Assembly (NCBI GenBank): GCA_947625015.1
Contig: CANQMR010000008.1
Span: 1 to 64,000 of the forward strand
Source of the DNA: an uncultured Lachnospiraceae bacterium
GTDB lineage: Bacteria; Bacillota; Clostridia; Lachnospirales; Lachnospiraceae
DNA length: 64,000 nt
Direction: 5' to 3'
Part shown: one piece after another, positions 1 through 64,000 of the stretch
How positions within the stretch are numbered: position 1 is the first letter of the stretch
Layout: the number at the start of each line of letters is the position of its first letter
Position numbers and translations under genes: made by a program
Notes under the pieces: model-generated
The model's input: only the letters and a program-made list of their open reading frames with translations
Databases searched by the model: none
Told to the model about the DNA's origin: nothing

Positions 1-69
1 TATTGCAGATTTCCCTTAAAACCAAGGTTTTTATAAAGATTTAACAATAAAAAAACAGGTAGTTTTTGA

Positions 70-903
70 CACTACCAAAATGGGTTAGGTAGTAACTGGT
101 ATGAATATGATGGTGAAGATGCCTATCTGTCGGTAGATGAAAATGGCGAGATTTCATATATTAATGAACAAGTATATGATGAAGATGAGCAGTTGCATAC
201 GGTTGAGCGGATACATCTTAATCGTGAAGAGTGTCCTGATATGACCTGTAACTTAAGCAGCGGCCAGATTCCGCTCCCCGAGATGCTTGAAAAAACACAG
301 GAATGGGTAGATGGCTGTGAAATCTTACAAGATGAGTTTGATTATAAATTTCAGGTTGTATGTGTAAAAAAGAGAGCGGATCGGACACACAATGTTGCCC
401 TGTCGGTTCAGCGGATGTACAAGGGGGTAGGTTTGAATTATTTTGCAAGATACGACGAATTGGACGATTCGGATACGAAATTCTATGAGGGTTCCTGGGT
501 TGTTTTGAACTTTGCTGAGCCTGACAAACCTTATTTTTTATTTAATCACGCGCCTGTTCATGTTGTTGAAGAAGAGCCTGTGGATGAGGTTATTGATTTT
601 CAAAGTGCTGTCAATCTTGTAGAGGAGGAGCTTTCCGGATTTTCCAAAATAGAGGTTTGTGAAATACGGGTTGAATATATGATTGTTCCCCCAAAATCAG
701 AAAATGAAGATAATAATACGGCAAAAGAAGGAGCAGTATTGCATACCAAGCCGGTCTATTCTTTTTTAATTGAATTTGGAGAGGTTGATGATGCTGCGGA
801 GATGTTAAATGTTTTTGAGAGAGATGAATATGTATATGTTAATGTAGATATGACAGATGGCAGCGTTATAACGAATTTTGAGAGAAGGAACTTTCATAAA
901 TAA
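70..903 (+). pseudogene. 5'-truncated copy of the tandem lipoprotein family
   Basis: The reading frame is closed by a stop at 67-69 and then stays open to the stop at 901-903. From about base 73 it matches the three intact lipoprotein genes that follow, from their residue 120 or so (SNWYEYDGEDAY) to the C-terminus (ERRNFHK). The signal peptide, lipobox cysteine and the first 115 or so residues are missing, and bases 1-66 do not resemble that lost part. A TTG at 193 could in principle start a 236-residue product, but it has no convincing ribosome binding site and would make an unexported fragment. I read this as a decayed gene copy left by recombination in the array. A frameshifted gene continuing from outside the window cannot be ruled out. 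Confidence 0.65.
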
Positions 904-976
904 AAAGGGGAAATATTTGGCATTTTTAATTAAGATACAGATGTTCAAGGGAAGGTTTTAAGGTGGTGATTCATTT

Positions 977-2167
977 ATGCGAAAGATTAATTTAATCCTT
1001 TTTATTATTTTTTGTGTGCTTTTTCTTGTTCTGCCGGCGGGGTGCCAGCAGGTACCGGATGAGGTAAAGAATCGAATGGAAAATTACGGTCAAGGGGGAC
1101 AAATTAAAAAAACAGAAGTAAACTACTGCACTGTTGAAGAGTTGAGAAATGCAAGTATAGAAGAACTTGACCATGTACCGAATAATTTAAAGCTCCCGAA
1201 AAAGGTGGATTTTTCCGGAATAGAGAGTATAGAAAATCTTGTCTTGAAAAGACCGGAAGATTATGACGAAAACAAAGACAAAATTGCAGAGCTGTTTGGG
1301 GTTGAGAATCCGGAGTGGAGCTATATAGACGGAGTCGCAGAAAATGGGATAGGTAGTAACTGGTATCTATATCAGGGTGAAGATGCCTATCTGGCGGTAG
1401 ATGAAAATGGCGAGATTTCATATGTTAATGAACAAGTATATGATGAAGATGAGCGGTTGCGTACGGTTGAACGGATACATCTTAATTATGAAGCGTGTCC
1501 TGACATGACCTGTAACTTAAGCAGCGGCAAGATTCCGCTTCCGGAGATGCTTGACAAAATACAGGAATGGGTAGATGGCTGCGAGCTTCTACAGGATGAA
1601 TTTGATTATGAACTGCGGACTGTATGTGTGAAAAAGAAACCGGACCGGACAGACATTGTTGCCCTGTCGGCTCAGCGGATGTACAAGGGGGTAGGTTTGA
1701 ATTATTTTGCACTCTATGACAAAGTGGACGATTCGGATACGTTATTCTATGAGGGATCTTGGGTTGATATGAACTATGCCGAGATTGACGAACCTTATTT
1801 TTTATTTAATCAATCGCCTGTTCACATTGTTGAAGAAGAGCCTGTGGATGAGGTTATTGATTTTCAAAGCGCCGTCAATCTTGTAGAGGAGGAGCTTTCC
1901 GGGTTTTCCAAAATAAAAGTTTGTGAGATACGGGTTGAATATATGATTATTCCCCAAAAATCAGAAGATAATGATAATAATACGGAAAAAGAAGGAGCAG
2001 TATTGCATACAAAGCCGGTCTATTCTTTTTTAATTGAATTTGGAGAGGTTGATGATGCTAATGAGACATTGGGTCTTCTTGAGAGTGCTGAATATGTATA
2101 TGTCAATGTAGACATGACAGATGGCACCATTATAACAAATCTTGATAAAAGGAACTTTCATAATTAA
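977..2167 (+). CDS. tandem-array lipoprotein of unknown function, copy 2
   Basis: This 396-residue protein carries a lipoprotein signal peptide: MRK, a hydrophobic stretch, then the lipobox LPAGC with Cys23 as the acylation site. It should be tethered outside the membrane. The mature part begins QQVPDEVKNRMENYG, is acidic, and has no transmembrane segment or catalytic motif that I recognise. The start is set by AAGGTGGTG eight bases upstream. It is one of three intact paralogues in a row (with 2242 and 3523). They share nearly the whole sequence but differ in patches around residues 117-125 and 225-250, a pattern expected of proteins under diversifying selection or gene conversion. It may belong to one of the Lachnospiraceae lipoprotein DUF families. 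I cannot assign a role. Confidence 0.85.
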   Translation: MRKINLILFIIFCVLFLVLPAGCQQVPDEVKNRMENYGQGGQIKKTEVNYCTVEELRNASIEELDHVPNNLKLPKKVDFSGIESIENLVLKRPEDYDENKDKIAELFGVENPEWSYIDGVAENGIGSNWYLYQGEDAYLAVDENGEISYVNEQVYDEDERLRTVERIHLNYEACPDMTCNLSSGKIPLPEMLDKIQEWVDGCELLQDEFDYELRTVCVKKKPDRTDIVALSAQRMYKGVGLNYFALYDKVDDSDTLFYEGSWVDMNYAEIDEPYFLFNQSPVHIVEEEPVDEVIDFQSAVNLVEEELSGFSKIKVCEIRVEYMIIPQKSEDNDNNTEKEGAVLHTKPVYSFLIEFGEVDDANETLGLLESAEYVYVNVDMTDGTIITNLDKRNFHN

Positions 2168-2241
2168 AAAGGGGAAATATTTGGCATTTTTAATTAAGAT
2201 ACAGGTGTTCAAGGGAACGGTTTTGAGGTGGTGATTCATTT

Positions 2242-3450
2242 ATGCGAAAGATTAATTTGATTCTTTTTATTATTTTTTGTGTACTTTTTCTTGTTCTGCC
2301 GGTGGGGTGCCAGCAGGTGCCTGATGAGGTAAAGAACCGAATGGAAAACTACGGCGAAGGGGGACAAATTAAAAAAACAGAAGTAAGCTACTGCACTGTT
2401 GAAGAGTTGAGAAATGCAAGTATAGAAGAACTTGACCATGTACCGGGTAATCTAAAGCTCCCGAAAAAGGTGGATTTTTCCGGAATAGAGAGTATAGAAA
2501 ATCTTGTCTTGAAAAGACCGGAAGATTATGACGAAAACAAAGACAAAATTGCAGAGCTGTTTGGGGTTGAGAATCCGGAGTGGGACTTTGTAGAAGGGCG
2601 TATTTTAGATTATCCTAGCAGTAACTGGTATCTATATCAGGGTGAAGATGCCTATCTGTCGGTAGATGAAAATGGCGTGATTTCATATATTAATGAACAA
2701 GTATATGATGAAGATGAGCAACTGGATACGGTTGAGCGGATACATCTTAATCGTGAAGAGTGTCCTGACATGACCTATAATTTAAGCAGCGGCCAGATTC
2801 CGCTCCCGGAGATGCTTGAAAAAACACAGGAATGGGTAGATGGCTGTGAAATCTTACAGGATGAGTTTGATTATGAACTTCGGACTGTATGTGTGAAAAA
2901 GCGACCGGACCGGACACACCGCCTTGCCCTGGTGGTTCAGCGGATGTACAAAGGGGTAGGTTTGAATTATCTTGCAGGAAACGGAAACATTGATGGGAGC
3001 GAATATAGCACGATATCCTATGTGAACTCGGAGGTTGATTTAAACTTTGTTGAGCCTGACAAACCGTATTTTTTATTTAATTATGCGCCTGTTCACATTG
3101 TTGAAGAAGAGTCTGTGAATGAGGTTATTGATTTTCAAAGTGCAGTTAATCTTGTTGAAGAGAAGCTTTCCGGGTTTGGTAAAGTAAAAGTGTGTGAAAT
3201 ACGGATTGAATATATGATTTATGCAGAAATGTCAGAGAACGAAAATGATAATAAATATAGAGAAATATATGGAGAAGGAGCAGTATTGCATACCAAGCCG
3301 GTTTATTCTTTTTTAATTGAATTTGGAGAGGTTAATGAGGCTGAGGAGACGTTAGGTGTTTTTGAGAGTGATGAATATGTATATGTCAATGTAGACATGA
3401 CAGACGGCACCATTATAACAGATTTTGAGAGAAGGAACTTTCATAAATAA
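2242..3450 (+). CDS. tandem-array lipoprotein of unknown function, copy 3
   Basis: This 402-residue protein is the closest relative of the gene at 977. The signal peptide is almost the same and the lipobox is LPVGC with Cys23. The ribosome binding site (GAGGTGGTG) and spacer are duplicated with the gene. Against copy 2 it differs mainly in a patch near residues 116-125 (DFVEGRILDYPS), a second near 240-255 with a different acidic loop, and a short insertion near residue 350 (NKYREIYGEG). The framework around these patches is conserved, which points to variable surface loops on a constant scaffold. The function is unknown. Membrane anchoring is well supported by the lipobox. Confidence 0.85.
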   Translation: MRKINLILFIIFCVLFLVLPVGCQQVPDEVKNRMENYGEGGQIKKTEVSYCTVEELRNASIEELDHVPGNLKLPKKVDFSGIESIENLVLKRPEDYDENKDKIAELFGVENPEWDFVEGRILDYPSSNWYLYQGEDAYLSVDENGVISYINEQVYDEDEQLDTVERIHLNREECPDMTYNLSSGQIPLPEMLEKTQEWVDGCEILQDEFDYELRTVCVKKRPDRTHRLALVVQRMYKGVGLNYLAGNGNIDGSEYSTISYVNSEVDLNFVEPDKPYFLFNYAPVHIVEEESVNEVIDFQSAVNLVEEKLSGFGKVKVCEIRIEYMIYAEMSENENDNKYREIYGEGAVLHTKPVYSFLIEFGEVNEAEETLGVFESDEYVYVNVDMTDGTIITDFERRNFHK

Positions 3451-3522
3451 AAATGATAATGTTGAGAGAAGGAATAGTATTGCATACCAAGGTTATAACG
3501 AATTTTAAGGAGAGGAATTTTC
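3451..3522 (+). pseudogene. relic of a fifth lipoprotein copy, now serving as the leader of copy 4
   Basis: This short spacer is made of coding-derived pieces. Bases 3451-3491 align with an internal part of the paralogues (compare 4500-4545: AAAATGATAAT, then AGAAGGA, then AGTATTGCAT). Bases 3492-3522 align with the extreme 3' end of the genes (compare 4663-4690: ATAAC, AATTTT, GGAGAGGAATTTTCAT). The part between is deleted. The former C-terminal codons (Glu-Arg-Asn-Phe-His) now form the AAGGAGAGG ribosome binding site and the bases just before the ATG at 3523. I see this directly by comparing the copies. The deletion history is inference. Confidence 0.7.
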
Positions 3523-4695
3523 ATGATTAAAGTAAAAAGATTTGCTGTATTTTTTCTTCTTTTCCTGTTAGCGGGGTGCCAGCAGGTACCGGATGAGGTA
3601 AAGGACCGAATGGAAGACTATGGAGAAGGGGGACAAATTGAAAAAACAGAAGTAAACTACTGCACTGTTGAAGAGTTGAGAAATGCAAGCATAGAAGATA
3701 TTGACCATGTACCGGGTAATCTAAAACTCCCGAAAAAGGTGGATTTTTCCGGAATCGAGAGTATAGAAAATATTGTCTTAAAAAGACCGAAAGATTATGA
3801 CGAAAACAAAGACAAAATTGCAGAGCTGTTTGAGGTTGAGAATCCGGAGTGGAGCTATGTAGACGGTCATGATTATAATACCAGTAACTGGTATGAATAT
3901 AAGGGTGAGGACGCCTATCTGGCGGTAGATGAAAATGGCGAGATTTCATATATTAATAAACAGGTATATGATCAAGATGAACGGCTGCGAACGGTTGAGC
4001 GGATACATCTTAATCGTGAAAAATGTCCTCAGATGAAATGCAATTTGAAGAGCGGACAGATTCCGCTCTCGGAGATGCTTGAAAAAACACAGGAATGGGT
4101 AGATGCCTGTGAAATCTTACAGGATGAGTTTGATTATGAAATTCGGACTGTATGTGTGAAAAAGAAACCTGACCGGACACACAATGTTGTCCTGTTGGTT
4201 CAGCGGATGTACAAGGGGGTAGGTTTGAATTATCTTGCAGAAGGTGACTATGGGGACGATTCTGCTATGATACCCTATGAGGGTTCCAGGGTTGTTTTGG
4301 ACTTTGCTGAGCCTGACAAACCGTATTTTTTATATAATTACACGCCTGTTTATGTTGTTGAAGAAGAGCCTGTGGATGAGGTTATTGATTTTCAAAGTGC
4401 AGTTAACCTTGTAGAAGAGAAACTTTCCGGGTTTGGCAGAGTAAAAGTGTGTGAAATACGGATTGAATATATGATTTATGCAGAAAAGTCAGAAAACGAA
4501 AATGATAATAAAGATAGAGAAGGAGCAGTATTGCATGCAAAGCCAGTCTATTCTTTTTTAATTGAATTTGGAAAGGTTGATGATTCTGCGGAGAGGTCAG
4601 ATATTTTTGAGTGGGATGAATATGTATATGTCAATGTAGATATGACAGACGGCAGCGTTATAACAAATTTTGAGGAGAGGAATTTTCATAAATAA
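3523..4695 (+). CDS. tandem-array lipoprotein of unknown function, copy 4
   Basis: This 390-residue member of the array has a different signal peptide from copies 2 and 3 (MIKVKRFAVFFLLFLL) and the lipobox LLAGC with Cys19. From QQVPDEVKDRMEDYGEGG onward it follows the others. The start is fixed by AAGGAGAGG seven bases upstream, a site derived from the tail of an erased copy. Variable patches are again near residue 115-122 (SYVDGHDYNT) and 225-250. Nothing catalytic is visible. Being last, it is followed by a 319-base gap with a terminator and the next operon's promoter. I expect a surface lipoprotein of unknown role, as for its neighbours. Confidence 0.85.
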   Translation: MIKVKRFAVFFLLFLLAGCQQVPDEVKDRMEDYGEGGQIEKTEVNYCTVEELRNASIEDIDHVPGNLKLPKKVDFSGIESIENIVLKRPKDYDENKDKIAELFEVENPEWSYVDGHDYNTSNWYEYKGEDAYLAVDENGEISYINKQVYDQDERLRTVERIHLNREKCPQMKCNLKSGQIPLSEMLEKTQEWVDACEILQDEFDYEIRTVCVKKKPDRTHNVVLLVQRMYKGVGLNYLAEGDYGDDSAMIPYEGSRVVLDFAEPDKPYFLYNYTPVYVVEEEPVDEVIDFQSAVNLVEEKLSGFGRVKVCEIRIEYMIYAEKSENENDNKDREGAVLHAKPVYSFLIEFGKVDDSAERSDIFEWDEYVYVNVDMTDGSVITNFEERNFHK

Positions 4696-4803
4696 ATATA
4701 GAAAATTTGCTAATTTTTATTAAATTGCACATGATCATCAAAACTGGAGGCTTACGCTATGGATACAAAGATGATATAATTTAATCAAGTAAATATAATT
4801 ATG

Positions 4804-4845
4804 AAAAGTCCTTTTGGAATAGTTAATCCGGAAGGACTTTTTTTA
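4804..4845 (+). terminator. Rho-independent terminator after the lipoprotein array
   Basis: AAAAGTCCTT (4804-4813) pairs with AAGGACTTTT (4832-4841), closing a loop of 18 bases and running into a T tract. It lies between the last array gene and the next operon's promoter repeats and separates the two transcription units. Confidence 0.8.
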
Positions 4846-4877
4846 TCAATATAAACCCATGTTACAGATATAGAAGA

Positions 4878-4935
4878 ATGATACAGAATTGATACATAAT
4901 GGATACGTAATTGATGCATAAAGAATATATATAAT
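4878..4935 (+). promoter_or_regulatory. four 11-bp direct repeats (TTGAT-like) before a TATAAT box
   Basis: ATGAT, TTGAT, TGGAT and TTGAT start at 4878, 4889, 4900 and 4911, exactly 11 bases apart; extended by the next bases they read TGATACA-like. A TATAAT follows at 4930-4935, and the last repeat lies where the -35 box would be. Direct repeats once per helical turn are the usual target of OmpR-family response regulators. The spa-box of the subtilin regulator SpaR is described as TTGAT repeats with six bases between. The repeats are seen directly. The identity of the regulator is inferred, and no regulator gene lies next to this operon. Confidence 0.6.
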
Positions 4936-5014
4936 AATTACTGGAAATTACATATTAAAAGTACGCAAAGATAAATAAAACAATAGCATACAAAAATAAT
5001 GGGGTGAGATGACT

Positions 5015-6151
5015 ATGCGTATTAAAAAAAGTTATTTTATAGTACTGATGATTTTATTCATAAATAATATGTCCGGTTGCGCCAGTGTGCCTGAGACCAG
5101 TGAAACAGACGGAATCCGGTATGCGGAAAAAGAGAATCAGGAAAGTGTGGCAGATACATCGGGCAAGGATAGTGAAGATGAAGCCCATGTACAGATTTCA
5201 GAGGACGGGATCTGCAAGGTAAGCCTTGGGACGGGAACGAATGTAATGAATATTGATACGACCTTTGCTGATATAGATTATAGCCAGGTAAAGACGATAG
5301 AGGCGAAACCGCTTAATCAGACCTTTGATCCTGCCGTTATCAAAGATACCTTTTTTGGGGGCGCGGATACCCATGAAATAGATGACATCGAGGCTTATGA
5401 TGAAGAAAAAGCCAGTAACAGCGAAGGAATTATAATGCAAAAGAAAACTACGGTAGACCATGCGGTTCATCTTGAAAATCAAGATGGAACAATTATATTT
5501 TCCCGTTCTTCTGATGCAAATCTTTTTTACGTGAATTCAGATGTGGAGACGAAATATAGTGTAATGTCTAAAGGTGATGGCACTGTGGTGAAAAATAATG
5601 TAAATGACCAGTACACCATTGATATGGCCTGGGAAGAAATGGAGACTATGCTGTCTGCCCTGGGAATACGGGATATGCAGTTGGAGTATTATGAAGGATG
5701 CGCAGATGGCGGAGAAGTATATTATTCCATGGAATTTACAGCTGCGATTGGTGGGCTGCCCATAGCAGAGCAGTTGGATTATGGAACAGGTTCCCAACAG
5801 GTTCCCGTTGTATATGGAACCGCAGATGTAGGAACCTCAGGCGTTGGAACGATATATATGGATAATATGTTGTGGGAAGAATCGGACAGTAAAGAATCGG
5901 AGGTAATGGAGCCGGAACAGCTTTTAAAGGTGTTAGAGGAATATGTTAATTCCGGTGAAATCCCCTGTTCTTCCCATACAATATTTAATCATGTCGAACT
6001 GGCGTATATGCTTACTACGGATGACTGGAAAAGCTTTGTGTTACAGCCGATATGGAGAATATATATTCCGCTTAATGAGATAGATAGCGCGGACGCGTCG
6101 CATGATATTGTAATTGACGCAGTAACCGGAGAAATAATCTGGTGTCAATGA
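5015..6151 (+). CDS. lipoprotein, first gene of a lipoprotein/ABC operon
   Basis: The product is 378 residues with a lipoprotein signal peptide ending NNMSGC (Cys22). I chose the ATG at 5015 over the one at 5009 because GGGGTGAG (5001-5008) sits six bases before it and directly touches the other. After a low-complexity acidic linker rich in Glu and Ser come two regions with mixed alpha/beta character; the C-terminal one (WRIYIPLNEID through VIDAVTGEIIWCQ) resembles a PepSY-like tail that ends many secreted lipoproteins. It is unrelated to the array upstream. Because three membrane proteins and an ATPase follow at once, it may act as the exterior binding or immunity lipoprotein of that transporter, as SpaI or NisI do for lantibiotic ABC systems. 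This is inferred from layout only. Confidence 0.75.
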   Translation: MRIKKSYFIVLMILFINNMSGCASVPETSETDGIRYAEKENQESVADTSGKDSEDEAHVQISEDGICKVSLGTGTNVMNIDTTFADIDYSQVKTIEAKPLNQTFDPAVIKDTFFGGADTHEIDDIEAYDEEKASNSEGIIMQKKTTVDHAVHLENQDGTIIFSRSSDANLFYVNSDVETKYSVMSKGDGTVVKNNVNDQYTIDMAWEEMETMLSALGIRDMQLEYYEGCADGGEVYYSMEFTAAIGGLPIAEQLDYGTGSQQVPVVYGTADVGTSGVGTIYMDNMLWEESDSKESEVMEPEQLLKVLEEYVNSGEIPCSSHTIFNHVELAYMLTTDDWKSFVLQPIWRIYIPLNEIDSADASHDIVIDAVTGEIIWCQ

Positions 6152-6172
6152 ATGAAAACAGGGTAAAAAATA

Positions 6173-6931
6173 ATGAACGTATGCTTTTTAAAACAGGATA
6201 TAAAAAGGACTCTTCAGGATAAGATGTTATGGATTTCTCTTATCGCCCTGCTGGCAATACTGGTACATGGAATGGTTACATACACAGACATGGACCGGTC
6301 TGCCGGAATCAGTACCTATGTCTATATTGTAAATGCGATGGCCTTATCCGGATTCGGTCCCTTTGCAGCAGTTTTTCCGGCATTGGGATATGCAGTCAGA
6401 TTTTGTGATGAATATAACAGCGGTTATCTTCAAATGATTCTATCGAGAACGAACTGGAAGACCTATGGCGTTGTCCGGCTGATTTCCGTCGGCATTTCCG
6501 GTGGCATGATTGTGGGCATTCCTTTTGCCTGCGTCTGCATAATCGGATATGTGACAGGCGTTCATGGCGTACCGCAGGACGGTTTTTTGGAGGGAACCCA
6601 GGCGGTATATTATCTGGGGAAATATGGTGACTGGTTTGTGCTTGGGTTTAAGGTATTATTGGGCGTCTTATTTGGCGTTCTCTTTGCTTTTGTGGCGTTT
6701 GCCTTTGCCGTTTGGAGCCACAACCGCTATGTTACTGTAATTGCCCCTTTTGTCTTGTATGAAACCATGTGGGTGGTACTTTATCGGTATCAGATGTTTA
6801 ATCCGATTTATCTTGTCCGGGGAGATGATATTGATTCCTACCCTTTATCTGCTTTTATGGAGCTTGTGTATATTATCCTCACAGTTGTAATAAGCTGGAT
6901 TGGCTTAGGAAAGAGAGCAAAAAATGAGTAG
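6173..6931 (+). CDS. ABC-2-like membrane permease subunit, 252 residues
   Basis: The protein is strongly hydrophobic with about six membrane segments. It starts with a short cytoplasmic helix (FLKQDIKRTLQDKMLW), a common entry of ABC-2 exporter permeases. A conserved-looking cytosolic motif, FCDEYNSGYLQMILSRTNW, lies near residues 83-101; such a (D/E)xxxG turn before a membrane helix marks the coupling region in ABC-2 permeases, including those of lantibiotic immunity (MutE/EpiE type, also about 250 residues). The gene lies 21 bases after the lipoprotein gene and overlaps the next gene by eight bases. It should pair with the ATPase at 8488. Confidence 0.7.
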   Translation: MNVCFLKQDIKRTLQDKMLWISLIALLAILVHGMVTYTDMDRSAGISTYVYIVNAMALSGFGPFAAVFPALGYAVRFCDEYNSGYLQMILSRTNWKTYGVVRLISVGISGGMIVGIPFACVCIIGYVTGVHGVPQDGFLEGTQAVYYLGKYGDWFVLGFKVLLGVLFGVLFAFVAFAFAVWSHNRYVTVIAPFVLYETMWVVLYRYQMFNPIYLVRGDDIDSYPLSAFMELVYIILTVVISWIGLGKRAKNE

Positions 6932-7775
6932 TGTAATAACGCTTTGTTTATACGAATTCCGAATCCAGATGAAGACAAAAAGGGTGTGGCTGGGTTATCT
7001 GGTGGGAATGGTATTAATTGTCAATCATTCAATAGGATATGTGAGGTATGCGGCAAGTTTAGGAGAGCCGATTAATGTATTGGAGCCTTTCCTCGTAGCG
7101 GCCAATAATCCGAATACGATTCTGTTTATGATATTGGGCTGGCTGCTTGTGATATCAGGAGTACCGTTTATTGATGATATATCCTATTATGCAGTATACC
7201 GTACAAACCGCAAACGGTGGAATAATGCGGTACTTCTTTATATCTGTATGCAGTCGGTGCTGTATTATATTATATTAGTAGCGGCAACAATTTGCATAAG
7301 CTTAAAAAATGGTTATCTGGCTAATGTATGGAGTTATTCCATTGTGAAGCTGGCGTCAGGTATTATGGCAAATGAGTATGATGCCAGCTTTCCGTATCAA
7401 TCATTTATCAAAGCAGAGTCCCTGTATATGGCTTTTTTCCAGACATTTTTATTATCAGTGTTATATGCCGTATGGATTGGTGTATTAACTTACCTGTTTA
7501 GTCTGGCACTCCGGCATAGGACGGGAGCTGTGTTTGGAATAGTCGTTCATTTTTTTGGTTATGAAATCATGAAGGAAGGATTCGGATTCAAGATTACATA
7601 TTCGCTGCTTGCCCGTTCTATTCCTGCATTGCAGGTGGGAAAAGGCGCATTAACCGGTTTGGGAAATTCCTGCCTGCTGTTTCTCATTTTCACTTGTATA
7701 TTAATGATATTGTCACATAAAATCATATGCTGCATTGATTTTCAGCGTTTTTCTAATCAGGAATCGGGGGATTAA
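6924..7775 (+). CDS. ABC-2-like membrane permease subunit, 283 residues
   Basis: The second membrane protein of the operon has about six predicted helices. A cytosolic stretch near residues 88-105 (IDDISYYAVYRTNRKRWN) matches in kind the coupling segment of the preceding permease. The start overlaps the end of the upstream gene by eight bases, so the two are probably translationally coupled. A GGAAAGAGAG ribosome binding site lies in the end of the upstream gene. I cannot identify a substrate. It could form a heteromeric channel with the genes on either side. Confidence 0.7.
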   Translation: MSSVITLCLYEFRIQMKTKRVWLGYLVGMVLIVNHSIGYVRYAASLGEPINVLEPFLVAANNPNTILFMILGWLLVISGVPFIDDISYYAVYRTNRKRWNNAVLLYICMQSVLYYIILVAATICISLKNGYLANVWSYSIVKLASGIMANEYDASFPYQSFIKAESLYMAFFQTFLLSVLYAVWIGVLTYLFSLALRHRTGAVFGIVVHFFGYEIMKEGFGFKITYSLLARSIPALQVGKGALTGLGNSCLLFLIFTCILMILSHKIICCIDFQRFSNQESGD

Positions 7776-8504
7776 ATGGATAGGAGAGGAAGGCAAAAAG
7801 CATACGCAGATTGGCTGCCTGTGGCGGTATCTGTGGGACTTATGACATATCTGATGCGAATCTGGCCCGGTGAACGCAAAGCCTGTGACCTGCGTTTCCT
7901 GCTGGGCGGGATTGAATGGCAGGGAAATGGATATATTGATTTATTGGCAATGGGAAAATGGCTTTTTTTACTCGGATACTTTATTTTGCTGACGGGAATA
8001 GAATTAAATTTCTATAAGAAAACCATTTATTTTTCGCTTTACCGGCATGAGGGGATTAAACGATGGTGGAGGCGGCATTTTTTCCATGTTCAGGGGAAGA
8101 TTAGCGTAGTATTTTTTGGTATTACATTAATATGGGTAATATTGGGAGAGCAGACCGGTTTTGGAACAGGGGAGTTTCAGGTCGTGATGGTGTATTATGC
8201 GCATTTACTGTGTCTGGTATCGCTGATGGTGGCGACGGATATTATGGTGCAAACCAGAGCAGTTGCCGGATTGTTGATTGTGGCAGAGGGATTTGGTTAT
8301 GTCTTGTCTGTAAATTGTCAATGCGCCTGGCTGGCGCCGGGAATGTATGTACGCAGCCAATGGTATAGCAAAAACGGATTTTCCGCACTGGTCGTTTTGA
8401 TATTAGAAATGTTAATGATACTGCTTTGTTATGCAGGAATACCATTTTTATGGAGAAAAGGCTATTTAGAAGAAAGGAACTGGATGAATGGAAAGTGTGA
8501 TTAG
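7776..8504 (+). CDS. third membrane protein of the ABC operon, 242 residues
   Basis: This gene begins at the base after the previous stop codon. The protein has about six hydrophobic segments and an Arg/His-rich cytosolic loop near residues 85-108 (YRHEGIKRWWRRHFFHVQG), again placed like the coupling loop of the two permeases before it. It has no catalytic motif. Three different permease-like proteins for one ATPase is unusual; lantibiotic-immunity transporters normally have two. It may be a diverged permease or an accessory membrane subunit. Its end overlaps the ATPase gene by 17 bases. Confidence 0.65.
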   Translation: MDRRGRQKAYADWLPVAVSVGLMTYLMRIWPGERKACDLRFLLGGIEWQGNGYIDLLAMGKWLFLLGYFILLTGIELNFYKKTIYFSLYRHEGIKRWWRRHFFHVQGKISVVFFGITLIWVILGEQTGFGTGEFQVVMVYYAHLLCLVSLMVATDIMVQTRAVAGLLIVAEGFGYVLSVNCQCAWLAPGMYVRSQWYSKNGFSALVVLILEMLMILLCYAGIPFLWRKGYLEERNWMNGKCD

Positions 8505-9117
8505 ATTAGAAAATGTAAGTAAAAAATTCTCTTCGGAAGAAATGATAAAAAATATCAGTATGGAATTTCAGAAGGGCCGCATTTATGGGATTGTGGGGAA
8601 AAACGGTTCCGGCAAAACAGTCCTGTTTAAACTAATAGCGGGTTATCTGAAACCGTCTTCCGGAGACATTTTTGTAATGGGTAAAAAAATAGGGGTGGAC
8701 GTGGATTTCCCGCAGAGCATGGGACTGGTTATAGAAACACCTGGTTTTTTGCCGCAATATACGGCATATCAGAATCTGCAATATCTTGCCGGTATCCGTA
8801 AGGTGATTGGCAAGGAGGAGATAGCTTCCGCAATTCGTATGGTGGGGCTTGAACCGGATAGCAGGAAGAAGGTTGGGAAGTATTCTCTCGGTATGCGGCA
8901 GCGTTTGGGTATTGCACAGGCAATAATGGAAAAACCGGAACTGATTTTATTGGATGAGCCAATGAATGGACTGGATAAAAAAGGCATTGCCGATATAAAG
9001 CAGCTTTTACGTGAATTGGCAGCAGAAGGAAAAACAATATTGATGACCAGTCATTATGCAGAAGATATGCAGGTTTGTGATGAAGTTTTTGAAATGGAGG
9101 ACGGCAGGTTATTGTAA
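8488..9117 (+). CDS. ABC transporter ATP-binding protein, 209 residues
   Basis: All ATPase motifs are visible: Walker A GKNGSGKT near residue 38, a Q-loop region (VIETPGFLPQY), signature YSLGMRQRLGIAQA, Walker B LILLDEP, the D-loop NGLD, and the switch His in MTSHY. At 209 residues it is short and lacks the C-terminal extension of many exporter ATPases, as in the LanF type. It energises the membrane proteins encoded just upstream and closes the operon, which begins with a lipoprotein behind the 4878 repeats. Drug or peptide export, or self-protection, is the likely role, inferred from family and context. Confidence 0.85.
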   Translation: MESVIRLENVSKKFSSEEMIKNISMEFQKGRIYGIVGKNGSGKTVLFKLIAGYLKPSSGDIFVMGKKIGVDVDFPQSMGLVIETPGFLPQYTAYQNLQYLAGIRKVIGKEEIASAIRMVGLEPDSRKKVGKYSLGMRQRLGIAQAIMEKPELILLDEPMNGLDKKGIADIKQLLRELAAEGKTILMTSHYAEDMQVCDEVFEMEDGRLL

Positions 9118-9167
9118 AACAGAATATGGGGGATTATAAATTCAATAGTTCTTTTGATGATAGGATA

Positions 9168-9226
9168 TTGACAAAAAGCAATCATATAGTTATACTAATG
9201 ATGGAAATAATTAAAAATCACATCAT
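9168..9226 (+). promoter_or_regulatory. promoter and possible operator of the toxin-antitoxin operon
   Basis: TTGACA (9168-9173), 17 bases, then TATACT (9191-9196) form a near-perfect housekeeping promoter. Just downstream, ATGATG (9198-9203) and CATCAT (9221-9226) form an inverted repeat around the expected transcription start, a typical place for autorepression by an antitoxin. The promoter sits inside the longest possible reading frame of the next gene and argues that its true start is further in, at 9246. Confidence 0.7.
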
Positions 9227-9245
9227 AAACCTTGCGGAGGATAAA

Positions 9246-9635
9246 GTGTTGAATATAGGTAAAAAAGATATAGAACAGTATCTTTCCGAGGTGAAGGAAG
9301 CTGTTGAGAAAGACAATTATCGGCTAGACCGGAATGCCAAGCGGCAGGATAACATCAACCTGTTTTTGGATTATGTTATTGATGAGGCCAAAACAAAAGA
9401 AATCATATTGAGCCTTACCGTAATGGACTTTTCAGAGATTTTGCAGAATGAGCATAAGGGTTTTGAGCATGAAAGACTGTATGTATTTGGAAAGGATGTA
9501 GCTCTTTTGGAGAGAAATGGAACAGAGGAAAAGATAGTTTCTTTATATATCAAGTTCAACAAGTTGGAGAACAGTTTTGTAATCGTTATTTCATTTCATG
9601 AACAGAAGTATCCGCTTACATATTATTTCAAATAA
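9246..9635 (+). CDS. putative toxin partner of a Panacea-type antitoxin, 129 residues
   Basis: I place the start at the GTG at 9246 because GGAGG (9236-9240) stands five bases before it and a strong promoter (9168-9196) lies inside the longer frame beginning at 9126. The 129-residue protein has a Lys/Glu-rich helical first half (KKDIEQYLSEVKEAVEKDNY). The second half looks like a small beta sheet, from YVFGKDVALLERNGTEEKI to the end, closing with SFHEQKYPLTYYFK. That shape is reminiscent of small RelE/EndoU-like nuclease folds, but no catalytic motif can be named. It is followed after 27 bases by an MqsA-HTH-Panacea protein, so a toxin role is likely from context. No family assignment can be made by eye. 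Confidence 0.55.
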   Translation: MLNIGKKDIEQYLSEVKEAVEKDNYRLDRNAKRQDNINLFLDYVIDEAKTKEIILSLTVMDFSEILQNEHKGFEHERLYVFGKDVALLERNGTEEKIVSLYIKFNKLENSFVIVISFHEQKYPLTYYFK

Positions 9636-9662
9636 TCAGAGGACAAATCGGAGGTAACTGTT

Positions 9663-10673
9663 ATGAAAGAAAAGGGAAGAAGAGATTTCTGTATAGAATG
9701 TAGAAAAGAGACAGAGTATCTTTTGCAGAAAAAGGACATTGTAAAAAATATAAGGGATAAAGAATACACTTTTGGAATCACTGTGGCTGTCTGCGCTGAT
9801 TGTGGCGAAGAAATGAGCATTCCGGGTCTTATGGATAAGAATGTTCAGGAAATCGACGAGCAGTACAGGGAGGCAGAAGGGCTTGTATCGATTGATGATA
9901 TCGAAAGACTGATGAAAATTTATAAAATCGGAAAAGCGCCGCTGTCTCTGGCGCTTGGCTTCGGAGAGGTGACCGTATCAAGATATCTGGAAGGACAGGT
10001 GCCTTCTAAAGAGTATTCGGATATCGTCAAAGCGGTGCTTTCATCCCCGGCATACATGAAGCAGAAACTCATTGAGAACCGGAAGAAGCTGACGGAAGCG
10101 GCATACAGGAAGGCTTTTGGTGCGGCAGAAAGTATAGAATGTCTGTTTTCTGTTTCGGATAAAATGCTTAGGGTGATCGCGTATATCTTTAAAAAGCTAG
10201 AAGAGGTAACACCACTCATGTTGCAGAAGTTACTTTATTTTATCCAGGGCGTTTATTCCGCATTGTATGGAGAGCCGCTCTTTGAAGAAGATTGCAGGGC
10301 ATGGGTTCATGGCCCGGTTTATCCGGAGGTGTATGACCTTTTTAGGGACTTTAAATATAATCCGATTGATGATGCGCGGTTTGCACTTCTGGAAGGTATG
10401 GAGGATGCCCTGACGGAGAACGAGAAACGGGTGATAGACCTTGTGGTAAATACTTTCGGAATGTATGGCGGAAAAGTATTGGAGAGGATCACGCACAATG
10501 AGCTTCCATGGATGGAAGCGAGAAGAGGGTATGGCGAAGGCATTCCTTCCAGTGCGCTTTTGCCGAAAGAGAGTATTATGAATTATTATATTTTAATAAA
10601 CCAGAAATACGGCATAGGTAGCGAAGATGGCTTACGGGCTTATATTTACGATATGTTGGGTAAGACATTATGA
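9663..10673 (+). CDS. MqsA-like Zn/HTH antitoxin with C-terminal Panacea (SocA-like, DUF4065) domain
   Basis: Three parts are visible in 336 residues. The first is an N-terminal zinc ribbon with CIEC and CADC pairs, as in MqsA. The second is a helix-turn-helix near residues 85-125 (LSLALGFGEVTVSRYLEG). The third is a C-terminal Panacea domain starting near 180, with LQKLLYFIQGVYSALYG and WVHGPVYPEVYDLF. Panacea domains are known as antitoxin modules that neutralise many unrelated toxins, and the HTH part normally represses its own promoter. The start has a clear GGAGGT site. It ends a two-gene operon with the putative toxin upstream and is followed by a terminator at 10763. Confidence 0.85.
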   Translation: MKEKGRRDFCIECRKETEYLLQKKDIVKNIRDKEYTFGITVAVCADCGEEMSIPGLMDKNVQEIDEQYREAEGLVSIDDIERLMKIYKIGKAPLSLALGFGEVTVSRYLEGQVPSKEYSDIVKAVLSSPAYMKQKLIENRKKLTEAAYRKAFGAAESIECLFSVSDKMLRVIAYIFKKLEEVTPLMLQKLLYFIQGVYSALYGEPLFEEDCRAWVHGPVYPEVYDLFRDFKYNPIDDARFALLEGMEDALTENEKRVIDLVVNTFGMYGGKVLERITHNELPWMEARRGYGEGIPSSALLPKESIMNYYILINQKYGIGSEDGLRAYIYDMLGKTL

Positions 10674-10762
10674 TTTACAGTAGTTGATATCAATTTATAT
10701 GCTCAGATTTGTCGTTAAGATAATTTCCAACTACAATAGCATTATCGATTATTTTATCTATG

Positions 10763-10805
10763 AAAAAGCAGGTATCAGTATACGGCTGATGCCTGCTTTT
10801 TTTTC
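10763..10805 (+). terminator. Rho-independent terminator after the toxin-antitoxin operon
   Basis: AAAAGCAGGTATCAG pairs with CTGATGCCTGCTTTT, with one G-T pair and a seven-base loop, and is followed by a run of T. The remaining bases up to 10975 hold the promoter region of the sigma-factor operon, with a TATAAT at 10925-10930. No clear -35 box lies at normal distance, which would fit an autoregulated or activator-dependent promoter. Confidence 0.85.
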
Positions 10806-10975
10806 GTGTAGCGCATAATTTAGCCAATAAGCAAAGGCAGTACTTTCCCTGTTCATTTTAAAGAATAGCAGATGTATTATAAAAATGTAAAAAAAGTTGT
10901 TTTTTTTCGGTTCTGAATCGTTATTATAATATAAGCATAGTGAAAAATGCTTAAGCGCAGCTAAGGAGAATTTTT

Positions 10976-11473
10976 GTGTTAAGAAATAAAGGTTCATATG
11001 AAAATTCCATAGATCAGATGATAGAACAGCATTATGGAGATATTTACAGGTATGTATATTGCTTTGTGAAGAACAGGGATCTTGCACAGGACATCACGCA
11101 GGATGTTTTTTTGAAGTTTCTGAAAAATATAGATGGGTACATTGAATCGGGAAAATTGAAGAACTTTTTGTATGTGATAGCTAAAAATTGTGTGAAGGAC
11201 CATTTTAAAAAGCAGAAGGATATCAGCCTTGATGAATTGAGCAATGATGTGGAATATAGTGACAAAATGGCGAATACGGAGGACCGGATGACGATTATGG
11301 GGGCCCTTGCCTCCTTAGACCCGGAGGAGAAGAACATAATTATTTTAAAATATTTTCAGCAGCTTAAAAACAGGGAGATTGCTGAGATTTATGGAAAACC
11401 GGTATCTACAGTCCGCTATATGTTGAAGAGGGCGGAAAAGAACCTGAAAAAAAGACTGGAGGGAAAAATATGA
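10976..11473 (+). CDS. ECF-type RNA polymerase sigma factor
   Basis: The 165-residue protein has region 2 at residues 10-75 (YGDIYRYVYCFVKNRDLAQD followed by ITQDVFLKFLKNI) and region 4 at 105-160 (SLDPEEKNIIILKYFQQLKN and a helix-turn-helix with VSTVRYMLKRAEKNL). This is the layout of small extracytoplasmic-function sigma factors. Translation starts at GTG with AAGGAG seven bases upstream. The stop overlaps the next gene by four bases (ATGA), so the membrane protein at 11470 is coupled to it, the usual place for an anti-sigma factor. The downstream ABC genes are probably the controlled output. Confidence 0.9.
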   Translation: MLRNKGSYENSIDQMIEQHYGDIYRYVYCFVKNRDLAQDITQDVFLKFLKNIDGYIESGKLKNFLYVIAKNCVKDHFKKQKDISLDELSNDVEYSDKMANTEDRMTIMGALASLDPEEKNIIILKYFQQLKNREIAEIYGKPVSTVRYMLKRAEKNLKKRLEGKI

Positions 11474-12231
11474 GTATATGGTTGAAAAAAAAGCTGTCAA
11501 AGCTGGAAATCCCGCCTTATGACGAGGAAAAGTACAGAAAAACCGTTGCGAATGTAAAAAAGATACCGCTTCATTCAGATATCAGAATGTCAAATGCGGA
11601 GTTTTTTCTTGACCAGATTCGCTTCATAAGAAAGCAGACATGGATTTTAAAAATAGTATGGGTTGTTTTTATGATGTATCTGATAATCTCTCATATTGAA
11701 GGAATGAGTATGGAGATGCTTTCCCTGTTCGCGACAGCAAGCCCGATTCTGTTTTTGATGAATGTAAAGGAGATATACGGTATTTATATGCCGGGGCTGG
11801 TGGAACTGCATTTGTCGGCAAGGAATTGTATGGAAAAGGTTCTTTTGGCCCGGCTGCTGCTATTCGGCGTCATAGATTTACTATGCTTAGCAGGAACAAC
11901 AATATTTGTCTCATCATTGGATAAGATGTCTATATGGCAGATGATTATATATAGCTGCGTGCCTTACAACCTGACTTGTTTGGGGTGCATGCACATCTTT
12001 AACAGGAGGGAGGAAGACGTCCTGCTTTACTGCGTATCCTATAGTGTTTTCTTAAGCTGCATATTTACCATTCTCAAAAAGTGCGTGGGTATCGCCTATG
12101 CAGAACCGGGTATTGTTCTGTGGCTTGCGGCGGGCATTTTTATCACAATCGGATTATTCATGGAACTGAATAAACTGATAGGAAAAGGAAAGGAGAATTT
12201 AGATGGAATTAACATTGGAAGGGCTGTCTAA
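11470..12231 (+). CDS. membrane protein coupled to the sigma factor; candidate anti-sigma or sensor
   Basis: The protein has 253 residues: a charged cytosolic N-terminus of about 55 residues (EIPPYDEEKYRKTVANVKKI) and then about six membrane helices. It overlaps the sigma gene by four bases and the ATPase gene by 29, so all are co-translated. The N-terminus does not show a zinc-binding anti-sigma motif (HxxxCxxC), so a classical ZAS-type anti-sigma factor is ruled out. The position, and a cytosolic domain joined to a polytopic membrane part, make it a candidate for a different kind of anti-sigma factor. It might equally be a permease subunit of the exporter. I do not recognise the family. Confidence 0.6.
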   Translation: MSIWLKKKLSKLEIPPYDEEKYRKTVANVKKIPLHSDIRMSNAEFFLDQIRFIRKQTWILKIVWVVFMMYLIISHIEGMSMEMLSLFATASPILFLMNVKEIYGIYMPGLVELHLSARNCMEKVLLARLLLFGVIDLLCLAGTTIFVSSLDKMSIWQMIIYSCVPYNLTCLGCMHIFNRREEDVLLYCVSYSVFLSCIFTILKKCVGIAYAEPGIVLWLAAGIFITIGLFMELNKLIGKGKENLDGINIGRAV

Positions 12232-13078
12232 ACAGTTTAAGGGAAGGACTGTCGTTGACAACATTAACGCAAAGCTGACGGAGGGCGTATACGGCTTTCT
12301 CGGCGCAAACGGCGCAGGCAAGACAACGACAATGCAGATGATTTGCGGACTGATTTCTCCTACGGCGGGAGAGGTAAAGGTGGACGGCAAAAATAATATC
12401 GGCATGGGGGAGGATTTCAGGGATTTACTGGGTTATCTTCCGCAGGACTTCGGCTATACGATGGGATTTACGGCGATGGAGTTTTTGCTCTATATAGCGT
12501 CCATTAAGGGGCTGAATCCCCGCTATGCCAGAATGAAGGCGGAGGAGCTTTTGAACCTTGTAAACCTAAGCTCGGAGGGCAACCATAAAATCCGGACATT
12601 TTCCGGCGGGATGAAGCGGCGGTTAGGAATTGCGCAGGCGCTTTTAAATGATCCTAAAATTTTGATTTTAGATGAGCCGACATCGGGACTTGATCCTAAG
12701 GAGAGAATGTATTTCAGGAATATCATTTCGCAGATGGCAGAGGATAAAATCATTATCATATCGACGCATATCGTCTCAGATGTGGAGTATAATTCAGATG
12801 AAATCATACTGATGAAGAAGGGGAAATTTATTTATCAGGACAGCGCAGACAATCTGGTAACGCAGATTGAGGGAACGGTATGGAACTGTCGGGTGCCGGC
12901 GGGGGAATGGGCGCAGTTTGAGAAGAAACACTGCATTTCCAACCTGCATAATTACAGGGATTATATTGAGGCAAGGGTAGTCTCTGAAAATAAGCCCTGC
13001 CAGGACGCCGTAACAGTGGAACCGACATTGGAGGATTTGTACTTAAGCTGTTTTTATGATGAAGGAGGGCAGGATTGA
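12203..13078 (+). CDS. ABC transporter ATP-binding protein, 291 residues
   Basis: Walker A is GANGAGKTT near residue 33, the Q-loop is in LGYLPQDFGY, the signature is FSGGMKRRLGIAQ, Walker B is ILILDEPTSGLDP, and the switch His is in ISTHIVSD. About 75 residues follow the ATPase core, as is usual in drug and peptide exporters of the ABC-2 type. The gene starts inside the end of the membrane protein gene at 11470 and overlaps the permease at 13075 by four bases. It forms the energy-coupling half of an exporter probably switched on by the sigma factor at 10976. Confidence 0.88.
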   Translation: MELTLEGLSKQFKGRTVVDNINAKLTEGVYGFLGANGAGKTTTMQMICGLISPTAGEVKVDGKNNIGMGEDFRDLLGYLPQDFGYTMGFTAMEFLLYIASIKGLNPRYARMKAEELLNLVNLSSEGNHKIRTFSGGMKRRLGIAQALLNDPKILILDEPTSGLDPKERMYFRNIISQMAEDKIIIISTHIVSDVEYNSDEIILMKKGKFIYQDSADNLVTQIEGTVWNCRVPAGEWAQFEKKHCISNLHNYRDYIEARVVSENKPCQDAVTVEPTLEDLYLSCFYDEGGQD

Positions 13079-14313
13079 TGTTTGAAATGATTCGGTATGA
13101 GTGGAAAAAAATAGGGAAAAGTTTGTTGGTAAAATTTGTAATGGCAGGGGTCGGTTTTATTTTCCTGTTGTCTTTTGTTTCGGGCATAGCGCAGCAAGAG
13201 GCTGTGGATTATCAGGGGCGGGAGTACAGAGGACTCTCTGCGATCAGGGTGTTTAGGGAAACCCAGTTGCCCAGGGAGCTTAGCCAGGAAAGGGTGGATA
13301 AATTAGTCGGCCAGTATCTGGAGTATCGGAATAACCCCGAAACAAGTTCGGATGCCCACTGGTATGATTACTTATCGGAAGATGTGTACCGCTCGTTTTA
13401 TCTGCCGAATCGGGAGCTTTTCTATATGATATACAATGCTTATGCTGAGTGGGGTTCGAATGAATCGACATTGGACGTATTTGAAAAAAATTATAAGAAA
13501 GATTTTCGGAAGGCTCAAATTGAAACACGTGGGAAGGTCATCAAAGATTACACTGAATCAGGGATAATTACAGAACAACAGGCGGCCTATTGGAATAAAA
13601 AGGCCGATGCAATCGCTGGATGTAGCTACGGATACTGCGGAGGCTGGAGAGAAATTCTGTATATGGGCGATTGTCTCATATTAATCATGATGCTGGCATG
13701 TATAAGCGCAGCTCCGGTTTTCGCAGGAGAATACCAGTCAAAATGCGACTCATTATTTTTGTGTATGAAGCATGGAAAAGGAAAATTAGTCACTGCAAAG
13801 ATAATGACAGCAGTATTGTTTGCAACGGTTGTGTATTGGGCAATTATGCTTGCATATTCGCTCGCCTGTCTGCTTGTATATGGCATGGAGGGAGCAGATT
13901 TGCCTATACAAATGCAAAATCCAACAACAATGATTCCCTATGATATGACAATGGCACAGGGGGTAGTTCTTTTTCTGGTGCTTGGCTATGTTCTCACATT
14001 GGGGATGGTGGGAATTACGCTGCTGTTCTCTGCGCTTTTGAAAAATCCTTTTTATGTCATAGTAGTTGCCTTTTTATTGATTCTGGCACCGATAATTGCG
14101 CAGATGTTAGAGCTGGGATATATATTCCGTCATATTGTGAAACTGTTCCCTTCAACGATTATATTTTTTACATATGCAAGCTATGAGGCATACAGCATAG
14201 GAAAAATAGTGGCGAGCTGGCCGACGGCCTCCATGATTGTCAATATGGCGGGAACGGTTATCTTTGCTTTGCTGTCAAGGGCAATATTTAAGCGCCACGA
14301 GGTAAATAGATAA
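13075..14313 (+). CDS. ABC transporter permease with large extracytoplasmic loop
   Basis: The protein of 412 residues has one N-terminal membrane helix (about residues 18-38), a soluble stretch of roughly 150 residues that should lie outside the cell, and then about six helices. That is the usual shape of ABC-2 permeases with an extracellular domain between helices 1 and 2. The loop is rich in Tyr, Arg and Glu and carries SEDVYRSFYLPNRELFYMIY. It overlaps the ATPase stop by four bases and ends the sigma-factor operon. Substrate unknown; envelope stress or antimicrobial export is plausible by analogy with other ECF-controlled ABC systems. Confidence 0.8.
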   Translation: MMFEMIRYEWKKIGKSLLVKFVMAGVGFIFLLSFVSGIAQQEAVDYQGREYRGLSAIRVFRETQLPRELSQERVDKLVGQYLEYRNNPETSSDAHWYDYLSEDVYRSFYLPNRELFYMIYNAYAEWGSNESTLDVFEKNYKKDFRKAQIETRGKVIKDYTESGIITEQQAAYWNKKADAIAGCSYGYCGGWREILYMGDCLILIMMLACISAAPVFAGEYQSKCDSLFLCMKHGKGKLVTAKIMTAVLFATVVYWAIMLAYSLACLLVYGMEGADLPIQMQNPTTMIPYDMTMAQGVVLFLVLGYVLTLGMVGITLLFSALLKNPFYVIVVAFLLILAPIIAQMLELGYIFRHIVKLFPSTIIFFTYASYEAYSIGKIVASWPTASMIVNMAGTVIFALLSRAIFKRHEVNR

Positions 14314-14385
14314 GGAAGGGGGATTGTGCAAAACACACAAGCAATAAGTAAATAATTAAACAGTGAATCAAACCGAAAAAAGTGC

Positions 14386-14414
14386 TTGCATTATGTTCTG
14401 AGATATGATAACAT
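14386..14414 (+). promoter_or_regulatory. promoter of the tRNA cluster
   Basis: TTGCAT (14386-14391), a 17-base spacer and TAACAT (14409-14414) lie about 40 bases before tRNA-Glu. The -10 box is identical to those of glnA and purF in this window. Confidence 0.55.
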
Positions 14415-14455
14415 AAGTACCGTTGTTGATATTGGAAGCGACCAATATATAATCC

Positions 14456-14527
14456 GGCCCCATGGTCAAGCGGTTAAGACATCGCCCTTTCACGGCGGTA
14501 ACACGGGTTCGATTCCCGTTGGGGTCA
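14456..14527 (+). tRNA. tRNA-Glu (anticodon TTC)
   Basis: The acceptor stem GGCCCCA pairs with TGGGGTC. The anticodon loop CTTTCAC sits on a five-pair stem with TTC in the middle, and the T arm is GGGTTCGATTCCC. It is the first of five clustered tRNA genes. CCA is not encoded. Confidence 0.95.
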
Positions 14528-14570
14528 CTATGCCGGTGTGGAGGCATTGAGCACTTGGCAAGAGATATAT

Positions 14571-14643
14571 GCCGATATGGCTCAATTGGCAGAGCAGCTG
14601 ATTTGTAATCAGCAGGTTGAGGGTTCGAGTCCCCCTATCGGCT
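14571..14643 (+). tRNA. tRNA-Thr (anticodon TGT)
   Basis: The acceptor stem GCCGATA pairs with TATCGGC. The anticodon loop TTTGTAA is closed by GCTGA/TCAGC, and the T arm is AGGGTTCGAGTCCCC. CCA is not encoded. Confidence 0.95.
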
Positions 14644-14717
14644 TGACATCATCAGGATGTTATGTTATAATTGCCTTCGTTGTTTAAAAGGCAACGGATG
14701 CAATCATTTATGAATAT

Positions 14718-14799
14718 GGATGGATTCCCGAGTGGCCAAAGGGGACAGACTGTAAATCTGCTGCATATTGCTTCGGTGGTTCGAATCCACCTCCATCCA
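14718..14799 (+). tRNA. tRNA-Tyr (anticodon GTA), class II with long variable arm
   Basis: The acceptor stem GGATGGA pairs with TCCATCC. The anticodon loop CTGTAAA has GTA in the middle and a long variable arm (TGCATATTGCTTC region) follows, as expected for bacterial tRNA-Tyr. The top pair of the anticodon stem is an A-C mismatch. Confidence 0.93.
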
Positions 14800-14813
14800 T
14801 TTTAATTTCATAT

Positions 14814-14887
14814 CGCGGGGTGGAGCAGTCTGGAAGCTCGCCGGGCTCATAACCCGGAGGTCATAGGTTCAAATCCTGTCCCCGCTA
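14814..14887 (+). tRNA. initiator tRNA-Met (anticodon CAT)
   Basis: The anticodon stem-loop CCGGG-CTCATAA-CCCGG carries the three G-C pairs typical of the initiator. The first base of the acceptor stem (C14814) is unpaired with its partner position (T14886), another mark of formyl-Met tRNA. The T arm is AGGTTCAAATCCT. Confidence 0.9.
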
Positions 14888-14910
14888 CTTAACGCTTATC
14901 TAAGTGTTAT

Positions 14911-14983
<73 letters not shown>

Positions 14984-14995
14984 CTTTTTATTGCA

Positions 14996-15020
14996 GACAG
15001 GTTTCGGCCTGTTTTTTTTA
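14996..15020 (+). terminator. terminator of the tRNA cluster
   Basis: ACAGG (14997-15001) pairs with CCTGT (15008-15012) around TTTCGG and is followed by a run of eight T. The stem is short, but the T tract is strong and the place, 13 bases after tRNA-Phe, is right. Confidence 0.65.
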
Positions 15021-15114
15021 TTTCCTTTTTTCATAAAAATGTCTTTCTATCCCTATCAAATTATGTTAAAATATGACAGTAGTGATTTGAAAATTAGTTA
15101 TGGGGGTTACAGGC

Positions 15115-17250
15115 ATGAGATTGAATTTCTACTTAGAGGCGGGGGCTTTTATTATAGGCGTTGTGCTGTGGATTGCCAGCAGCGTCAGTTATAATGTGTT
15201 AGATTTGAGGGATAAGATTTACTTGAATATGCTACGGCTGATAACCGTATTTTTACCCTTTAATCTGTTGTCGGGCATGATAGTCCATGAGAACCTGTTC
15301 AGCCTGATGTGGCTGTCTGAATTACTTGTCTGCCTGAGCTTTTTCCTTATGGTGGGAGTCTGGGCGATTCTCAATATTTATTTGCTAAAGACGGTATACC
15401 GGTCTAACAGCATATCCATATCGGAATATGTGATAACAGGCTTTCCGGCCTTTGTTAATCTTTTATTAATGTTGGCAAACTGGGGAACCCATAAAGTGTT
15501 TGATGTGTGCAAGGTTGAGGATTCTGTGCAGGTTGTCTTTAATTCGTGGTACAAGCTCCCTTATATTCTGGCAGCGGTTTCTCTGATTACCTATTTGATT
15601 ATTATTTTTCGTCATTACCATGAACTGTTAAAGCATGGCAGATATGTATTTTTTGGGATTCCCTTTGTGATGTTTTTTGGATATTACATTCAGTACCGGT
15701 TAAAGTCTACGGCTGTTTTGGGATTTACCTATGCGACGGTTCTGCTTTTGCTGTATCTTTACAGTTATAACTATAATGTCAAGATTGATGGAATGACAAG
15801 GCTGATGAACCGGGAGTCTTTTCTGAAGAAGTTAGATTACCGGATTGGCTGTAATAAGAATATGACGGTAGCTTTGGTGGCGTTGAATGATTTTAAGCGC
15901 GTCAATCGGGAATACGGTTTTCAGAACGGGAATAAGTTCATCAAAGAGGTGGGCCGATATATCGATGATATTTCCCCGAAGAAAAGCACAGCCCGTTATA
16001 GCGGCGATATTTTTGGCGTTGTTTTGGAAGACTTTTCAGAAGAAGATGTGAAAGCCTGGAGTGACCAGATTTTAGAGCGGTTTGAACATTCATGGGAAGT
16101 GGATAAGCTGAAACATAAGATGACGACCTGTATCAGTATTGTAAGATATCCGGATATGGCGGAGAGCCTGACGGAGATTCAGGAATTGCTCGATTTTCTC
16201 AATACCTGCGCCAAGCAGAATAAGAACAACCAGTGTATTGTGTGCAACAGCGAATTTAAGGAAAAAATGCAGCGCCGTATCCGGATTACTTCTATATTAA
16301 AGGAAGTGATTCAGGACGGAAAGATTTATATCAAATATCAGCCTATTTTTGATGTGGAAGCGAACGCTTTTACCCGCGGAGAGGCCTTGTTCCGGTTGAA
16401 GGACGGATTGCTGGGCGATATTTCGCCCGCCGAGTTTTTCCCGATTGCCGAGGAGAACGGTTATGTCATTGATATTGGATATGTGCAGATTGAGAAGATT
16501 TGTCAATTTATCCGCTCCTTTATGGACGCGGGTGAGAAAGTGCCGATTATCTCTGTGAACTTTTCAAGACAGCAGTTCATGGCGGAGGATGTAGAGAGCA
16601 GGCTTATGGAGATTCTGGATAAATATAACCTGTCTCCCGAACATATCGCTATTGAATTGCCGGAGGAAGTGTTCTCCATGCAGTATGACATGGCGAAAAA
16701 GCGCATAATGGATATGTCGGATAAGGGATTCCGGTTCTATTTAGACGGATTTGGAACAGGATTTTTGGATCTGTCCCACATGATGGAACTGCCGTTTGAG
16801 ATTATTAAGATTAACAAGAAGATGATAAGAGATACGGTTGACCATGAGAATATTTATCTGTTAGTCAGCGCAATGACTGCGGTATTTGAAGAAAATGGGA
16901 AGAAAATATTGGCGGACGGTATTGAGTCTGAGCAGATGAAGGAAATGGCGGATATGCTGTTTATGAATTATTTGCAGGGCTATTACCTTGGGGAGCCGCT
17001 GACGGAGGATAAGGCAAGGATCGAGTTTGCAAGAACAGAGATATTTGAGCCGATTCCGGATATGGATCAACTGCTGGCCTCTATGATGGAGGACGGCTCT
17101 TTGGATATGTCTGGCATTGATTTGAACAGTCTGGGACTTTCAGATGAGGAGGTGTCAGAGTTGAATCAGGCGGGAATGGATATGTCAGAGTCAGCGCAGG
17201 AGGATATGCCTGCGGAGGATATGGACGGGAACCGGACGGCAGAAGAATAA
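15115..17250 (+). CDS. membrane GGDEF-EAL protein with degenerate active sites
   Basis: The ATG at 15115 is preferred to the one at 15100 because GGGGG(T) at 15102-15107 is well spaced from it. The 711-residue protein has about seven membrane helices in residues 1-225, then a GGDEF-like domain and an EAL domain. The GGDEF signature near 297 reads SGDIF, which should abolish cyclase activity. The EAL domain keeps GEALFRL (near 423), the Asn of NFSRQQF and the Lys of IKINKK, but the usual DDFGTG is DGFGTG (near 544) and the later AEG motif is ADG. An acidic, Met-rich tail of about 60 residues ends the protein. It may be a c-di-GMP sensor or a weak phosphodiesterase. A PilZ receptor is encoded at 51400. 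Confidence 0.85.
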   Translation: MRLNFYLEAGAFIIGVVLWIASSVSYNVLDLRDKIYLNMLRLITVFLPFNLLSGMIVHENLFSLMWLSELLVCLSFFLMVGVWAILNIYLLKTVYRSNSISISEYVITGFPAFVNLLLMLANWGTHKVFDVCKVEDSVQVVFNSWYKLPYILAAVSLITYLIIIFRHYHELLKHGRYVFFGIPFVMFFGYYIQYRLKSTAVLGFTYATVLLLLYLYSYNYNVKIDGMTRLMNRESFLKKLDYRIGCNKNMTVALVALNDFKRVNREYGFQNGNKFIKEVGRYIDDISPKKSTARYSGDIFGVVLEDFSEEDVKAWSDQILERFEHSWEVDKLKHKMTTCISIVRYPDMAESLTEIQELLDFLNTCAKQNKNNQCIVCNSEFKEKMQRRIRITSILKEVIQDGKIYIKYQPIFDVEANAFTRGEALFRLKDGLLGDISPAEFFPIAEENGYVIDIGYVQIEKICQFIRSFMDAGEKVPIISVNFSRQQFMAEDVESRLMEILDKYNLSPEHIAIELPEEVFSMQYDMAKKRIMDMSDKGFRFYLDGFGTGFLDLSHMMELPFEIIKINKKMIRDTVDHENIYLLVSAMTAVFEENGKKILADGIESEQMKEMADMLFMNYLQGYYLGEPLTEDKARIEFARTEIFEPIPDMDQLLASMMEDGSLDMSGIDLNSLGLSDEEVSELNQAGMDMSESAQEDMPAEDMDGNRTAEE

Positions 17251-17284
17251 ATGACAGTCTTTGCACAATTTGAGGGAGATTTGT

Positions 17285-17467
17285 ATGGACTTGGAGGTTG
17301 GACAGGTTATCAAACTGAAAAAACAGCATCCCTGCGGCACCAACGAATGGGAGATTATTCGTACCGGCGCGGATTTCCGGCTTCGGTGCAGGGGCTGCGG
17401 CCATCAGGTTATGCTGGCAAGACGGGTTGTGGAAAAGAATTTTAAAGGTTTCATAGAAAAAACTTGA
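17285..17467 (+). CDS. small zinc-ribbon-like protein of the DUF951 family
   Basis: This 60-residue protein starts MDLEVGQVIKLKKQHPCG and carries CRGCGHQVMLARR. The Cys of HPCG and the CxxC pair could bind a metal. These features fit DUF951, a short Firmicutes family of unknown function. The ATG at 17285 is preceded by GAGGGAG. It lies 34 bases after the GGDEF-EAL gene and may be read with it, and it ends just inside the promoter of rpsF. Nothing firm is known of the role; a nucleic-acid-binding function is a guess from the fold type. Confidence 0.75.
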   Translation: MDLEVGQVIKLKKQHPCGTNEWEIIRTGADFRLRCRGCGHQVMLARRVVEKNFKGFIEKT

Positions 17468-17492
17468 TTTATGAATTTCCTTATGGTACAAT
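17464..17492 (+). promoter_or_regulatory. promoter of the rpsF-ssb-rpsR operon
   Basis: TTGATT (17464-17469), a 17-base spacer and TACAAT (17487-17492). The leader of about 75 bases contains a hairpin (CTCTCC paired with GGGGAG, 17524-17543) before the ribosome binding site. S6:S18-binding leaders are known in front of rpsF in many bacteria, but I could not match the required motif here. Confidence 0.65.
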
Positions 17493-17572
17493 CTAACACT
17501 GTGGTGTATAACACAATTCCTTGCTCTCCTGGTGATGGGGAGGGCCAGAGACCATAAGGAGGTGCATAAGAC

Positions 17573-17860
17573 ATGAACAAATATGAATTAGCGTTGATTG
17601 TCAGTGCAAAGATCGAAGACGACGCTAGAGCAGATGCTGTCGAGAAGGCAAAGGATATTATTACCAAGTTTGGCGGCACTGTGACAGAGGTCGAGGATGC
17701 TGGTAAGAAGAGATTAGCTTACGAGATCCAGAAGATGAAAGAGGGATTTTATTACTTCATCCAATTCGATGCGGAATCTGATGTTCCGGCACAGGTAGAA
17801 GCTCAAGTTCGTATTATGGAGCCTGTCATCAGATATCTGTGCGTTAGACAGGACGCGTAA
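17573..17860 (+). CDS. rpsF: 30S ribosomal protein S6
   Basis: The 95-residue protein has the S6 pattern: MNKYELALIVSAKIEDDAR at the start, VTEVEDAGKKRLAYEIQKMKEGFYYFIQF in the middle (given in part) and RIMEPVIRYLCVR near the end. S6 binds 16S rRNA in the platform of the small subunit together with S18, encoded two genes downstream. AAGGAGGTG stands eight bases before the start. The order S6, single-strand binding protein, S18 is conserved across Firmicutes. Confidence 0.97.
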   Translation: MNKYELALIVSAKIEDDARADAVEKAKDIITKFGGTVTEVEDAGKKRLAYEIQKMKEGFYYFIQFDAESDVPAQVEAQVRIMEPVIRYLCVRQDA

Positions 17861-17878
17861 CGAATAGGAGGATTCCAA

Positions 17879-18325
17879 ATGAATAAAGTAATTTTAATGG
17901 GACGCTTAACAAGAGATCCGGAGGTTCGCTTTTCGCAGGGTGAGAGTGCGACGCAGATAGCCAGATATACTCTGGCAGTCGACAGAAGGTTTCAGAGAAA
18001 CAGCGATCAGACAGCAGATTTTATTTCCTGCGTTGCCTTTGGCCGCGGCGCTGAATTTGCTGAAAAGTGGCTGAAAAAAGGGACAAAGATCTGTGTTACC
18101 GGGAGAATCCAGACCGGAAGTTATACCAATAAGGATGGCGTTAAGGTATATACAACAGATGTTATTGTTGAAGATCAGGAATTTGCCGAGAGCAGGAATG
18201 CCGCTCAGAATAATGATGGCGGTGATTTTGGCGGTAATGCCCATCCGATACCAAGCGCTGCAAGCAGTGACGGATTTATGAGCATACCCGAGGGTATTGA
18301 AGAAGAGCTTCCATTTAATAATTAG
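17879..18325 (+). CDS. ssb: single-stranded DNA-binding protein
   Basis: The protein of 148 residues opens MNKVILMGRLTRDPEVR and has an OB-fold of about 105 residues (FISCVAFGRGAEFAEKWLKK; GRIQTGSYTNKDG). A Gly/Asn-rich linker follows and then an acidic tip, EEELPFNN, which is the protein-docking tail of bacterial SSB. It coats single-stranded DNA in replication and repair. The gene is 18 bases after rpsF and 12 before rpsR, in their common operon. Confidence 0.96.
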   Translation: MNKVILMGRLTRDPEVRFSQGESATQIARYTLAVDRRFQRNSDQTADFISCVAFGRGAEFAEKWLKKGTKICVTGRIQTGSYTNKDGVKVYTTDVIVEDQEFAESRNAAQNNDGGDFGGNAHPIPSAASSDGFMSIPEGIEEELPFNN

Positions 18326-18337
18326 GAGGAAAGAATA

Positions 18338-18610
18338 ATGGCATATAATAAGACAGATAAGCCAGAACGCGGAGATGCGCCAATTAAGAGAAGGACTATC
18401 CGCAGAAGAAAAAAGGTATGTGTATTTTGTTCTGAAGAGAACAATTTAATTGACTATAAGGATGTCAACAAATTAAAGAGATATGTTTCAGAGAGAGGTA
18501 AGATTCTTCCGAGAAGAATTACCGGTAACTGCGCTAAGCATCAGAGAGCTTTGACAGTTGCCATTAAGAGAGCACGTCACATTGCATTAATGCCTTATGT
18601 AGTAGATTAA
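18338..18610 (+). CDS. rpsR: 30S ribosomal protein S18
   Basis: The 90-residue protein contains [21 protein letters not shown], followed by the S18 core [20 protein letters not shown] and [20 protein letters not shown]. The CVFC pair and the later Cys are the zinc-type version of S18 found in many Firmicutes. It pairs with S6 in the 30S platform. A strong AGGAGG lies before the ATG, and a terminator follows 13 bases after the stop. Confidence 0.97.
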
Positions 18611-18622
18611 TAGCATAGGCTT

Positions 18623-18656
18623 AAGATTGCCACTGTGAGAATGCAGTGGCAATCTT
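18623..18656 (+). terminator. terminator of the rpsF-ssb-rpsR operon
   Basis: AAGATTGCCACTG pairs perfectly with CAGTGGCAATCTT around an eight-base loop and is followed by ATTC. The T tract is weak but the stem is long and lies just before tRNA-Thr. Confidence 0.8.
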
Positions 18657-18667
18657 ATTCATCATCA

Positions 18668-18740
<73 letters not shown>

Positions 18741-18744
18741 CTTT

Positions 18745-19614
18745 TTATGCCTTGGAAGATTTGCCGGAGGCGGATGCGCCGTCCGGTAATTTCAGGGTTT
18801 GTCCAATGGTCAGCTTGTATGGCTGCTTGATTCCATTTATGTCGGCAATCTTTTTCCAATTAATCTTTAATTTTGCGCCAATTCCGCTGAGGGTATCTCC
18901 TTTTTTCACAATGTATGTACTGTTTGAAGATTTTTTTACTGCGGGTTTGACAGGTTTAGGGGCGGTTTGAGACGCGGGTTTCTTTTCCTTTTCGGTTTTG
19001 GGGTTCGCTGCTTTATTTGATGGCGATTGTGCGGGTTTGGAGGCTGTTTTTTCCTCTGCGTCATATCTAGGCCGTCCATATCCGGCGATGCGGGGATAAT
19101 TCAGGGGATAAGATTTTTTCGCTACGGTTCCGCCATTTGGCACTACTCCGCTGGCAGAACTGGTATTTCCCTCGATGGTATAAACCGTTGTGGCAGTCAC
19201 CTTATATACCAGTCCGGTATGGTTAATGCCGCCGTTGGCGTTTTTGAAAAAAATCTGGTCGCCCACCTTGGGATTGGTGGTGTGCCATGCATTTTTGTTT
19301 TTATACAGACCGGCGCTGTTTACAGTGTAATCGTCAAAATGACCGGCCAGCAGTCTCTTCGCATTGGAAACGCCATAGGCTTTTTGAAAACACCAGTCCA
19401 CAAAACAATCGCACCAAGGTGCGGGGAAATCAATAACAGCGGGATATAGTTTCTTCATATCCCGGCCGTATTTTGTGTAGTTGTCTTTTCCGGCGCCGGC
19501 GGTTTTAGAATCAAGAATGGTTTTGTTGGTCCGGTAGGCGGCGGCAGATTTTTCCATATATCCGACCTCTGCCTCTGCAATCTGAATCACCTTGCTTGCA
19601 TAATGCTTTTCCAT
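18745..19614 (-). CDS. CHAP-domain cell-wall hydrolase with C-terminal LysM (endolysin-like)
   Basis: The 289-residue protein starts MEKHYASKVIQIAEAEVGYM without a signal peptide. Residues 1-180 look like a CHAP-type amidase/endopeptidase: WCDCFVDWCF provides the nucleophile Cys and GGINHTGLVYKV the His. A Lys/Pro/Ala-rich linker follows, and then one LysM domain at about 233-278 (YIVKKGDTLSGIGAKLKINW) for peptidoglycan binding. Lack of an export signal and this layout are typical of phage endolysins, which need a holin. No holin or other phage gene is nearby, so it is either a lone domesticated lysin or is exported another way. It has a GGGAGGT site and lies between tRNA-Thr and glnA, reading against both. 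Confidence 0.82.
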   Translation of the reverse strand: MEKHYASKVIQIAEAEVGYMEKSAAAYRTNKTILDSKTAGAGKDNYTKYGRDMKKLYPAVIDFPAPWCDCFVDWCFQKAYGVSNAKRLLAGHFDDYTVNSAGLYKNKNAWHTTNPKVGDQIFFKNANGGINHTGLVYKVTATTVYTIEGNTSSASGVVPNGGTVAKKSYPLNYPRIAGYGRPRYDAEEKTASKPAQSPSNKAANPKTEKEKKPASQTAPKPVKPAVKKSSNSTYIVKKGDTLSGIGAKLKINWKKIADINGIKQPYKLTIGQTLKLPDGASASGKSSKA

Positions 19615-19742
19615 ATCCTTTGACCTCCCTATATCTTTCGTTTGATAATATTATATATTTATATGTACCATAAGTAAAGAAATATATTATTTCAATGCGG
19701 CGGAGAGGTTTGGCCGGATTGCCGGGAAATGCCAGGTAAACA

Positions 19743-19771
19743 TTGACAAAATATTTTAAGTGAGATAACAT
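19743..19771 (+). promoter_or_regulatory. promoter of glnA
   Basis: TTGACA (19743-19748), a 17-base spacer and TAACAT (19766-19771), leaving a leader of about 90 bases. The leader holds an imperfect hairpin (CTTAGATT with AATCTTAG, 19826-19854) just before the ribosome binding site. This might be a target for nitrogen control, for example by the ANTAR protein encoded after glnA, but I could not recognise the two-hairpin ANTAR target with certainty. Confidence 0.6.
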
Positions 19772-19869
19772 ACAGATGATATGGATAAACATTAATATAG
19801 GAAGAAAGTTATTTTAGAATATGCTTAGATTGTTGTCTATATCAAATCTTAGCCAAAGGAGAGATGCGC

Positions 19870-21201
19870 ATGAGTAAGTATACAAAACAAGATGTTATGC
19901 GGCTTGTAGAGGAAGAGGATATCGAGTTTATCCGGCTTCAGTTTACGGATATGTTTGGAACGCTGAAAAATGTGGCAATCACAGCCAGCCAGTTGGAAAA
20001 AGCGCTGGATAATAAATGTATGTTTGACGGTTCCTCCATTGAGGGATTTGTGCGGATAGATGAGTCGGATATGTATCTGTATCCGGATTTGAATACCTTT
20101 GAGATATTTCCATGGCGCCCCCAGCATGGGAAGGTGGCAAGAATGATTTGCGATGTGTACCGCCCCAACGGAACGCCTTTTGAGGGGGATCCGCGCTACA
20201 TTTTAAAGAAGGTATTGGAGAAAGCGGCCGATATGGGCTACAGCTTTGATGTGGGCCCGGAGTGCGAGTTTTTCCTGTTCCACACAGATGATGACGGAAG
20301 GCCGACGACGATTACCCATGAAAAAGCAGGTTATTTTGATATTTCCCCTCTGGATTTGGGAGAAAATGCCCGCCGGGATATTATACTGAATTTAGAGGCC
20401 ATGGGCTTTGAGATTGAGGCGTCCCACCATGAGGTGGCGCCGGCCCAGCATGAGATTGATTTTAAATATACCAATGCCTTAAAGGCGGCGGATAATATGA
20501 TGACTTTTAAACTGGTGGTAAAGACCATTGCCAAGCGACATGGGCTCTTTGCCAGCTTTATGCCAAAGCCGGTATACGGCGTCTGCGGTTCAGGACTGCA
20601 TATTAATATGTCGCTTTCTAAGGATGGAAAGAATATATTTAATGACCATTCCGCTCCGAACGGAGTCAGCAAAGAGGCGTATCAGTTTATTGCGGGAATC
20701 ATGGAGCATATGAAGGGAATGACGCTGATTTCCAATCCCATTGTCAATTCCTATAAGCGTCTGCTGCCGGGATTTGAGGCGCCGGTCTATATTACCTGGT
20801 CAGAGGGCAACCGGAGTCCGTTGATTCGTATTCCTTCTACAAGGGGAACCAATATGCGGATAGAACTGCGCTCACCGGACCCGGCGGCGAATCCTTATCT
20901 GCTGCTGGCAACCTGTCTGGCCGCAGGCTTAGACGGCATTAAGCGGGAATTGGAGATTCCGCCGAGCGTGGAGGGAAATGTATTTGAAATGTCCAAAAAA
21001 GAGTTAGAGGCCCAGGGCATTGAGTCCATACCTTCTAACTTAAGTAAAGCCTGCCACTATTTTGAAGATGATGAATTTATGAAGAAGGTGTTAGGCGAGC
21101 ATGTGCACGCCAAATATTTAGACGCCAAGCGGAAAGAATGGAACCGGTTCCGGGAACAGGTGACGGCATGGGAGATTGAGGAATATCTGTATAAGATTTA
21201 A
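19870..21201 (+). CDS. glnA: glutamine synthetase, type I
   Basis: Of the two in-frame ATG codons (19864, 19870) the second is properly spaced from AAAGGAGAG, giving 443 residues, the usual length of the Gram-positive GSI-alpha form. The protein shows the beta-grasp start ([18 protein letters not shown]), [10 protein letters not shown], the metal-binding EFFLF and [13 protein letters not shown] motifs, the HINMSLS stretch, and the [12 protein letters not shown] and [15 protein letters not shown] segments of the active site. It makes glutamine from glutamate and ammonia. The tyrosine adenylylation loop of enterobacterial GS is absent, so control is likely by feedback and at the RNA level. An ANTAR regulator gene follows. 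Confidence 0.97.
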
Positions 21202-21248
21202 ATATTTTTGGTAAGAAATGACTTCGTATAAGGCAAGGAGTGGAAAAT

Positions 21249-21791
21249 GTGATCAGTATAATCGTAGTATTCCCCAAGCTGGAGGAGGCCAAAAGTATAA
21301 AAAATCTTCTTGTGCGCAACGGATTTGATGTGATGGCGGCATGCACTACGGCCGCCCAGGTGATTCATCTGGCAGATGATTTGGACAGCGGCATTGTGGT
21401 CAGTGGGTATAAGCTGGCAGATATGATGTACAGCGAGATGAAGGAATATCTGCCCGATACTTTTGACATGCTGCTGCTGGCGTCGAAACGGTACTATTCT
21501 GAGTGCGATTCGGAGGATATCGTCTGTCTGCCTATGCCGGTAAAGACGGCGGAGATTTTAGAGACTCTCTGGGAAATGTATGATAAGCTTTACGAGGAGA
21601 GGAAGAAGAAAAGAGCGAAGCCGGCAGTCCGGACCAAAGAGGAGCAGGAGATTATTATCAGGGCAAAAGGAATGTTAATGGACAAACGGGGAATGACGGA
21701 GGAAGAAGCCCATAAATATATACAGAAAAAGAGCATGGATAACGGTACCAATCTGGTAGAGACGGCGCACATGATTTTAGATGTATTTTAG
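21249..21791 (+). CDS. ANTAR-domain response regulator (antiterminator)
   Basis: I take the GTG at 21249, eight bases after AAGGAG; the GTG at 21240 overlaps that site. The 180-residue product has an N-terminal receiver-like domain in which the phosphorylated Asp region is weak (DDLDSGIVVSGYKLADMMYS), a coiled linker (YEERKKKRAKPAVRTKEEQE) and a C-terminal ANTAR domain: AKGMLMDKRGMTEEEAHKYI and SMDNGTNLVETAHMIL. ANTAR proteins bind paired hairpins in nascent RNA and prevent termination. In Clostridia such a gene beside glnA is common and is thought to serve nitrogen control. It is probably read with glnA. Confidence 0.85.
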   Translation: MISIIVVFPKLEEAKSIKNLLVRNGFDVMAACTTAAQVIHLADDLDSGIVVSGYKLADMMYSEMKEYLPDTFDMLLLASKRYYSECDSEDIVCLPMPVKTAEILETLWEMYDKLYEERKKKRAKPAVRTKEEQEIIIRAKGMLMDKRGMTEEEAHKYIQKKSMDNGTNLVETAHMILDVF

Positions 21792-21833
21792 GTGCGGGAG
21801 TAGTATAATGGGGAACAGGAAGGGAGGTTTCAT

Positions 21834-22667
21834 ATGAGGTTTACAAAAATGGAAGGCTTAGGTAATGATTATGTGTATGTGAATTGCTTTGCGGAACAGG
21901 TGGAAAATCCCAAGGGGCTGGCGATAAAGGTCAGCGACAGGCATTTTGGCATTGGCTCTGACGGGCTCATTTTAATCAAGCCCTCTGAGGTGGCGGACTT
22001 TTGCATGGATATGTACAATGCAGACGGTTCCCGCTCGGAAATGTGCGGCAACGGGATTCGCTGCGTGGCAAAATATGTGTACGACAAAGGGCTTACGGAT
22101 AAGACCAGCATTTCTGTGGAGACTTTGGCGGGAATTAAATATTTAGACCTTACGGTTGACAAGGGCAGGGTGGTTATGGTTACGGTCAATATGGGAGCGC
22201 CGGAGCTGCTGCCGGCAAAGATACCGGTCCGTTCGGATAAGGATATTTTGGTGGCGGAGCCGATTTCTGTCGGCGGGCAGGAATATAAGATGACCTGCGT
22301 CTCCATGGGCAATCCCCACTGTGTAGTTTTTGTGGAGGATACGGCGGCATTTCCTTTAGAGGAAAAGGGACCGTTATTTGAAAGCCATGAGCTGTTTCCC
22401 AACCGGATTAATGCGGAATTTATTCAGATTCTTGACAGAAAGACAGTGAATATGCGGGTATGGGAGCGGGGAACCGGCGAGACCTTGGCCTGTGGAACCG
22501 GTGCCTGCGCCTCGACGGTGGCCTGTATTTTGAACGGGCTTACAGATGATGAAATTACCCTGCATCTGTTAGGCGGGGATTTGAAGGTCCGCTGGGACAG
22601 GGAAGCCAATCTGGTGTATATGACCGGTCCGGCAGCCATTGTCTTTGATGGGGAAATTGATGTATAA
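21834..22667 (+). CDS. dapF: diaminopimelate epimerase
   Basis: The 277-residue protein starts MRFTKMEGLGNDYVYV and contains both catalytic cysteines of the family, in SEMCGNGIRC and in TLACGTGACAS, each about where expected in the two mirrored domains. It converts LL- to meso-diaminopimelate for lysine and peptidoglycan. The ribosome binding site is GGGAGG. It stands 41 bases before dapL, which makes its substrate, so the two form a short pathway operon. Confidence 0.96.
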   Translation: MRFTKMEGLGNDYVYVNCFAEQVENPKGLAIKVSDRHFGIGSDGLILIKPSEVADFCMDMYNADGSRSEMCGNGIRCVAKYVYDKGLTDKTSISVETLAGIKYLDLTVDKGRVVMVTVNMGAPELLPAKIPVRSDKDILVAEPISVGGQEYKMTCVSMGNPHCVVFVEDTAAFPLEEKGPLFESHELFPNRINAEFIQILDRKTVNMRVWERGTGETLACGTGACASTVACILNGLTDDEITLHLLGGDLKVRWDREANLVYMTGPAAIVFDGEIDV

Positions 22668-22708
22668 TAGGAAGACGATAATTTTACATAAAGTCTAAGG
22701 AGGATGTT

Positions 22709-23926
22709 ATGTTTAAGGTAAATGACAATTATTTAAAATTGCCGGGCAGCTATCTTTTTTCCACTATTGGAAAGAAAGTGAGCGCGTATAAGGAGGCGCA
22801 TCCGGATAAGGAGGTTATCTCTCTCGGAATCGGAGATGTGACGCAGCCTTTGGCGCCGGCCATTATTGAGAGCCTGCACAAGGCGGTGGATGAAATGGCG
22901 GTAAAGGAGACCTTCCGGGGGTATACGCCGGATTTGGGGTATGAGTTCCTTCGGAGCGCCATTGCAAAAAATGATTACAAGGCGAGGGGCGTGGATATCG
23001 CCATTGACGAGATTTTCATCAGCGACGGCGCGAAGAGCGACTCCGGCAACATTCAGGAGATTTTTTCCGTAGACAATAAGATTGCGGTCTGCGACCCGGT
23101 ATATCCTGTGTATGTGGACACCAACGCCATGGCGGGAAGAACCGGTACTTACAATCCGGACACAGAGCTTTGGAGTGATGTAATCTATATGCCCTGCAAG
23201 GCGGAAAATGGGTTTGCGCCGGAGCTGCCGGAGACAACGCCGGATATTATTTATCTGTGTTTCCCCAATAATCCGACCGGAGCAACGATTAAGAAGGAGC
23301 AGCTTCAGCAGTGGGTGGATTACGCCAATAAAAACGGGGCGGTAATCATCTATGATGCGGCTTATGAGGCGTATATCAGCGAGGATGATGTGCCGCATTC
23401 TATCTATGAGTGCGCAGGGGCAAAGACCTGCTCTATTGAGCTTAGGAGTTTTTCCAAAAATGCAGGCTTTACGGGAACCCGTCTCGGATTTGCCGTAGTG
23501 CCGAAGGAGTTAAAGGACAGGGAAGGAACCTCTTTAAATGCGCTCTGGGCAAGACGCCATGGCACCAAATTCAACGGCGCGCCGTACATTATCCAGCGGG
23601 CAGGAGAGGCTGTGTATTCCGAGGAAGGCAAAAAGCAGACGGCAGAGCAGATTGCCTATTATATGAACAACGCCAAAATCATCAAGGAAGGTCTGGCCGA
23701 GGCAGGCTTTACGGTATCCGGCGGCATCAATGCGCCTTATATCTGGCTGGCTACCCCGAAGGGCATGACTTCGTGGGAATTTTTTGACCACCTTCTGGAA
23801 AACGCTAATGTGGTGGGAACGCCGGGCTCCGGCTTTGGTCCCAGCGGCGAGGGCTATTTCCGGCTGACAGCCTTTGGCAGCTATGAGAATACATTAGAGG
23901 CTCTTAAGCGGATTCAGGCTTTGTAG
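22709..23926 (+). CDS. dapL: LL-diaminopimelate aminotransferase
   Basis: The 405-residue PLP-dependent enzyme of fold type I has ISLGIGDVTQPL near the start, the CFPNNPTGATI motif, YDAAYEAYI, and the cofactor lysine in SFSKNAGFTGTRLGF. The match of length and motifs to DapL is close. It turns tetrahydrodipicolinate directly into LL-diaminopimelate, bypassing the acylated intermediates. AAGGAGG precedes the start. With dapF it gives the last steps to meso-diaminopimelate. Confidence 0.95.
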   Translation: MFKVNDNYLKLPGSYLFSTIGKKVSAYKEAHPDKEVISLGIGDVTQPLAPAIIESLHKAVDEMAVKETFRGYTPDLGYEFLRSAIAKNDYKARGVDIAIDEIFISDGAKSDSGNIQEIFSVDNKIAVCDPVYPVYVDTNAMAGRTGTYNPDTELWSDVIYMPCKAENGFAPELPETTPDIIYLCFPNNPTGATIKKEQLQQWVDYANKNGAVIIYDAAYEAYISEDDVPHSIYECAGAKTCSIELRSFSKNAGFTGTRLGFAVVPKELKDREGTSLNALWARRHGTKFNGAPYIIQRAGEAVYSEEGKKQTAEQIAYYMNNAKIIKEGLAEAGFTVSGGINAPYIWLATPKGMTSWEFFDHLLENANVVGTPGSGFGPSGEGYFRLTAFGSYENTLEALKRIQAL

Positions 23927-24028
23927 GATTGCCCCTTGCGTAAATATTATGCGGGTGGTAAACTTAGATACATGAGTGGAAATACATTAAAGCTGTAATC
24001 ATACAGTGAAGGAAAGGAAGTTAGTGAG

Positions 24029-25051
24029 ATGAGCAAGAATATCGACTGGGCAAATTTAGGATTTGCCTATATTCAGACAGACAACAGATATGTATCCAAT
24101 TACAAGGATGGCGCATGGGACGAGGGAACCATTACAACAGATGCAATGGTAACAATCAGCGAGTGCGCCGGCGTGCTGCAATATGCCCAGACCTGTTTTG
24201 AGGGGCTTAAGGCATATACCACCGAAGACGGAAGAATCGTGTGTTTCCGTCCGGATTTGAATGCGAAGAGATTAGCGGATTCATGCAGACGGTTAGAGAT
24301 GCCGGTATTTCCGGAGGATCGTTTTGTGGAGGCTGTGGTAAAGACCGTTCAGGCCAATGCGGATTATGTTCCCCCTTACGGTTCCGGCGCTACCCTGTAT
24401 ATCCGTCCCTATATGTTTGGAAGCAATCCGGTTATCGGCGTGAAGCCGGCAGACGAGTACCAGTTCCGTATTTTTGTGACGCCGGTAGGTCCGTATTTCA
24501 AGGGCGGCGCAAAGCCTATGACAATCCGCGTGTCTGATTATGACAGGGCGGCTCCCCGCGGAACCGGTAACATCAAGGCGGGCGCTAACTATGCAATGAG
24601 CTTGCAGATGATTGTAGACGCCCATAAAGAGGGATATGAGGAGAATATGTATCTGGACCCTGCAACCAGAACCAAGGTGGAGGAGACAGGCGGCGCTAAC
24701 TTTATTTTCATCACCAAGGACGGAAAGTTTGTCACACCGAAGTCTGACAGTATTCTGCCGTCTATTACCCGCCGTTCCCTGATGGTTGTGGCAGAGAAGT
24801 ATTTAGGCATGACCGTAGAGCACAGAGAGGTCAGATTTGAAGAATTAAAGGATTTCGCAGAGTGCGGACTTTGCGGAACAGCAGCCGTAATCTCTCCGGT
24901 AGGCAAGGTGGTAAACCATGGCGAAGAAATCTGTTTCCCAAGCGGAATGGACGAGATGGGACCTGTCACCAAGAAGTTATATGACACCCTGACAGGAATC
25001 CAGATGGGCCGTATTGAGGCGCCTGAGGGCTGGATTAAGACCATACAGTAA
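24029..25051 (+). CDS. ilvE: branched-chain amino acid aminotransferase
   Basis: The protein of 340 residues belongs to the fold type IV aminotransferases: QTCFEGLKAYTTEDG, RPDLNAKRLADSCRRLEMP, and the glycine-rich stretch GTGNIKAGANYAMSL carrying the lysine for PLP. A C-terminal part, CGLCGTAAVISPVGKV, matches the phosphate-binding region. It interconverts Leu, Ile and Val with their keto acids. The gene has its own GGAAAGGAAG ribosome binding site and lies about 100 bases after dapL. I see no T-box leader in the spacer. Confidence 0.94.
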   Translation: MSKNIDWANLGFAYIQTDNRYVSNYKDGAWDEGTITTDAMVTISECAGVLQYAQTCFEGLKAYTTEDGRIVCFRPDLNAKRLADSCRRLEMPVFPEDRFVEAVVKTVQANADYVPPYGSGATLYIRPYMFGSNPVIGVKPADEYQFRIFVTPVGPYFKGGAKPMTIRVSDYDRAAPRGTGNIKAGANYAMSLQMIVDAHKEGYEENMYLDPATRTKVEETGGANFIFITKDGKFVTPKSDSILPSITRRSLMVVAEKYLGMTVEHREVRFEELKDFAECGLCGTAAVISPVGKVVNHGEEICFPSGMDEMGPVTKKLYDTLTGIQMGRIEAPEGWIKTIQ

Positions 25052-25169
25052 TCTGCTTAATTAGGTTAAGGCCAATGCATTTTCTTGTCCGGCCAAACGG
25101 TTTTGGCGATTGGTTATTTATAAGGGAAAACGGCAATAGAATATAACAGAAAGAAATCAGAGGTTATCT

Positions 25170-26213
25170 ATGCGGATTATCGATATGCATTGCGATACCA
25201 TAAGCGCTATCCTTGAAGCCCAAAAAAGAGGAGAGCGCGCCGGTCTTAAAGAGAATACATTTATGCTGGATTTACAGCGGATGCAGCAGGGCGGATATGC
25301 TGTACAGAATTTTGCCCTGTTTGTGGAACAGGAAACGGGAATCAGCTCCTATGACAAAGTCATGGAGCTGCTTTCTGTTTTTAAGGCGGAAATGAGCCGG
25401 AATAAGGACAGGATTACGCAGGTGACAACTACCGGTGAGATTGCGGAAAACGAAAAGGCCGGGAGACTGTCCGCCCTGCTTACGGTAGAGGGCGGCGAGG
25501 CCTGCGGGGGAAGTCTTGATAATCTCAGGCAGCTATACAGGGAAGGCGTGCGGATGATGACGCTTACCTGGAATTACCCCAATGAGTTAGGTTTCCCGAA
25601 TTATAGTGAACACCTGGACTTTTATACGCCGGACTGTGAGAGAGGGCTTACAGAAACGGGAATTGCCTTTGTGGAGGAAATGGAAAATCTGGGTATGGTG
25701 ATTGATGTATCCCATTTGTCGGACCGGGGCTTTTGGGATGTGGTTCAGTATTCAAAACGCCCCTTTGTGGCAAGCCACTCCAACGCAAGGGCTGTGTGTC
25801 CATGGGTGAGAAATCTTACCGATGACATGATTAGAAAGTTAGCGGAACGGGGCGGGGTTACGGGCCTTAATTATTGCGGGGATTTTCTGCGGGACCCCTT
25901 TGCGGGGACGGAAAAAGAGGGAAACCGGACAAAGTCCGGATTATCCCTTGCAGGGAAAAGACCGGGAGAGGGAAGCAGGGCGGATTTGTCCGATATTGTC
26001 AAACATGCAAGACATATGGTAAATGTGGGCGGCATAGCGTGTTTGGGGCTTGGCAGCGACTTTGACGGGATTCCTTCCTATGCCGGTATGCCCAAGGCGG
26101 AACACATGGAGAAACTCTGGTATGCTCTGGCAAAAGGGGGATTTCATGAAGGGGAGATTGAAAAGATATTTTATGGAAATGTGTTTCGGTTATATAAAGA
26201 TGTGCTGGGATGA
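25170..26213 (+). CDS. membrane dipeptidase family (M19) peptidase
   Basis: The 347-residue protein begins MRIIDMHCDTISAI, the HxD metal site of the M19 (renal dipeptidase) family. It also shows LLTVEGGEACGG with the bridging Glu, DVSHLSDRGFWDV and ASHSNARAVCPWVRNL with two more metal-binding histidines, and LGSDFDGI near the end. It should be a two-zinc dipeptidase, cytoplasmic because no signal peptide is seen. The ribosome binding site is weak (AAATCAGAGG). The gene stands alone before a terminator. Confidence 0.92.
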   Translation: MRIIDMHCDTISAILEAQKRGERAGLKENTFMLDLQRMQQGGYAVQNFALFVEQETGISSYDKVMELLSVFKAEMSRNKDRITQVTTTGEIAENEKAGRLSALLTVEGGEACGGSLDNLRQLYREGVRMMTLTWNYPNELGFPNYSEHLDFYTPDCERGLTETGIAFVEEMENLGMVIDVSHLSDRGFWDVVQYSKRPFVASHSNARAVCPWVRNLTDDMIRKLAERGGVTGLNYCGDFLRDPFAGTEKEGNRTKSGLSLAGKRPGEGSRADLSDIVKHARHMVNVGGIACLGLGSDFDGIPSYAGMPKAEHMEKLWYALAKGGFHEGEIEKIFYGNVFRLYKDVLG

Positions 26214-26229
26214 ATAAAAGGCAAATAAA

Positions 26230-26270
26230 ATAGCCTATCCTGTGTCGGTTACAGGATAGGCTGTTTTCGT
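26230..26270. terminator. bidirectional terminator between convergent genes
   Basis: AGCCTATCCTGT (26232-26243) and ACAGGATAGGCT (26251-26262) form a perfect 12-pair stem around a seven-base loop. A T-rich run follows on the plus side and an A-rich run precedes it, so it can end transcripts from both sides. Confidence 0.9.
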
Positions 26271-26275
26271 TCTTG

Positions 26276-27193
26276 TTATTTAACGCCGTTAATCAGCTCG
26301 TCTAACATCTTAGGCAGCTCGGTATCCATATTGTCGTCGTTAAACTGGCAGGTACCCACTGCTTTGTGTCCGCCGCCGCCGTATTTTAACATCAGGCTTC
26401 CGACGTCTACATTGGATGTCCGGTTCAATATGCTGTAGCCCACTGCGGCAGAACAGCCCTTGCCGCCTTTGCCGTTGACAATCCATGCGGAAATATTCTG
26501 TTCCGGATACATACTGTATATCATAAAGCGGTTGCCGGAATAGATTGGGTCTACGCCCCGAAGGTCGGTAATGATGACATCCTTCTCCACTCTTGTATGG
26601 GCAGATACCATTTCCTTAAATTTCTCCGTCTGCTCAAAATATACATCAATTCGTTCCTTCACATCCGGAAGCGCCAGAATCTCCTCTGTGCTCATGGTGC
26701 GGCACGCCTGCATTAATTCCTCCATCAGCTTGTAATTGGGAATAGTGAAATTGCGCCATCTGCCAAGGCCGGTACGGGGGTCCATTAAAAATCCGACTAA
26801 AATCCAGCCGGTTGGATTCTGTACTTCCTCAATGGTCAGGTTACCGGAATCCACCTTGTCCACTGCCTCCATCATCTCGTCAAAGTGTCCGAACCGCTCC
26901 TTGCCGCCGTAATAGTCATAGATAATTCTGGCGCAGGAGGGAGTAATCCGGCTTTCACCTTTATATTTGCCCTCTAATTCCTGACGCTCATGCTCACTGG
27001 AATGGTGGTCGAACCAGAGTCCGCAGCCCTCCACGAAGGGTACGTTTGCAAGACAGTCGTTCTCGTCTACCGGCACCAGTCCGTCCTGTAAATCCTTCGG
27101 ATGCGCAAAGGTCCATGAATCAATAATTCCCGCTTCAAGCAATAAAGCACCGCAGGCAAGTCCGTCAAAATCTGAACGCGTTACTAATCTCAT
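26276..27193 (-). CDS. DHH-family phosphoesterase
   Basis: The frame could start further up, but the ATG at 27193 (MRLVTRSDFDG) has GGGGAGGTAAG directly before it, giving 305 residues. DFDGLACGALL near the N-terminus and LWFDHHSSEH near residue 70 are the metal-binding motifs of the DHH superfamily. A glycine-rich stretch KYGGGGHKAVGTCQF near the C-terminus corresponds to the substrate-binding DHHA1-like part. Relatives act on small phosphodiesters, nanoRNA or polyphosphate; which applies here cannot be read from sequence. It converges with the dipeptidase gene. Confidence 0.88.
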   Translation of the reverse strand: MRLVTRSDFDGLACGALLLEAGIIDSWTFAHPKDLQDGLVPVDENDCLANVPFVEGCGLWFDHHSSEHERQELEGKYKGESRITPSCARIIYDYYGGKERFGHFDEMMEAVDKVDSGNLTIEEVQNPTGWILVGFLMDPRTGLGRWRNFTIPNYKLMEELMQACRTMSTEEILALPDVKERIDVYFEQTEKFKEMVSAHTRVEKDVIITDLRGVDPIYSGNRFMIYSMYPEQNISAWIVNGKGGKGCSAAVGYSILNRTSNVDVGSLMLKYGGGGHKAVGTCQFNDDNMDTELPKMLDELINGVK

Positions 27194-27419
27194 ATGTATC
27201 TTACCTCCCCAAACATATAATCTTTGTTTTATTTTATCGTATTTTTGTGGGTATTTCAAGGATTATCCTATAAAAGCTGCAAAAAATATGCTAGAATAAA
27301 AAGTGCTTTTGCAGCTGGGAAAATGCAATGAATTATCGTAAGGGTTGTGCGGCAAATATTGCCGGAGAGGGACGCTTTTGTGAATAAGATGAACAGGAAA
27401 ACGGAGAGGAAACGGGCGC

Positions 27420-28757
27420 ATGAATCTGGGACAGGACAAGGAGACAGTTTTATATCGAAAATATCTGCTGCCTACCATGCTGGGAATGGCCTTTAACGCA
27501 ATCTATATTATTACGGATACGTTGATGATTGGCAAGGGAATCGGCGAGACTGCGCTGGTGGCGTTGAATCTGCTGCTGCCGGTATTTTCTGTGTATTTTG
27601 GTGTGGGATATCTCTTTGGAATCGGCGGTTCTGTTTTGTTGTCTGTGGCAAAAGGAAATGGCAATAAAAAGGAGCAGATGCGGATTTTTACCACTACGGT
27701 AACGGCGGCGCTGCTGGTGGGAATTGTGGGAAGCGCAGTGCCTTTTTTGCTACAGGGCAGGATATACCGGCTGATGGGAGTAAGCCGGGAGGTGCTTTCC
27801 TATGCGAAGGCGTATGGCAGCATTTTCTTTGCCTTTGGCTGGGTACTGGTGATGCAGCCGGTCATTCTTGCCTTTGTCCGGAATGATGAGGCCCCGAAGC
27901 GCGCTATGGCGGGAACGGTGGTTGGCTCCAGCCTCAATGTGATTTTAGATTACATTTTTATCTATAAATGGAATTTGGGAATGAGCGGAGCCATTGCCGC
28001 AACCATTATCGGTAATGGCGTTAATCTTTGCATCGGCTTAAGCCACCTTTTCTCCGGCAAAAATCATCTGCATTTTTCGTGGAGGGCGCTGCGGCCTGAA
28101 CGGATACCCAAAATCATGAAAAACGGGGCTGCGCCATGTCTTAACGAGGTGGCGTGGGGGATTGTGGTGTTTTTGTTCAACCAGCAGATTATACGGTATT
28201 ACGGGGGCGGTTATGCCCTTGTCATATACAGCATTATTACGAATACCCTGATTGTGACAAATTCCTTTTTAAATGGGGCGGGGGACGCCATGCAGCCCCT
28301 GGTATCTTACAATCTGGGAGCGGGTAAGCCCCGGCGGATTAAGCGTTTTTTTCAGATTGGGTTTTGCACCATTGCGGGAATGGCTGTGGCCATGTATGGA
28401 TTGATTTTCTTTGGGACGAACCGCTTAATCCACCTCTTTGTGGAGCCGTCGGCTGTCGTGGTTACAGAGGGTACGCCTGCAATCCGTATCTATTTTCTGT
28501 CCATGCTGTTTGCCATGGTGAATATTTACAGCTCCATTTTCTTTCAGGCTGTGGTACGGCCTAAATATGCGCTGACAATCAGCCTGCTCAGGGGATTTTT
28601 GCTAAGCGCTCTGTTTGTCCTGGTGGCGCCGGCGTTTTTTGGAAAAGAAAGCATCTGGTGGATTATGACGGCTGTGGAGGTGTGTACCATGGCGGTGGCC
28701 CTGTGGTTTTATGCAAGGCTTGGGGAAAGCCGGGAATCAGCTATGGAAAAGCGGTAA
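27420..28757 (+). CDS. MATE-family efflux transporter
   Basis: The protein has 445 residues and twelve membrane segments in two related halves, as in the MATE family of cation-coupled multidrug exporters. Typical points are the early MLGMAFNAIYIITDTLMIGKG segment (given in part), GNGVNLCIGLSHLF in the first half, and FLNGAGDAMQPLVSYNLGAG at the start of the second. GGAGAGG lies before the ATG. The promoter region is shared with the divergent DHH gene. Substrate not predictable. Confidence 0.9.
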   Translation: MNLGQDKETVLYRKYLLPTMLGMAFNAIYIITDTLMIGKGIGETALVALNLLLPVFSVYFGVGYLFGIGGSVLLSVAKGNGNKKEQMRIFTTTVTAALLVGIVGSAVPFLLQGRIYRLMGVSREVLSYAKAYGSIFFAFGWVLVMQPVILAFVRNDEAPKRAMAGTVVGSSLNVILDYIFIYKWNLGMSGAIAATIIGNGVNLCIGLSHLFSGKNHLHFSWRALRPERIPKIMKNGAAPCLNEVAWGIVVFLFNQQIIRYYGGGYALVIYSIITNTLIVTNSFLNGAGDAMQPLVSYNLGAGKPRRIKRFFQIGFCTIAGMAVAMYGLIFFGTNRLIHLFVEPSAVVVTEGTPAIRIYFLSMLFAMVNIYSSIFFQAVVRPKYALTISLLRGFLLSALFVLVAPAFFGKESIWWIMTAVEVCTMAVALWFYARLGESRESAMEKR

Positions 28758-28884
28758 AAATGCTGAGACAAAAGCGGAAGTTTTAACTTTACAAACAAAG
28801 TTAAAAAAGTTAAAATAAGGCGGAATTGGATTCTTGTTTGCGAAAAATGCGGACAAGTTAAGCCGGTTATATGAGGAGGCTGCA

Positions 28885-29715
28885 ATGAACACAAAATATG
28901 TATTTCTTGATATAGACGGAACTTTGGTGGCGGCGGACGGCGTCATACCGGACAGTGCAAGGGAGGCTATCGGGAAGGCCAGGGCAGCGGGACACAAGGT
29001 ATTTATCTGTTCCGGCAGGTCCCGGTGCGAGATGCACGAGGATATTATGAGCGTTCCCTTTGACGGCATTGTGGGTTCGGCGGGAGCCTATGTGGAATTA
29101 GAGGGCAGGATGATATATCACCGTCCCATGACGGAGGCCATGAACAGACGGCTGTTAGATTATTTTCTGGGTAAAAACATGGCGGTCCTGCTCGAAACGA
29201 ATGACGATTTGTTAGTCAATGATATCGGCTTGGAATATATCCGCAGGCATATTGAGGAGTGCAATGCCAGAGGAGAGCCCTACGACAAGGCGCTGTTTGA
29301 CTTGGCAAGCCCCCTTTCGGCGGTAAAGGAGCCGTACAAGCTGCCGGTAAATAAGCTTTTATATGTGACAAAGGAGCATGAACCGGAACAGATAAAGCAG
29401 GATTTGCAGGCAGAATTTACCGTAGTGGACAGCGCAATCAGGTTGCCGGGGCGAAGCGGCGAACTCTCGGAGTCCGGCATGGATAAGGGCAATGGAATCC
29501 GGATTTTGATTTCCCATTTCGGGGCGGACCGGAAGGACACCATTGGAATCGGAGACGGAGAAAATGATATACAGATGCTTCGGGAAACCGGATTTGGCGT
29601 CGCCATGGGAAACGGCAATCCGAAGTTAAAGGAGATTGCGGATTATGTGACGACAGATGTGGATAAGGACGGGCTTTACAACGCCTTTCTCCACTGCGGG
29701 CTTTTCCAGGCGTAA
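28885..29715 (+). CDS. HAD superfamily hydrolase, Cof type
   Basis: The ATG at 28885 follows GAGGAGG by six bases and gives a 276-residue protein that opens MNTKYVFLDIDGTLVAADG. This is motif I with the nucleophile Asp. SGRSRC is motif II, the Lys of SGMDKGNGI is motif III and GIGDGENDIQML is motif IV. Between motifs II and III sits a large type IIB cap. Cof-type enzymes dephosphorylate sugar phosphates or cofactors; the substrate here is unknown. The gene stands alone between the MATE pump and gatC. Confidence 0.9.
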   Translation: MNTKYVFLDIDGTLVAADGVIPDSAREAIGKARAAGHKVFICSGRSRCEMHEDIMSVPFDGIVGSAGAYVELEGRMIYHRPMTEAMNRRLLDYFLGKNMAVLLETNDDLLVNDIGLEYIRRHIEECNARGEPYDKALFDLASPLSAVKEPYKLPVNKLLYVTKEHEPEQIKQDLQAEFTVVDSAIRLPGRSGELSESGMDKGNGIRILISHFGADRKDTIGIGDGENDIQMLRETGFGVAMGNGNPKLKEIADYVTTDVDKDGLYNAFLHCGLFQA

Positions 29716-29844
29716 CGGGGCCGTCGGGCATCGCCTTGCAAAAGTTATGCAGGAAATTCAGTTTATGATGCAGCGTGTATGGTAAAATGATGAATTATGG
29801 ATTATAATAGACAAAGATGTCAAGAGGATAACAGGAGGTGCAGG

Positions 29845-30132
29845 ATGCAGATAACAGATGAAACGATTGAATATGTGGGAATCCTTGCAAAGCTGGAGCT
29901 TTCCGATGAGGAAAAGGAGCAGGCTAAAAAGGATATGTCTAACATGCTTCAGTATGTGGGAAAGTTAAATGAACTGGATACGGAGGGCGTGGAGCCCATG
30001 AGCCATACATTTTCCGTTCATAATGTGTTCCGGGAAGATGTGGTAACTAACGGGGACGACCGGGAGAATATGTTAAAGAACGCACCGGAGCAGAAGGAAG
30101 GGGCCTATAAGGTGCCAAAGACCTTTGAATAA
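29845..30132 (+). CDS. gatC: Asp-tRNA(Asn)/Glu-tRNA(Gln) amidotransferase subunit C
   Basis: The ATG at 29845 has AGGAGGTGC before it; 95 residues result, the normal size. The sequence shows the GatC pattern: [20 protein letters not shown], a helix with [18 protein letters not shown], and the loop [16 protein letters not shown]. GatC is the belt that holds GatA and GatB together. gatA and gatB follow at once, so the organism makes Gln-tRNA(Gln), and perhaps Asn-tRNA, by transamidation. Confidence 0.94.
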
Positions 30133-30135
30133 AAT

Positions 30136-30221
30136 GGGAAAGGCGAACCGGCGCAAGCACCCTTGAACGGAACGAACAGGGAAAGGCAAACCGGCGCGAG
30201 TGCCCCTTAATAGAACGAACA
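30136..30221 (+). repeat. 43-bp direct repeat, two copies, between gatC and gatA
   Basis: GGGAAAGGCGAACCGGCGC starts at 30136 and GGGAAAGGCAAACCGGCGC at 30179. Both copies run on to GAACGAACA, with a few differences between them. The pair fills almost the whole spacer. It is too GC-rich and too regular to be chance, but I cannot assign it a function. Confidence 0.8.
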
Positions 30222-30235
30222 GGAAGGAGAACGAT

Positions 30236-31705
30236 ATGGACTTAAATCTGACAGCTGTGGAGCTGGGAAAGAAAATTAAGAATAAAGAGATTTCCGTTGT
30301 GGAAGCCACTTCGGCTTATCTGGATAGCATAGAGGCAAAGGAAAAGGAGATTAACGCCTTTGTGACCATAGACCGGGAAGGCGCATTGAAACGGGCGGAG
30401 GAAGTACAGGGTTTGATAGACGCAGGAAAGGTTACAGGCCCCTTGGCAGGGGTTCCGGTTGCCATTAAAGATAATATGTGTATCGACGGAATGTTAACCA
30501 CATGCTCGTCAAAGATTTTATCTAATTTTAAGCCCACCTTTACCGCAACGGCAGTGGAGAAATTGCAGGCGGCAGGAGCGGTGATTGTGGGAAAGACGAA
30601 TATGGACGAGTTTGCCATGGGCTCCACGACAGAGACTTCATTTTATGGGGAGACAAAGAATCCATGGGATTTAGCCAGAGTGCCGGGCGGCTCCTCAGGC
30701 GGTTCCGCAGCGGCAGTGGCGGCAGAGGAAGTGCCTTACGCCTTAGGCTCTGATACCGGCGGCAGTATCCGCCAGCCCGCAGGCTTTTGCGGGGTAACGG
30801 GAATGAAGCCTACCTATGGGCGGGTATCCCGATATGGACTGATTGCCTACGGCTCCTCCTTAGACCAGATTGGGCCGATAGCGAAAGATGTGACAGACTG
30901 CGCCGCAATTTTAGAGGCAATCAGCGGCAAGGACGATAAGGATTCCACCTCGGTAAAGGAAACCGGAGATGATTTTATGGCGGCTTTGACAGATGATGTG
31001 AAGGGACTTCGCATCGGTATTCCGAGAGACTATTTCGGGGAAGGCTTAGACGCCGAGGTCAAGGCGGCTGTTATGGCTGCGGCAAAGGTGTTAGAGGAAA
31101 AAGGCGCCGAGGTTGAGGAGTTTGATTTGAGTCTGGTGGAATACGCCATTCCCGCTTATTATATTATCGCCTCCGCCGAGGCAAGCTCAAACTTAGAGCG
31201 TTTTGACGGGGTAAAATACGGCTACCGTACAGCCGAATTTACGGATCTTCACAATATGTATAAGAAAACCCGCTCCGAGGGCTTTGGGCCGGAGGTAAAG
31301 CGGAGAATTATGTTAGGCTCCTTTGTGCTGTCTTCCGGATATTTCGACGCATACTATATGAAGGCCCTCCGCACAAAGGCGCTGATTAAGCAGGCGTTTG
31401 ACCGGGCTTTTGAAAAATATGATGTGATATTAGGGCCTGTGGCTCCGACCACCGCCCTAAAGCTGGGCGAATCCTTAAGCGACCCGATTAAGATGTATCT
31501 GGGCGACGTCTATACGGTGTCCGTAAATCTCGCCGGCCTGCCGGGAATTTCCCTGCCCTGCGGCTATGACAGTAACGGACTTCCGATTGGCCTTCAGCTT
31601 CTCGCCCGTCATTTTGACGAAAAGAGCATAATCCGCGCCGCATACGCATTTGAGCAGAGCAGGGAATATAAGCGTCCTGCTTTTGCAGTGGAAAGGGGGC
31701 TTTAA
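30236..31705 (+). CDS. gatA: Asp-tRNA(Asn)/Glu-tRNA(Gln) amidotransferase subunit A
   Basis: The ATG at 30236 is preceded by GGAAGGAGAACG, giving 489 residues. The amidase signature with the Ser-cisSer-Lys triad is clear: PVAIKDNMCIDG (Lys near 78), GGSSGGSAAAVAAEEVPYAL (cis-Ser) and GSDTGGSIRQPA (nucleophile Ser). GatA frees ammonia from glutamine for GatB. The gene lies between gatC and gatB in the usual CAB order, and gatB starts two bases after its stop. Confidence 0.96.
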   Translation: MDLNLTAVELGKKIKNKEISVVEATSAYLDSIEAKEKEINAFVTIDREGALKRAEEVQGLIDAGKVTGPLAGVPVAIKDNMCIDGMLTTCSSKILSNFKPTFTATAVEKLQAAGAVIVGKTNMDEFAMGSTTETSFYGETKNPWDLARVPGGSSGGSAAAVAAEEVPYALGSDTGGSIRQPAGFCGVTGMKPTYGRVSRYGLIAYGSSLDQIGPIAKDVTDCAAILEAISGKDDKDSTSVKETGDDFMAALTDDVKGLRIGIPRDYFGEGLDAEVKAAVMAAAKVLEEKGAEVEEFDLSLVEYAIPAYYIIASAEASSNLERFDGVKYGYRTAEFTDLHNMYKKTRSEGFGPEVKRRIMLGSFVLSSGYFDAYYMKALRTKALIKQAFDRAFEKYDVILGPVAPTTALKLGESLSDPIKMYLGDVYTVSVNLAGLPGISLPCGYDSNGLPIGLQLLARHFDEKSIIRAAYAFEQSREYKRPAFAVERGL

Positions 31706-31706
31706 G

Positions 31707-33137
31707 ATGAGCAAGGTATATGAAACCGTAATCGGATTAGAGGTGCATGTGGAGTTGGCGACGAAGACAAAGATTTTCTGCGGCTGTTCCACCGCTTTTG
31801 GCGGAGCACCGAATACCCATACCTGCCCGGTGTGTACCGGTATGCCCGGCTCTCTGCCGGTGCTGAATAAGGAAGTGGTAAATAAGGCGATTGCCGTAGG
31901 TCTTGCCACCAACTGTACCATTACCCGAAACTGCAAATTTGACCGCAAGAATTATTTTTATCCCGATAATCCGCAGAATTATCAGATTTCCCAGCTTTAT
32001 TACCCTATTTGCCGCGACGGCAAGGTCGAGATTGAAGTGGAGGGAAAGAAAAAATATATCGGTATTCATGAGATTCATATGGAGGAAGATGCGGGCAAGC
32101 TGATTCATGACGCTTATACCGACAGCTCCCTTGTGGATTTCAACCGTTCCGGAGTGCCGCTTATCGAGATTGTTTCGGAGCCGGATATGCGCTCGGCAGA
32201 CGAGGTAATCGCATATCTTGACAAGCTGCGCACCACGATACAGTATCTAGGCGCTTCTGACTGTAAATTAAACGAGGGCTCCATGCGGGCAGATGTGAAC
32301 CTGTCCATTCGCGAGGTTGGCGCAGAGGAATACGGCACCAGAACCGAGATGAAGAACTTAAATTCCTTTAAGGCCATTGCCAGAGCCATTGAAAATGAGC
32401 GGGAACGCCAGATTGACCTGTTAGAGGCTGGAAAAGAAGTGGTGCAGGAGACCAGACGGTGGGACGATACCAAGGAATATTCCTATGCCATGCGTTCCAA
32501 AGAGGACGCCCAGGATTACCGCTATTTTCCGGACCCGGATTTGGTGCCGATTGTCATCAGCGACGAGTGGCTAGAGGAGATTCGCGGCAAGCAGCCGGAA
32601 TTTCGGGAAGAGAAAAAGGCCCGCTATCAGGAGGAGTACGGCCTGCCGGAGTATGATGCGGATATCCTGACCGGAACCAAGAAGCTGGCGGATATTTTTG
32701 AGGAAACCATAGCCTTAAATGCAAATCCGAAAAAGGTTTCCAACTGGCTTATGGTGGAGACGATGCGTCTGTTAAAGGAAAAGGAAATGGAGCCGGAGGA
32801 TATTACATTTTCTGCGGCGAACCTGGCAAAACTGATTCAGCTTACGGACGATCAGGCAATCAACTCTACGGTTGCCAAGGAGGTATTTGAAAAAATCTTC
32901 GCAGAGGACATTGACCCGGCTCAATATGTGGAGGAGAAAGGGTTGAAAACCGTAAATGACGAGGGCGCCCTCCGCGCCACGATAGAGCAGGTCATTGCGG
33001 ATAATCCCCAGTCCGTTGCGGATTACCGGAACGGCAAGGAAAAGGCCATTGGATTTTTGGTCGGGCAGACCATGAAGGCCATGAAGGGCAAGGCAAATCC
33101 GGGCATGGTGAACCAGATTTTGAAGGAGCTGCTGTAA
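31707..33137 (+). CDS. gatB: Asp-tRNA(Asn)/Glu-tRNA(Gln) amidotransferase subunit B
   Basis: The ATG at 31707 (MSKVYETVIGLEVHVEL) is chosen because GAAAGGGGG precedes it. The 476-residue protein has the zinc-binding cysteines FCGCSTAFGG and HTCPVCTGMPGSLPV, the kinase-like core with DFNRSGVPLIEIVSEPD, and a C-terminal YqeY-like tail (GFLVGQTMKAMKGKANPGMV). GatB phosphorylates and amidates misacylated tRNA. It completes the operon and is followed by a terminator hairpin. Confidence 0.97.
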   Translation: MSKVYETVIGLEVHVELATKTKIFCGCSTAFGGAPNTHTCPVCTGMPGSLPVLNKEVVNKAIAVGLATNCTITRNCKFDRKNYFYPDNPQNYQISQLYYPICRDGKVEIEVEGKKKYIGIHEIHMEEDAGKLIHDAYTDSSLVDFNRSGVPLIEIVSEPDMRSADEVIAYLDKLRTTIQYLGASDCKLNEGSMRADVNLSIREVGAEEYGTRTEMKNLNSFKAIARAIENERERQIDLLEAGKEVVQETRRWDDTKEYSYAMRSKEDAQDYRYFPDPDLVPIVISDEWLEEIRGKQPEFREEKKARYQEEYGLPEYDADILTGTKKLADIFEETIALNANPKKVSNWLMVETMRLLKEKEMEPEDITFSAANLAKLIQLTDDQAINSTVAKEVFEKIFAEDIDPAQYVEEKGLKTVNDEGALRATIEQVIADNPQSVADYRNGKEKAIGFLVGQTMKAMKGKANPGMVNQILKELL

Positions 33138-33207
33138 AGGGGCAGGGAGAATACGCCCTTGCAAATGATACCGGTTTACTAAGAGATGAAATTGAAAAAA
33201 AGAAAAA

Positions 33208-33249
33208 ATATGGGCCGGATTCCATTTTTGGAAAACGGTCCATATTTTA
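33208..33249 (+). terminator. terminator after gatCAB
   Basis: ATATGGGCCG (33208-33217) pairs with CGGTCCATAT (33236-33245), with one G-T pair, and runs into TTTAT. The loop itself contains a smaller stem, TTCCA with TGGAA. Confidence 0.75.
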
Positions 33250-33556
33250 TGTGCGAAGCGAAATCTGGATTGTATCGGGCTCTATTTTATGTGCAAAATG
33301 AAAGCTGAATTATATTCCATTTTATATAGAAAAATCGCGTTCGCAGAAGTGTTCTGATGTAATTTTGAATGGAATTTCATTACTTTGTGACACAGATTTC
33401 ATAATTGGAACACCCATGTCACAAATTGAGCATAATTGTGAAATTCCCATTGTATTTATGAAATCCATGACACGAAAAGTTCACAGAAAATTTAATTGCA
33501 TATTTTATCTATTTTCGGTAGAATATTCTTATCAGATGCGCAGATGAAATACAAAT
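33240..33556. repeat. AT-rich spacer with degenerate direct and inverted repeats
   Basis: Two degenerate copies of a unit beginning TTTTATGTGC stand at about 33246 and 33285. Further on, TTTGTGACA (33384-33392) is repeated inverted as TGTCACAAA (33417-33425). A longer inverted pair, GTGACACAGATTTCATAA (33387-33404) and TTTATGAAATCCATGACAC (33455-33473), spans the region. No gene is convincing here; the one short open frame (33365-33547) lacks a ribosome binding site and crosses the repeats. It may be a worn mobile-element end or the promoter region of the next gene. Confidence 0.5.
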
Positions 33557-34573
33557 ATGGAGGACGCACATACGGATAAGAAAATACAGGAAAAAAGGAT
33601 AGGGAATGAAGAGCGGCTGCCGGATTCTAAGTTTAAGGTGGGGGACAGGCGGTATCATTTGGAGTGCGAGAGCAATCCGAACGGGGACATTGCCATTCGT
33701 CTTTTTGAGTACGACTGGATGGATGCGGTGAACTTTGTGGAGCGGGAAGAGAGAGGAACTTATGTAGTGCGGGTGCAAAACTCCGCCCTGCTTTACCTGC
33801 GGAGCAACCAAAATACCCCGGAGCAGTTTACCTATAAGCTGGTTCTGCCGGGTGGGGAAGAAGTGGTGTACCGGGTGCCCATTATAAAAAATCCGGATTA
33901 TTCCCTGAAGGAAATTTTTGAAAAACAGTTGTATATGATGCTGCCTTATTATATACTAAAATATGAGCCAAAAACGGGAACAGCAGAAGACAGCATAGAA
34001 AATGAGAAAGAAAAGGCAGAGGCGGAAGACCGCATGAAAGAACTGCTTGGCGGGGATTTGGAGGCAATTGAGAAGGAACTAAACCGCCGGGTGAAGGAGC
34101 ATATGATAAGGGAATATGACAAAGTACTGCTGTTGCAGTTAATGTGGGACGTAAGCAAACAGGCATTTGTCAAATGTAAGGCAATGAAAGGAAGGGTGGA
34201 CGAATTTATGGGTGGACAGGTTTTGGAATATGCATGGGAAACGGAATACCGCAGGCAGCTTGAGGAAGCGGAGGATGAAGGCAGGCGTAAGGGCAGGCGT
34301 GAGGGCAGGCTTGAAGGAAGGCTTGAGGGCAAACTTGAGGGAAAGCGTGAGGGAAGGATGATTGGCAGCATTGAGGGCGCTAACCGGAAAATTATATCCC
34401 AAATCTGCCGCAAGCTGGCAAAGAATAAATCCGTCGAGGTGATTGCAGAGGAATTAGAAGAAGATGACATTGAGTACATTCAACACATCTGCGAGGTGGC
34501 GGAAAAATACGCACCGGATTATGATGCCGACAGGATTTACGGGGAGTTGTATCCGGAAAGTGAAACGGTCTGA
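33557..34573 (+). CDS. Rpn/PD-(D/E)XK nuclease-like protein with Glu-Gly-Arg repeat tail
   Basis: The 338-residue protein resembles the Lachnospiraceae branch of the Rpn (recombination-promoting nuclease, transposase-like) family. YHLECESNPNGDIAIRLFEYDW would carry the second part of the nuclease motif (E-x-E/Q), followed by LLYLRSNQNTPEQF and YRVPIIKNPDYSLKEIFEKQ. The usual N-terminal segment with the first acidic residue seems short or absent, so catalysis is doubtful. Near residues 240-275 lies a run of basic tetrapeptides (GRREGRLEGRLEGK), encoded by 12-bp DNA repeats at about 34281-34360. The C-terminal helices are conserved in the family. It stands alone. Confidence 0.75.
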   Translation: MEDAHTDKKIQEKRIGNEERLPDSKFKVGDRRYHLECESNPNGDIAIRLFEYDWMDAVNFVEREERGTYVVRVQNSALLYLRSNQNTPEQFTYKLVLPGGEEVVYRVPIIKNPDYSLKEIFEKQLYMMLPYYILKYEPKTGTAEDSIENEKEKAEAEDRMKELLGGDLEAIEKELNRRVKEHMIREYDKVLLLQLMWDVSKQAFVKCKAMKGRVDEFMGGQVLEYAWETEYRRQLEEAEDEGRRKGRREGRLEGRLEGKLEGKREGRMIGSIEGANRKIISQICRKLAKNKSVEVIAEELEEDDIEYIQHICEVAEKYAPDYDADRIYGELYPESETV

Positions 34574-34642
34574 AAGGATATTGTCTAAAGTAATAAAAAT
34601 CGCATATATTTAGTATAATAGACGGTTAAGGAAGGAGACAGT

Positions 34643-35272
34643 ATGAAAGTATTATTGATTAACGGAAGCCCTAATGCCCAGGGCTGCACCTACACTGCGC
34701 TGACGGAGATTGCAGGCGTATTACAGGAGGAGGGCATTGAAGCAGAGATTTTCCAGATTGGCAACAAGCCGGTCCGGGGCTGCATTGGCTGTGGAGGCTG
34801 CGCAAAAAGCGGAAAAGCAAAATGCGTGTTTGAAGATGACGTGGTAAGCGAGCTGATTGACAAGGTTAAGGAGGCGGACGGTTACATTTTCGGTACTCCG
34901 GTATATTACGCATCGCCTAACGGCGCCCTGTTAGCTGTCTTAGACCGCCTGTTTTACAGCGCCGGTAAGTATATGCAGTATAAACCGGCGGCCTGTATTG
35001 CTTCTGCCAGACGGGCGGGGACTACGGCCACATATGATGTATTAAATAAGTATCTTGGCATTAACCGGATGCTGATGGTTCCGTCCTTTTACTGGAATAT
35101 GGTGCATGGCAATAAGCCGGAGGAAGTAATACAGGATTTAGAGGGTTTGCAGATTATGCGTACCCTTGGCCGGAATATGGCGTGGATGCTGAGACTTTTA
35201 GAAAACGGAAAAGCCAACGGCATAGGACTTCCGGAGGAAGAGGAGATTACACGAACAAACTTTATCCGATAG
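34643..35272 (+). CDS. flavodoxin-like NAD(P)H-dependent FMN reductase
   Basis: The protein of 209 residues starts MKVLLINGSPNAQGCTYTAL, the phosphate-binding loop of the flavodoxin-like fold for FMN. GCIGCGGCAKSGKAKCVFEDD is the cysteine-rich insert found in iron-sulfur flavoproteins and related reductases; here it has four cysteines plus one. FGTPVYYASPNGALLAVLDRL lines the flavin site. It probably reduces quinones or other acceptors, or is an iron-sulfur flavoprotein. AAGGAAGGAGAC precedes the start. A ROK kinase gene follows 75 bases on. Confidence 0.88.
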   Translation: MKVLLINGSPNAQGCTYTALTEIAGVLQEEGIEAEIFQIGNKPVRGCIGCGGCAKSGKAKCVFEDDVVSELIDKVKEADGYIFGTPVYYASPNGALLAVLDRLFYSAGKYMQYKPAACIASARRAGTTATYDVLNKYLGINRMLMVPSFYWNMVHGNKPEEVIQDLEGLQIMRTLGRNMAWMLRLLENGKANGIGLPEEEEITRTNFIR

Positions 35273-35347
35273 GATAATCAAGGCAGAATCCGAATTTGCA
35301 GGATATGCAAAAAAGGACATTGCGCCGTACAAAAGGAGAGGAACGAT

Positions 35348-36298
35348 ATGCGGGTTGGAATCGACATGGGCGGCATGTCAGTGAAATTTGGTCTGGTAGA
35401 CGAGGAGAACCGGATTCTGGATAAATTAGTGATTCCCACAAGGCTTGACGTACCGCCGGAGAAAATGATTCAGGATATAGTTGACGCCGTCCGGCAGTTG
35501 TTGGAAAGAAAAAATCTGACGGCGGCGGATTGCGAGGGAATTGGCATAGGAAGCCCCGGCACCATTGATGATGAGCAGGGAATCATTTTGTATTCTAATA
35601 ATTTTCACTGGGAAAGGGTTCCCATTGTGGAGCAGATGAAAGGGGCGCTTTCCCTTCCCGTTGCTATCGCTAATGACGCAGATGCGGCGGCCTTAGGCGA
35701 GGTCTGCGCCGGTGCAGCGAAGGGTGTAAAAAGCGCGGTGCTGCTCACTTTAGGAACCGGTGTGGGCGGCGGCGTCATTTTAAATGGCAGGATATTTCAT
35801 GGGCCGCTTAAGGGCGGTATGGAACTGGGACATATGGTAATAAAAGCCGGAGGAGAACCCTGTACCTGCGGGCGGCGTGGCTGTCTGGAGGCTTACGCTT
35901 CTGCAACGGCCCTGCTGCGGATTGCCCGCCGGGAAGCCCGGAGCCACCCGGATTCTCTGATGAACTCCATGTGTGGGGATAATCCTGACAATATGAACGG
36001 AATGATTCCTTTTGAGGCGGCGGCGAAAGGAGACAAAGCCGCAATCGGAGTCATTGAAGAATATGAGGAGAATCTGGCGGAGGGAATTGCCAATGTAATC
36101 AATATATTCCGGCCGGAAATGATAATCTTGGGGGGCGGCGTGGCAGCCCAGAAGGAAAATCTCACCGGTCCGCTGGCAGAGAAGGTGAAACCGCTTTGTT
36201 TTGGCGGGGAGCATGGCGAGATTCCGCCCATTGTCACTTCCTGTCTTGGAAATGATGCGGGGATTATCGGGGCGGCGGCGCTGCTTTTACAAAAATAA
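35348..36298 (+). CDS. ROK-family glucokinase
   Basis: The protein has 316 residues. It begins MRVGIDMGGMSVKFGLVDEE, the ATP phosphate loop, and has the substrate site IANDADAAALGE, the LGTGVGGGVILNG loop, GHMVIKAGGEPCTCGRRGCL with the ROK zinc motif (His and three Cys), and GGGVAAQKENL for ATP near the end. This fits the glucokinase group of ROK kinases, which phosphorylate glucose on carbon 6. AAGGAGAGG precedes the ATG. It converges with the response regulator gene 40 bases on, without an obvious terminator between. Confidence 0.9.
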   Translation: MRVGIDMGGMSVKFGLVDEENRILDKLVIPTRLDVPPEKMIQDIVDAVRQLLERKNLTAADCEGIGIGSPGTIDDEQGIILYSNNFHWERVPIVEQMKGALSLPVAIANDADAAALGEVCAGAAKGVKSAVLLTLGTGVGGGVILNGRIFHGPLKGGMELGHMVIKAGGEPCTCGRRGCLEAYASATALLRIARREARSHPDSLMNSMCGDNPDNMNGMIPFEAAAKGDKAAIGVIEEYEENLAEGIANVINIFRPEMIILGGGVAAQKENLTGPLAEKVKPLCFGGEHGEIPPIVTSCLGNDAGIIGAAALLLQK

Positions 36299-36338
36299 GA
36301 GCAGGCTGTTTTCAAATGCATATAATCTGTTCCGGCAT

Positions 36339-36959
36339 TTATTTGTTCTGATAGAAAAATACGGCGAGCTGGGTACGGTCACGAAGGCCCAGCTTGTCTA
36401 ATATTGTGCTGATGTAATTGCGGAGGGTGCCGTCGCTTAAATATAACGCAGAAGCAATTTCCTTGTTGCTTAAACCGTCTGCAATCAGCGAAATGATTTC
36501 AAATTCTTTTTCCGTCAAACCGTATTGGGAATAGTCGAATGCGGTATCCTGTCTTATCAGCGACGGAATTTTTTCCATGACCTCACTGCCAAATACATTT
36601 TGTCCTGACAGGACTGCCTGTAAGGCGGGAAGGATGCTGTCATAATTCTGCTTGACAATGTAACCCTTTGCGCCGTATTTCAAGGCGTCCATAATGTAGG
36701 CGTCGTCTACAAAGGTCGTTAAAAAGATGACATTGGCGTCAGGGTATTCTGCCAACAGCCCCTTAAGGGCTTCGGTTCCGTTTACCCGCTTCATCTGGAT
36801 ATCCATTAGGAGAATGTCCGGCTTGTATTCCCGAAAGAGGGGAAGGGCGTCGGCTCCGTCCAGACCTGTTGCGCAGACAGTAATATCATCTTCCTGTTCT
36901 AAAATCATTTTTAATGAGGTGCAGACCAGTTGGTCGTCGTCGATAATGATAATGCGCAT
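36339..36959 (-). CDS. NarL/LuxR-family response regulator
   Basis: The 206-residue protein has a receiver domain with the acidic pocket IIDDDQ, phospho-acceptor Asp in DILLMDIQMKRVNG, Thr in LTTFVDD and Lys in GYIVKQN. A LuxR-type helix-turn-helix follows at about 145-205 (YGLTEKEFEIISLIADGLSN, LYLSDGTLRNYISTILDKLG). GGGGGAC precedes the start. It is the last gene of the leftward operon kinase (39935), lipoprotein (38728), regulator. The family match with YfiK/LnrK of Bacillus and the ABC exporter at 43705 suggest what it may control. Confidence 0.93.
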   Translation of the reverse strand: MRIIIIDDDQLVCTSLKMILEQEDDITVCATGLDGADALPLFREYKPDILLMDIQMKRVNGTEALKGLLAEYPDANVIFLTTFVDDAYIMDALKYGAKGYIVKQNYDSILPALQAVLSGQNVFGSEVMEKIPSLIRQDTAFDYSQYGLTEKEFEIISLIADGLSNKEIASALYLSDGTLRNYISTILDKLGLRDRTQLAVFFYQNK

Positions 36960-36979
36960 ATTTGTCCCCCGTTTTTCAT

Positions 36980-38728
36980 CTATTTTTTCTGGGCAGCCCC
37001 GTTAATATAAAGGGTGTGGCCATTCATATCTATGGAATCTAAAGAACCCTCTAAGGAGGTAATGTAACTGTCTCCGGTTAATTTCCAGGTGCTTGTGTCG
37101 TCCAGTGTTACCGTTACGGCGCCGCCTTCATTTTCTTCATTAATGCTGCCCTCTAAAGTACTGTTTGAGGACAAGGAAAGGTTTAGGGAGGAAATCTCAT
37201 CTACAATAATTTTGCCGGTTAAAGTCTGCTCGGTTGCATTTAACTCCATATCAGCGCCGTTGCTGCCGGATTCTCCCCAGCCCCGGGAGCCGTCGTTGCC
37301 GCATACTCTTAAAAGGGTGTCGTTGGCAGGAGTGAGCGCTACATGATTTAAGTTTACCACAGAAGAAGTGTTGGTGGAATAGATTAAATCACCATTTAAT
37401 GAAGTAATGCTTCCTCCGGTAACAGAAAAGGAGGCCCGGCCTTCTTCTGCATCTCCGGACATACTCTGATAAATCATAATTCCATGGAGATTTTCACTTT
37501 CATCACCCTGATAGGTTCCCTGCATATTTCCTGTCACCTGGCAGTTTTCCAATGTGACAGAATTGTTCCCTTCAATTACTACACCTTCGGAGGCGTTGGC
37601 GGTAAGCTTTGCATCCTTTACCGCAATATCTGCTGTACAGTAAATGGCAGGAGAGCCTGTTCCGTTGGTGGTATAATCGCCGGCGGTTACATCTAATGTT
37701 CCGCCGCCCCGGTCACTGCGGAGGGCGGCAGAGGAATTTCCACTTGTTTCAATGCTTAAATTTTCTGCTGTGATGCTGGCGCCGCCGGTCACATCAACGC
37801 CGCCGGAGTTGTCTGCCTGAGTGGTAATACTGGTATTTTTGAGGGTTACGGCTGTGCCCGAGCCGTAAGCGAATACACCGTTTGCCCCTTTGGCAGTAGT
37901 GGAGATAGCAGACTGGGAGAGCGTAAGATTTGCTCCCTCAAGGCCAAGGACACTGGCGTTTAAACCGTAAAAATCACTGGCTTCCGTATTACTGGTATCC
38001 CCTGAAGATTTGGTAACATTAAGATTGGCGCCAAGGTAGCTGATATCTCCTTCAATACGGAGGGCATTTTCATCTGCCTTTTCAGAGGTATAGGATGTAC
38101 CTTCTTCTTCTGCGTCCGCTGTGATGGTATTGGCTCCGGTTCCGGTGTTGACAGAATTATTTGAGGAGCTATTGGGATTTTCACCGGGATTACCGCCCAT
38201 TTCTGCTTTTGCGACGCCGGTAATCTGATTATTGTCACCAAAGGATATGGTTAGGAAGGTCCCTTCGGTAATATCGGAAAGGGCAATATCCTGTAACACA
38301 GATTCGTCTGTAATCGTCAGGGTAACCGTTGAAGTGTTATCGGTATTCATATGGCCCATTTCCCCGTTGTTACCAGAGGGAGCGTCGGGAGGAGTCTGGT
38401 CCGTTTCCCCGCCGTTACCGGAAGGAGCATCAGGAGGAGTCTGGTCTGTTTCCCCGCTGTTACCAGAGGGGGCATCGGGCGCTTGCATTCCTTTGCCCTG
38501 TCCTGCCCGCATATTCATTCTGCCGTTTAAAGATAGGGTAATGACATTGTCATCCACAGAGGTTACGATTCCGTTCAGCGTACTGTTGCTGAAATCAAGC
38601 TGGGCAGCGGCAGTACTCTTTGAGGTACTGCTCGTTGTGTCTTTGTTATTCTTTGTACAACCGCCAAGCAATGAACAGGCAAGCATTGCCGTCAGAGTGA
38701 CAGCGGCTATTTTCTTTTTTGTATGCAT
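36980..38728 (-). CDS. lipoprotein with carbohydrate-binding/beta-helix-like body, between kinase and regulator genes
   Basis: The 582-residue protein has a signal peptide with lipobox LLGGC, a Ser/Thr linker, then LNGIVTSVDDNVITLSLNGR. A Pro-rich segment follows with three copies of a unit like DAPSGNGGETDQTPP (about residues 82-125). From about 230 on it shows many short beta strands of the sort LTLSQSAISTTAKGANGVFA and VTLENCQVTGN, as in parallel beta-helix or carbohydrate-binding domain-containing proteins of Clostridia. The C-terminus reads LDSIDMNGHTLYINGAAQKK. It is anchored outside. The place between a sensor kinase and its regulator suggests that it helps sensing or is made in response. 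Confidence 0.78.
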   Translation of the reverse strand: MHTKKKIAAVTLTAMLACSLLGGCTKNNKDTTSSTSKSTAAAQLDFSNSTLNGIVTSVDDNVITLSLNGRMNMRAGQGKGMQAPDAPSGNSGETDQTPPDAPSGNGGETDQTPPDAPSGNNGEMGHMNTDNTSTVTLTITDESVLQDIALSDITEGTFLTISFGDNNQITGVAKAEMGGNPGENPNSSSNNSVNTGTGANTITADAEEEGTSYTSEKADENALRIEGDISYLGANLNVTKSSGDTSNTEASDFYGLNASVLGLEGANLTLSQSAISTTAKGANGVFAYGSGTAVTLKNTSITTQADNSGGVDVTGGASITAENLSIETSGNSSAALRSDRGGGTLDVTAGDYTTNGTGSPAIYCTADIAVKDAKLTANASEGVVIEGNNSVTLENCQVTGNMQGTYQGDESENLHGIMIYQSMSGDAEEGRASFSVTGGSITSLNGDLIYSTNTSSVVNLNHVALTPANDTLLRVCGNDGSRGWGESGSNGADMELNATEQTLTGKIIVDEISSLNLSLSSNSTLEGSINEENEGGAVTVTLDDTSTWKLTGDSYITSLEGSLDSIDMNGHTLYINGAAQKK

Positions 38729-38843
38729 TATAATCCCTTCTTTCTTAGGGCTGTGAACAGGCTCACAGCCCTTCGTTCTTGATGATTACAGCGTACTCCT
38801 CAAATCTTGATAAAAGATTAATAAAATGTGAAGATTATATGTT

Positions 38844-39935
38844 TTAATCCGGGAAAGCCTCCTTGGGTATGCTGATAAATACCCGGAATCCTTTTTGATT
38901 TTGTATATTGATAGTGCCATGGAGCGCCTGTACCCGCTCCTGCATACTGTAAAGTCCCAGGCCGGAGGAAGAGTTTATGTCCGGCTGTGTTTCCCCGGAA
39001 CCCTTGGTGCCGTTATCCTCTATGGTCAGTTGGTAAAAGGCAGGATGCTCCCTGACTGTGATGTGGGCGGAGGTTGCGTTGCTGTGTCTGGCAATATTGT
39101 TAAGCCCCTCTTTGGCAATGGTCAGGAAACAGTATTTTACCGGGGTGGGAATCTGCCGGGAAATGCTGCATTGCAGATTCACCGGACAGAAGGTAAACTG
39201 TTCGGTAAGCTGTGTCAGGACCTCCTTCATGTCAATGGCTTCATTGTGCAGGTCATGTACGCTGTGGCGTATGCTGGACATGGCTTCGTCTAATGTATTT
39301 TTAAGGGTTTCCACATAGGGCAGCAGGGTTTCATTTTTACAGACAGCTAATAGGGCGCCGGTCTGTAAAAGGGAGCTGGTCAGCAGATGCCCCACATTGT
39401 CGTGGATTTCCTTGGCAATACGGCTTCGTTCCTTTAGTGTGGCAATGTAAATCTGGTTGTTTTGGTTTTCCAGAAGCTGGGCGTTGGCGTATTTTAAGGT
39501 AAGCTGCTGCTCTATGCTGTGATCCCGCATGGCGTGAAGGTCGGTGATTAAGCGGGCCTGCTTATTGTTGCGGAAGGCGAGATAAAAGGAAAGGGCAGCC
39601 AGAAAACAGAAGGCTGAATTTGCAGTATATGGATTGTCCGCCGCCATTGTCAGAAAGGGAAGGAAAAACAGGGCAGCTATGGCGTATTGCCTCCGGTAAA
39701 AACAGACATATACATAAAAGGGAATAAAACCGATAAGTCCGGGAACTAAAAAAAAGAGAATCAGGGCCGGAACGCACATTCTCCGGAACATTTTCATATC
39801 TGAAAGACAGTATTGGAACAGGTACAGGGAGACGAACAGCAGAAGGCACATAATAAAGAGCGCATTCCATTTTTGCACCGGATATAGAGCGGCGCATAAG
39901 ATGAATATTACAATAGAATCTATAATGGTTGACAT
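38844..39935 (-). CDS. NarL-type sensor histidine kinase (HisKA_3)
   Basis: The ATG at 39935 (MSTIIDSIVIFILC) has AAAAGGAGAAG ten bases before it, giving 363 residues rather than the longer frame from 40004. The first 130 or so residues hold five or six membrane helices with hardly any external domain, as in intramembrane-sensing kinases. The dimerisation helix follows with KERSRIAKEIHDNVGHLLTS (phosphorylated His), and then an ATPase domain with NNIARHSNATSAHI, IEDNGTKGSG and SSGLGLYSMQERV. It should phosphorylate the regulator at 36339. It is the first gene of its operon, and a palindrome lies upstream of its likely promoter. Confidence 0.92.
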   Translation of the reverse strand: MSTIIDSIVIFILCAALYPVQKWNALFIMCLLLFVSLYLFQYCLSDMKMFRRMCVPALILFFLVPGLIGFIPFYVYVCFYRRQYAIAALFFLPFLTMAADNPYTANSAFCFLAALSFYLAFRNNKQARLITDLHAMRDHSIEQQLTLKYANAQLLENQNNQIYIATLKERSRIAKEIHDNVGHLLTSSLLQTGALLAVCKNETLLPYVETLKNTLDEAMSSIRHSVHDLHNEAIDMKEVLTQLTEQFTFCPVNLQCSISRQIPTPVKYCFLTIAKEGLNNIARHSNATSAHITVREHPAFYQLTIEDNGTKGSGETQPDINSSSGLGLYSMQERVQALHGTINIQNQKGFRVFISIPKEAFPD

Positions 39936-40012
39936 AACACATCTTCTCCTTTTCATCTCATTTCTTTCAGACAATACAAAATGTATTTTGATATGATTTA
40001 TCATTGCTTATA

Positions 40013-40111
40013 CAATAATAGAAAATCTCAGGATTGACAAGCCTTTTCAAAAGGATGTGACAATTGTCAGTCAAATTTACGGTTGACGAATAAAAAGGGT
40101 TATGCTACCAT
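40013..40111. promoter_or_regulatory. divergent promoter region with shared palindrome TGTGACA-AT-TGTCA
   Basis: The palindrome TGTGACAATTGTCA covers 40056-40069. To the right a promoter TTGACG (40083-40088), 17 bases, TACCAT (40106-40111) can serve the gene at 40202. To the left, on the minus strand, TTGTCA (40040-40035), 16 bases, TATTGT (40018-40013) can serve the kinase operon. The palindrome would be centred about 55 bases before both start points, a normal activator place. The same motif is found at 43597 before the ABC exporter operon. The boxes are read by eye and the promoter assignments are tentative. Confidence 0.55.
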
Positions 40112-40201
40112 ACGGGTAATAAAACTATTACCACACAGTTAAGCATGTATAATTTTAAATGCAGGATATATTACCGGAAACAGAGAAATTGGAGCAAAAT
40201 T

Positions 40202-41149
40202 ATGGGATTTTTAGAGAAATACCTAAGAAAGAACAGTCAATCGGTGAAACCGGCTATGGTACACATATATTATAATTCTCAATGGGGATATATTGTTGCT
40301 TCATCTACCAAATTGCAGGATTCCGTAATGAATGTAACAATGGAGCCTGTGCTTACGGAAAAAAATGATATCACGCCAAGTCAACTGGGAAAGACTGTGC
40401 TGGAGGGATTGGAAAAGTCAGGAAAAGCGGAACCGGTTGGAAGGGAGGAACTGAAGGGCTTTCATTTTTGGCAGATTTCAGGAATAAAAGGCTTCGCGGC
40501 GTTTAGCAAAAGGTTTAAATGTGTGGAGGTTACGGAAAATGAGAATGTGTTAAAAGTGCAGAGAATGATAAGAGATTCCGATGGCGGATATATTTGGATT
40601 AAAAATAATCCGGGAGTGGAATTGCCGTTATCAACATCATATGAACAAATAGGACAGACGGTTTGGAACCTGCTGCATGATGAAGAAACGGATTCTCAAA
40701 ACGAGGAGCAAACCGCTTCTTTTCAAACCTTAAATGCTAATACGGTTGCATATCAGCTTCCCTCAGATGATTTTGTGGATAGAGGGGACGGACATACAGA
40801 CGCATATCAGATTTATGAATATGAAAGTGAGGAGGGCAGTCACAGCCTGATTGCCTTTATGATTGATAATGGTTATTCAGAGGTAAGCAGTCAGGGAATC
40901 AAAAAGCGGTGGGAGCAGATATGTGGCAATGTAGAGGAATACCGCTTTGAAGAACAGGAGAATACTTTGTATAAGGTAATGGCCAGTGCCAGAACGAAAC
41001 AGGGTGATGTCAGGAGTTATTTTTTTCAGGACGGGGAGGATTTGCTGGAGGTATTCGTTGAAATCAATAACGGTTTTTCTGCCGAACAGCGGGAAAAGAT
41101 AGAAAAGGAAGTAAAGCGGGTAATGGATTCTATTACAATCACGCAATAG
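40202..41149 (+). CDS. protein with a CdiI-like (DUF1436-type) N-terminal half; possible immunity protein
   Basis: The frame is open from 40145, but the ATG at 40202 (MGFLEKYLRKN) follows TTGGAG by eight bases, giving 315 residues. No signal peptide or membrane helix is seen. Residues 60-155 (GKTVLEGLEKSG, then FHFWQISGIKGFAAFSKRFK, VEVTENENVLKVQRM and STSYEQIGQTVWNLL) recall contact-dependent inhibition immunity proteins of the DUF1436 group. The second half is acidic and unknown. It is the first of three genes read together in a block flanked by the two-component operon and an ABC exporter. The family assignment is from memory of pattern and is weak. Confidence 0.5.
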   Translation: MGFLEKYLRKNSQSVKPAMVHIYYNSQWGYIVASSTKLQDSVMNVTMEPVLTEKNDITPSQLGKTVLEGLEKSGKAEPVGREELKGFHFWQISGIKGFAAFSKRFKCVEVTENENVLKVQRMIRDSDGGYIWIKNNPGVELPLSTSYEQIGQTVWNLLHDEETDSQNEEQTASFQTLNANTVAYQLPSDDFVDRGDGHTDAYQIYEYESEEGSHSLIAFMIDNGYSEVSSQGIKKRWEQICGNVEEYRFEEQENTLYKVMASARTKQGDVRSYFFQDGEDLLEVFVEINNGFSAEQREKIEKEVKRVMDSITITQ

Positions 41150-41201
41150 CCGGGAACATTTTTATAATATTTTTAACAGCAGCCAGCAGACAAAACGGGA
41201 G

Positions 41202-42848
41202 GTGTCAGAGAGTATAGAATATGAAACGGAGGGCTTCATCAGCCCGGAGGCTAAGGAGTACATGGCAGGGGAAATAGAGGAGTATTATGAATATCTATTA
41301 GGACATGCTGAGGAAAAGCTAAAGCAGTATGGTGAAAACAGTACGGAATATCTGTTGTGGCTTTTACATGGCGTCTATAGCGGTTATTATTATCTGGCCC
41401 CGCTGTATGAAAGAGAGATGAAGACGGCAGTACAGGAGGAGGACTATGAGCGGATGCAGCGGATTTTTCTTCATATGGCAAAAACTGTGGCGCTGCCTGA
41501 GGCGTCTTCCGGATACGACCATTCCCATGTGTTTGGGACGATATGGAGCTTACTGGCATGTTCGGATTTTGATAACATTTACCGGCTTTTACCGGAGGGA
41601 CTACCGCTGGCAAAGAACGGGTATGCCGCCTATGTGCAAGGTACGAATCTTTTACTCTGCCTGCTTTATAACAAGCCTGATAAGGATGTGTATGACCAGG
41701 AAAAGATTATGGCAAAAGCAGAGAAATTTACAACCTCCAAGAAGTCAATCTGGGACAGGGCGTTGGTATCCTGTCTGTTGGCGGTGATGAACCACGATAT
41801 CGGGAGGCTTTCACAAAACTTACAGACATTATGTGATGTTTACAGCAGGCAGGATTTTGCCGACTGGCTTAAGATACAGTGTTGGTGGGCCTATGGACTT
41901 TTAGTTTTGGCAAAGCATTTTTGGACTGACGGGGAGTTTGCCGAAGTAAAACTGCCGGAGCATAAAAACTTCTCTCAGGGCTATGCCAGGTGGCTGGCTA
42001 TTCAGACCATTTTTTCTGACGAAATGTGCGTGCCTTATGACAGGCCGCCTCTTGATAAGGTGGGGCTGGTGTTAAAAAAGCCGGTGGCAGTTACGCAGAT
42101 TCATCAGCCTTATCTTGGTACGGATAATCCCTATCTGAAACCCCATGAAAAGGAGATGCTTCTTGATACGCACAAAATGATGGAAAATCTTTTAGGAGTT
42201 GAATTTGAAAATCCGGCGCCCCATGACAGGGAACCGGCTGGACTGCCGGAGGAGGAGCTTAAAAAACTGCAAAGATATATTGGACACAATACAGATGTAC
42301 TTTCCCCGGAGCAGATTATTGACCACATTGAAAAAATACATGACAAAACGCCGCTGCCGGAGGACGATTGGGAAAAACTGCTGATTCCCGCCTGTGGCAA
42401 TCACAATCTGGAAGTGCTTGCGTATCTGCTTAACAGGCTGGAAAATGTGAAAGATATCATGAAGTATATGGAGCATACAGTTATGGGGCAGGAAAAGCGG
42501 AAAGAGTATCTTGCCAGACGGATAGAAGTTCTAAAGCGGCTTATGCCCTATATTCCGAAAAATGAAAAAGTGACAGTGCTGTCGGAAACCTTGTTAAGCG
42601 CAGCATGGTACGGAGAGACGGAGGTTGTCGCATTTCTGATAAAAAATGGCGCCGATGTGCATTATCAGAACCAAAAGGGCGAAGACGCTTTTGCTTATGC
42701 CCGGGAGTTTGCACAGAAATTTGGCGATGATACGCTTTATCAATATCTGGATTCTTTCTGTGGAGAAGGAAGGAAAAAAGAAAGCATTTTTGGACGGCTG
42801 GCGGGCCGGCTGTTTTCATCAAAAAAAGGGGATAGAAAGAATGAGTAA
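41202..42848 (+). CDS. ankyrin-repeat-ended cytoplasmic protein of unknown function
   Basis: The frame gives up to 548 residues from GTG at 41202, which touches the ribosome binding site GGGAGG. The next in-frame start, ATG 41262, is hardly better, so the exact start is open. The body (residues 1-400) is helical, with many Trp and Leu, e.g. LLWLLHGVYSGYYYLAPLYE. Near residues 455-515 is an ankyrin-like unit: LLSAAWYGETEVVAFLIKNG and ADVHYQNQKGEDAFAYA. Proteins of this kind occur as immunity proteins or accessory genes in polymorphic-toxin loci. It overlaps the next gene by eight bases. The function is not known. Confidence 0.6.
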   Translation: MSESIEYETEGFISPEAKEYMAGEIEEYYEYLLGHAEEKLKQYGENSTEYLLWLLHGVYSGYYYLAPLYEREMKTAVQEEDYERMQRIFLHMAKTVALPEASSGYDHSHVFGTIWSLLACSDFDNIYRLLPEGLPLAKNGYAAYVQGTNLLLCLLYNKPDKDVYDQEKIMAKAEKFTTSKKSIWDRALVSCLLAVMNHDIGRLSQNLQTLCDVYSRQDFADWLKIQCWWAYGLLVLAKHFWTDGEFAEVKLPEHKNFSQGYARWLAIQTIFSDEMCVPYDRPPLDKVGLVLKKPVAVTQIHQPYLGTDNPYLKPHEKEMLLDTHKMMENLLGVEFENPAPHDREPAGLPEEELKKLQRYIGHNTDVLSPEQIIDHIEKIHDKTPLPEDDWEKLLIPACGNHNLEVLAYLLNRLENVKDIMKYMEHTVMGQEKRKEYLARRIEVLKRLMPYIPKNEKVTVLSETLLSAAWYGETEVVAFLIKNGADVHYQNQKGEDAFAYAREFAQKFGDDTLYQYLDSFCGEGRKKESIFGRLAGRLFSSKKGDRKNE

Positions 42849-43443
42849 GAAATTCATTTTACAGGGAAACCGGAGCCATATGAGATTAGAGGAGGAACTG
42901 CTCTGCGTCAATAAAGCTGCGGCAGATATGGCGTTCAAAAATTGCAGTAAGGAGATTTTGAAAAGTTATTTGAGCGAGCAGGGCTTTTATCAATGGAAAA
43001 CGAACAGTTTCGTCAGACGGAACGGGATTGATTTGCTGGAATATGTCGATTTACAAAAAGAAGCGCATGGCTCTAAAACCTTTACGGTCAATTATGCTTT
43101 AATGCCCTTGTATGTTCCGGAAGAAGATATGGTAATCGGTCTGGGCGGCAGGCTCGGCGAATTGATTGCAGGTAAGGATGTGTGGTGGGATTATGCAGAT
43201 GAGAATGTGGCAAGGATAAGTTTTCTGAACATTGTAGATGCAATCCGGCAATTTCTCCTGCCTTGGTTTCACTATATGAATGATGAGGGCGCATATAAAA
43301 AACGGCTGCAAAAAGATATAAGAAAGTCGATTGGCGGCTATGACAGCAAAAATTGGCTTGAAGCGGCAAAATCGTGCCAGGACAGAGAAGCGGTAATAGA
43401 AGAGATGATTAGGCGGTTGAAACTGCCTAAGAATTTAGGTTAA
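42841..43443 (+). CDS. DUF4304-type protein
   Basis: The ATG at 42841 (MSKKFILQGNRSHMRLEEEL) follows GGGGATAGAAAG; the longer frame above it lies inside the ankyrin gene and is not used. The 200-residue protein has the DUF4304 layout: a helix, SEQGFYQWKTNSFVRRNGID, a strand with TVNYALMPLYVPEEDMVI, and a C-terminal helical part (WFHYMNDEGAYKKRLQKDIR). DUF4304 genes are small, cytoplasmic and often found in accessory clusters with immunity genes. It ends the three-gene block and is followed by three 40-bp-spaced repeats. Confidence 0.7.
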   Translation: MSKKFILQGNRSHMRLEEELLCVNKAAADMAFKNCSKEILKSYLSEQGFYQWKTNSFVRRNGIDLLEYVDLQKEAHGSKTFTVNYALMPLYVPEEDMVIGLGGRLGELIAGKDVWWDYADENVARISFLNIVDAIRQFLLPWFHYMNDEGAYKKRLQKDIRKSIGGYDSKNWLEAAKSCQDREAVIEEMIRRLKLPKNLG

Positions 43444-43458
43444 TTTGTGGAAACAATA

Positions 43459-43554
43459 ATTCCGAAATGGGAATATATAGACAAATAAAGATAAAAATAT
43501 TCCGAAATGGGAATATAAAGACATGTAAAGATAAAAATATTCCGAAATCGGAAT
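43459..43554 (+). repeat. three palindromic repeats with exact 40-bp period
   Basis: ATTCCGAAATGGGAAT occurs at 43459-43474 and 43499-43514, and ATTCCGAAATCGGAAT at 43539-43554. Each is a near-palindrome ATTCC-N6-GGAAT. The spacers are alike (ATAnAGACAnnTAAAGATAAAA). The array lies just after the DUF4304 gene and before the palindrome of the ABC operon. It could be a set of transcription-factor sites or an insertion-prone repeat. It is too short and palindromic for CRISPR. Confidence 0.8.
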
Positions 43555-43590
43555 TTAAAACGAGCGTAAGCACATAATCTGCATGAGATA

Positions 43591-43616
43591 AACGATGTGA
43601 CATTTGTCACATCGTT
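43591..43616. promoter_or_regulatory. perfect palindrome AACGATGTGACA-TT-TGTCACATCGTT upstream of the ABC exporter
   Basis: Twelve bases are repeated inverted around TT. The core TGTGA-N6-TCACA matches the half-sites of the 40056 palindrome in front of the kinase operon. It lies about 50-60 bases before a possible -10 box GATAAT (43653-43658). A two-base loop is too tight for a good terminator, so I read it as a binding site, perhaps for the NarL-type regulator at 36339. A CRP/FNR-family protein is an alternative, since TGTGA-N6-TCACA is also the classical CRP pattern. Confidence 0.6.
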
Positions 43617-43704
43617 TTCTTACATTTCACACTTCATTTTTCTGCACAAAATGATAATATGAAAGCATAGCAACAACAAAACTTTGATGCGGGAGAGGAA
43701 AATC

Positions 43705-44637
43705 ATGATTGTAAAGATTGAGAACTTAGTCAAGCGCTATGGAGAACTGGTCGCCTTGGACCATTTTAATCTGGCCATTGAGGAGGGCGAGATTTTCGGC
43801 CTCTTAGGACCGAACGGCAGCGGGAAATCCACCACAATTAACTGCCTGTTGTCGCTTTTGGAATACGACAAGGGAAAGATTGAAGTATTTGGCCGGGAGA
43901 TGAAACCGGGCAGCTATGACCTGAAAAAAGATATCGGCGTGGTCATGCAGAATGTGGCGGTATTTGACGAGCTGACGGTCTATGAGAACATTGATTATTT
44001 CTGCGGCCTCTATGTAAAGGATAAGGCAAAGCGGCGGGAGTTAGTGGAGGAGGCCATTGCCTTTGTGGAGCTTTCCGATTACAGAAAGTTTCTTCCCAAG
44101 AAGTTATCCGGCGGACTGCTGCGGCGGTTAAACATTGCCTGTGGCATTGCCCACAAGCCTAAGCTGATTATTATGGACGAGCCGACGGTGGCTGTGGACC
44201 CCCAGAGCCGGAATAAGATATTAGAGGGCATCAAGCAGTTGAATGAAAACGGGGCAACGGTCATTTATACCTCCCATTACATGGAGGAGGTGGAGCAGAT
44301 ATGCACCCGCATTGCCATTATGGACAAGGGAAAAAATATAGCCATTGGCACCAACGACGAGCTGAAATCCATGATTGATTTCGGAGAGACAATCAGCATG
44401 GAGGTAATGGAGCTTTCCGGGAAGCAGGTGCAGGAAATTGAGGCGCTGCCCCATGTGCAGCGGATTTTGTATGAGGCCCCCTATTTGAAGGTGTATTTTT
44501 CCAAAGGCAGGCATAACCTTTTAAGGCTTCTTGACTACATGAAGGAGAAGGATATTTCCTTCTGGAGCGTACATTCGGCGCTGCCCACCTTAAATGATGT
44601 ATTTTTAGAGATTACCGGCAAAGAGCTGAGAGATTAG
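43705..44637 (+). CDS. ABC exporter ATP-binding protein, LnrL-like
   Basis: The ATG at 43705 (MIVKIENLVKRYGEL) follows GGGAGAGG, giving 310 residues. Walker A is GPNGSGKST, the Q-loop lies in VMQNVAVFDELTV, the signature is LSGGLLRRLNIACG, Walker B is LIIMDEPTVAVDP and the switch His is in YTSHYMEE. About 90 residues follow with a C-terminal domain seen in antibiotic exporters. The set of one ATPase of about 310 and two permeases of about 380-390 residues matches LnrLMN (YfiLMN) of Bacillus, which exports linearmycin-type polyenes and is controlled by a NarL-type two-component system. Confidence 0.87.
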   Translation: MIVKIENLVKRYGELVALDHFNLAIEEGEIFGLLGPNGSGKSTTINCLLSLLEYDKGKIEVFGREMKPGSYDLKKDIGVVMQNVAVFDELTVYENIDYFCGLYVKDKAKRRELVEEAIAFVELSDYRKFLPKKLSGGLLRRLNIACGIAHKPKLIIMDEPTVAVDPQSRNKILEGIKQLNENGATVIYTSHYMEEVEQICTRIAIMDKGKNIAIGTNDELKSMIDFGETISMEVMELSGKQVQEIEALPHVQRILYEAPYLKVYFSKGRHNLLRLLDYMKEKDISFWSVHSALPTLNDVFLEITGKELRD

Positions 44638-44649
44638 GAGGGGAGCGGT

Positions 44650-45783
44650 ATGCAGCATTTTTTGTATCAGATAAAAAAGATTCTCCGAAGCCCTATGGTG
44701 CTGTTCTGGTCAATCAGCTTTCCGTTAATCTTAGGGACACTGTTTTACTTTGTGTTTTCCAATCTCAATGAGGCCAGCCTGTTTTCCCGGATTCCCGTAG
44801 GGGTGGTGGGAGAAATGGAGGAGCCTTATTTTATGGAAATGCTGAAAGGCGCCGAGACCGGAGAGGGAAAGGCGATGTTTGAGGTGACTGCCTATGAGCG
44901 GGAACCCCAGGCCCAAAAAGCCTTAAAGCAGGATAAGCTTGAGGGATATATTTTGATTGCAGATGAAGATTTTGAACTGGTGGTAAAGGATTCTACGGTA
45001 AGCGCCTCTATCATAAAGGTCTTTTTGGACCAGTATAAGCAAAACCGCGCGCTGATAGAGCGGGCAGCCGCGCATAATCCGGAAAAGATACAGGACCTGG
45101 TTATGGCCATGCTAAAGGACGGGGAGGTGGAAATCGAGGACATTCCCTTAAAGGGACAGGACAAGGACCCCTATAACCAGTATTTCTACGCCCTGCTTGC
45201 CATGGCCTGCCTGATGGCGGCAGAGGTAGGGGTGCAAAACGGGCTTTCCATTCAGGCGGATTTATCTCCTTTGGGAGCCAGAAGAAATGCGTCGGCAAAG
45301 GGAAAAATCAGTCAGGTGGTGTCCGATTTTCTGGCCACGCTGTTCATCTACTGTGTTCTGATGGCCGGGATTTTGGCGGTTTTGGTCTATGTCTTTCATC
45401 GGGACTTTGGCAGCAGCAAAGGGCTGATTTTCTTAGGCGTCTGCGCGGGCTGCTTTACCGGGCTTGCGGCAGGCACCATGATTGCCGTTGTCTTCCGGGG
45501 CTCGCCCCGCGCAAAGGATGCAATTAGCGTTGCCTTTTATATGGCCAGTTCATTTTTGGGCGGATTGCAGTGGGTAAAGATTACCTACTATTTAGAGGAA
45601 ACCTGTCCGATTGTCAACCGGATCAATCCGGCTACCCTGATCGTAAACGCCTTTAAAAGTCTGGCGGTATTCGGAGATGTTCGGCAGTATTGGATCAATC
45701 TGGCTACGCTGGTGGGGATTGGTCTCCTCTTTATCGCAGTCAGTATAGTAAAGCTGGGGAGGACGAAGTATGCAAGTATTTAA
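44650..45783 (+). CDS. ABC-2 exporter permease, LnrM/N-like (first)
   Basis: The 377-residue protein has one N-terminal helix (about residues 17-37), an extracellular part of about 150 residues with a mostly alpha/beta pattern (VGVVGEMEEPYFMEMLKGAE), and then five or six helices at 175-375. This is the YhgE/LnrM type of ABC-2 permease. GGAGGGGAGCG stands before the start, 12 bases after the ATPase gene. It overlaps the next permease by 14 bases, so both should be made in equal amounts and form a heterodimer. Confidence 0.82.
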   Translation: MQHFLYQIKKILRSPMVLFWSISFPLILGTLFYFVFSNLNEASLFSRIPVGVVGEMEEPYFMEMLKGAETGEGKAMFEVTAYEREPQAQKALKQDKLEGYILIADEDFELVVKDSTVSASIIKVFLDQYKQNRALIERAAAHNPEKIQDLVMAMLKDGEVEIEDIPLKGQDKDPYNQYFYALLAMACLMAAEVGVQNGLSIQADLSPLGARRNASAKGKISQVVSDFLATLFIYCVLMAGILAVLVYVFHRDFGSSKGLIFLGVCAGCFTGLAAGTMIAVVFRGSPRAKDAISVAFYMASSFLGGLQWVKITYYLEETCPIVNRINPATLIVNAFKSLAVFGDVRQYWINLATLVGIGLLFIAVSIVKLGRTKYASI

Positions 45784-46936
45784 GACATTTTTTAAGATGT
45801 TATATCATTACCGGGGAACAGTAATATTGTATTTGTGCGTTTTTCTGGGCGCATCTTTGGCGATGTCTTCTGCAAACTCTGTGGATTCCCGGAAGGAGTT
45901 TGAGAATACCGGTATCTCTTTCGGACTGGTCGATGAGGAACAGGCGGCCTTTGGAGAGGCCGTTCGGAAATATTTTGGCGGAGAGCATGAGATAAAGGAG
46001 CTTGCCTATGATGAGGAGAAGATAAAAGAGGCGCTTTACTGGAAGGAAATCAGTTATGTGCTGGTTATCCCCAAAGGCTTTACGGAGAGCCTGCTTTCCG
46101 GGCAAAAGGAGAAAATACAGCTAAAACGCATGAAGGTGCCGGGGGTCTATGAGTCTGACTATTTTGAGGCGGAGCTTGATATGTACCTTTCCAAGTTGAC
46201 AGGCTTCTTAGAGGCGGGGTATACTTTAGAGGAGGCGGCGGAGGAACTCAATCAGTTAAAAAAGGAAGATACCAAAGTGCGCATGGCTTCCTTTGTCAAC
46301 GCCGACCAGCATGATTTTATTACGGAATTTTTTGTGTATGTGCCATATCTTTTTATCACCCTGGGTATGAACGGAGCAGGGCTTATCCTGTTTTGCTTTA
46401 ACAGGCCGGGCGTGAAAGAGCGGACGGAGTGCGGCGCTGCGCCCATAAAAGCAAGGCTTTTAAGCCTGACTTTGGCTGTGCTTGTATTCGGTCTGATGGA
46501 GTTTGCACTGGTGTTTGCCATAGCGGGAATTGCCTCGAAGGGGGCAATCTTTACGGATGTCCGGCTGCCCTATTTCATGGTGAATATAGGAGTGATGCTG
46601 CTGTTTGGCTTAAGCCTTGCCATTTTGACCGGAACCATATCCTCGAATTTGCAGACCGTAACCGGCTTGACGAATGTCTTAAGTCTGGCGCTCTGTTTCC
46701 TGGGCGGGACATTTGTTCCTGTGCAGTTTTTCACCGGCGGAGTGGAACGGGTGGCCCGGTTTACGCCCGTATACTGGTATACGGTCAATAATGCGGCGAT
46801 TGGCGCTATCAGTGAGACCTCCGAGGGCATTTTTACGGATTTTCTGCCCCAGTTGGGCGTCGTTGGCGGTTACGCCCTGGTGGTGTTTGCGGCTGCCGTA
46901 GTCTGCATATATCATAAACGGCGGAGGGCGGCATAA
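45770..46936 (+). CDS. ABC-2 exporter permease, LnrM/N-like (second)
   Basis: The 388-residue protein is built like its partner: one helix (about residues 14-32), an outer domain of about 160 residues beginning FENTGISFGLVDEEQAAFGE, and six helices from about 185 to 380. It includes FLGGTFVPVQFFTGGVERVA, a typical turn before the last helices in this family. It ends the exporter operon. The substrate cannot be read from sequence; lipophilic antibiotics or peptides are likely by analogy. Confidence 0.82.
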   Translation: MQVFKTFFKMLYHYRGTVILYLCVFLGASLAMSSANSVDSRKEFENTGISFGLVDEEQAAFGEAVRKYFGGEHEIKELAYDEEKIKEALYWKEISYVLVIPKGFTESLLSGQKEKIQLKRMKVPGVYESDYFEAELDMYLSKLTGFLEAGYTLEEAAEELNQLKKEDTKVRMASFVNADQHDFITEFFVYVPYLFITLGMNGAGLILFCFNRPGVKERTECGAAPIKARLLSLTLAVLVFGLMEFALVFAIAGIASKGAIFTDVRLPYFMVNIGVMLLFGLSLAILTGTISSNLQTVTGLTNVLSLALCFLGGTFVPVQFFTGGVERVARFTPVYWYTVNNAAIGAISETSEGIFTDFLPQLGVVGGYALVVFAAAVVCIYHKRRRAA

Positions 46937-47029
46937 AATGTAAGAGTAGGCAAAAATGTTGCTTGAAATTAATTCCTGTCATATATATAATGATGTAAAA
47001 GGATTGGAAATTTCAAGGAGGAGGCGCCT

Positions 47030-50000
47030 ATGAACAGAGAAAGATTATGGTTTTGCCGGTTTATATTTATGTTGTTGGGTTTTGTGGCAGTGTGGATTCC
47101 GTCTGTTGATTCAAAGGCGAGCTACATTGAATTGTCCAAGACTATGTCGGTAGGAGAGACCTCGTCATTAAGGCCTAATGTTGCTTCTTCATATCCGGGA
47201 GCTGTTAATATGACGATTACTCCGGGAGGCTGGAGTCTTTCAGGTACAGCGGTATCCATTGTTTCCCAGAATGGTGAATCCTGTGTAATAAAGGCGAATG
47301 CTGTCGGAACTGCAACTGTTATCTATAGGGTGACGGTATCAATTCGGTATTCTGTTATGGTAGGAGGAAAGATAAAGTGGTATACCAACAGCGACGCCCA
47401 TACATATGCGTATAATATTACCGTATGCAATGAGCATACGCTTTATTTTGATGCTAATGGAGGCACAGTTTCCCCTGTCTCGCAGAAGATAAAATATGGA
47501 GGCAGCACGACTTACGGAACATTACCCCATCCGGTAAGACAGGGATATGTATTTGACGGTTGGTATACTGAGCGCACAGGCGGGAAGAAGGTAACAGAGA
47601 ATAGTGTGGTAAGTGTCAATGCAGACCACACCCTCTATGCGCATTGGACAAAGGATTATTACTATACCATCCATTTTGACAGCAACGGTGGTACAGGCGA
47701 TAAGCTGGAAGATATGGTTTGCAAATACGCATACCCCTACAAAATCCCTACTAATCCTTATGTGCGTCCGGGATATCGATTTATAGGCTGGGGAACATCT
47801 CCGTCAGCTTCTTCCGGCACAATATACGATGAGAAACAATCCATATCGAATTTACTTCAATCTGCAGGAACGATTACACTTTATGCCTTGTGGACAGATG
47901 AGCCTTATGGGTCGGGACATATAGATGGTACAGATATTGACTGGAAAGTTACGGCTGATGAGGAATTGGTTATAAACGGGAGCGGAACGATAACGAAAGA
48001 TAAAGAGTGGAGCCATTATATAGGACATATAAAAGGCGTTACCCTCAATGCGGGTATTACGGCGATAGGTGACTATGCGTTTGATTCGATTTCTTTCCAG
48101 ACAATACAGCTTCCGGACACTCTTGAAACGATAGGAAGAGGAGTGTTTGACAGTAATTATGAGCTGAAAGAGATACGGATACCGGCTTCCGTGAAGGTCA
48201 TTTATCCAGATGCTTTTATGGGATATATACATAATCAAGGTTTGTACTATGTGGGCTGTATGCATTTAAAAAACATTTTTGTTGATAAAGATAACCCATA
48301 CTACACAGATGTGGATGGTGTTTTGTTTAACCGTGAGCGAACGGAACTAATCGTTTATCCCCCCGAACATGATAATACAAGTTATATTATTCCTTCCGGT
48401 GTGGAGAAGATAATGCCATATGCTTTTTGTGGCACAGTGTACTGGCTTAAAAAAATTATAGTGCCTGCGTCGGTTAAGTTGATTGGTATGTATGGTTTTT
48501 ATTCTTCTGATGTTGAGGAAATTTATTTCCGCGGAGATCTGCCGGAATTGCAGAACCCATCTGCTTCCCGTGCTTTTGAATATGTTGAAGCAACAGTGTA
48601 TTATCCTGCATCTCTTGGTTCAAAATTGCCCAGCAATGCTATATACTATAAATATGCCAGCTACAGAAGTAAAGCTACAGATCCGAAACTGACCTTTTCC
48701 ACTATATCCCTTCATGATACTATAGCGGATTGTGTTGTAGAGCCGTCAGAGGAGTGCGTTTACAATGGGGAGGCGCTGACACCGAAGCTGTATGTGTCAG
48801 ACGGTGGTCTGCTGTTGGAGAAGGGAGTGGATTATGAGGTATCCTGTGAGAACAATATTAATGCGGGAACCGGAATGGCGACAGTCAAAGGCATAGGGGA
48901 ATACTCAGGCGAAAAGAATGTGGAGTTTACAATCCTGAAAGCAGAGCAGTCGATAAAGGTTAAATCCCCTGAAACGGTAGAGTCGGAAAAGAGTATAGAG
49001 ATTGAAGAAGTTTCTTCGGCATTTGGTGATATAACTTACAAGAGTAATAATCCGAATATTGCGGAGGTTGATGAAAAAGGCAGGATTACCGGACATAAGG
49101 TAGGGAAGGCAGCTATTGTGGTAAGCGCCGCAGGAGATGATAACCATGAAGCCGGTGAGTATGTGCTAAATATTACAGTCAGCCATAATAGTTCTATCCC
49201 GCCGGAGAGCCTTGTCGCTCAAAAGGGGGTGTTGGCTTCCCATATAGGGATGCCTGTTAGCTTGACTGACCTGACAGTTACTGCCAATTACCGGGATGGA
49301 TATAGTCAGCCGGTAACCGGATATACCACAAATGTCGGTAGCCTTGATGTGAATACTGTGGGCGAAAAGGAGCTTATAATATCCTATAAGAAAAACGGAA
49401 GTGTCGTTCAGACGAAATTAAAAATTAATGTGGAGGATCATACGGCAGGAAAACCGGTTCGTGAGAATGAGAAAGACGGCGGATACGATGAAGTGGTGTA
49501 TTGTAGTGTTTGTCATGCGGAAATAAGCCGCCAACAGAAGCAGCAAAACCAAAATCAGCTTTCTGTTCAGATAAGCAGTAATACTTATGTGTTGAATCAG
49601 GGCAGCATGACTGCGGCATTTAAAGCTACAAAGAGTAAATCATCTAAAGTTAAAGTTCCTGCAACGGTTAAAGCAAACGGGCAGGTATACAAGGTGACTT
49701 CCATAGCAAGCAAAGCCTTTGCGAAGAATAAGAGACTTAAGAAGGTGGAGCTTGGTAAGAATATAGAAACCATTGAAAGTTCTGCATTTTTCGGCTGCAG
49801 GAAGTTAAAGAGCATAATATGTAATTCAAAACTGAAAAAGATAGGAAACAGCGCTTTTGAGGGATGTACTGCACTGAAAAAGATAATATTTCCGTCAAAG
49901 CTTAAAAGTATAGGGAAGAAGGCATTCAAAGACTGTAAAAAGCTATCCACAGTGCAGTTTAAAGGAAAAACACCGCCTTCTTTCGGAAAGGACTGTTTTA

Positions 50001-50110
50001 AGGGAATAGATAAAAAGGCCGGATTTAAGGTTCCTTCTAAGGCGAAGAAAATATACGAAAAGAAACTGACCGGTAAAACAGGAAAGAAAAAAACCATGAC
50101 AATTAAATAG
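47030..50110 (+). CDS. large secreted surface protein with InlB-type and BspA-type repeats
   Basis: The protein has 1026 residues. A signal peptide covers about residues 1-31. Next come a beta-rich domain, then two InlB B-repeat (Listeria-Bacteroides) units at about 134-206 and 212-288 (YFDANGGTVSPVSQKIKYGG; IHFDSNGGTGDKLEDMVCKY). A first BspA-type leucine-rich block covers about 320-525, then an MBG-like unit (574-640), a BIG-2-like domain (645-720), a BIG-3-like domain (728-802) and a second BspA-type block (885-1000: AFAKNKRLKKVELGKNIETI). The tail is very basic (KKKTMTIK) and carries no LPxTG, SLH or membrane anchor, so it is either released or held by charge. Adhesion to host or matrix is the likely role. 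Confidence 0.85.
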   Translation: MNRERLWFCRFIFMLLGFVAVWIPSVDSKASYIELSKTMSVGETSSLRPNVASSYPGAVNMTITPGGWSLSGTAVSIVSQNGESCVIKANAVGTATVIYRVTVSIRYSVMVGGKIKWYTNSDAHTYAYNITVCNEHTLYFDANGGTVSPVSQKIKYGGSTTYGTLPHPVRQGYVFDGWYTERTGGKKVTENSVVSVNADHTLYAHWTKDYYYTIHFDSNGGTGDKLEDMVCKYAYPYKIPTNPYVRPGYRFIGWGTSPSASSGTIYDEKQSISNLLQSAGTITLYALWTDEPYGSGHIDGTDIDWKVTADEELVINGSGTITKDKEWSHYIGHIKGVTLNAGITAIGDYAFDSISFQTIQLPDTLETIGRGVFDSNYELKEIRIPASVKVIYPDAFMGYIHNQGLYYVGCMHLKNIFVDKDNPYYTDVDGVLFNRERTELIVYPPEHDNTSYIIPSGVEKIMPYAFCGTVYWLKKIIVPASVKLIGMYGFYSSDVEEIYFRGDLPELQNPSASRAFEYVEATVYYPASLGSKLPSNAIYYKYASYRSKATDPKLTFSTISLHDTIADCVVEPSEECVYNGEALTPKLYVSDGGLLLEKGVDYEVSCENNINAGTGMATVKGIGEYSGEKNVEFTILKAEQSIKVKSPETVESEKSIEIEEVSSAFGDITYKSNNPNIAEVDEKGRITGHKVGKAAIVVSAAGDDNHEAGEYVLNITVSHNSSIPPESLVAQKGVLASHIGMPVSLTDLTVTANYRDGYSQPVTGYTTNVGSLDVNTVGEKELIISYKKNGSVVQTKLKINVEDHTAGKPVRENEKDGGYDEVVYCSVCHAEISRQQKQQNQNQLSVQISSNTYVLNQGSMTAAFKATKSKSSKVKVPATVKANGQVYKVTSIASKAFAKNKRLKKVELGKNIETIESSAFFGCRKLKSIICNSKLKKIGNSAFEGCTALKKIIFPSKLKSIGKKAFKDCKKLSTVQFKGKTPPSFGKDCFKGIDKKAGFKVPSKAKKIYEKKLTGKTGKKKTMTIK

Positions 50111-50133
50111 TAAGAATAAGAAAGAGGATATAT

Positions 50134-51393
50134 ATGCAAAGGTCGTTTAAGGTATTCTTAAGTATATGTTTAATTTGGCTGGGGGTGTGCCTGTGGGGTT
50201 TGCAGGCGTCCGCCCGGACGGTTGCCATTGCCCTAGACCCGGGGCATGGGGGTGAGGAAGAGGGGGCCATGTACTACGGTTTGCTGGAAAAGGATTTGAA
50301 CCTGAAAATGGCAAAGTTTCTCAAGGAGGAGCTTTCCCGGTATCCGGAAGCGGAGGTGATGCTGACCAGAGAGGAAGACGAGCAGGTGCCCCTCTATGAA
50401 CGGGCCCGCCGGGCTTCGGAGGGCGGGGCGGACATCTTAATCAGCCTTCATTTCAACGCCAGCGTGTCCCACCAGTCTAAGGGAGCGTCTGTGTATATCA
50501 CAACGGCAGAAGCCTATCGGGAAAATCTCAGGCATTTTGCAGATTATCTGTTGGGGGAATTTGAGGCTGTCGGCCTTGATAATGCGGGAACCTTTGCCAG
50601 AGTGACCCAGATGGGCGGAAGGCGCGGGGACGGAAGCTTTGACGACTATTACGGGGTAATCCGCCATGCCGTCAATTACGGTATGCCCGCGATGATTATT
50701 GAGCACTGTTACATGGATGCGGAAGCAGATAAGTCTTTTTTTGCCTCCGAGGAAGGACTTAGAAAGCTGGCGAAGGCAGACGCCAACGGCATTGCGGCTT
50801 ACTACGGGCTTCAGGCTGCCGACGGAACCACTGTCACTCCGAAGACGGCAAAGAAATACGGCGCTACAACCAAGGCTTTGGAGAACGGTTATTATGAGGC
50901 GCCGGAGATAACCGGACTTCGGTTGCTCCAATATGACGGCATGACGATGGGGAAGGCCAGATTTCAGGTAAGCGTGGAGGACGGCGTCGGCGTCACATCC
51001 ATTTATCTTGTGTATAAGCATAGGGAAACCGGAGCTTCGGCGGAATTTTCCCTGATTTTGCCGGAAAGTCTGATGACGGGAACCTATGAATTAGAGGCGT
51101 ATATTCCGCCGTATCTGGAACTGGGGAAATACGACCTTTCCTATATCGGCGCCTACAATGCGTCGGGGTATGACGCAGGCTATAATTATGCCGGCGGTTC
51201 CATGGTGGGCTTTGGAAAATGCGACTGGCTTAACAGCTTTTCCTATGGACAGGAGGCGGATTTGACAGTGACAAAAAAGGGAACATTAGCAGATTTGCAT
51301 TTAGATAAAATTATCCGCAGACTTGCTGCGGATATGGAAAGCGGCCTTGGCCGCTGGCAGTCTCTTAATCTGGCGCCGGCGGGAAGGAAGTAA
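50134..51393 (+). CDS. secreted N-acetylmuramoyl-L-alanine amidase (Amidase_3) with C-terminal GBS-Bsp-like domain
   Basis: The protein has 419 residues. A signal peptide (about 1-28, ending LQASA) leads to an Amidase_3 domain at 30-230: ALDPGHGGEEEGAMYYGLLE with a zinc-binding His, the Glu of GLLEKDLN, ISLHFNAS with the second His, and MIIEHCYMDAEAD with the catalytic Glu. Residues 265-355 (EITGLRLLQYDGMTMGKARF) look like a GBS Bsp-like domain, met in cell-surface hydrolases. It cuts the amide bond between MurNAc and the stem peptide. It lies 23 bases after the surface-protein gene. Confidence 0.88.
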   Translation: MQRSFKVFLSICLIWLGVCLWGLQASARTVAIALDPGHGGEEEGAMYYGLLEKDLNLKMAKFLKEELSRYPEAEVMLTREEDEQVPLYERARRASEGGADILISLHFNASVSHQSKGASVYITTAEAYRENLRHFADYLLGEFEAVGLDNAGTFARVTQMGGRRGDGSFDDYYGVIRHAVNYGMPAMIIEHCYMDAEADKSFFASEEGLRKLAKADANGIAAYYGLQAADGTTVTPKTAKKYGATTKALENGYYEAPEITGLRLLQYDGMTMGKARFQVSVEDGVGVTSIYLVYKHRETGASAEFSLILPESLMTGTYELEAYIPPYLELGKYDLSYIGAYNASGYDAGYNYAGGSMVGFGKCDWLNSFSYGQEADLTVTKKGTLADLHLDKIIRRLAADMESGLGRWQSLNLAPAGRK

Positions 51394-51399
51394 ATATAT

Positions 51400-51750
51400 T
51401 TACCCTTCGATAAATTTCTCATATTCCGTAAATACGGAGTCAAAGATACCGGCCAGCCCGACAAATTCACAACCGTAACGGTACAGACCATTTTCTAATT
51501 CAGTCCTGTGGAGAATCTTGACAACGGTCAACAGCTTTTGGTCCGAGTTCTCCAACAAAATGGTGGCGTTGAAATAATAGTCGTTGGGAATAAAGGTTGT
51601 CGTCGTAAATCCGATTCCCGCCTTGGAAATATCAAATACATCAATCTGGGCGTTCAAATCATGGATTACATCATTGTCCTGCTTGAAAACCTCGGATACT
51701 TCTAACTTTAACTGAATCGGTAATCTTTTATATCGTCTCTTCTCCTGCAT
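51400..51750 (-). CDS. PilZ-domain protein (c-di-GMP receptor)
   Basis: The ATG at 51750 (MQEKRRYKRLPIQL) follows GGAGGAG by eight bases, giving 116 residues, about a single PilZ domain. It has the RxxxR motif (RRYKR, near residue 5) and DISKAGIGF for the (D/N)xSxxG motif, both needed to bind c-di-GMP. No other domain is present. It is the only c-di-GMP receptor seen in the window and could respond to the GGDEF-EAL protein at 15115 or others. It converges with the amidase gene and leads away from purF. Confidence 0.88.
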   Translation of the reverse strand: MQEKRRYKRLPIQLKLEVSEVFKQDNDVIHDLNAQIDVFDISKAGIGFTTTTFIPNDYYFNATILLENSDQKLLTVVKILHRTELENGLYRYGCEFVGLAGIFDSVFTEYEKFIEG

Positions 51751-51831
51751 GGCATATCTCCTCCGCATACATTATATTATAAAGCATTGTAGCATAAAAC
51801 AATAAAAATAACAAATAAAATCCGATATCCA

Positions 51832-51860
51832 TTGACAGTTTTATGAAAAAAGGATAACAT
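51832..51860 (+). promoter_or_regulatory. promoter of purF-purB
   Basis: TTGACA (51832-51837), a 17-base spacer and TAACAT (51855-51860). The same -10 box is used by glnA and the tRNA cluster. The leader of about 60 bases shows no purine riboswitch. Confidence 0.65.
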
Positions 51861-51926
51861 AAAAGCCGGTATCTGATGTGATTCAGAGAGCATATTGACA
51901 AGTGATAAATAGTAGGAGACTTTTAC

Positions 51927-53396
51927 ATGAGCGATATTATGGATTACAGCTTTGATGAGGATGCGCTCCATGAGGAGTGCGGGGTTTTCGGTATTTATGA
52001 TTTTGACGGCGGTGATGTGGCGGCTTCCATTTATTACGGACTGTTTGCCTTGCAGCATAGGGGACAGGAGAGCTGCGGGATTGCAGTGTCAGATACGGAG
52101 GGACCGAAGGGAAAGGTGCTTTCCGCTAAGGGCATGGGGCTCGTCAATGAGGTGTTTACGCCGGAGGATTTAGACAAGCTAAAGGGCAACATCGGGGTAG
52201 GCCATGTCCGCTATTCTACAGCGGGCGCTTCCACCAGAGAGAATGCCCAACCTTTGGTTTTAAATTATGTAAAGGGAACTTTGGGACTGGCCCATAACGG
52301 CAATCTGGTCAATGCGCCGGAGCTTCGGCGGGAGTTAGAGCTTAACGGGGCGATTTTCCAGACCACCATTGACTCGGAGGTCATTGCCTATCACATTGCC
52401 AGGGAGCGGGTGAAGGCCCCCAATGTGGAACAGGCGGTATTGCAGGCACTCAAGAAGGTAAAGGGTTCCTACTCTTTGATTATTATGAGCCCCCGGAAGC
52501 TGATTGGGGCAAGAGATCCATTCGGGTTCCGTCCTCTTTGCATTGGCAGGCGGAACAATACCTACATACTGGCCTCTGAAAGCTGCGCCTTAGACACTAT
52601 CGGGGCGGAGTTTGTGCGGGATGTGGAGCCGGGAGAGATGGTAGCCATATCGCCGGAAAATGGTCTTGTATCCTATAGGGATATGTGTCAGGACAAACAT
52701 GCGAGATGCATTTTTGAATATATCTATTTTGCGAGACCGGACAGCGTTTTTGATAAAATGAGCGTCTATGAGTCGAGGATTATTGCCGGAAGATGTCTTG
52801 CCAAGGACTCCCCTGTGGAGGCGGATTTGGTGGTGGGCGTGCCGGAGTCCGGCAATGCGGCGGCGTTAGGCTATTCCCTGGAATCAGGGATTCCCTATGG
52901 AACGGCGTTTGTCAAGAACAGCTATGTGGGAAGGACATTTATTAAGCCCAAACAGAGCCAGCGGGAGTCCAGCGTACAGGTAAAGCTGAATGTGTTAAAG
53001 GACGCCGTTAAGGGCAAGCGGGTGATTATGATTGACGATTCCATTGTCCGGGGAACCACCTCTGACCGGATTGTCAGCATGTTAAAAGAAGCAGGGGCAA
53101 CGGAAGTGCATGTGCGGATTTCGTCGCCGCCTTTTTTGCACCCTTGTTATTTCGGAACCGATATTCCCAGTGAGGACCAGTTGATTGCCCACAACCGCAC
53201 TACGGAGGAAATCCGGGAGATATTAGGAGCGGATTCGTTAGGGTATTTAAGGTTGGAACGGCTTAAGGAGCTGTCTGCCGGAAGGCAGTACTGCGACGGC
53301 TGCTTTAGCGGCAATTATCCGTTAGAGCCGCCGAAGGAGGACATACGGGGGGAGCATGACGCCACCGTAAGAGAGAACAGGAAGAAAAGGATATAG
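51927..53396 (+). CDS. purF: amidophosphoribosyltransferase
   Basis: The 489-residue protein opens MSDIMDYSFDEDALHEECGV; the Cys of EECGVFG becomes the N-terminal nucleophile after a short propeptide is removed. The glutaminase domain has ALQHRGQESCGIAVSD and GHVRYSTAG; the transferase domain has KRVIMIDDSIVRGTTSDRIV for PRPP. Cysteines in HPCYFG and YCDGCFSG near the end suggest the iron-sulfur form found in Bacillus. It makes 5-phosphoribosylamine, the first step of purine synthesis, and is followed 13 bases on by purB. Confidence 0.96.
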   Translation: MSDIMDYSFDEDALHEECGVFGIYDFDGGDVAASIYYGLFALQHRGQESCGIAVSDTEGPKGKVLSAKGMGLVNEVFTPEDLDKLKGNIGVGHVRYSTAGASTRENAQPLVLNYVKGTLGLAHNGNLVNAPELRRELELNGAIFQTTIDSEVIAYHIARERVKAPNVEQAVLQALKKVKGSYSLIIMSPRKLIGARDPFGFRPLCIGRRNNTYILASESCALDTIGAEFVRDVEPGEMVAISPENGLVSYRDMCQDKHARCIFEYIYFARPDSVFDKMSVYESRIIAGRCLAKDSPVEADLVVGVPESGNAAALGYSLESGIPYGTAFVKNSYVGRTFIKPKQSQRESSVQVKLNVLKDAVKGKRVIMIDDSIVRGTTSDRIVSMLKEAGATEVHVRISSPPFLHPCYFGTDIPSEDQLIAHNRTTEEIREILGADSLGYLRLERLKELSAGRQYCDGCFSGNYPLEPPKEDIRGEHDATVRENRKKRI

Positions 53397-53409
53397 ATGA
53401 GGAGGAAGT

Positions 53410-54858
53410 ATGAAGGATAAGTATGTAAGCCCATTGTCAGAGAGGTATGCCAGCCGGGAGATGCAGTATATTTTCTCGCCGGATATGAAGTTTAAGACTT
53501 GGAGAAAGCTGTGGATTGCATTAGCGGAGACGGAGCACGAGCTGGGATTGTCAGAAAACGGCAAGCCGGTCATTACGGAGGAACAGATTGAAGAGCTGAA
53601 GGCTTTTCAGAATGATATTAATTATGATGTGGCGAGAAAACGGGAAAAACAGGTGCGTCATGATGTGATGAGCCATGTCTACGCCTACGGCAAGCAGTGT
53701 CCGGCGGCGGCGGGCATTATACATTTAGGCGCGACCAGCTGCTATGTAGGGGACAATACGGATGTAATCATTATGACCGAAGCGATGAAATTAGTCCGTA
53801 AGAAGCTGTTGAATGTCATCAATGAGCTTTCCCAATTTGCGATGAAATATAAGGATCTGCCAACCCTTGCCTTTACGCATTTCCAGCCTGCGCAGCCCAC
53901 GACCGTAGGAAAGCGGGCAACCCTCTGGTTAGAGGATTTAATGCTGGATTTATCCGATTTGGAATATATGATCAGCCAGCAGAAACTCTTAGGCTGTAAG
54001 GGGACGACAGGAACCCAGGCCAGCTTTATGGAGCTGTTTGACGGGGATCACGATACAGTGAGAAAGATTGACGGCATGATTGCCGAGAAGATGGGATTTA
54101 AGGAGTGCTATCCCGTCTCCGGACAGACCTATTCCCGGAAGGTGGACACAAGGGTGCTGAATGTGTTAAGCGGCATTGCGCAAAGCGCCCATAAGTTCTC
54201 CAACGATATCCGTCTGCTCCAGCATTTAAAGGAGATTGAGGAGCCTTTTGAAAAGAACCAGATCGGTTCCTCTGCCATGGCCTACAAGCGGAACCCCATG
54301 CGGTCTGAACGGATTGCCTCTCTTGCCAATTATGTTATGGCAGATGCGTTAAATCCGGCGATTACAGCGGCAACCCAGTGGTTTGAACGGACGCTGGACG
54401 ACTCCGCCAACAAGCGCATTTCCATTCCGGAGGCATTTCTTGCAGTGGACGGGATTTTGGATCTGTATTTAAATGTAGTGGACGGGTTGGTGGTATATGA
54501 CAAGGTTATCTATCAGCGGTTCATGAAGGAGATTCCGTTTATGGCGACAGAGAATATTATGATGGACGCAGTAAAGCGGGGCGGTGACCGCCAGGAGCTT
54601 CACGAGCGGATTCGGGAACATTCGATGGCTGCCGGCGCAGTAGTCAAGCAGGAAGGCAAAGAAAATGACTTGGTTGACCGTATCGCAGGCGATCCGGCCT
54701 TTGGCATGACAAAGGAAATGATTGTGGAATTGTTAGAGCCAAAGAATTTTGTGGGAAGGGCGCCGCAGCAGACAGAGGAGTTTATCACAGAGGTGGTTAA
54801 ACCTGTGCTTGCCGCAAACAGCGACCTTCTGGGCATGACGGCAGAGATTACCGTATAA
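53410..54858 (+). CDS. purB: adenylosuccinate lyase
   Basis: The 482-residue protein belongs to the fumarase/aspartase superfamily. TLAFTHFQPAQPTTVGKRAT provides the catalytic His region, and QIGSSAMAYKRNPMRSERI is the signature loop with the catalytic Ser. It cleaves SAICAR and adenylosuccinate in purine synthesis. The close relatives of this length (about 475-480) are found in Clostridia. GAGGAGGAAG stands before the ATG. It shares the purF promoter and is followed by a terminator. Confidence 0.95.
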   Translation: MKDKYVSPLSERYASREMQYIFSPDMKFKTWRKLWIALAETEHELGLSENGKPVITEEQIEELKAFQNDINYDVARKREKQVRHDVMSHVYAYGKQCPAAAGIIHLGATSCYVGDNTDVIIMTEAMKLVRKKLLNVINELSQFAMKYKDLPTLAFTHFQPAQPTTVGKRATLWLEDLMLDLSDLEYMISQQKLLGCKGTTGTQASFMELFDGDHDTVRKIDGMIAEKMGFKECYPVSGQTYSRKVDTRVLNVLSGIAQSAHKFSNDIRLLQHLKEIEEPFEKNQIGSSAMAYKRNPMRSERIASLANYVMADALNPAITAATQWFERTLDDSANKRISIPEAFLAVDGILDLYLNVVDGLVVYDKVIYQRFMKEIPFMATENIMMDAVKRGGDRQELHERIREHSMAAGAVVKQEGKENDLVDRIAGDPAFGMTKEMIVELLEPKNFVGRAPQQTEEFITEVVKPVLAANSDLLGMTAEITV

Positions 54859-54883
54859 GAGATAAATTCAATCGATATAAAGC

Positions 54884-54926
54884 AAAGACCTGTTTCAGTG
54901 CAGAACTGGGGCAGGTCTTTTTCTTT
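54884..54926 (+). terminator. terminator after purF-purB
   Basis: AAAGACCTG (54884-54892) pairs with CAGGTCTTT (54912-54920) around a loop of 19 bases, with T runs after it. Confidence 0.85.
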
Positions 54927-54987
54927 GATTTTTTTGTCATTAAAAATTTTTTGTTTGGGTAATTAAAACAGGTGAGTAAAATTCAAT

Positions 54988-55058
54988 TTAAGATATGTTA
55001 AGAATTTTTTAAGAGAGTAGTTAAGAATTAAATTGTATTTTAAGAATGGTTATATAAT
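54988..55058 (+). promoter_or_regulatory. TTAAGA direct repeats and TATAAT box before the CPBP-C39 gene
   Basis: TTAAGA occurs at 54988, 54998, 55009, 55021 and 55040. The first four copies are 10, 11 and 12 bases apart, so all lie on one face of the helix. A TATAAT stands at 55053-55058 without a -35 box at normal distance. This is the layout of promoters activated by OmpR/PhoB-type regulators, whose boxes are hexamers with about five bases between (e.g. TTAACA repeats for PhoP of Bacillus). The regulator at 56838, in the same operon, is the obvious candidate, which would make the operon self-activating. The repeats are seen; the regulator link is inferred. Confidence 0.65.
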
Positions 55059-55132
55059 CAGAATAAGTTAATTAACTAAAAAATCGGAATCGGTTGATAC
55101 AGCGATAATTGTTAAAAAGGTGGAGATGTAAA

Positions 55133-56812
55133 ATGGCAGTCAGTAAAAGAAATATATTTATACATGTTATAGTAATGTATTTCGTGTTCTTGTTGGGCGA
55201 ATGGACACGAATGTTTGCATTTCATATGAATCTTACGGAACCTTATGATGAAATGATGTCAGTTCTGATTAATATCAGCATTGTTATATTGTTTACATGG
55301 TTATATGCAGTGTTTGTATTAAAAATGCCAATGAAAAAGTTTATGATTTGTGGTCCATTGCCGAAGTTTAAATGGTGTGTGGTTGCAGTGCTTATTCCCA
55401 GTGCTATTTGCCTTTTTTATATATTTTTCTTAGATGGCACATTACAAAAAAACATCTTAAGCCATACAGACTTGGTATATATTTATTCTTATACTATTTT
55501 ACGGACAGGTGTGTTATCTGGAATAGTAGAAGAAATTATTTTTCGCGGAATGATTATGAATATTTTGGATGGTTTTTTTTCCAGAAAATGGGCAATTTTT
55601 ATCTCAGCTTTTCTGTTTGCCTCTATTCACTTAGAGAATATGGAGCTTTCACATATTACAGATACAATTATGATGCTGATATCTATTACAATAGCGGGCA
55701 TTGCTCTTTCTGCGGTGGCTTATGAAACGGGTTCCATATGGTCTGGCGTTATAATACATGGAATGTACAATATTATTACTTCCGGACAAATTCTGGAAAT
55801 AGCAACAGAGCATAATTTTTTGACAATTTGGAATTATACGCCTGATACAAGAAATAAGTTATTTACAGGTGGAGATTATGGTATAACAGCAGGTATTCCT
55901 ACGGTTATTGGTTTTTTAATTATTATAGTGATAGCTAAAAAGGGATTGCAAGAAAAAAATAAGACAGCAATAGAAAAAGAACAATATGTGTCTGCTGCAA
56001 AGAAAAATATGCAATATATATTTTGTGTGATTTTGCTGATTATAGTATTTTGTTATGGGATAGTTTTGAAAAACCACTCCCTTAATATGTGTGTAAGTGA
56101 TGAAATAGAAGAGACCGTACAGGCTTTTGCATTAAATGAAAGTGATAAAGATGTTATACGAAAAAGCAGGCGTTATTGTGCTATTCTTAAACAACGGGAC
56201 GCCTATCCGACAAGAATGATAGAGGATTTAGAACGAAATCCTGAAATGTTAGATTTTGTAGAGCAATATGGAAAGCAAACGAAACTGCTTTCCGAAGAAT
56301 TTACACAGACTGAAAAGGAAACGGAATTTCCATTACTGATACAATGGGACAGCAGATGGGGATATAAACCATATGGAAATAGTATAATCGGGCTGTCAGG
56401 CTGTGGGCCTACCTGTTTGTCTATGGTTCTCTTTGCTTTAACAAGGAATCCACAATTAACACCGGATTTTATTGCGGGTTATAGCATGGACAAGGGATAT
56501 TATATTGAGGGTGTTGGAACATCATGGGACTTAATGACAGATATTGCAGAATATTATGGCGTTACAGTGGAGAATATAGAGGTTTTGGCAGAAGATGAGA
56601 TGAAAAAGTATCTTTCGGAGGGAGCGGTGCTGATTTGTTCGATGGGACCTGGGGATTTTACAGATCAAGGACACTTTATTGTAATTAGAGGTTATAATAA
56701 AAACGGGTTTATAGTGAACGATCCTTTCAGCTATACAAACAGTTCGCACGAATGGAGTTATGAAAAATTAATTCCTCAAATTTGCCAAACCTGGATTTAT
56801 ACGCTAGAATAG
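55133..56812 (+). CDS. fusion of a CPBP intramembrane protease and a C39-type cysteine peptidase
   Basis: The ATG at 55133 follows AGGTGGAG and gives 559 residues. Residues 1-285 hold about eight membrane helices and the CPBP (Abi) motifs: SGIVEEIIFRGM (EExxxR near 133), FLFASIHLENM (FxxxH near 164) and WSGVIIHGMYN (HxxxN near 209). One more helix at about 293-315 leads to a soluble C-terminal half. There, LIQWDSRWGY, GLSGCGPTCLSMVLFA (nucleophile Cys near 423), GHFIVIRGYNKNG (His) and VNDPF (Asp/Asn) are the marks of a C39-family papain-like peptidase, probably outside the cell. CPBP proteins and C39 peptidases both occur in bacteriocin systems, but I do not know this fusion. An OmpR two-component system follows. 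Confidence 0.85.
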   Translation: MAVSKRNIFIHVIVMYFVFLLGEWTRMFAFHMNLTEPYDEMMSVLINISIVILFTWLYAVFVLKMPMKKFMICGPLPKFKWCVVAVLIPSAICLFYIFFLDGTLQKNILSHTDLVYIYSYTILRTGVLSGIVEEIIFRGMIMNILDGFFSRKWAIFISAFLFASIHLENMELSHITDTIMMLISITIAGIALSAVAYETGSIWSGVIIHGMYNIITSGQILEIATEHNFLTIWNYTPDTRNKLFTGGDYGITAGIPTVIGFLIIIVIAKKGLQEKNKTAIEKEQYVSAAKKNMQYIFCVILLIIVFCYGIVLKNHSLNMCVSDEIEETVQAFALNESDKDVIRKSRRYCAILKQRDAYPTRMIEDLERNPEMLDFVEQYGKQTKLLSEEFTQTEKETEFPLLIQWDSRWGYKPYGNSIIGLSGCGPTCLSMVLFALTRNPQLTPDFIAGYSMDKGYYIEGVGTSWDLMTDIAEYYGVTVENIEVLAEDEMKKYLSEGAVLICSMGPGDFTDQGHFIVIRGYNKNGFIVNDPFSYTNSSHEWSYEKLIPQICQTWIYTLE

Positions 56813-56837
56813 TTGCAGAAAGAAGGTGAAGACAGAA

Positions 56838-57554
56838 ATGGAGCAAACCGAAATTTTAATAATCGAAGACGATGCCGATATCCGGGAGGGGATACGAATT
56901 CTTTTGAGCAGTGAGGGTTATCGTATAACGGAAGCATCTAATGGAATGGAGGGCTTGAAACTTTTATCTGATGATATAGATTTAGTTATTTTAGACATAA
57001 TGATGCCGGGAATTTCAGGTTTGCGTGTTTGTGAGGAAATACGAAAAATATCTTATGTTCCGGTTCTGTTTCTAACTGCAAAAGCACAGGAATCCGATAA
57101 ATTGATTGGCTTGATGGCTGGTGGTGATGATTATTTAATAAAACCATTTTCATATGCAGAATTATTGGGACGAGTAACATCTCTGCTGCGCAGATATCAG
57201 GTATATGGAGGAATGAAGGGAGTGAGCAGTCCCTCCAATGAGTGGGTAGAATATCTTGATATTCGCCTGAATAAATCAAACAACGAAGTTATCAAAAAGG
57301 ACGCAGATTTAGAGCTTACAGATATTGAATACAAAATTCTTCGATTACTCATGGAAAATCCTAAAAAAATTTTTTCCATTCAAAATCTTTATGAAAGCGT
57401 ATGGGAGGAACCATTTATATATTCATCTGGTAATACGGTTATGGTTCATATTCGAAAACTGCGTTTAAAGATTGAGGATAATCCTGATAATCCTGATTAC
57501 ATTCAAACGGTTTGGGGAAAGGGGTATCGACTTGGTAATGAAACAAAAAAATAA
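56838..57554 (+). CDS. OmpR-family response regulator
   Basis: The ATG at 56838 (MEQTEILIIEDDADI) is better spaced from AAGAAGGTG than the GTG at 56826, giving 238 residues. The receiver has the acidic pair EDD, phospho-acceptor Asp in DLVILDIMMPGISG, Thr in FLTAKAQESD and Lys in DYLIKPFSYAEL. The C-terminal winged helix lies at about 145-236 (LELTDIEYKILRLLMENPKK, YIQTVWGKGYRL). It lies 25 bases after the protease gene and overlaps the kinase gene by 17. The TTAAGA repeats at 54988 are its likely target. Confidence 0.93.
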   Translation: MEQTEILIIEDDADIREGIRILLSSEGYRITEASNGMEGLKLLSDDIDLVILDIMMPGISGLRVCEEIRKISYVPVLFLTAKAQESDKLIGLMAGGDDYLIKPFSYAELLGRVTSLLRRYQVYGGMKGVSSPSNEWVEYLDIRLNKSNNEVIKKDADLELTDIEYKILRLLMENPKKIFSIQNLYESVWEEPFIYSSGNTVMVHIRKLRLKIEDNPDNPDYIQTVWGKGYRLGNETKK

Positions 57555-58896
57555 ACCGATTTTTTGTGGATTTTTTAAGGGAAAGTATAGAAAAAGTTTA
57601 ACTGGAGAGATGATGTTACTGCTTTGCAAATCAATGGTTATCGCAGTTTTTTTCTTTGCTTTATTCTATTTGGGAAGTAAGACAATATTAGATTTCTATT
57701 TTGAAGACTCAGATTATTTAAAACGGGTTGAAAACAAACGGATAGAAGAATTTCAGAAGTATATTACCCAAAATAATATTTCAACAAAAGATACTACATT
57801 ATTAACAGATTGGATTCATGAACGGAATATTCCTCTTGTTACCATATCAAGAAAGCGCGAATTATTATATGATAGTACATATATGGCAAGAACACCGATT
57901 GGAAAAACAGATGCGGATTACCTTCACAAGTCATGGCAATATTTTCACACTGTCGAATTTGCAGATGGGACCGCTGATGTTTTGATTTATGAGGGTTACG
58001 AAGAAAAATATTATATTTCAGTTCTTGTACTGTCCATTCTGTTAAGTGTGGTGGTAATGTTGATTATATTTGTACAAGGTATGAAAAAAAGAGTTATTTA
58101 TATTAAGGCATTGAAAGAAGAAATTGACATGATTGGCGGAGGCTGTCTTACACATTCGATTGTGATACAGGGTGAAGATGAGTTGGCCGGACTTGCAGAT
58201 GGATTAAACAAAATGCGAATGTCTTTATTAGAGACACAGGAAATGGAAGAAAAATTGAGGATTGCAGAAGAAGAACTCGTTACAGGAATGTCGCATGATT
58301 TACGAACGCCGCTTACCGGTTTGATGACATATTTGGAGATTATGCGAAAGCAAGATGAAAACGGGGAAAAGATTGAAAGAAAATATATAGAAAAATCTTT
58401 TGATAAAGCAGTTCAAATGCGAACTCTGTCAAATCAAATGTTTGAGTATTTCCTTGCAAAACGAGAACAAAATATTTTATTAAACCCGCCGGTAGATTGG
58501 CAATCCGTTACCGGGGACTATCTCTCTGAATTTGTTTGTTCCATGCAGAAAGCAGGGCTTGTGGTAGAATATAAAAATCCGGGAGATGTTTGTGCTAAAA
58601 TTGCAATCAATGATGATTTCTGGGGAAGAATATTTGATAATATTATTTCTAATTTTGAAAAATATGCCGATCCGTCTATTCCGGTTAAGCTGAATATTTT
58701 ATTTGAAGAAAAATGGTTTGGAATAAGAATAGAAAATAAAATTATAGATGACTGGAAAGAAAAAAGGGGAAATAACATTGGAATGAAAAATGTTTGTTTT
58801 ATGATGAAAAAGATGAACGGACAATGTGAGACGCAAATACATGATGGTAAATATATTGTAATATTATGGCTGCCCATAAAGAGTGAGATTATATGA
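57538..58896 (+). CDS. sensor histidine kinase with reduced ATPase domain
   Basis: I take the ATG at 57538 (MKQKNKPIFCGFFKG), inside the end of the regulator gene, giving 452 residues. Two membrane helices (about 30-52 and 161-180) enclose an outer domain of about 105 residues. A HAMP-like stretch and then EELVTGMSHDLRTPLTGLMT with the phosphorylated His follow. The ATPase domain has the N box (IFDNIISNFEKYAD), but the DxGxG region reads ENKIIDDWKEKRGNN and the last glycine box only NIGMKN. The ATP lid is therefore shortened, as in several antimicrobial-peptide-sensing kinases. It should act on the regulator before it. Confidence 0.88.
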   Translation: MKQKNKPIFCGFFKGKYRKSLTGEMMLLLCKSMVIAVFFFALFYLGSKTILDFYFEDSDYLKRVENKRIEEFQKYITQNNISTKDTTLLTDWIHERNIPLVTISRKRELLYDSTYMARTPIGKTDADYLHKSWQYFHTVEFADGTADVLIYEGYEEKYYISVLVLSILLSVVVMLIIFVQGMKKRVIYIKALKEEIDMIGGGCLTHSIVIQGEDELAGLADGLNKMRMSLLETQEMEEKLRIAEEELVTGMSHDLRTPLTGLMTYLEIMRKQDENGEKIERKYIEKSFDKAVQMRTLSNQMFEYFLAKREQNILLNPPVDWQSVTGDYLSEFVCSMQKAGLVVEYKNPGDVCAKIAINDDFWGRIFDNIISNFEKYADPSIPVKLNILFEEKWFGIRIENKIIDDWKEKRGNNIGMKNVCFMMKKMNGQCETQIHDGKYIVILWLPIKSEII

Positions 58897-59016
58897 TTGC
58901 CATATATTTTTTATACAAAATAAGACTATAATAAAAAAATTGCTAGGTAAAACGGGTATTTTATGTTATACTATCATCTGGAGTATAATTGTTATTAGAA
59001 AAGAAAGGGTGATTGA

Positions 59017-60405
59017 GTGAACGATAACCACATGGAGAAGATTAATTCATATTCAATGATTACAGAGGAGATACAGGGATTGTCAGAATTATGCATGGAG
59101 AATCTCTATATTGATCCGGAACTGTTTACCAAATATGAAGTAAAGAGGGGTCTTAGAGATATCAATGGTAAGGGCGTGCTTACGGGCCTTACGGATGTCT
59201 CCAGGATTCAGTCATATATTGTGGAAGACAATGATATGATTCCATGCGACGGTAAGCTGTATTATCAGGGTGTGGATGTAGAGGATATAGTGGCAGGATT
59301 TATCAAGGAGAAACGGTTTGGCTATGAGGAGACGGTGTATCTGCTCCTGTTTGGAAAGCTGCCCAATGAAGGTGAACTTGCCAAAATTACAAAGATATTA
59401 GCGGATTACAGGTCCTCCCTGCCGACGCATTTTGTCAGGGATATTATCTTAAAAGCGCCCAGCAAGGATATGATGAATACCCTTCAGAGAAGTATATTGA
59501 CTTTGTATGCCTATGATGAAAAAGCAGACGACACATCGATTCCCAATGTGCTGCGCCAGTGCCTGCAATTAATTTCAGTAGTTCCGCTGCTGTCCGTATA
59601 TGGATATCAGGCCTACAGCCATTATCACGATGGCAACAGCTTATACATACATACGCCTCAGCCTCAGTTGTCTACGGCGGAGAATATTCTGTATCTCTTA
59701 AGGCCGGACAGCAAATATTCGGAGTTAGAGGCAAGAATCTTAGATTTGGCGTTAGTTCTTCATGCAGAGCATGGTGGCGGTAATAATTCCACCTTTACCA
59801 CCCATGTTGTAAGTTCTTCCGGAACGGACACTTATTCTTCCATGGCGGCTTCCTTAGGCTCCCTTAAAGGACCGAAGCATGGCGGCGCCAACATCAAGGT
59901 GACTAAGATGTTCGCAGACATGAAGGAACAGGTAAAGGACTGGGATGATGATGAGCAGATTAAGGCTTATCTCAAGAAGCTGTTGAATAAAGAGGCGTTT
60001 GACAGGGCAGGCTTAATCTATGGTATGGGACATGCGGTCTATTCCATTTCCGACCCCAGAGCCAAGGTGTTTAAGGGCTTTGTGGAGAAGCTTTCTGTGG
60101 AAAAGGGTTACGAGAAGGAATACCGGCTTTATTCCAATGTGGAACGGTTAGCGCCGGAGGTTATTGCAGAGGAGCGCAGGATTTATAAGGGCGTAAGCGC
60201 CAATGTGGATTTCTATTCCGGCTTTGTGTATCAGATGTTGGGACTGCCGGTGGAACTGTTTACCCCGCTGTTTGCCGTTGCCAGAATGGCAGGCTGGAGC
60301 GCACACCGCATTGAGGAGCTGATTAACCAGGGTAAGATTATCCGTCCGGCCTATAAGGCGGTAAAGAAACAGCAGCCTTATATTCCAATGGCTGAGCGGG
60401 AATAA
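59017..60405 (+). CDS. citrate synthase (citrate/2-methylcitrate synthase family)
   Basis: The 462-residue protein starts at GTG with AAAGGGTG before it. Visible motifs are GVLTGLTDVSRI and LYYQGVDVEDIVAGF at the N-terminus, LVLHAEHGGGNNSTFTTHVV with the first catalytic His, GPKHGGANIKV with the second, GMGHAVYSISDPRA, and NVDFYSGFVYQMLGLP with the catalytic Asp. The extra N-terminal 40 residues and the length fit the clostridial type. It condenses oxaloacetate with acetyl-CoA, here probably for 2-oxoglutarate and glutamate supply. It belongs to a new unit, the AT-rich two-component operon having ended 120 bases before. Confidence 0.92.
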   Translation: MNDNHMEKINSYSMITEEIQGLSELCMENLYIDPELFTKYEVKRGLRDINGKGVLTGLTDVSRIQSYIVEDNDMIPCDGKLYYQGVDVEDIVAGFIKEKRFGYEETVYLLLFGKLPNEGELAKITKILADYRSSLPTHFVRDIILKAPSKDMMNTLQRSILTLYAYDEKADDTSIPNVLRQCLQLISVVPLLSVYGYQAYSHYHDGNSLYIHTPQPQLSTAENILYLLRPDSKYSELEARILDLALVLHAEHGGGNNSTFTTHVVSSSGTDTYSSMAASLGSLKGPKHGGANIKVTKMFADMKEQVKDWDDDEQIKAYLKKLLNKEAFDRAGLIYGMGHAVYSISDPRAKVFKGFVEKLSVEKGYEKEYRLYSNVERLAPEVIAEERRIYKGVSANVDFYSGFVYQMLGLPVELFTPLFAVARMAGWSAHRIEELINQGKIIRPAYKAVKKQQPYIPMAERE

Positions 60406-60439
60406 TTTGTTGAGCGGTTATATAAAAGGAGGTAGAGAG

Positions 60440-61042
60440 ATGGATAGCAAGGTGATGAACAAGTTAAGCTATGGTTTGTTTGTACTGACAGCGAAGGACG
60501 GAGATAAGGATAACGGGTGTATTATCAATACCGGCGCACAGGTTACTACATCGCCTAACCGGATTATTATCACTGTGAATAAGGATAACTATACCCATGA
60601 TATGGTGATGAAGACGAAGGAATTTAATCTCTCCATATTAGATGAGAGCGCTTCCTTTGCCACATTCCAGCATTTTGGGTTTCAGAGCGGACGGGATACG
60701 GATAAGTTTGCGGATTATGAATACAGCAGGGCACAAAATGGCGTCGCTTACCTGACAAAGGAGTGTAACGGTTATATTTCCGGTAAGGTGGTTGATACAG
60801 TGGATTTGGGCACCCATACATTATTCATTGCAGATGTGACCGGCGGCGAAGTACTGTCGGATAAGCCTTCGGCTACTTACACCTACTATCATGCCAACAT
60901 TAAGAAGGCGCCGGGGACAGAGGAAAAGAAGAAGGGCTTTGTCTGTACAATTTGTGGTTATATCTATGAGGGAGATACTCTGCCGGCGGATTTTGTCTGC
61001 CCGATTTGTAAGCATGGAGCGGAGGATTTTCAGCCTTTATAG
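60440..61042 (+). CDS. flavin reductase-like domain fused to rubredoxin
   Basis: The ATG at 60440 has AAAGGAGGTAG before it, giving 200 residues. Residues 1-150 match the flavin reductase/split-barrel family (MNKLSYGLFVLTAKDGDKDN; QVTTSPNRIIITVNK; NLSILDESASFATFQHFGFQ). The last 40 form a rubredoxin with CTICGYIYEGD and CPICKHGAEDF holding one iron. Such fusions (high-molecular-weight rubredoxin type) pass electrons from NAD(P)H through FMN to iron, often in oxygen or NO detoxification together with a flavodiiron protein. None is nearby. It follows citrate synthase after 34 bases. Confidence 0.92.
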   Translation: MDSKVMNKLSYGLFVLTAKDGDKDNGCIINTGAQVTTSPNRIIITVNKDNYTHDMVMKTKEFNLSILDESASFATFQHFGFQSGRDTDKFADYEYSRAQNGVAYLTKECNGYISGKVVDTVDLGTHTLFIADVTGGEVLSDKPSATYTYYHANIKKAPGTEEKKKGFVCTICGYIYEGDTLPADFVCPICKHGAEDFQPL

Positions 61043-61082
61043 GAGAAATCCGGTTGTAGTATAGTAGAAATCAGGTGAGGGA

Positions 61083-62228
61083 ATGATTCGGGAGCGGGAT
61101 AAGGCAATATTAAAATGCGGATTTTTGATTGTGATTTTCTATGTGGCGGTAGAGCATTTGTCGCTGATTAAGAGCATAGCGCTTGCCTGCTATAATGCAA
61201 TATCACCTTTGTTATACGGGGTGGTAATCGCCTTTGTTATTAACCTGATTGTAGTTAAGTTAGAGCAGTATATGACAAAGGGGATTTTTGAAAATCAGGT
61301 AATCCGGCGAACCGTATCCATTATCATATCGGTGTTGATTTTAGCGGGAATGATTACCATTGTGTGTTTTAATGTGATACCGGGAATTGTGGACAGCGTG
61401 AAGCAGATTGCAGCAAGGGTTCCGCATGCCTTAGATACGACTGGTGCATTTTTAGAAAAGAATTTCGGAATTTCCAAGGATTTAATTGATACGGTACAGA
61501 ATTTCAAGATAGATGAAGACATTGTCAATGATATGTTCGGCCTGATAGAAAATGAGTCGGTTATGGGCGCGATTAAGGCCAGCGGCAATGTGGTCGGAAG
61601 CGTGTTCTCTGTCTTTGCCAAATTTTTTATCGGTTTGTTCTTTGCCTTTTATATTCTGGCAAAGAAGGAGGCGATTCTAGTCTGGATACGCCGCTTTATG
61701 GAGTCTTATTTTCCCGATAATGTGGCGGCAGAGCTTGAAAAAATCGGACACATCTTCTATGAGACCTATGCCAGCTTTATTTCCGGCCAGTGCTTAGATG
61801 CCGTAATATTAGGCGGCCTGATCGCCTTTTCCATGGGTATTGCCGGAATGCCCTATCCGGTATTAATCGGCGTGATCGTGGCAGTGACCGCTTTAGTTCC
61901 TGTGGTGGGCGCATTTTTCGGCGGAGCAGTCGGGGCAATCCTGCTGGTTATGGAATCGCCTGTGCAGGCGCTTACCTTTATTGTGATGTTCCTGATTTTG
62001 CAGCAGGTTGACAACCGCCTGATTTATCCCCATGTTGTGGGCAACGCCATAGGGATTCCATCCATTTTAATATTTGCAGCCATCATCATCGGCGGTGAAT
62101 TTAACGGTGTAATCGGTATGTTTTTGGGGATTCCCTTTACCGCGGTAATATACACCCTTATAGAAATGGACATGGAACGCCGCAAGAAGAAAAAGATAGC
62201 GGCTGCGAACCAGGAAAATAAGACCTGA
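61083..62228 (+). CDS. AI-2E family transporter (YdiK/TqsA-like)
   Basis: The 381-residue protein has eight or so membrane helices. The family pattern is visible: an N-terminal pair of helices, a soluble part (KQIAARVPHALDTTGAFLEK), then FAFYILAKKEAI, FISGQCLDAVILGGLIA and, near the end, LILQQVDNRLIYPHVVGNAI and GEFNGVIGMFLGIPFTAVIY. Members export AI-2 or act as Na+/H+ antiporters; which applies is unknown. GGTGAGGGA stands before the ATG. The tail MERRKKKKIAAANQENKT is basic and cytoplasmic. Confidence 0.9.
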   Translation: MIRERDKAILKCGFLIVIFYVAVEHLSLIKSIALACYNAISPLLYGVVIAFVINLIVVKLEQYMTKGIFENQVIRRTVSIIISVLILAGMITIVCFNVIPGIVDSVKQIAARVPHALDTTGAFLEKNFGISKDLIDTVQNFKIDEDIVNDMFGLIENESVMGAIKASGNVVGSVFSVFAKFFIGLFFAFYILAKKEAILVWIRRFMESYFPDNVAAELEKIGHIFYETYASFISGQCLDAVILGGLIAFSMGIAGMPYPVLIGVIVAVTALVPVVGAFFGGAVGAILLVMESPVQALTFIVMFLILQQVDNRLIYPHVVGNAIGIPSILIFAAIIIGGEFNGVIGMFLGIPFTAVIYTLIEMDMERRKKKKIAAANQENKT

Positions 62229-62246
62229 TTGCAAAACCTTAGAAAA

Positions 62247-62344
62247 CAATATCGCATTATATGAGCAAAACAATTACCGCAGATTTAGCAGCTCTGATAC
62301 CATTACTAAAGTCAATATCGCATTATATGAACGAAACAATTACC
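62247..62344 (+). repeat. 32-bp direct repeat, two copies 66 bp apart
   Basis: CAATATCGCATTATATGAGC and on to CAATTACC at 62247-62278 recurs at 62313-62344 with only two changes (GAGCAAAAC against GAACGAAAC). The second copy overlaps the left arm of the inverted-repeat element that follows, so an earlier copy of the same end may be present. Confidence 0.8.
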
Positions 62345-62454
62345 ATACGCAGGCACTGCGAGCCCGCCGGTGCTTAGGCGGTGCGCAGCAGCGCCTTATG
62401 TACCGTTGCGTGGCGAGGGTAGCGGGAGCGTGCCTGCGATGGTATTGTTTCGTT
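62330..62454. mobile_element. inverted-repeat element of about 125 bp (MITE/REP-like)
   Basis: AACGAAACAATTACCAT plus ACGCAGGCAC (62330-62356) is matched inverted by GTGCCTGCGA plus TGGTATTGTTTCGTT (62430-62454), with small bulges. The inner 73 bases are much richer in G and C than the surroundings and can fold again (CGCCGGTGCTTAGGCGGTGCG). The element carries no gene. It could be a non-autonomous mobile element or a structured repeat; a second left-end-like sequence stands at 62261-62278. Confidence 0.6.
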
Positions 62455-62519
62455 TGTAAAAATTATATAAAAGCCTAAAATTTGCAACAGTGCATGAAAA
62501 ATGTAAAAGGGGAACAAAA

Positions 62520-63224
62520 ATGGGTTCTTTTGTAGAGTTTAAAAATGTCAGTAAATGCTATCACACCGGGGAAGTGGAAATCCATGCGCTTTCCGGTGTG
62601 AATTTTTCTCTGGAAAAAGGGGAATTTACGATTATTGTAGGCGCCTCCGGAGCCGGAAAGACGACCATACTGAATATTCTGGGCGGAATGGACACGCTGA
62701 CGGAGGGCGAGGTATGGTTAGACGGCAAACAGATATCCAGCCTGAATAAAAAGGAGCTTACCACTTATAGAAGGTATGATGTGGGATTTGTGTTTCAGTT
62801 TTATAATCTGATTGGCAATTTAACGGCGCTGGAAAATGTGGAGTTAGCCTCCCAGATTTGTAAAAATCCGTTGGACGCCAGAGAGGTACTTGATAAGGTG
62901 GGACTTTCAGAGAGAATGTCCAATTTTCCGGCGCAGCTATCCGGCGGCGAGCAGCAAAGGGTTGCCATTGCCAGAGCACTGGCTAAGAATCCCAAGCTGC
63001 TTCTCTGTGACGAGCCTACGGGAGCCTTGGATTACAAGACAGGAAAGGCAGTGCTTAAGCTGTTGCAGGATACCTGCCGGCAGACCGGCACTACAGTGGT
63101 CGTTATTACCCATAACCAGGCGTTGACAGGAATGGCGGACAGAGTCATAACGGTAAAGAGTGGGCAGATTGACAGCATCCGGAAAAATGAACGCACAGTG
63201 GATGTGGAAGAACTTGAATGGTGA
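62520..63224 (+). CDS. ABC transporter ATP-binding protein, MacB/LolD type
   Basis: The ATG at 62520 ([15 protein letters not shown]) follows AAAAGGGG, giving 234 residues, the size of MacB/LolD-type ATPases. Walker A is GASGAGKTT, the Q-loop lies in [16 protein letters not shown], the signature is [15 protein letters not shown], Walker B is [12 protein letters not shown] and the switch His is in VITHNQAL. The next gene, four bases on, encodes the matching FtsX-type permease. In Firmicutes such pairs often deal with antimicrobial peptides or cell-envelope components. Confidence 0.92.
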
Positions 63225-63228
63225 TGTG

Positions 63229-64000
63229 ATGAATAAGGGAATGATAAAATCAACCTTCCGGGAAATAAAAACCAGCTTTGGAAGATATATGGCCATGCTG
63301 TTAATTGTGGCTCTGGGAATCGGATTTTTTGCAGGGCTTAAGGTGGCGTATCAGCTGATGTTAGACAGCGCAGATTATTATCTGGACAATCATGAGATGT
63401 ATGACTATCAGATGATTTCTACCCTGGGCTTTGACGAGGAGACCGCAGATATACTGTCGAAGGAGCAGGGCGTCAGGCAGTCTGAGGGCAGTAAGAGCAT
63501 GGATGCGCTGATGATGGGAGAGGGCGGCAATGAGTGGGTAGTTCGTGCGCTGGAGCTTCCAGAAAAGGTAAATGTGCCGGAACTGACAGCCGGGCGGATG
63601 CCGGAACATGCCGGGGAATGTTTGGCGGATGAACACGCTTTTTCCAAGGACAGCATTGGAACAACACTCACCCTTTCCGACGCCAATGAAGAGGAGACCG
63701 CAGATGCCTTTCAGGTGCAGGCCTATACCATTGTGGGACTGGTGCGCTCTCCGATTTATATCTATTACCAACGGGGGGCGACCTCTGTGGGGGACGGTAT
63801 GATTGACGGCTATATCTATCTTAAGCCGGAAGCCTTTGACATGGATTACGATACCAGCATTTATGTGATGTTTGACCAGAATATGCCCCTTTATTCCAAG
63901 GAGTATGACGACTTGATTTCCGCGAAGGAAGACATATGGGAACAGCTTAACGAAGAGGCTGCGAATAGCCGCTACGACCGCATTTACAACGACGCCAGAG
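63229..64000 (+). CDS. FtsX-like ABC permease, N-terminal part (cut by window end)
   Basis: An open frame from the ATG at 63229 (MNKGMIKSTFREIKTSFGRY) runs to the last base of the window. After a cytosolic amphipathic start there is one membrane helix (AMLLIVALGIGFFAGLKVAY), then a long outer domain (residues 45-257 and beyond) with strand patterns such as YDYQMISTLGFDEE and AYTIVGLVRSPIYIYYQRG. This is the N-terminal arrangement of FtsX/MacB-type permeases with a large periplasmic-type domain. GTG at 63226 is another possible start. It belongs with the ATPase just before it. Confidence 0.85.
   Translation, partial: MNKGMIKSTFREIKTSFGRYMAMLLIVALGIGFFAGLKVAYQLMLDSADYYLDNHEMYDYQMISTLGFDEETADILSKEQGVRQSEGSKSMDALMMGEGGNEWVVRALELPEKVNVPELTAGRMPEHAGECLADEHAFSKDSIGTTLTLSDANEEETADAFQVQAYTIVGLVRSPIYIYYQRGATSVGDGMIDGYIYLKPEAFDMDYDTSIYVMFDQNMPLYSKEYDDLISAKEDIWEQLNEEAANSRYDRIYNDAR

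Follow-up and report, generated by a model that had tools for sequence, protein, structure and literature searches.

Which task could be performed by a single polypeptide that joins a CPBP-type membrane protease to a C39-type cysteine peptidase and is encoded ahead of its own two-component system? CPBP proteins are numerous, and according to the available text of PMC10482373 few have been studied experimentally. We analysed such a gene in a 64,000-nucleotide stretch of DNA from an uncultured Lachnospiraceae bacterium (termed the window). Its features are as follows.

54934-58929, no strand assigned: block of about 4.0 kb absent from sister genome G025, in which purB and the citrate synthase gene are adjacent
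54988-55045, + strand: promoter box with TTAAG(A) at 54988, 54998, 55009, 55021 and 55040 (from the sequence)
55133-56812, + strand: CPBP-C39 fusion gene (ORF list, Pfam)
55133-55978, + strand: CPBP/Rce1-like membrane module (Pfam), with E133, E134, R138, H166, H209 and N213
55953-55959, + strand: run of seven A residues at the junction of the halves
56012-56068, + strand: predicted membrane-spanning anchor (residues 294-312) of the C39 half, with a lysine-rich loop before it (hydropathy)
56189-56809, + strand: C39_2-like peptidase half, probably outward (Pfam, hydropathy), with Q404, C424, H514 and N529/D530
56826-57554, + strand: OmpR/VanR-type response regulator, likely start ATG 56838
about 57538-58896, + strand: sensor histidine kinase with two transmembrane segments, an outer loop of ~116 residues, HAMP-like and HisKA regions and a short ATP lid

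The fusion gene forms one unbroken frame of 559 aa in the ORF list of the window. A TTG at 55109 would extend the product to 567 aa; the ATG at 55133, which has a GGTGGAG ribosome-binding site upstream, is preferred, and residues are numbered from it. Pfam profile search confirmed both domains recognized by eye in the preliminary description, each above its curated cut-off: Rce1-like PF02517 (5.2e-20, 72 bits; cut-off 22.4) and Peptidase_C39_2 PF13529 (8.8e-17, 62.4 bits; cut-off 24). Peptidase_C39 PF03412 also exceeded its cut-off (25.9; cut-off 22), and Peptidase_C39_2 was the better match. Both active sites were intact, as had been claimed. The CPBP motifs EExxxR (E133/E134/R138), FxxxH (F162/H166) and HxxxN (H209/N213) were invariant in a five-row alignment, a pattern more in keeping with an active protease than with a module that serves purely as a scaffold. 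The C39 set consists of Q404, presumably the oxyanion glutamine, and C424, H514 and N529/D530, to which we assign the other catalytic roles; the catalytic cysteine was retained in every row of the C39 alignment except L003. Hydropathy combined with the positive-inside rule places the C39 half probably outside the membrane, in agreement with the orientation proposed earlier.

The run of seven A residues at the junction is a possible source of either a real or an apparent fusion. A single wrongly called base in it would give two genes the appearance of one. In the nearest relative, Blautia caecimuris (L114), the CPBP and C39 genes are separate, overlap by 38 nt and are accompanied by a regulator and a kinase. 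Searches at family, order and class level (overlapping samples of 299, 392 and 391 genomes; E cut-offs of 1e-60 to 1e-62, at which a strongly divergent fusion could escape) and scans of genome contigs revealed no other fusion among the matches listed. The first contig scan found little; the second gave at least 80 loci, and gene neighbours were inspected for L114 and 19 others. The question of whether the same domain pair occurs elsewhere thus has a divided answer: it does so as separate genes in relatives, and in fused form only here among the genomes searched. The overlap in B. caecimuris, the position of the run and the isolation of the fusion would suit a sequence or assembly error of one base, with two overlapping or adjacent genes in reality. 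However, the 384 kb of assembly contain 173 homopolymers of at least 7 nucleotides, 95 of them within long ORFs (the junction run included); our break rule singled out three, and the two inspected were normal overlaps of neighbouring genes. Moreover, a separate C39 gene would, by eye, have to start at a GTG or further on at an ATG, without a ribosome-binding site. We consider such an error very unlikely, a small chance that attaches to the junction run.

The block had been described as AT-rich and attributed to transfer. Its GC content is indeed 31-37%, against about 42-52% on either side. In G025, which is 98% identical to this genome, the flanks are 97.7-98.4% identical (megablast segments) with no homology between them. 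Because so close a sister has an empty site, we infer that the block was probably gained recently. The block contains no transposase ORF, and no clear duplication was seen by eye. An old core position in the genus was rejected, since purB and citrate synthase are mostly adjacent in other genomes: among 16 loci (G025 and 15 of the other genomes in which citrate synthase had a match), 14 had both genes and two stretches had citrate synthase alone; the gap was 20-400 bp in 12 of the 14, and two carried a different insert, about 4 kb long. That the block is a phage or plasmid unit was also rejected, both collections giving matches to single halves only. No fusion was found in viral contigs, and viral scans with C39 queries yielded little, one of them a single C39 locus.

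Response_reg and Trans_reg_C both scored above cut-off in the regulator. In the kinase, HisKA was above cut-off, HATPase was recognized solely as HATPase_c_5, exactly at cut-off, and HAMP fell below. Neither protein reached the NCBIfam cut-offs for VanR (215.6 vs 350 bits) and VanS (91.4 vs 400 bits). The shortened ATP lid noted earlier was confirmed: relative to two VanS-like kinases, the 10 aligned kinases of the window type all share a gap of 19 columns, and by this alignment the short lid is a trait of the kinase family.

The operon had also been said to look self-activating, and a promoter box lies ahead of it: four phased TTAAG repeats, followed by a TATAAT -10 element at about 55053. 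The start assigned to the operon in the preliminary description (54988) is exactly the first repeat. In 281 kb around 19 kinase-relative loci the box scored 10 hits, which fell at 8 places and in 7 of the loci, vs 1 hit in 15 shuffle rounds; two places were counted on both strands, one (L108) lies within the kinase gene, and the counts are descriptive, the spacing model having been set after inspection of the sites. The box is present at the operons of B. caecimuris and G1030, and a degenerate form was seen by eye in G1096. Two further places were found in the host genome, where one of the searches had 1 control match. Near this kinase family, the box is clearly more frequent than in shuffled sequence.

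The related operons differ in composition. G1030 (L214) has the order SH3-CPBP-RR-HK-C39, all as separate genes, and its C39 belongs to another subtype in the tree. G1096 (L267) has the order SH3-RR-CPBP-HK. The SH3 partner (SH3_3) is a protein of wall-binding type. C39 is absent from G1096 and from two rearranged loci; at L063 and L115, genes appear to have been deleted. The CPBP clade (100/100) and the kinase clade (100/99) each contain the window, L114, L214, L063 and L115. The kinases of L090 and L091 have no CPBP gene nearby, yet fall inside the same kinase clade, nearer to other CPBP-linked kinases than the kinase of the window is (92/88). Because CPBP and C39 are separate neighbours in related bacteria, they probably work together. 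The preliminary description had gone further and suggested a sensor-effector that cuts peptides both at the outer face and within the membrane, with a substrate that may be foreign. Given the separation of the halves in relatives, the lack of C39 in G1096 and the best-fitting precedent, the SpdC-SagB scaffold (PMC10482373, available in part), both suggestions stay conjectural. The B. caecimuris regulator is frameshifted in its DNA-binding domain, which may reflect decay or error.

A Foldseek search with a model whose C39 half was poor gave no match at E 1e-3 or better. The first match, a weak one, was 6u0o_A of the SagB-SpdC entry (E 2.9e-3, TM by target 0.54); the listing does not name the chain, which we take to be SpdC. 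Next came C39-like 3erv, the pseudomurein endoisopeptidase PeiR and ComA (3k8u), and Rce1 (4cad) was sixth. Against the PDB, a profile of the CPBP clade retrieved no SpdC or Rce1 chain, a single-sequence search found little, and a C39 profile yielded nothing beyond weak matches to PeiR and hits due to chance.

By analogy, SpdC (LyrA)-SagB of Staphylococcus aureus is the closest mechanistic precedent: in both, an outer hydrolase anchored in the membrane has a CPBP-type membrane protein as its partner. SpdC serves as scaffold for SagB (PMC10581084), and WalKR controls spdC while SpdC binds kinases (PMC5854430), in the text available for each. The systems differ in that SagB is a glucosaminidase, whereas the partner here is a C39-like cysteine peptidase; in that two genes there are one here; and in that the CAAX catalytic residues are dispensable in SpdC (PMC10482373, in part) but conserved in the fusion. 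Abx1 of group B Streptococcus, which binds the kinase CovS, likewise links a CPBP protein to a histidine kinase, but the available part of the source (PMC3578759) mentions no C39 half. The C39 domains of bacteriocin ABC exporters (ComA, PCAT) have the papain-like catalytic set in common with the fusion; there they belong to an ABC transporter, whereas here C39 is fused to CPBP, anchored and probably outward. Peptidase_C39_2 also serves as a lysin catalytic domain (PMC8223927, in part).

We tentatively favour, at somewhat below an even chance, an envelope-stress-induced operon in which the CPBP module holds an outward C39-like hydrolase. The kinase would sense a disturbance on the outer side of the membrane, and the phosphorylated regulator would bind the four TTAAG repeats and switch on the whole operon. 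The CPBP module would hold, orient and perhaps gate the anchored hydrolase, as SpdC does SagB, and may feed back on the kinase. Likely substrates would be cell-wall cross-bridges or peptides reaching the wall; wall hydrolysis is no less likely than the cutting of peptides, and the pair perhaps trims or protects the wall. The most likely origin of the fusion is a frameshift that joined two overlapping genes in an ancestral operon of CPBP, C39, regulator and kinase genes.

The main rival is peptide degradation or immunity: the outward C39 would destroy antimicrobial peptides or bacteriocins, CPBP would confer immunity, as Abi/CPBP proteins do in self-immunity, and the peptides would induce the operon through the two-component system. 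Both families have bacteriocin roles, CPBP in SkkI (PMC10482373) and C39 in cutting leader peptides (PMC3482391), each source being available in part. The active sites of both halves are conserved, the block was probably gained recently, and neighbours of the kinase family include acylation genes of Dlt-like type (tested with Pfam in L096) and MacB/HlyD/FtsX genes in four loci. However, no bacteriocin or transporter gene was seen by eye among ORFs of at least 80-110 aa in four operons, those of the window and of L114, L214 and L267 (outside the window, a search that would miss shorter precursors), and the SH3 partner also argues against this reading, which we regard as rather unlikely. As had been stated earlier, the block itself has no precursor or transporter gene among ORFs of at least 80 aa, and none of the short ORFs (at least 20 aa) of its two intergenic stretches resembled one by eye. 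The missing C39 in G1096 and in the two rearranged loci, the different C39 subtype of G1030, the conserved CPBP catalytic residues and the placement of the L090 and L091 kinases count against the stress operon, and the Dlt and exporter neighbours suggest defence against antimicrobial peptides equally well.

A two-step signalling protease, with C39 making the first cut and CPBP the second, intramembrane cut in a membrane regulator or secreted signal peptide that feeds the kinase, appears improbable. Intact active sites and the persistence of CPBP beside the kinase in C39-free G1096 agree with it, as does MroQ, a CPBP protease beside the peptide-signalling two-component locus agr of S. aureus (PMC10482373). 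MroQ has a known peptide substrate, AgrD, of which no counterpart was found here, and the available text describes no C39 half. Against this scheme, CPBP and C39 are sometimes apart, and no anti-sigma factor or signal-peptide gene was seen by eye among the listed ORFs of the four operons (short ORFs checked in the window).

The natural fusion, its unfused relatives in the same operon and the dedicated two-component system suggest that one machine can be formed by a CPBP module, a hydrolase anchored in the membrane and a kinase, which would make a link of the SpdC-SagB/WalK type testable in a compact, self-contained system. With slightly greater reserve, we suggest an undescribed self-inducing membrane system of gut Firmicutes, composed of CPBP, a C39-like hydrolase, a regulator and a short-lid kinase, in which CPBP, as an intramembrane protease module, holds, switches and reports on the outward hydrolase; the window would then carry its two effectors in one polypeptide.

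Anchored C39 proteins also occur in C39-only loci of Lachnospiraceae-type genomes, where they are 41-55% identical to the C39 half over the matched part. A regulator and a kinase lie at most two genes away in 10 of the 16 loci examined (two of the 10 being sister copies). Unlike the window, these loci have no CPBP gene by BLAST and no TTAAG box (0 hits in 211 kb around the 16 loci; 2 in 15 shuffle rounds), and the ATP lid was full in the two kinases aligned.

The fusion of the CPBP/Rce1-like membrane half with the C39 peptidase half lies in one uninterrupted ORF behind a repeat promoter.

54988, 54998, 55009, 55021, 55040: TTAAG repeats, upstream of TATAAT
55133-56812 (ORF 55109-56812): CPBP-C39 fusion gene, uninterrupted; ribosome-binding site GGTGGAG ahead of ATG 55133; product 559 aa

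Both domain calls (Rce1-like PF02517 and Peptidase_C39_2 PF13529) were far over Pfam cut-offs, and alignments of the two halves recovered all active-site residues listed in the preliminary description. The hydropathy profile showed CPBP helices, a lysine-rich loop, one extra helix (residues 294-312) and the C39 tail. Read by the positive-inside rule, this order would place the C39 half on the outer face of the membrane. In the structure model the CPBP half was good (pLDDT blocks 65-96, mostly >80) and a large part of the C39 half was poor. The host genome also carries a second anchored C39 paralog (L003:1339-2523, contig C27) in which Ser replaces the catalytic Cys (SGSGPTC); it may be a pseudoenzyme. 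Its relative L009 keeps the Cys.

Among 26 genomes of the genus, the host alone had a single match over both halves, and overlapping samples of 299, 392 and 391 genomes yielded no second fusion at strict cut-offs. Among the 80 loci listed from the named genome collection, one matched over both halves: L114 of Blautia caecimuris DSM 29492. There two separate genes with a 38-nt overlap encode CPBP (39% identity to the window's) and C39 (48%), and a regulator and a kinase (41%) follow. The deposited B. caecimuris regulator (L114:7622-8320) is frameshifted within its DNA-binding domain. The gene order in L214 (genome G1030) is SH3-CPBP-regulator-kinase-C39; identity to the window proteins is 35% for CPBP, 42% for C39, 63% for the regulator and 37% for the kinase. 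In L267 (G1096) it is SH3-regulator-CPBP-kinase, with no C39 in the operon; the G1096 CPBP shares 27% identity with the window CPBP and 34% with its G1030 counterpart. In two further genomes (L063:1790-3550, L115:2081-3791) a kinase without much of its sensor part directly follows CPBP, reflecting either decay or a kinase that takes CPBP as its sensor.

A sequence error could have joined two genes, since an A7 run lies at the junction of the halves; with one base fewer, the CPBP frame would stop and the C39 frame would be without a good start. In 384 kb of the assembly, 95 of 173 long homopolymers lay inside long ORFs, the junction run among them, and the others lay outside or near ORF ends. 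A rule for possible breaks picked out three homopolymers; both of the two inspected were ordinary overlaps of neighbouring genes. We consider such an error improbable. Most simply, the fusion would have arisen by a frameshift where two genes overlapped, as CPBP and C39 do in B. caecimuris.

Trees were built without G1096, whose locus was found afterwards. The five CPBPs compared formed one clade (100/100), as did the kinases of the same loci together with those of L090 and L091 (100/99), which have no CPBP nearby. The window kinase fell outside the other six of its clade (92/88). In the C39 tree, the G1030 protein fell in another group (100/99), and the window C39 showed a weak grouping (91/87) with its B. 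caecimuris counterpart and with L059, a lone C39. C39 may have been recruited more than once. From these trees and the gene orders in relatives, CPBP-regulator-kinase appears to form the core, with C39 as a repeated partner.

In the 98%-identical sister genome (G025), purB adjoins citrate synthase, and the flanks are 97.7-98.4% identical to the window's. Of 16 loci retrieved from genus members, 14 contained both genes, close together in 12 and separated by another, ABC-type insert in two; none of the 16 stretches held the fusion or the kinase. The block was probably gained recently, in line with the transfer proposed earlier from AT-richness, and its low GC agrees; no element that could have moved it was seen. 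The other insert (L250:2537-6519, L252:2600-6365) is a different set of ~4 kb, ABC-2 plus ABC_transp_aux by Pfam on two L250 proteins. The purB-citrate synthase gap may be an insertion spot.

Regulator and then kinase lie close behind the fusion gene. Alignment showed a 19-column gap in the ATP lid of the window kinase, confirming the shortened lid described before. The same gap occurred in 10/10 window-type kinases aligned (the window's own counted), whereas both VanS-like kinases had the full lid; by this alignment, the short lid is a trait of the kinase family rather than a defect.

A box model of at least three of four TTAAG at offsets 0, 10, 22 and 32 (+/-1), drawn up once the sites were already known, matched one place in the window (4/4 repeats); among 2000 shuffled versions of the local intergenic sequence, 6 matched it. 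The 19 kinase-relative loci (281 kb) gave 10 hits at eight places in seven loci, against one hit in total in 15 rounds of shuffling; 16 C39-only loci (211 kb) gave none, and their shuffles two in 15 rounds. At seven of the eight places the gene downstream encodes a regulator, a ligase, an exporter or a small exported protein; the eighth is within the kinase gene of L108. The box also occurs at the B. caecimuris and G1030 operons and, by eye, in degenerate form in G1096. In the host genome, two spacing patterns matched the fusion promoter and two further places. Recurrence of the box near kinase relatives upholds, at the sequence level, the self-activating look of the operon, and self-activation is to that extent well supported. 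In L090 (G167), whose kinase was the top scorer after the window's own, two small exported-looking proteins (L090:9243-10196) lie downstream of a box, close to the kinase.

Neighbours of the kinase family included envelope genes. A Dlt-like set (AMP ligase, PLP decarboxylase, MBOAT, DltD-like) was found by Pfam in L096, by eye in L097, L098, L100, L101 and L103, and partly in L092, L099, L102 and L104; a PLP enzyme is unusual in a wall-acylation operon. MacB, FtsX or HlyD genes accompanied the kinase in L091, L093, L095 and L106 (Pfam), and by eye the remaining 5 of 19 loci had neither. Two operons encode an SH3 protein (L214, Pfam SH3_3; L267, 38% identity). Foldseek ranked 6u0o_A (SagB-SpdC complex) first, followed by a C39-like peptidase, PeiR and ComA; Rce1 came sixth, and no match had E <=1e-3; the listing gives no chain name, and we take chain A to be SpdC.

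In published work, SpdC is a scaffold for SagB that directs cuts to nascent wall (PMC10581084, PMC12214887), and SpdC and Abx1 affect kinases (PMC5854430, PMC3578759; catalytic residues are treated in section 8 of the latter). Peptidase_C39_2 is present in gut-phage endolysins (PMC13284279) and, in one survey, is among the lysin catalytic domains confined to phages of Gram-positive hosts (PMC8223927). From the envelope-gene company, SH3 partners, fold ranking and this literature, we tentatively favour an envelope-stress operon whose outer hydrolase is held by CPBP. CAAX residues are dispensable for SpdC (PMC10482373), whereas those of the window CPBP are conserved, which counts against a pure scaffold. 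Defence against peptides is somewhat less likely, and two-step signalling is unlikely. The component families are already known; their combination appears new. Passages of PMC3482391 mention no CPBP/CAAX-C39 fusion, an absence that is weak evidence because only open-licence papers were covered.

Elsewhere in the window, three tandem lipoprotein-like ORFs (977-4695; 396, 402 and 390 aa) share GCQQVPDEV near the start; the first and third had no Pfam match, and the starts of the first two are almost identical. A 336-aa protein with a SocA/Panacea antitoxin-like domain (PF13274) is encoded at 9663-10673, near an ABC-type set.
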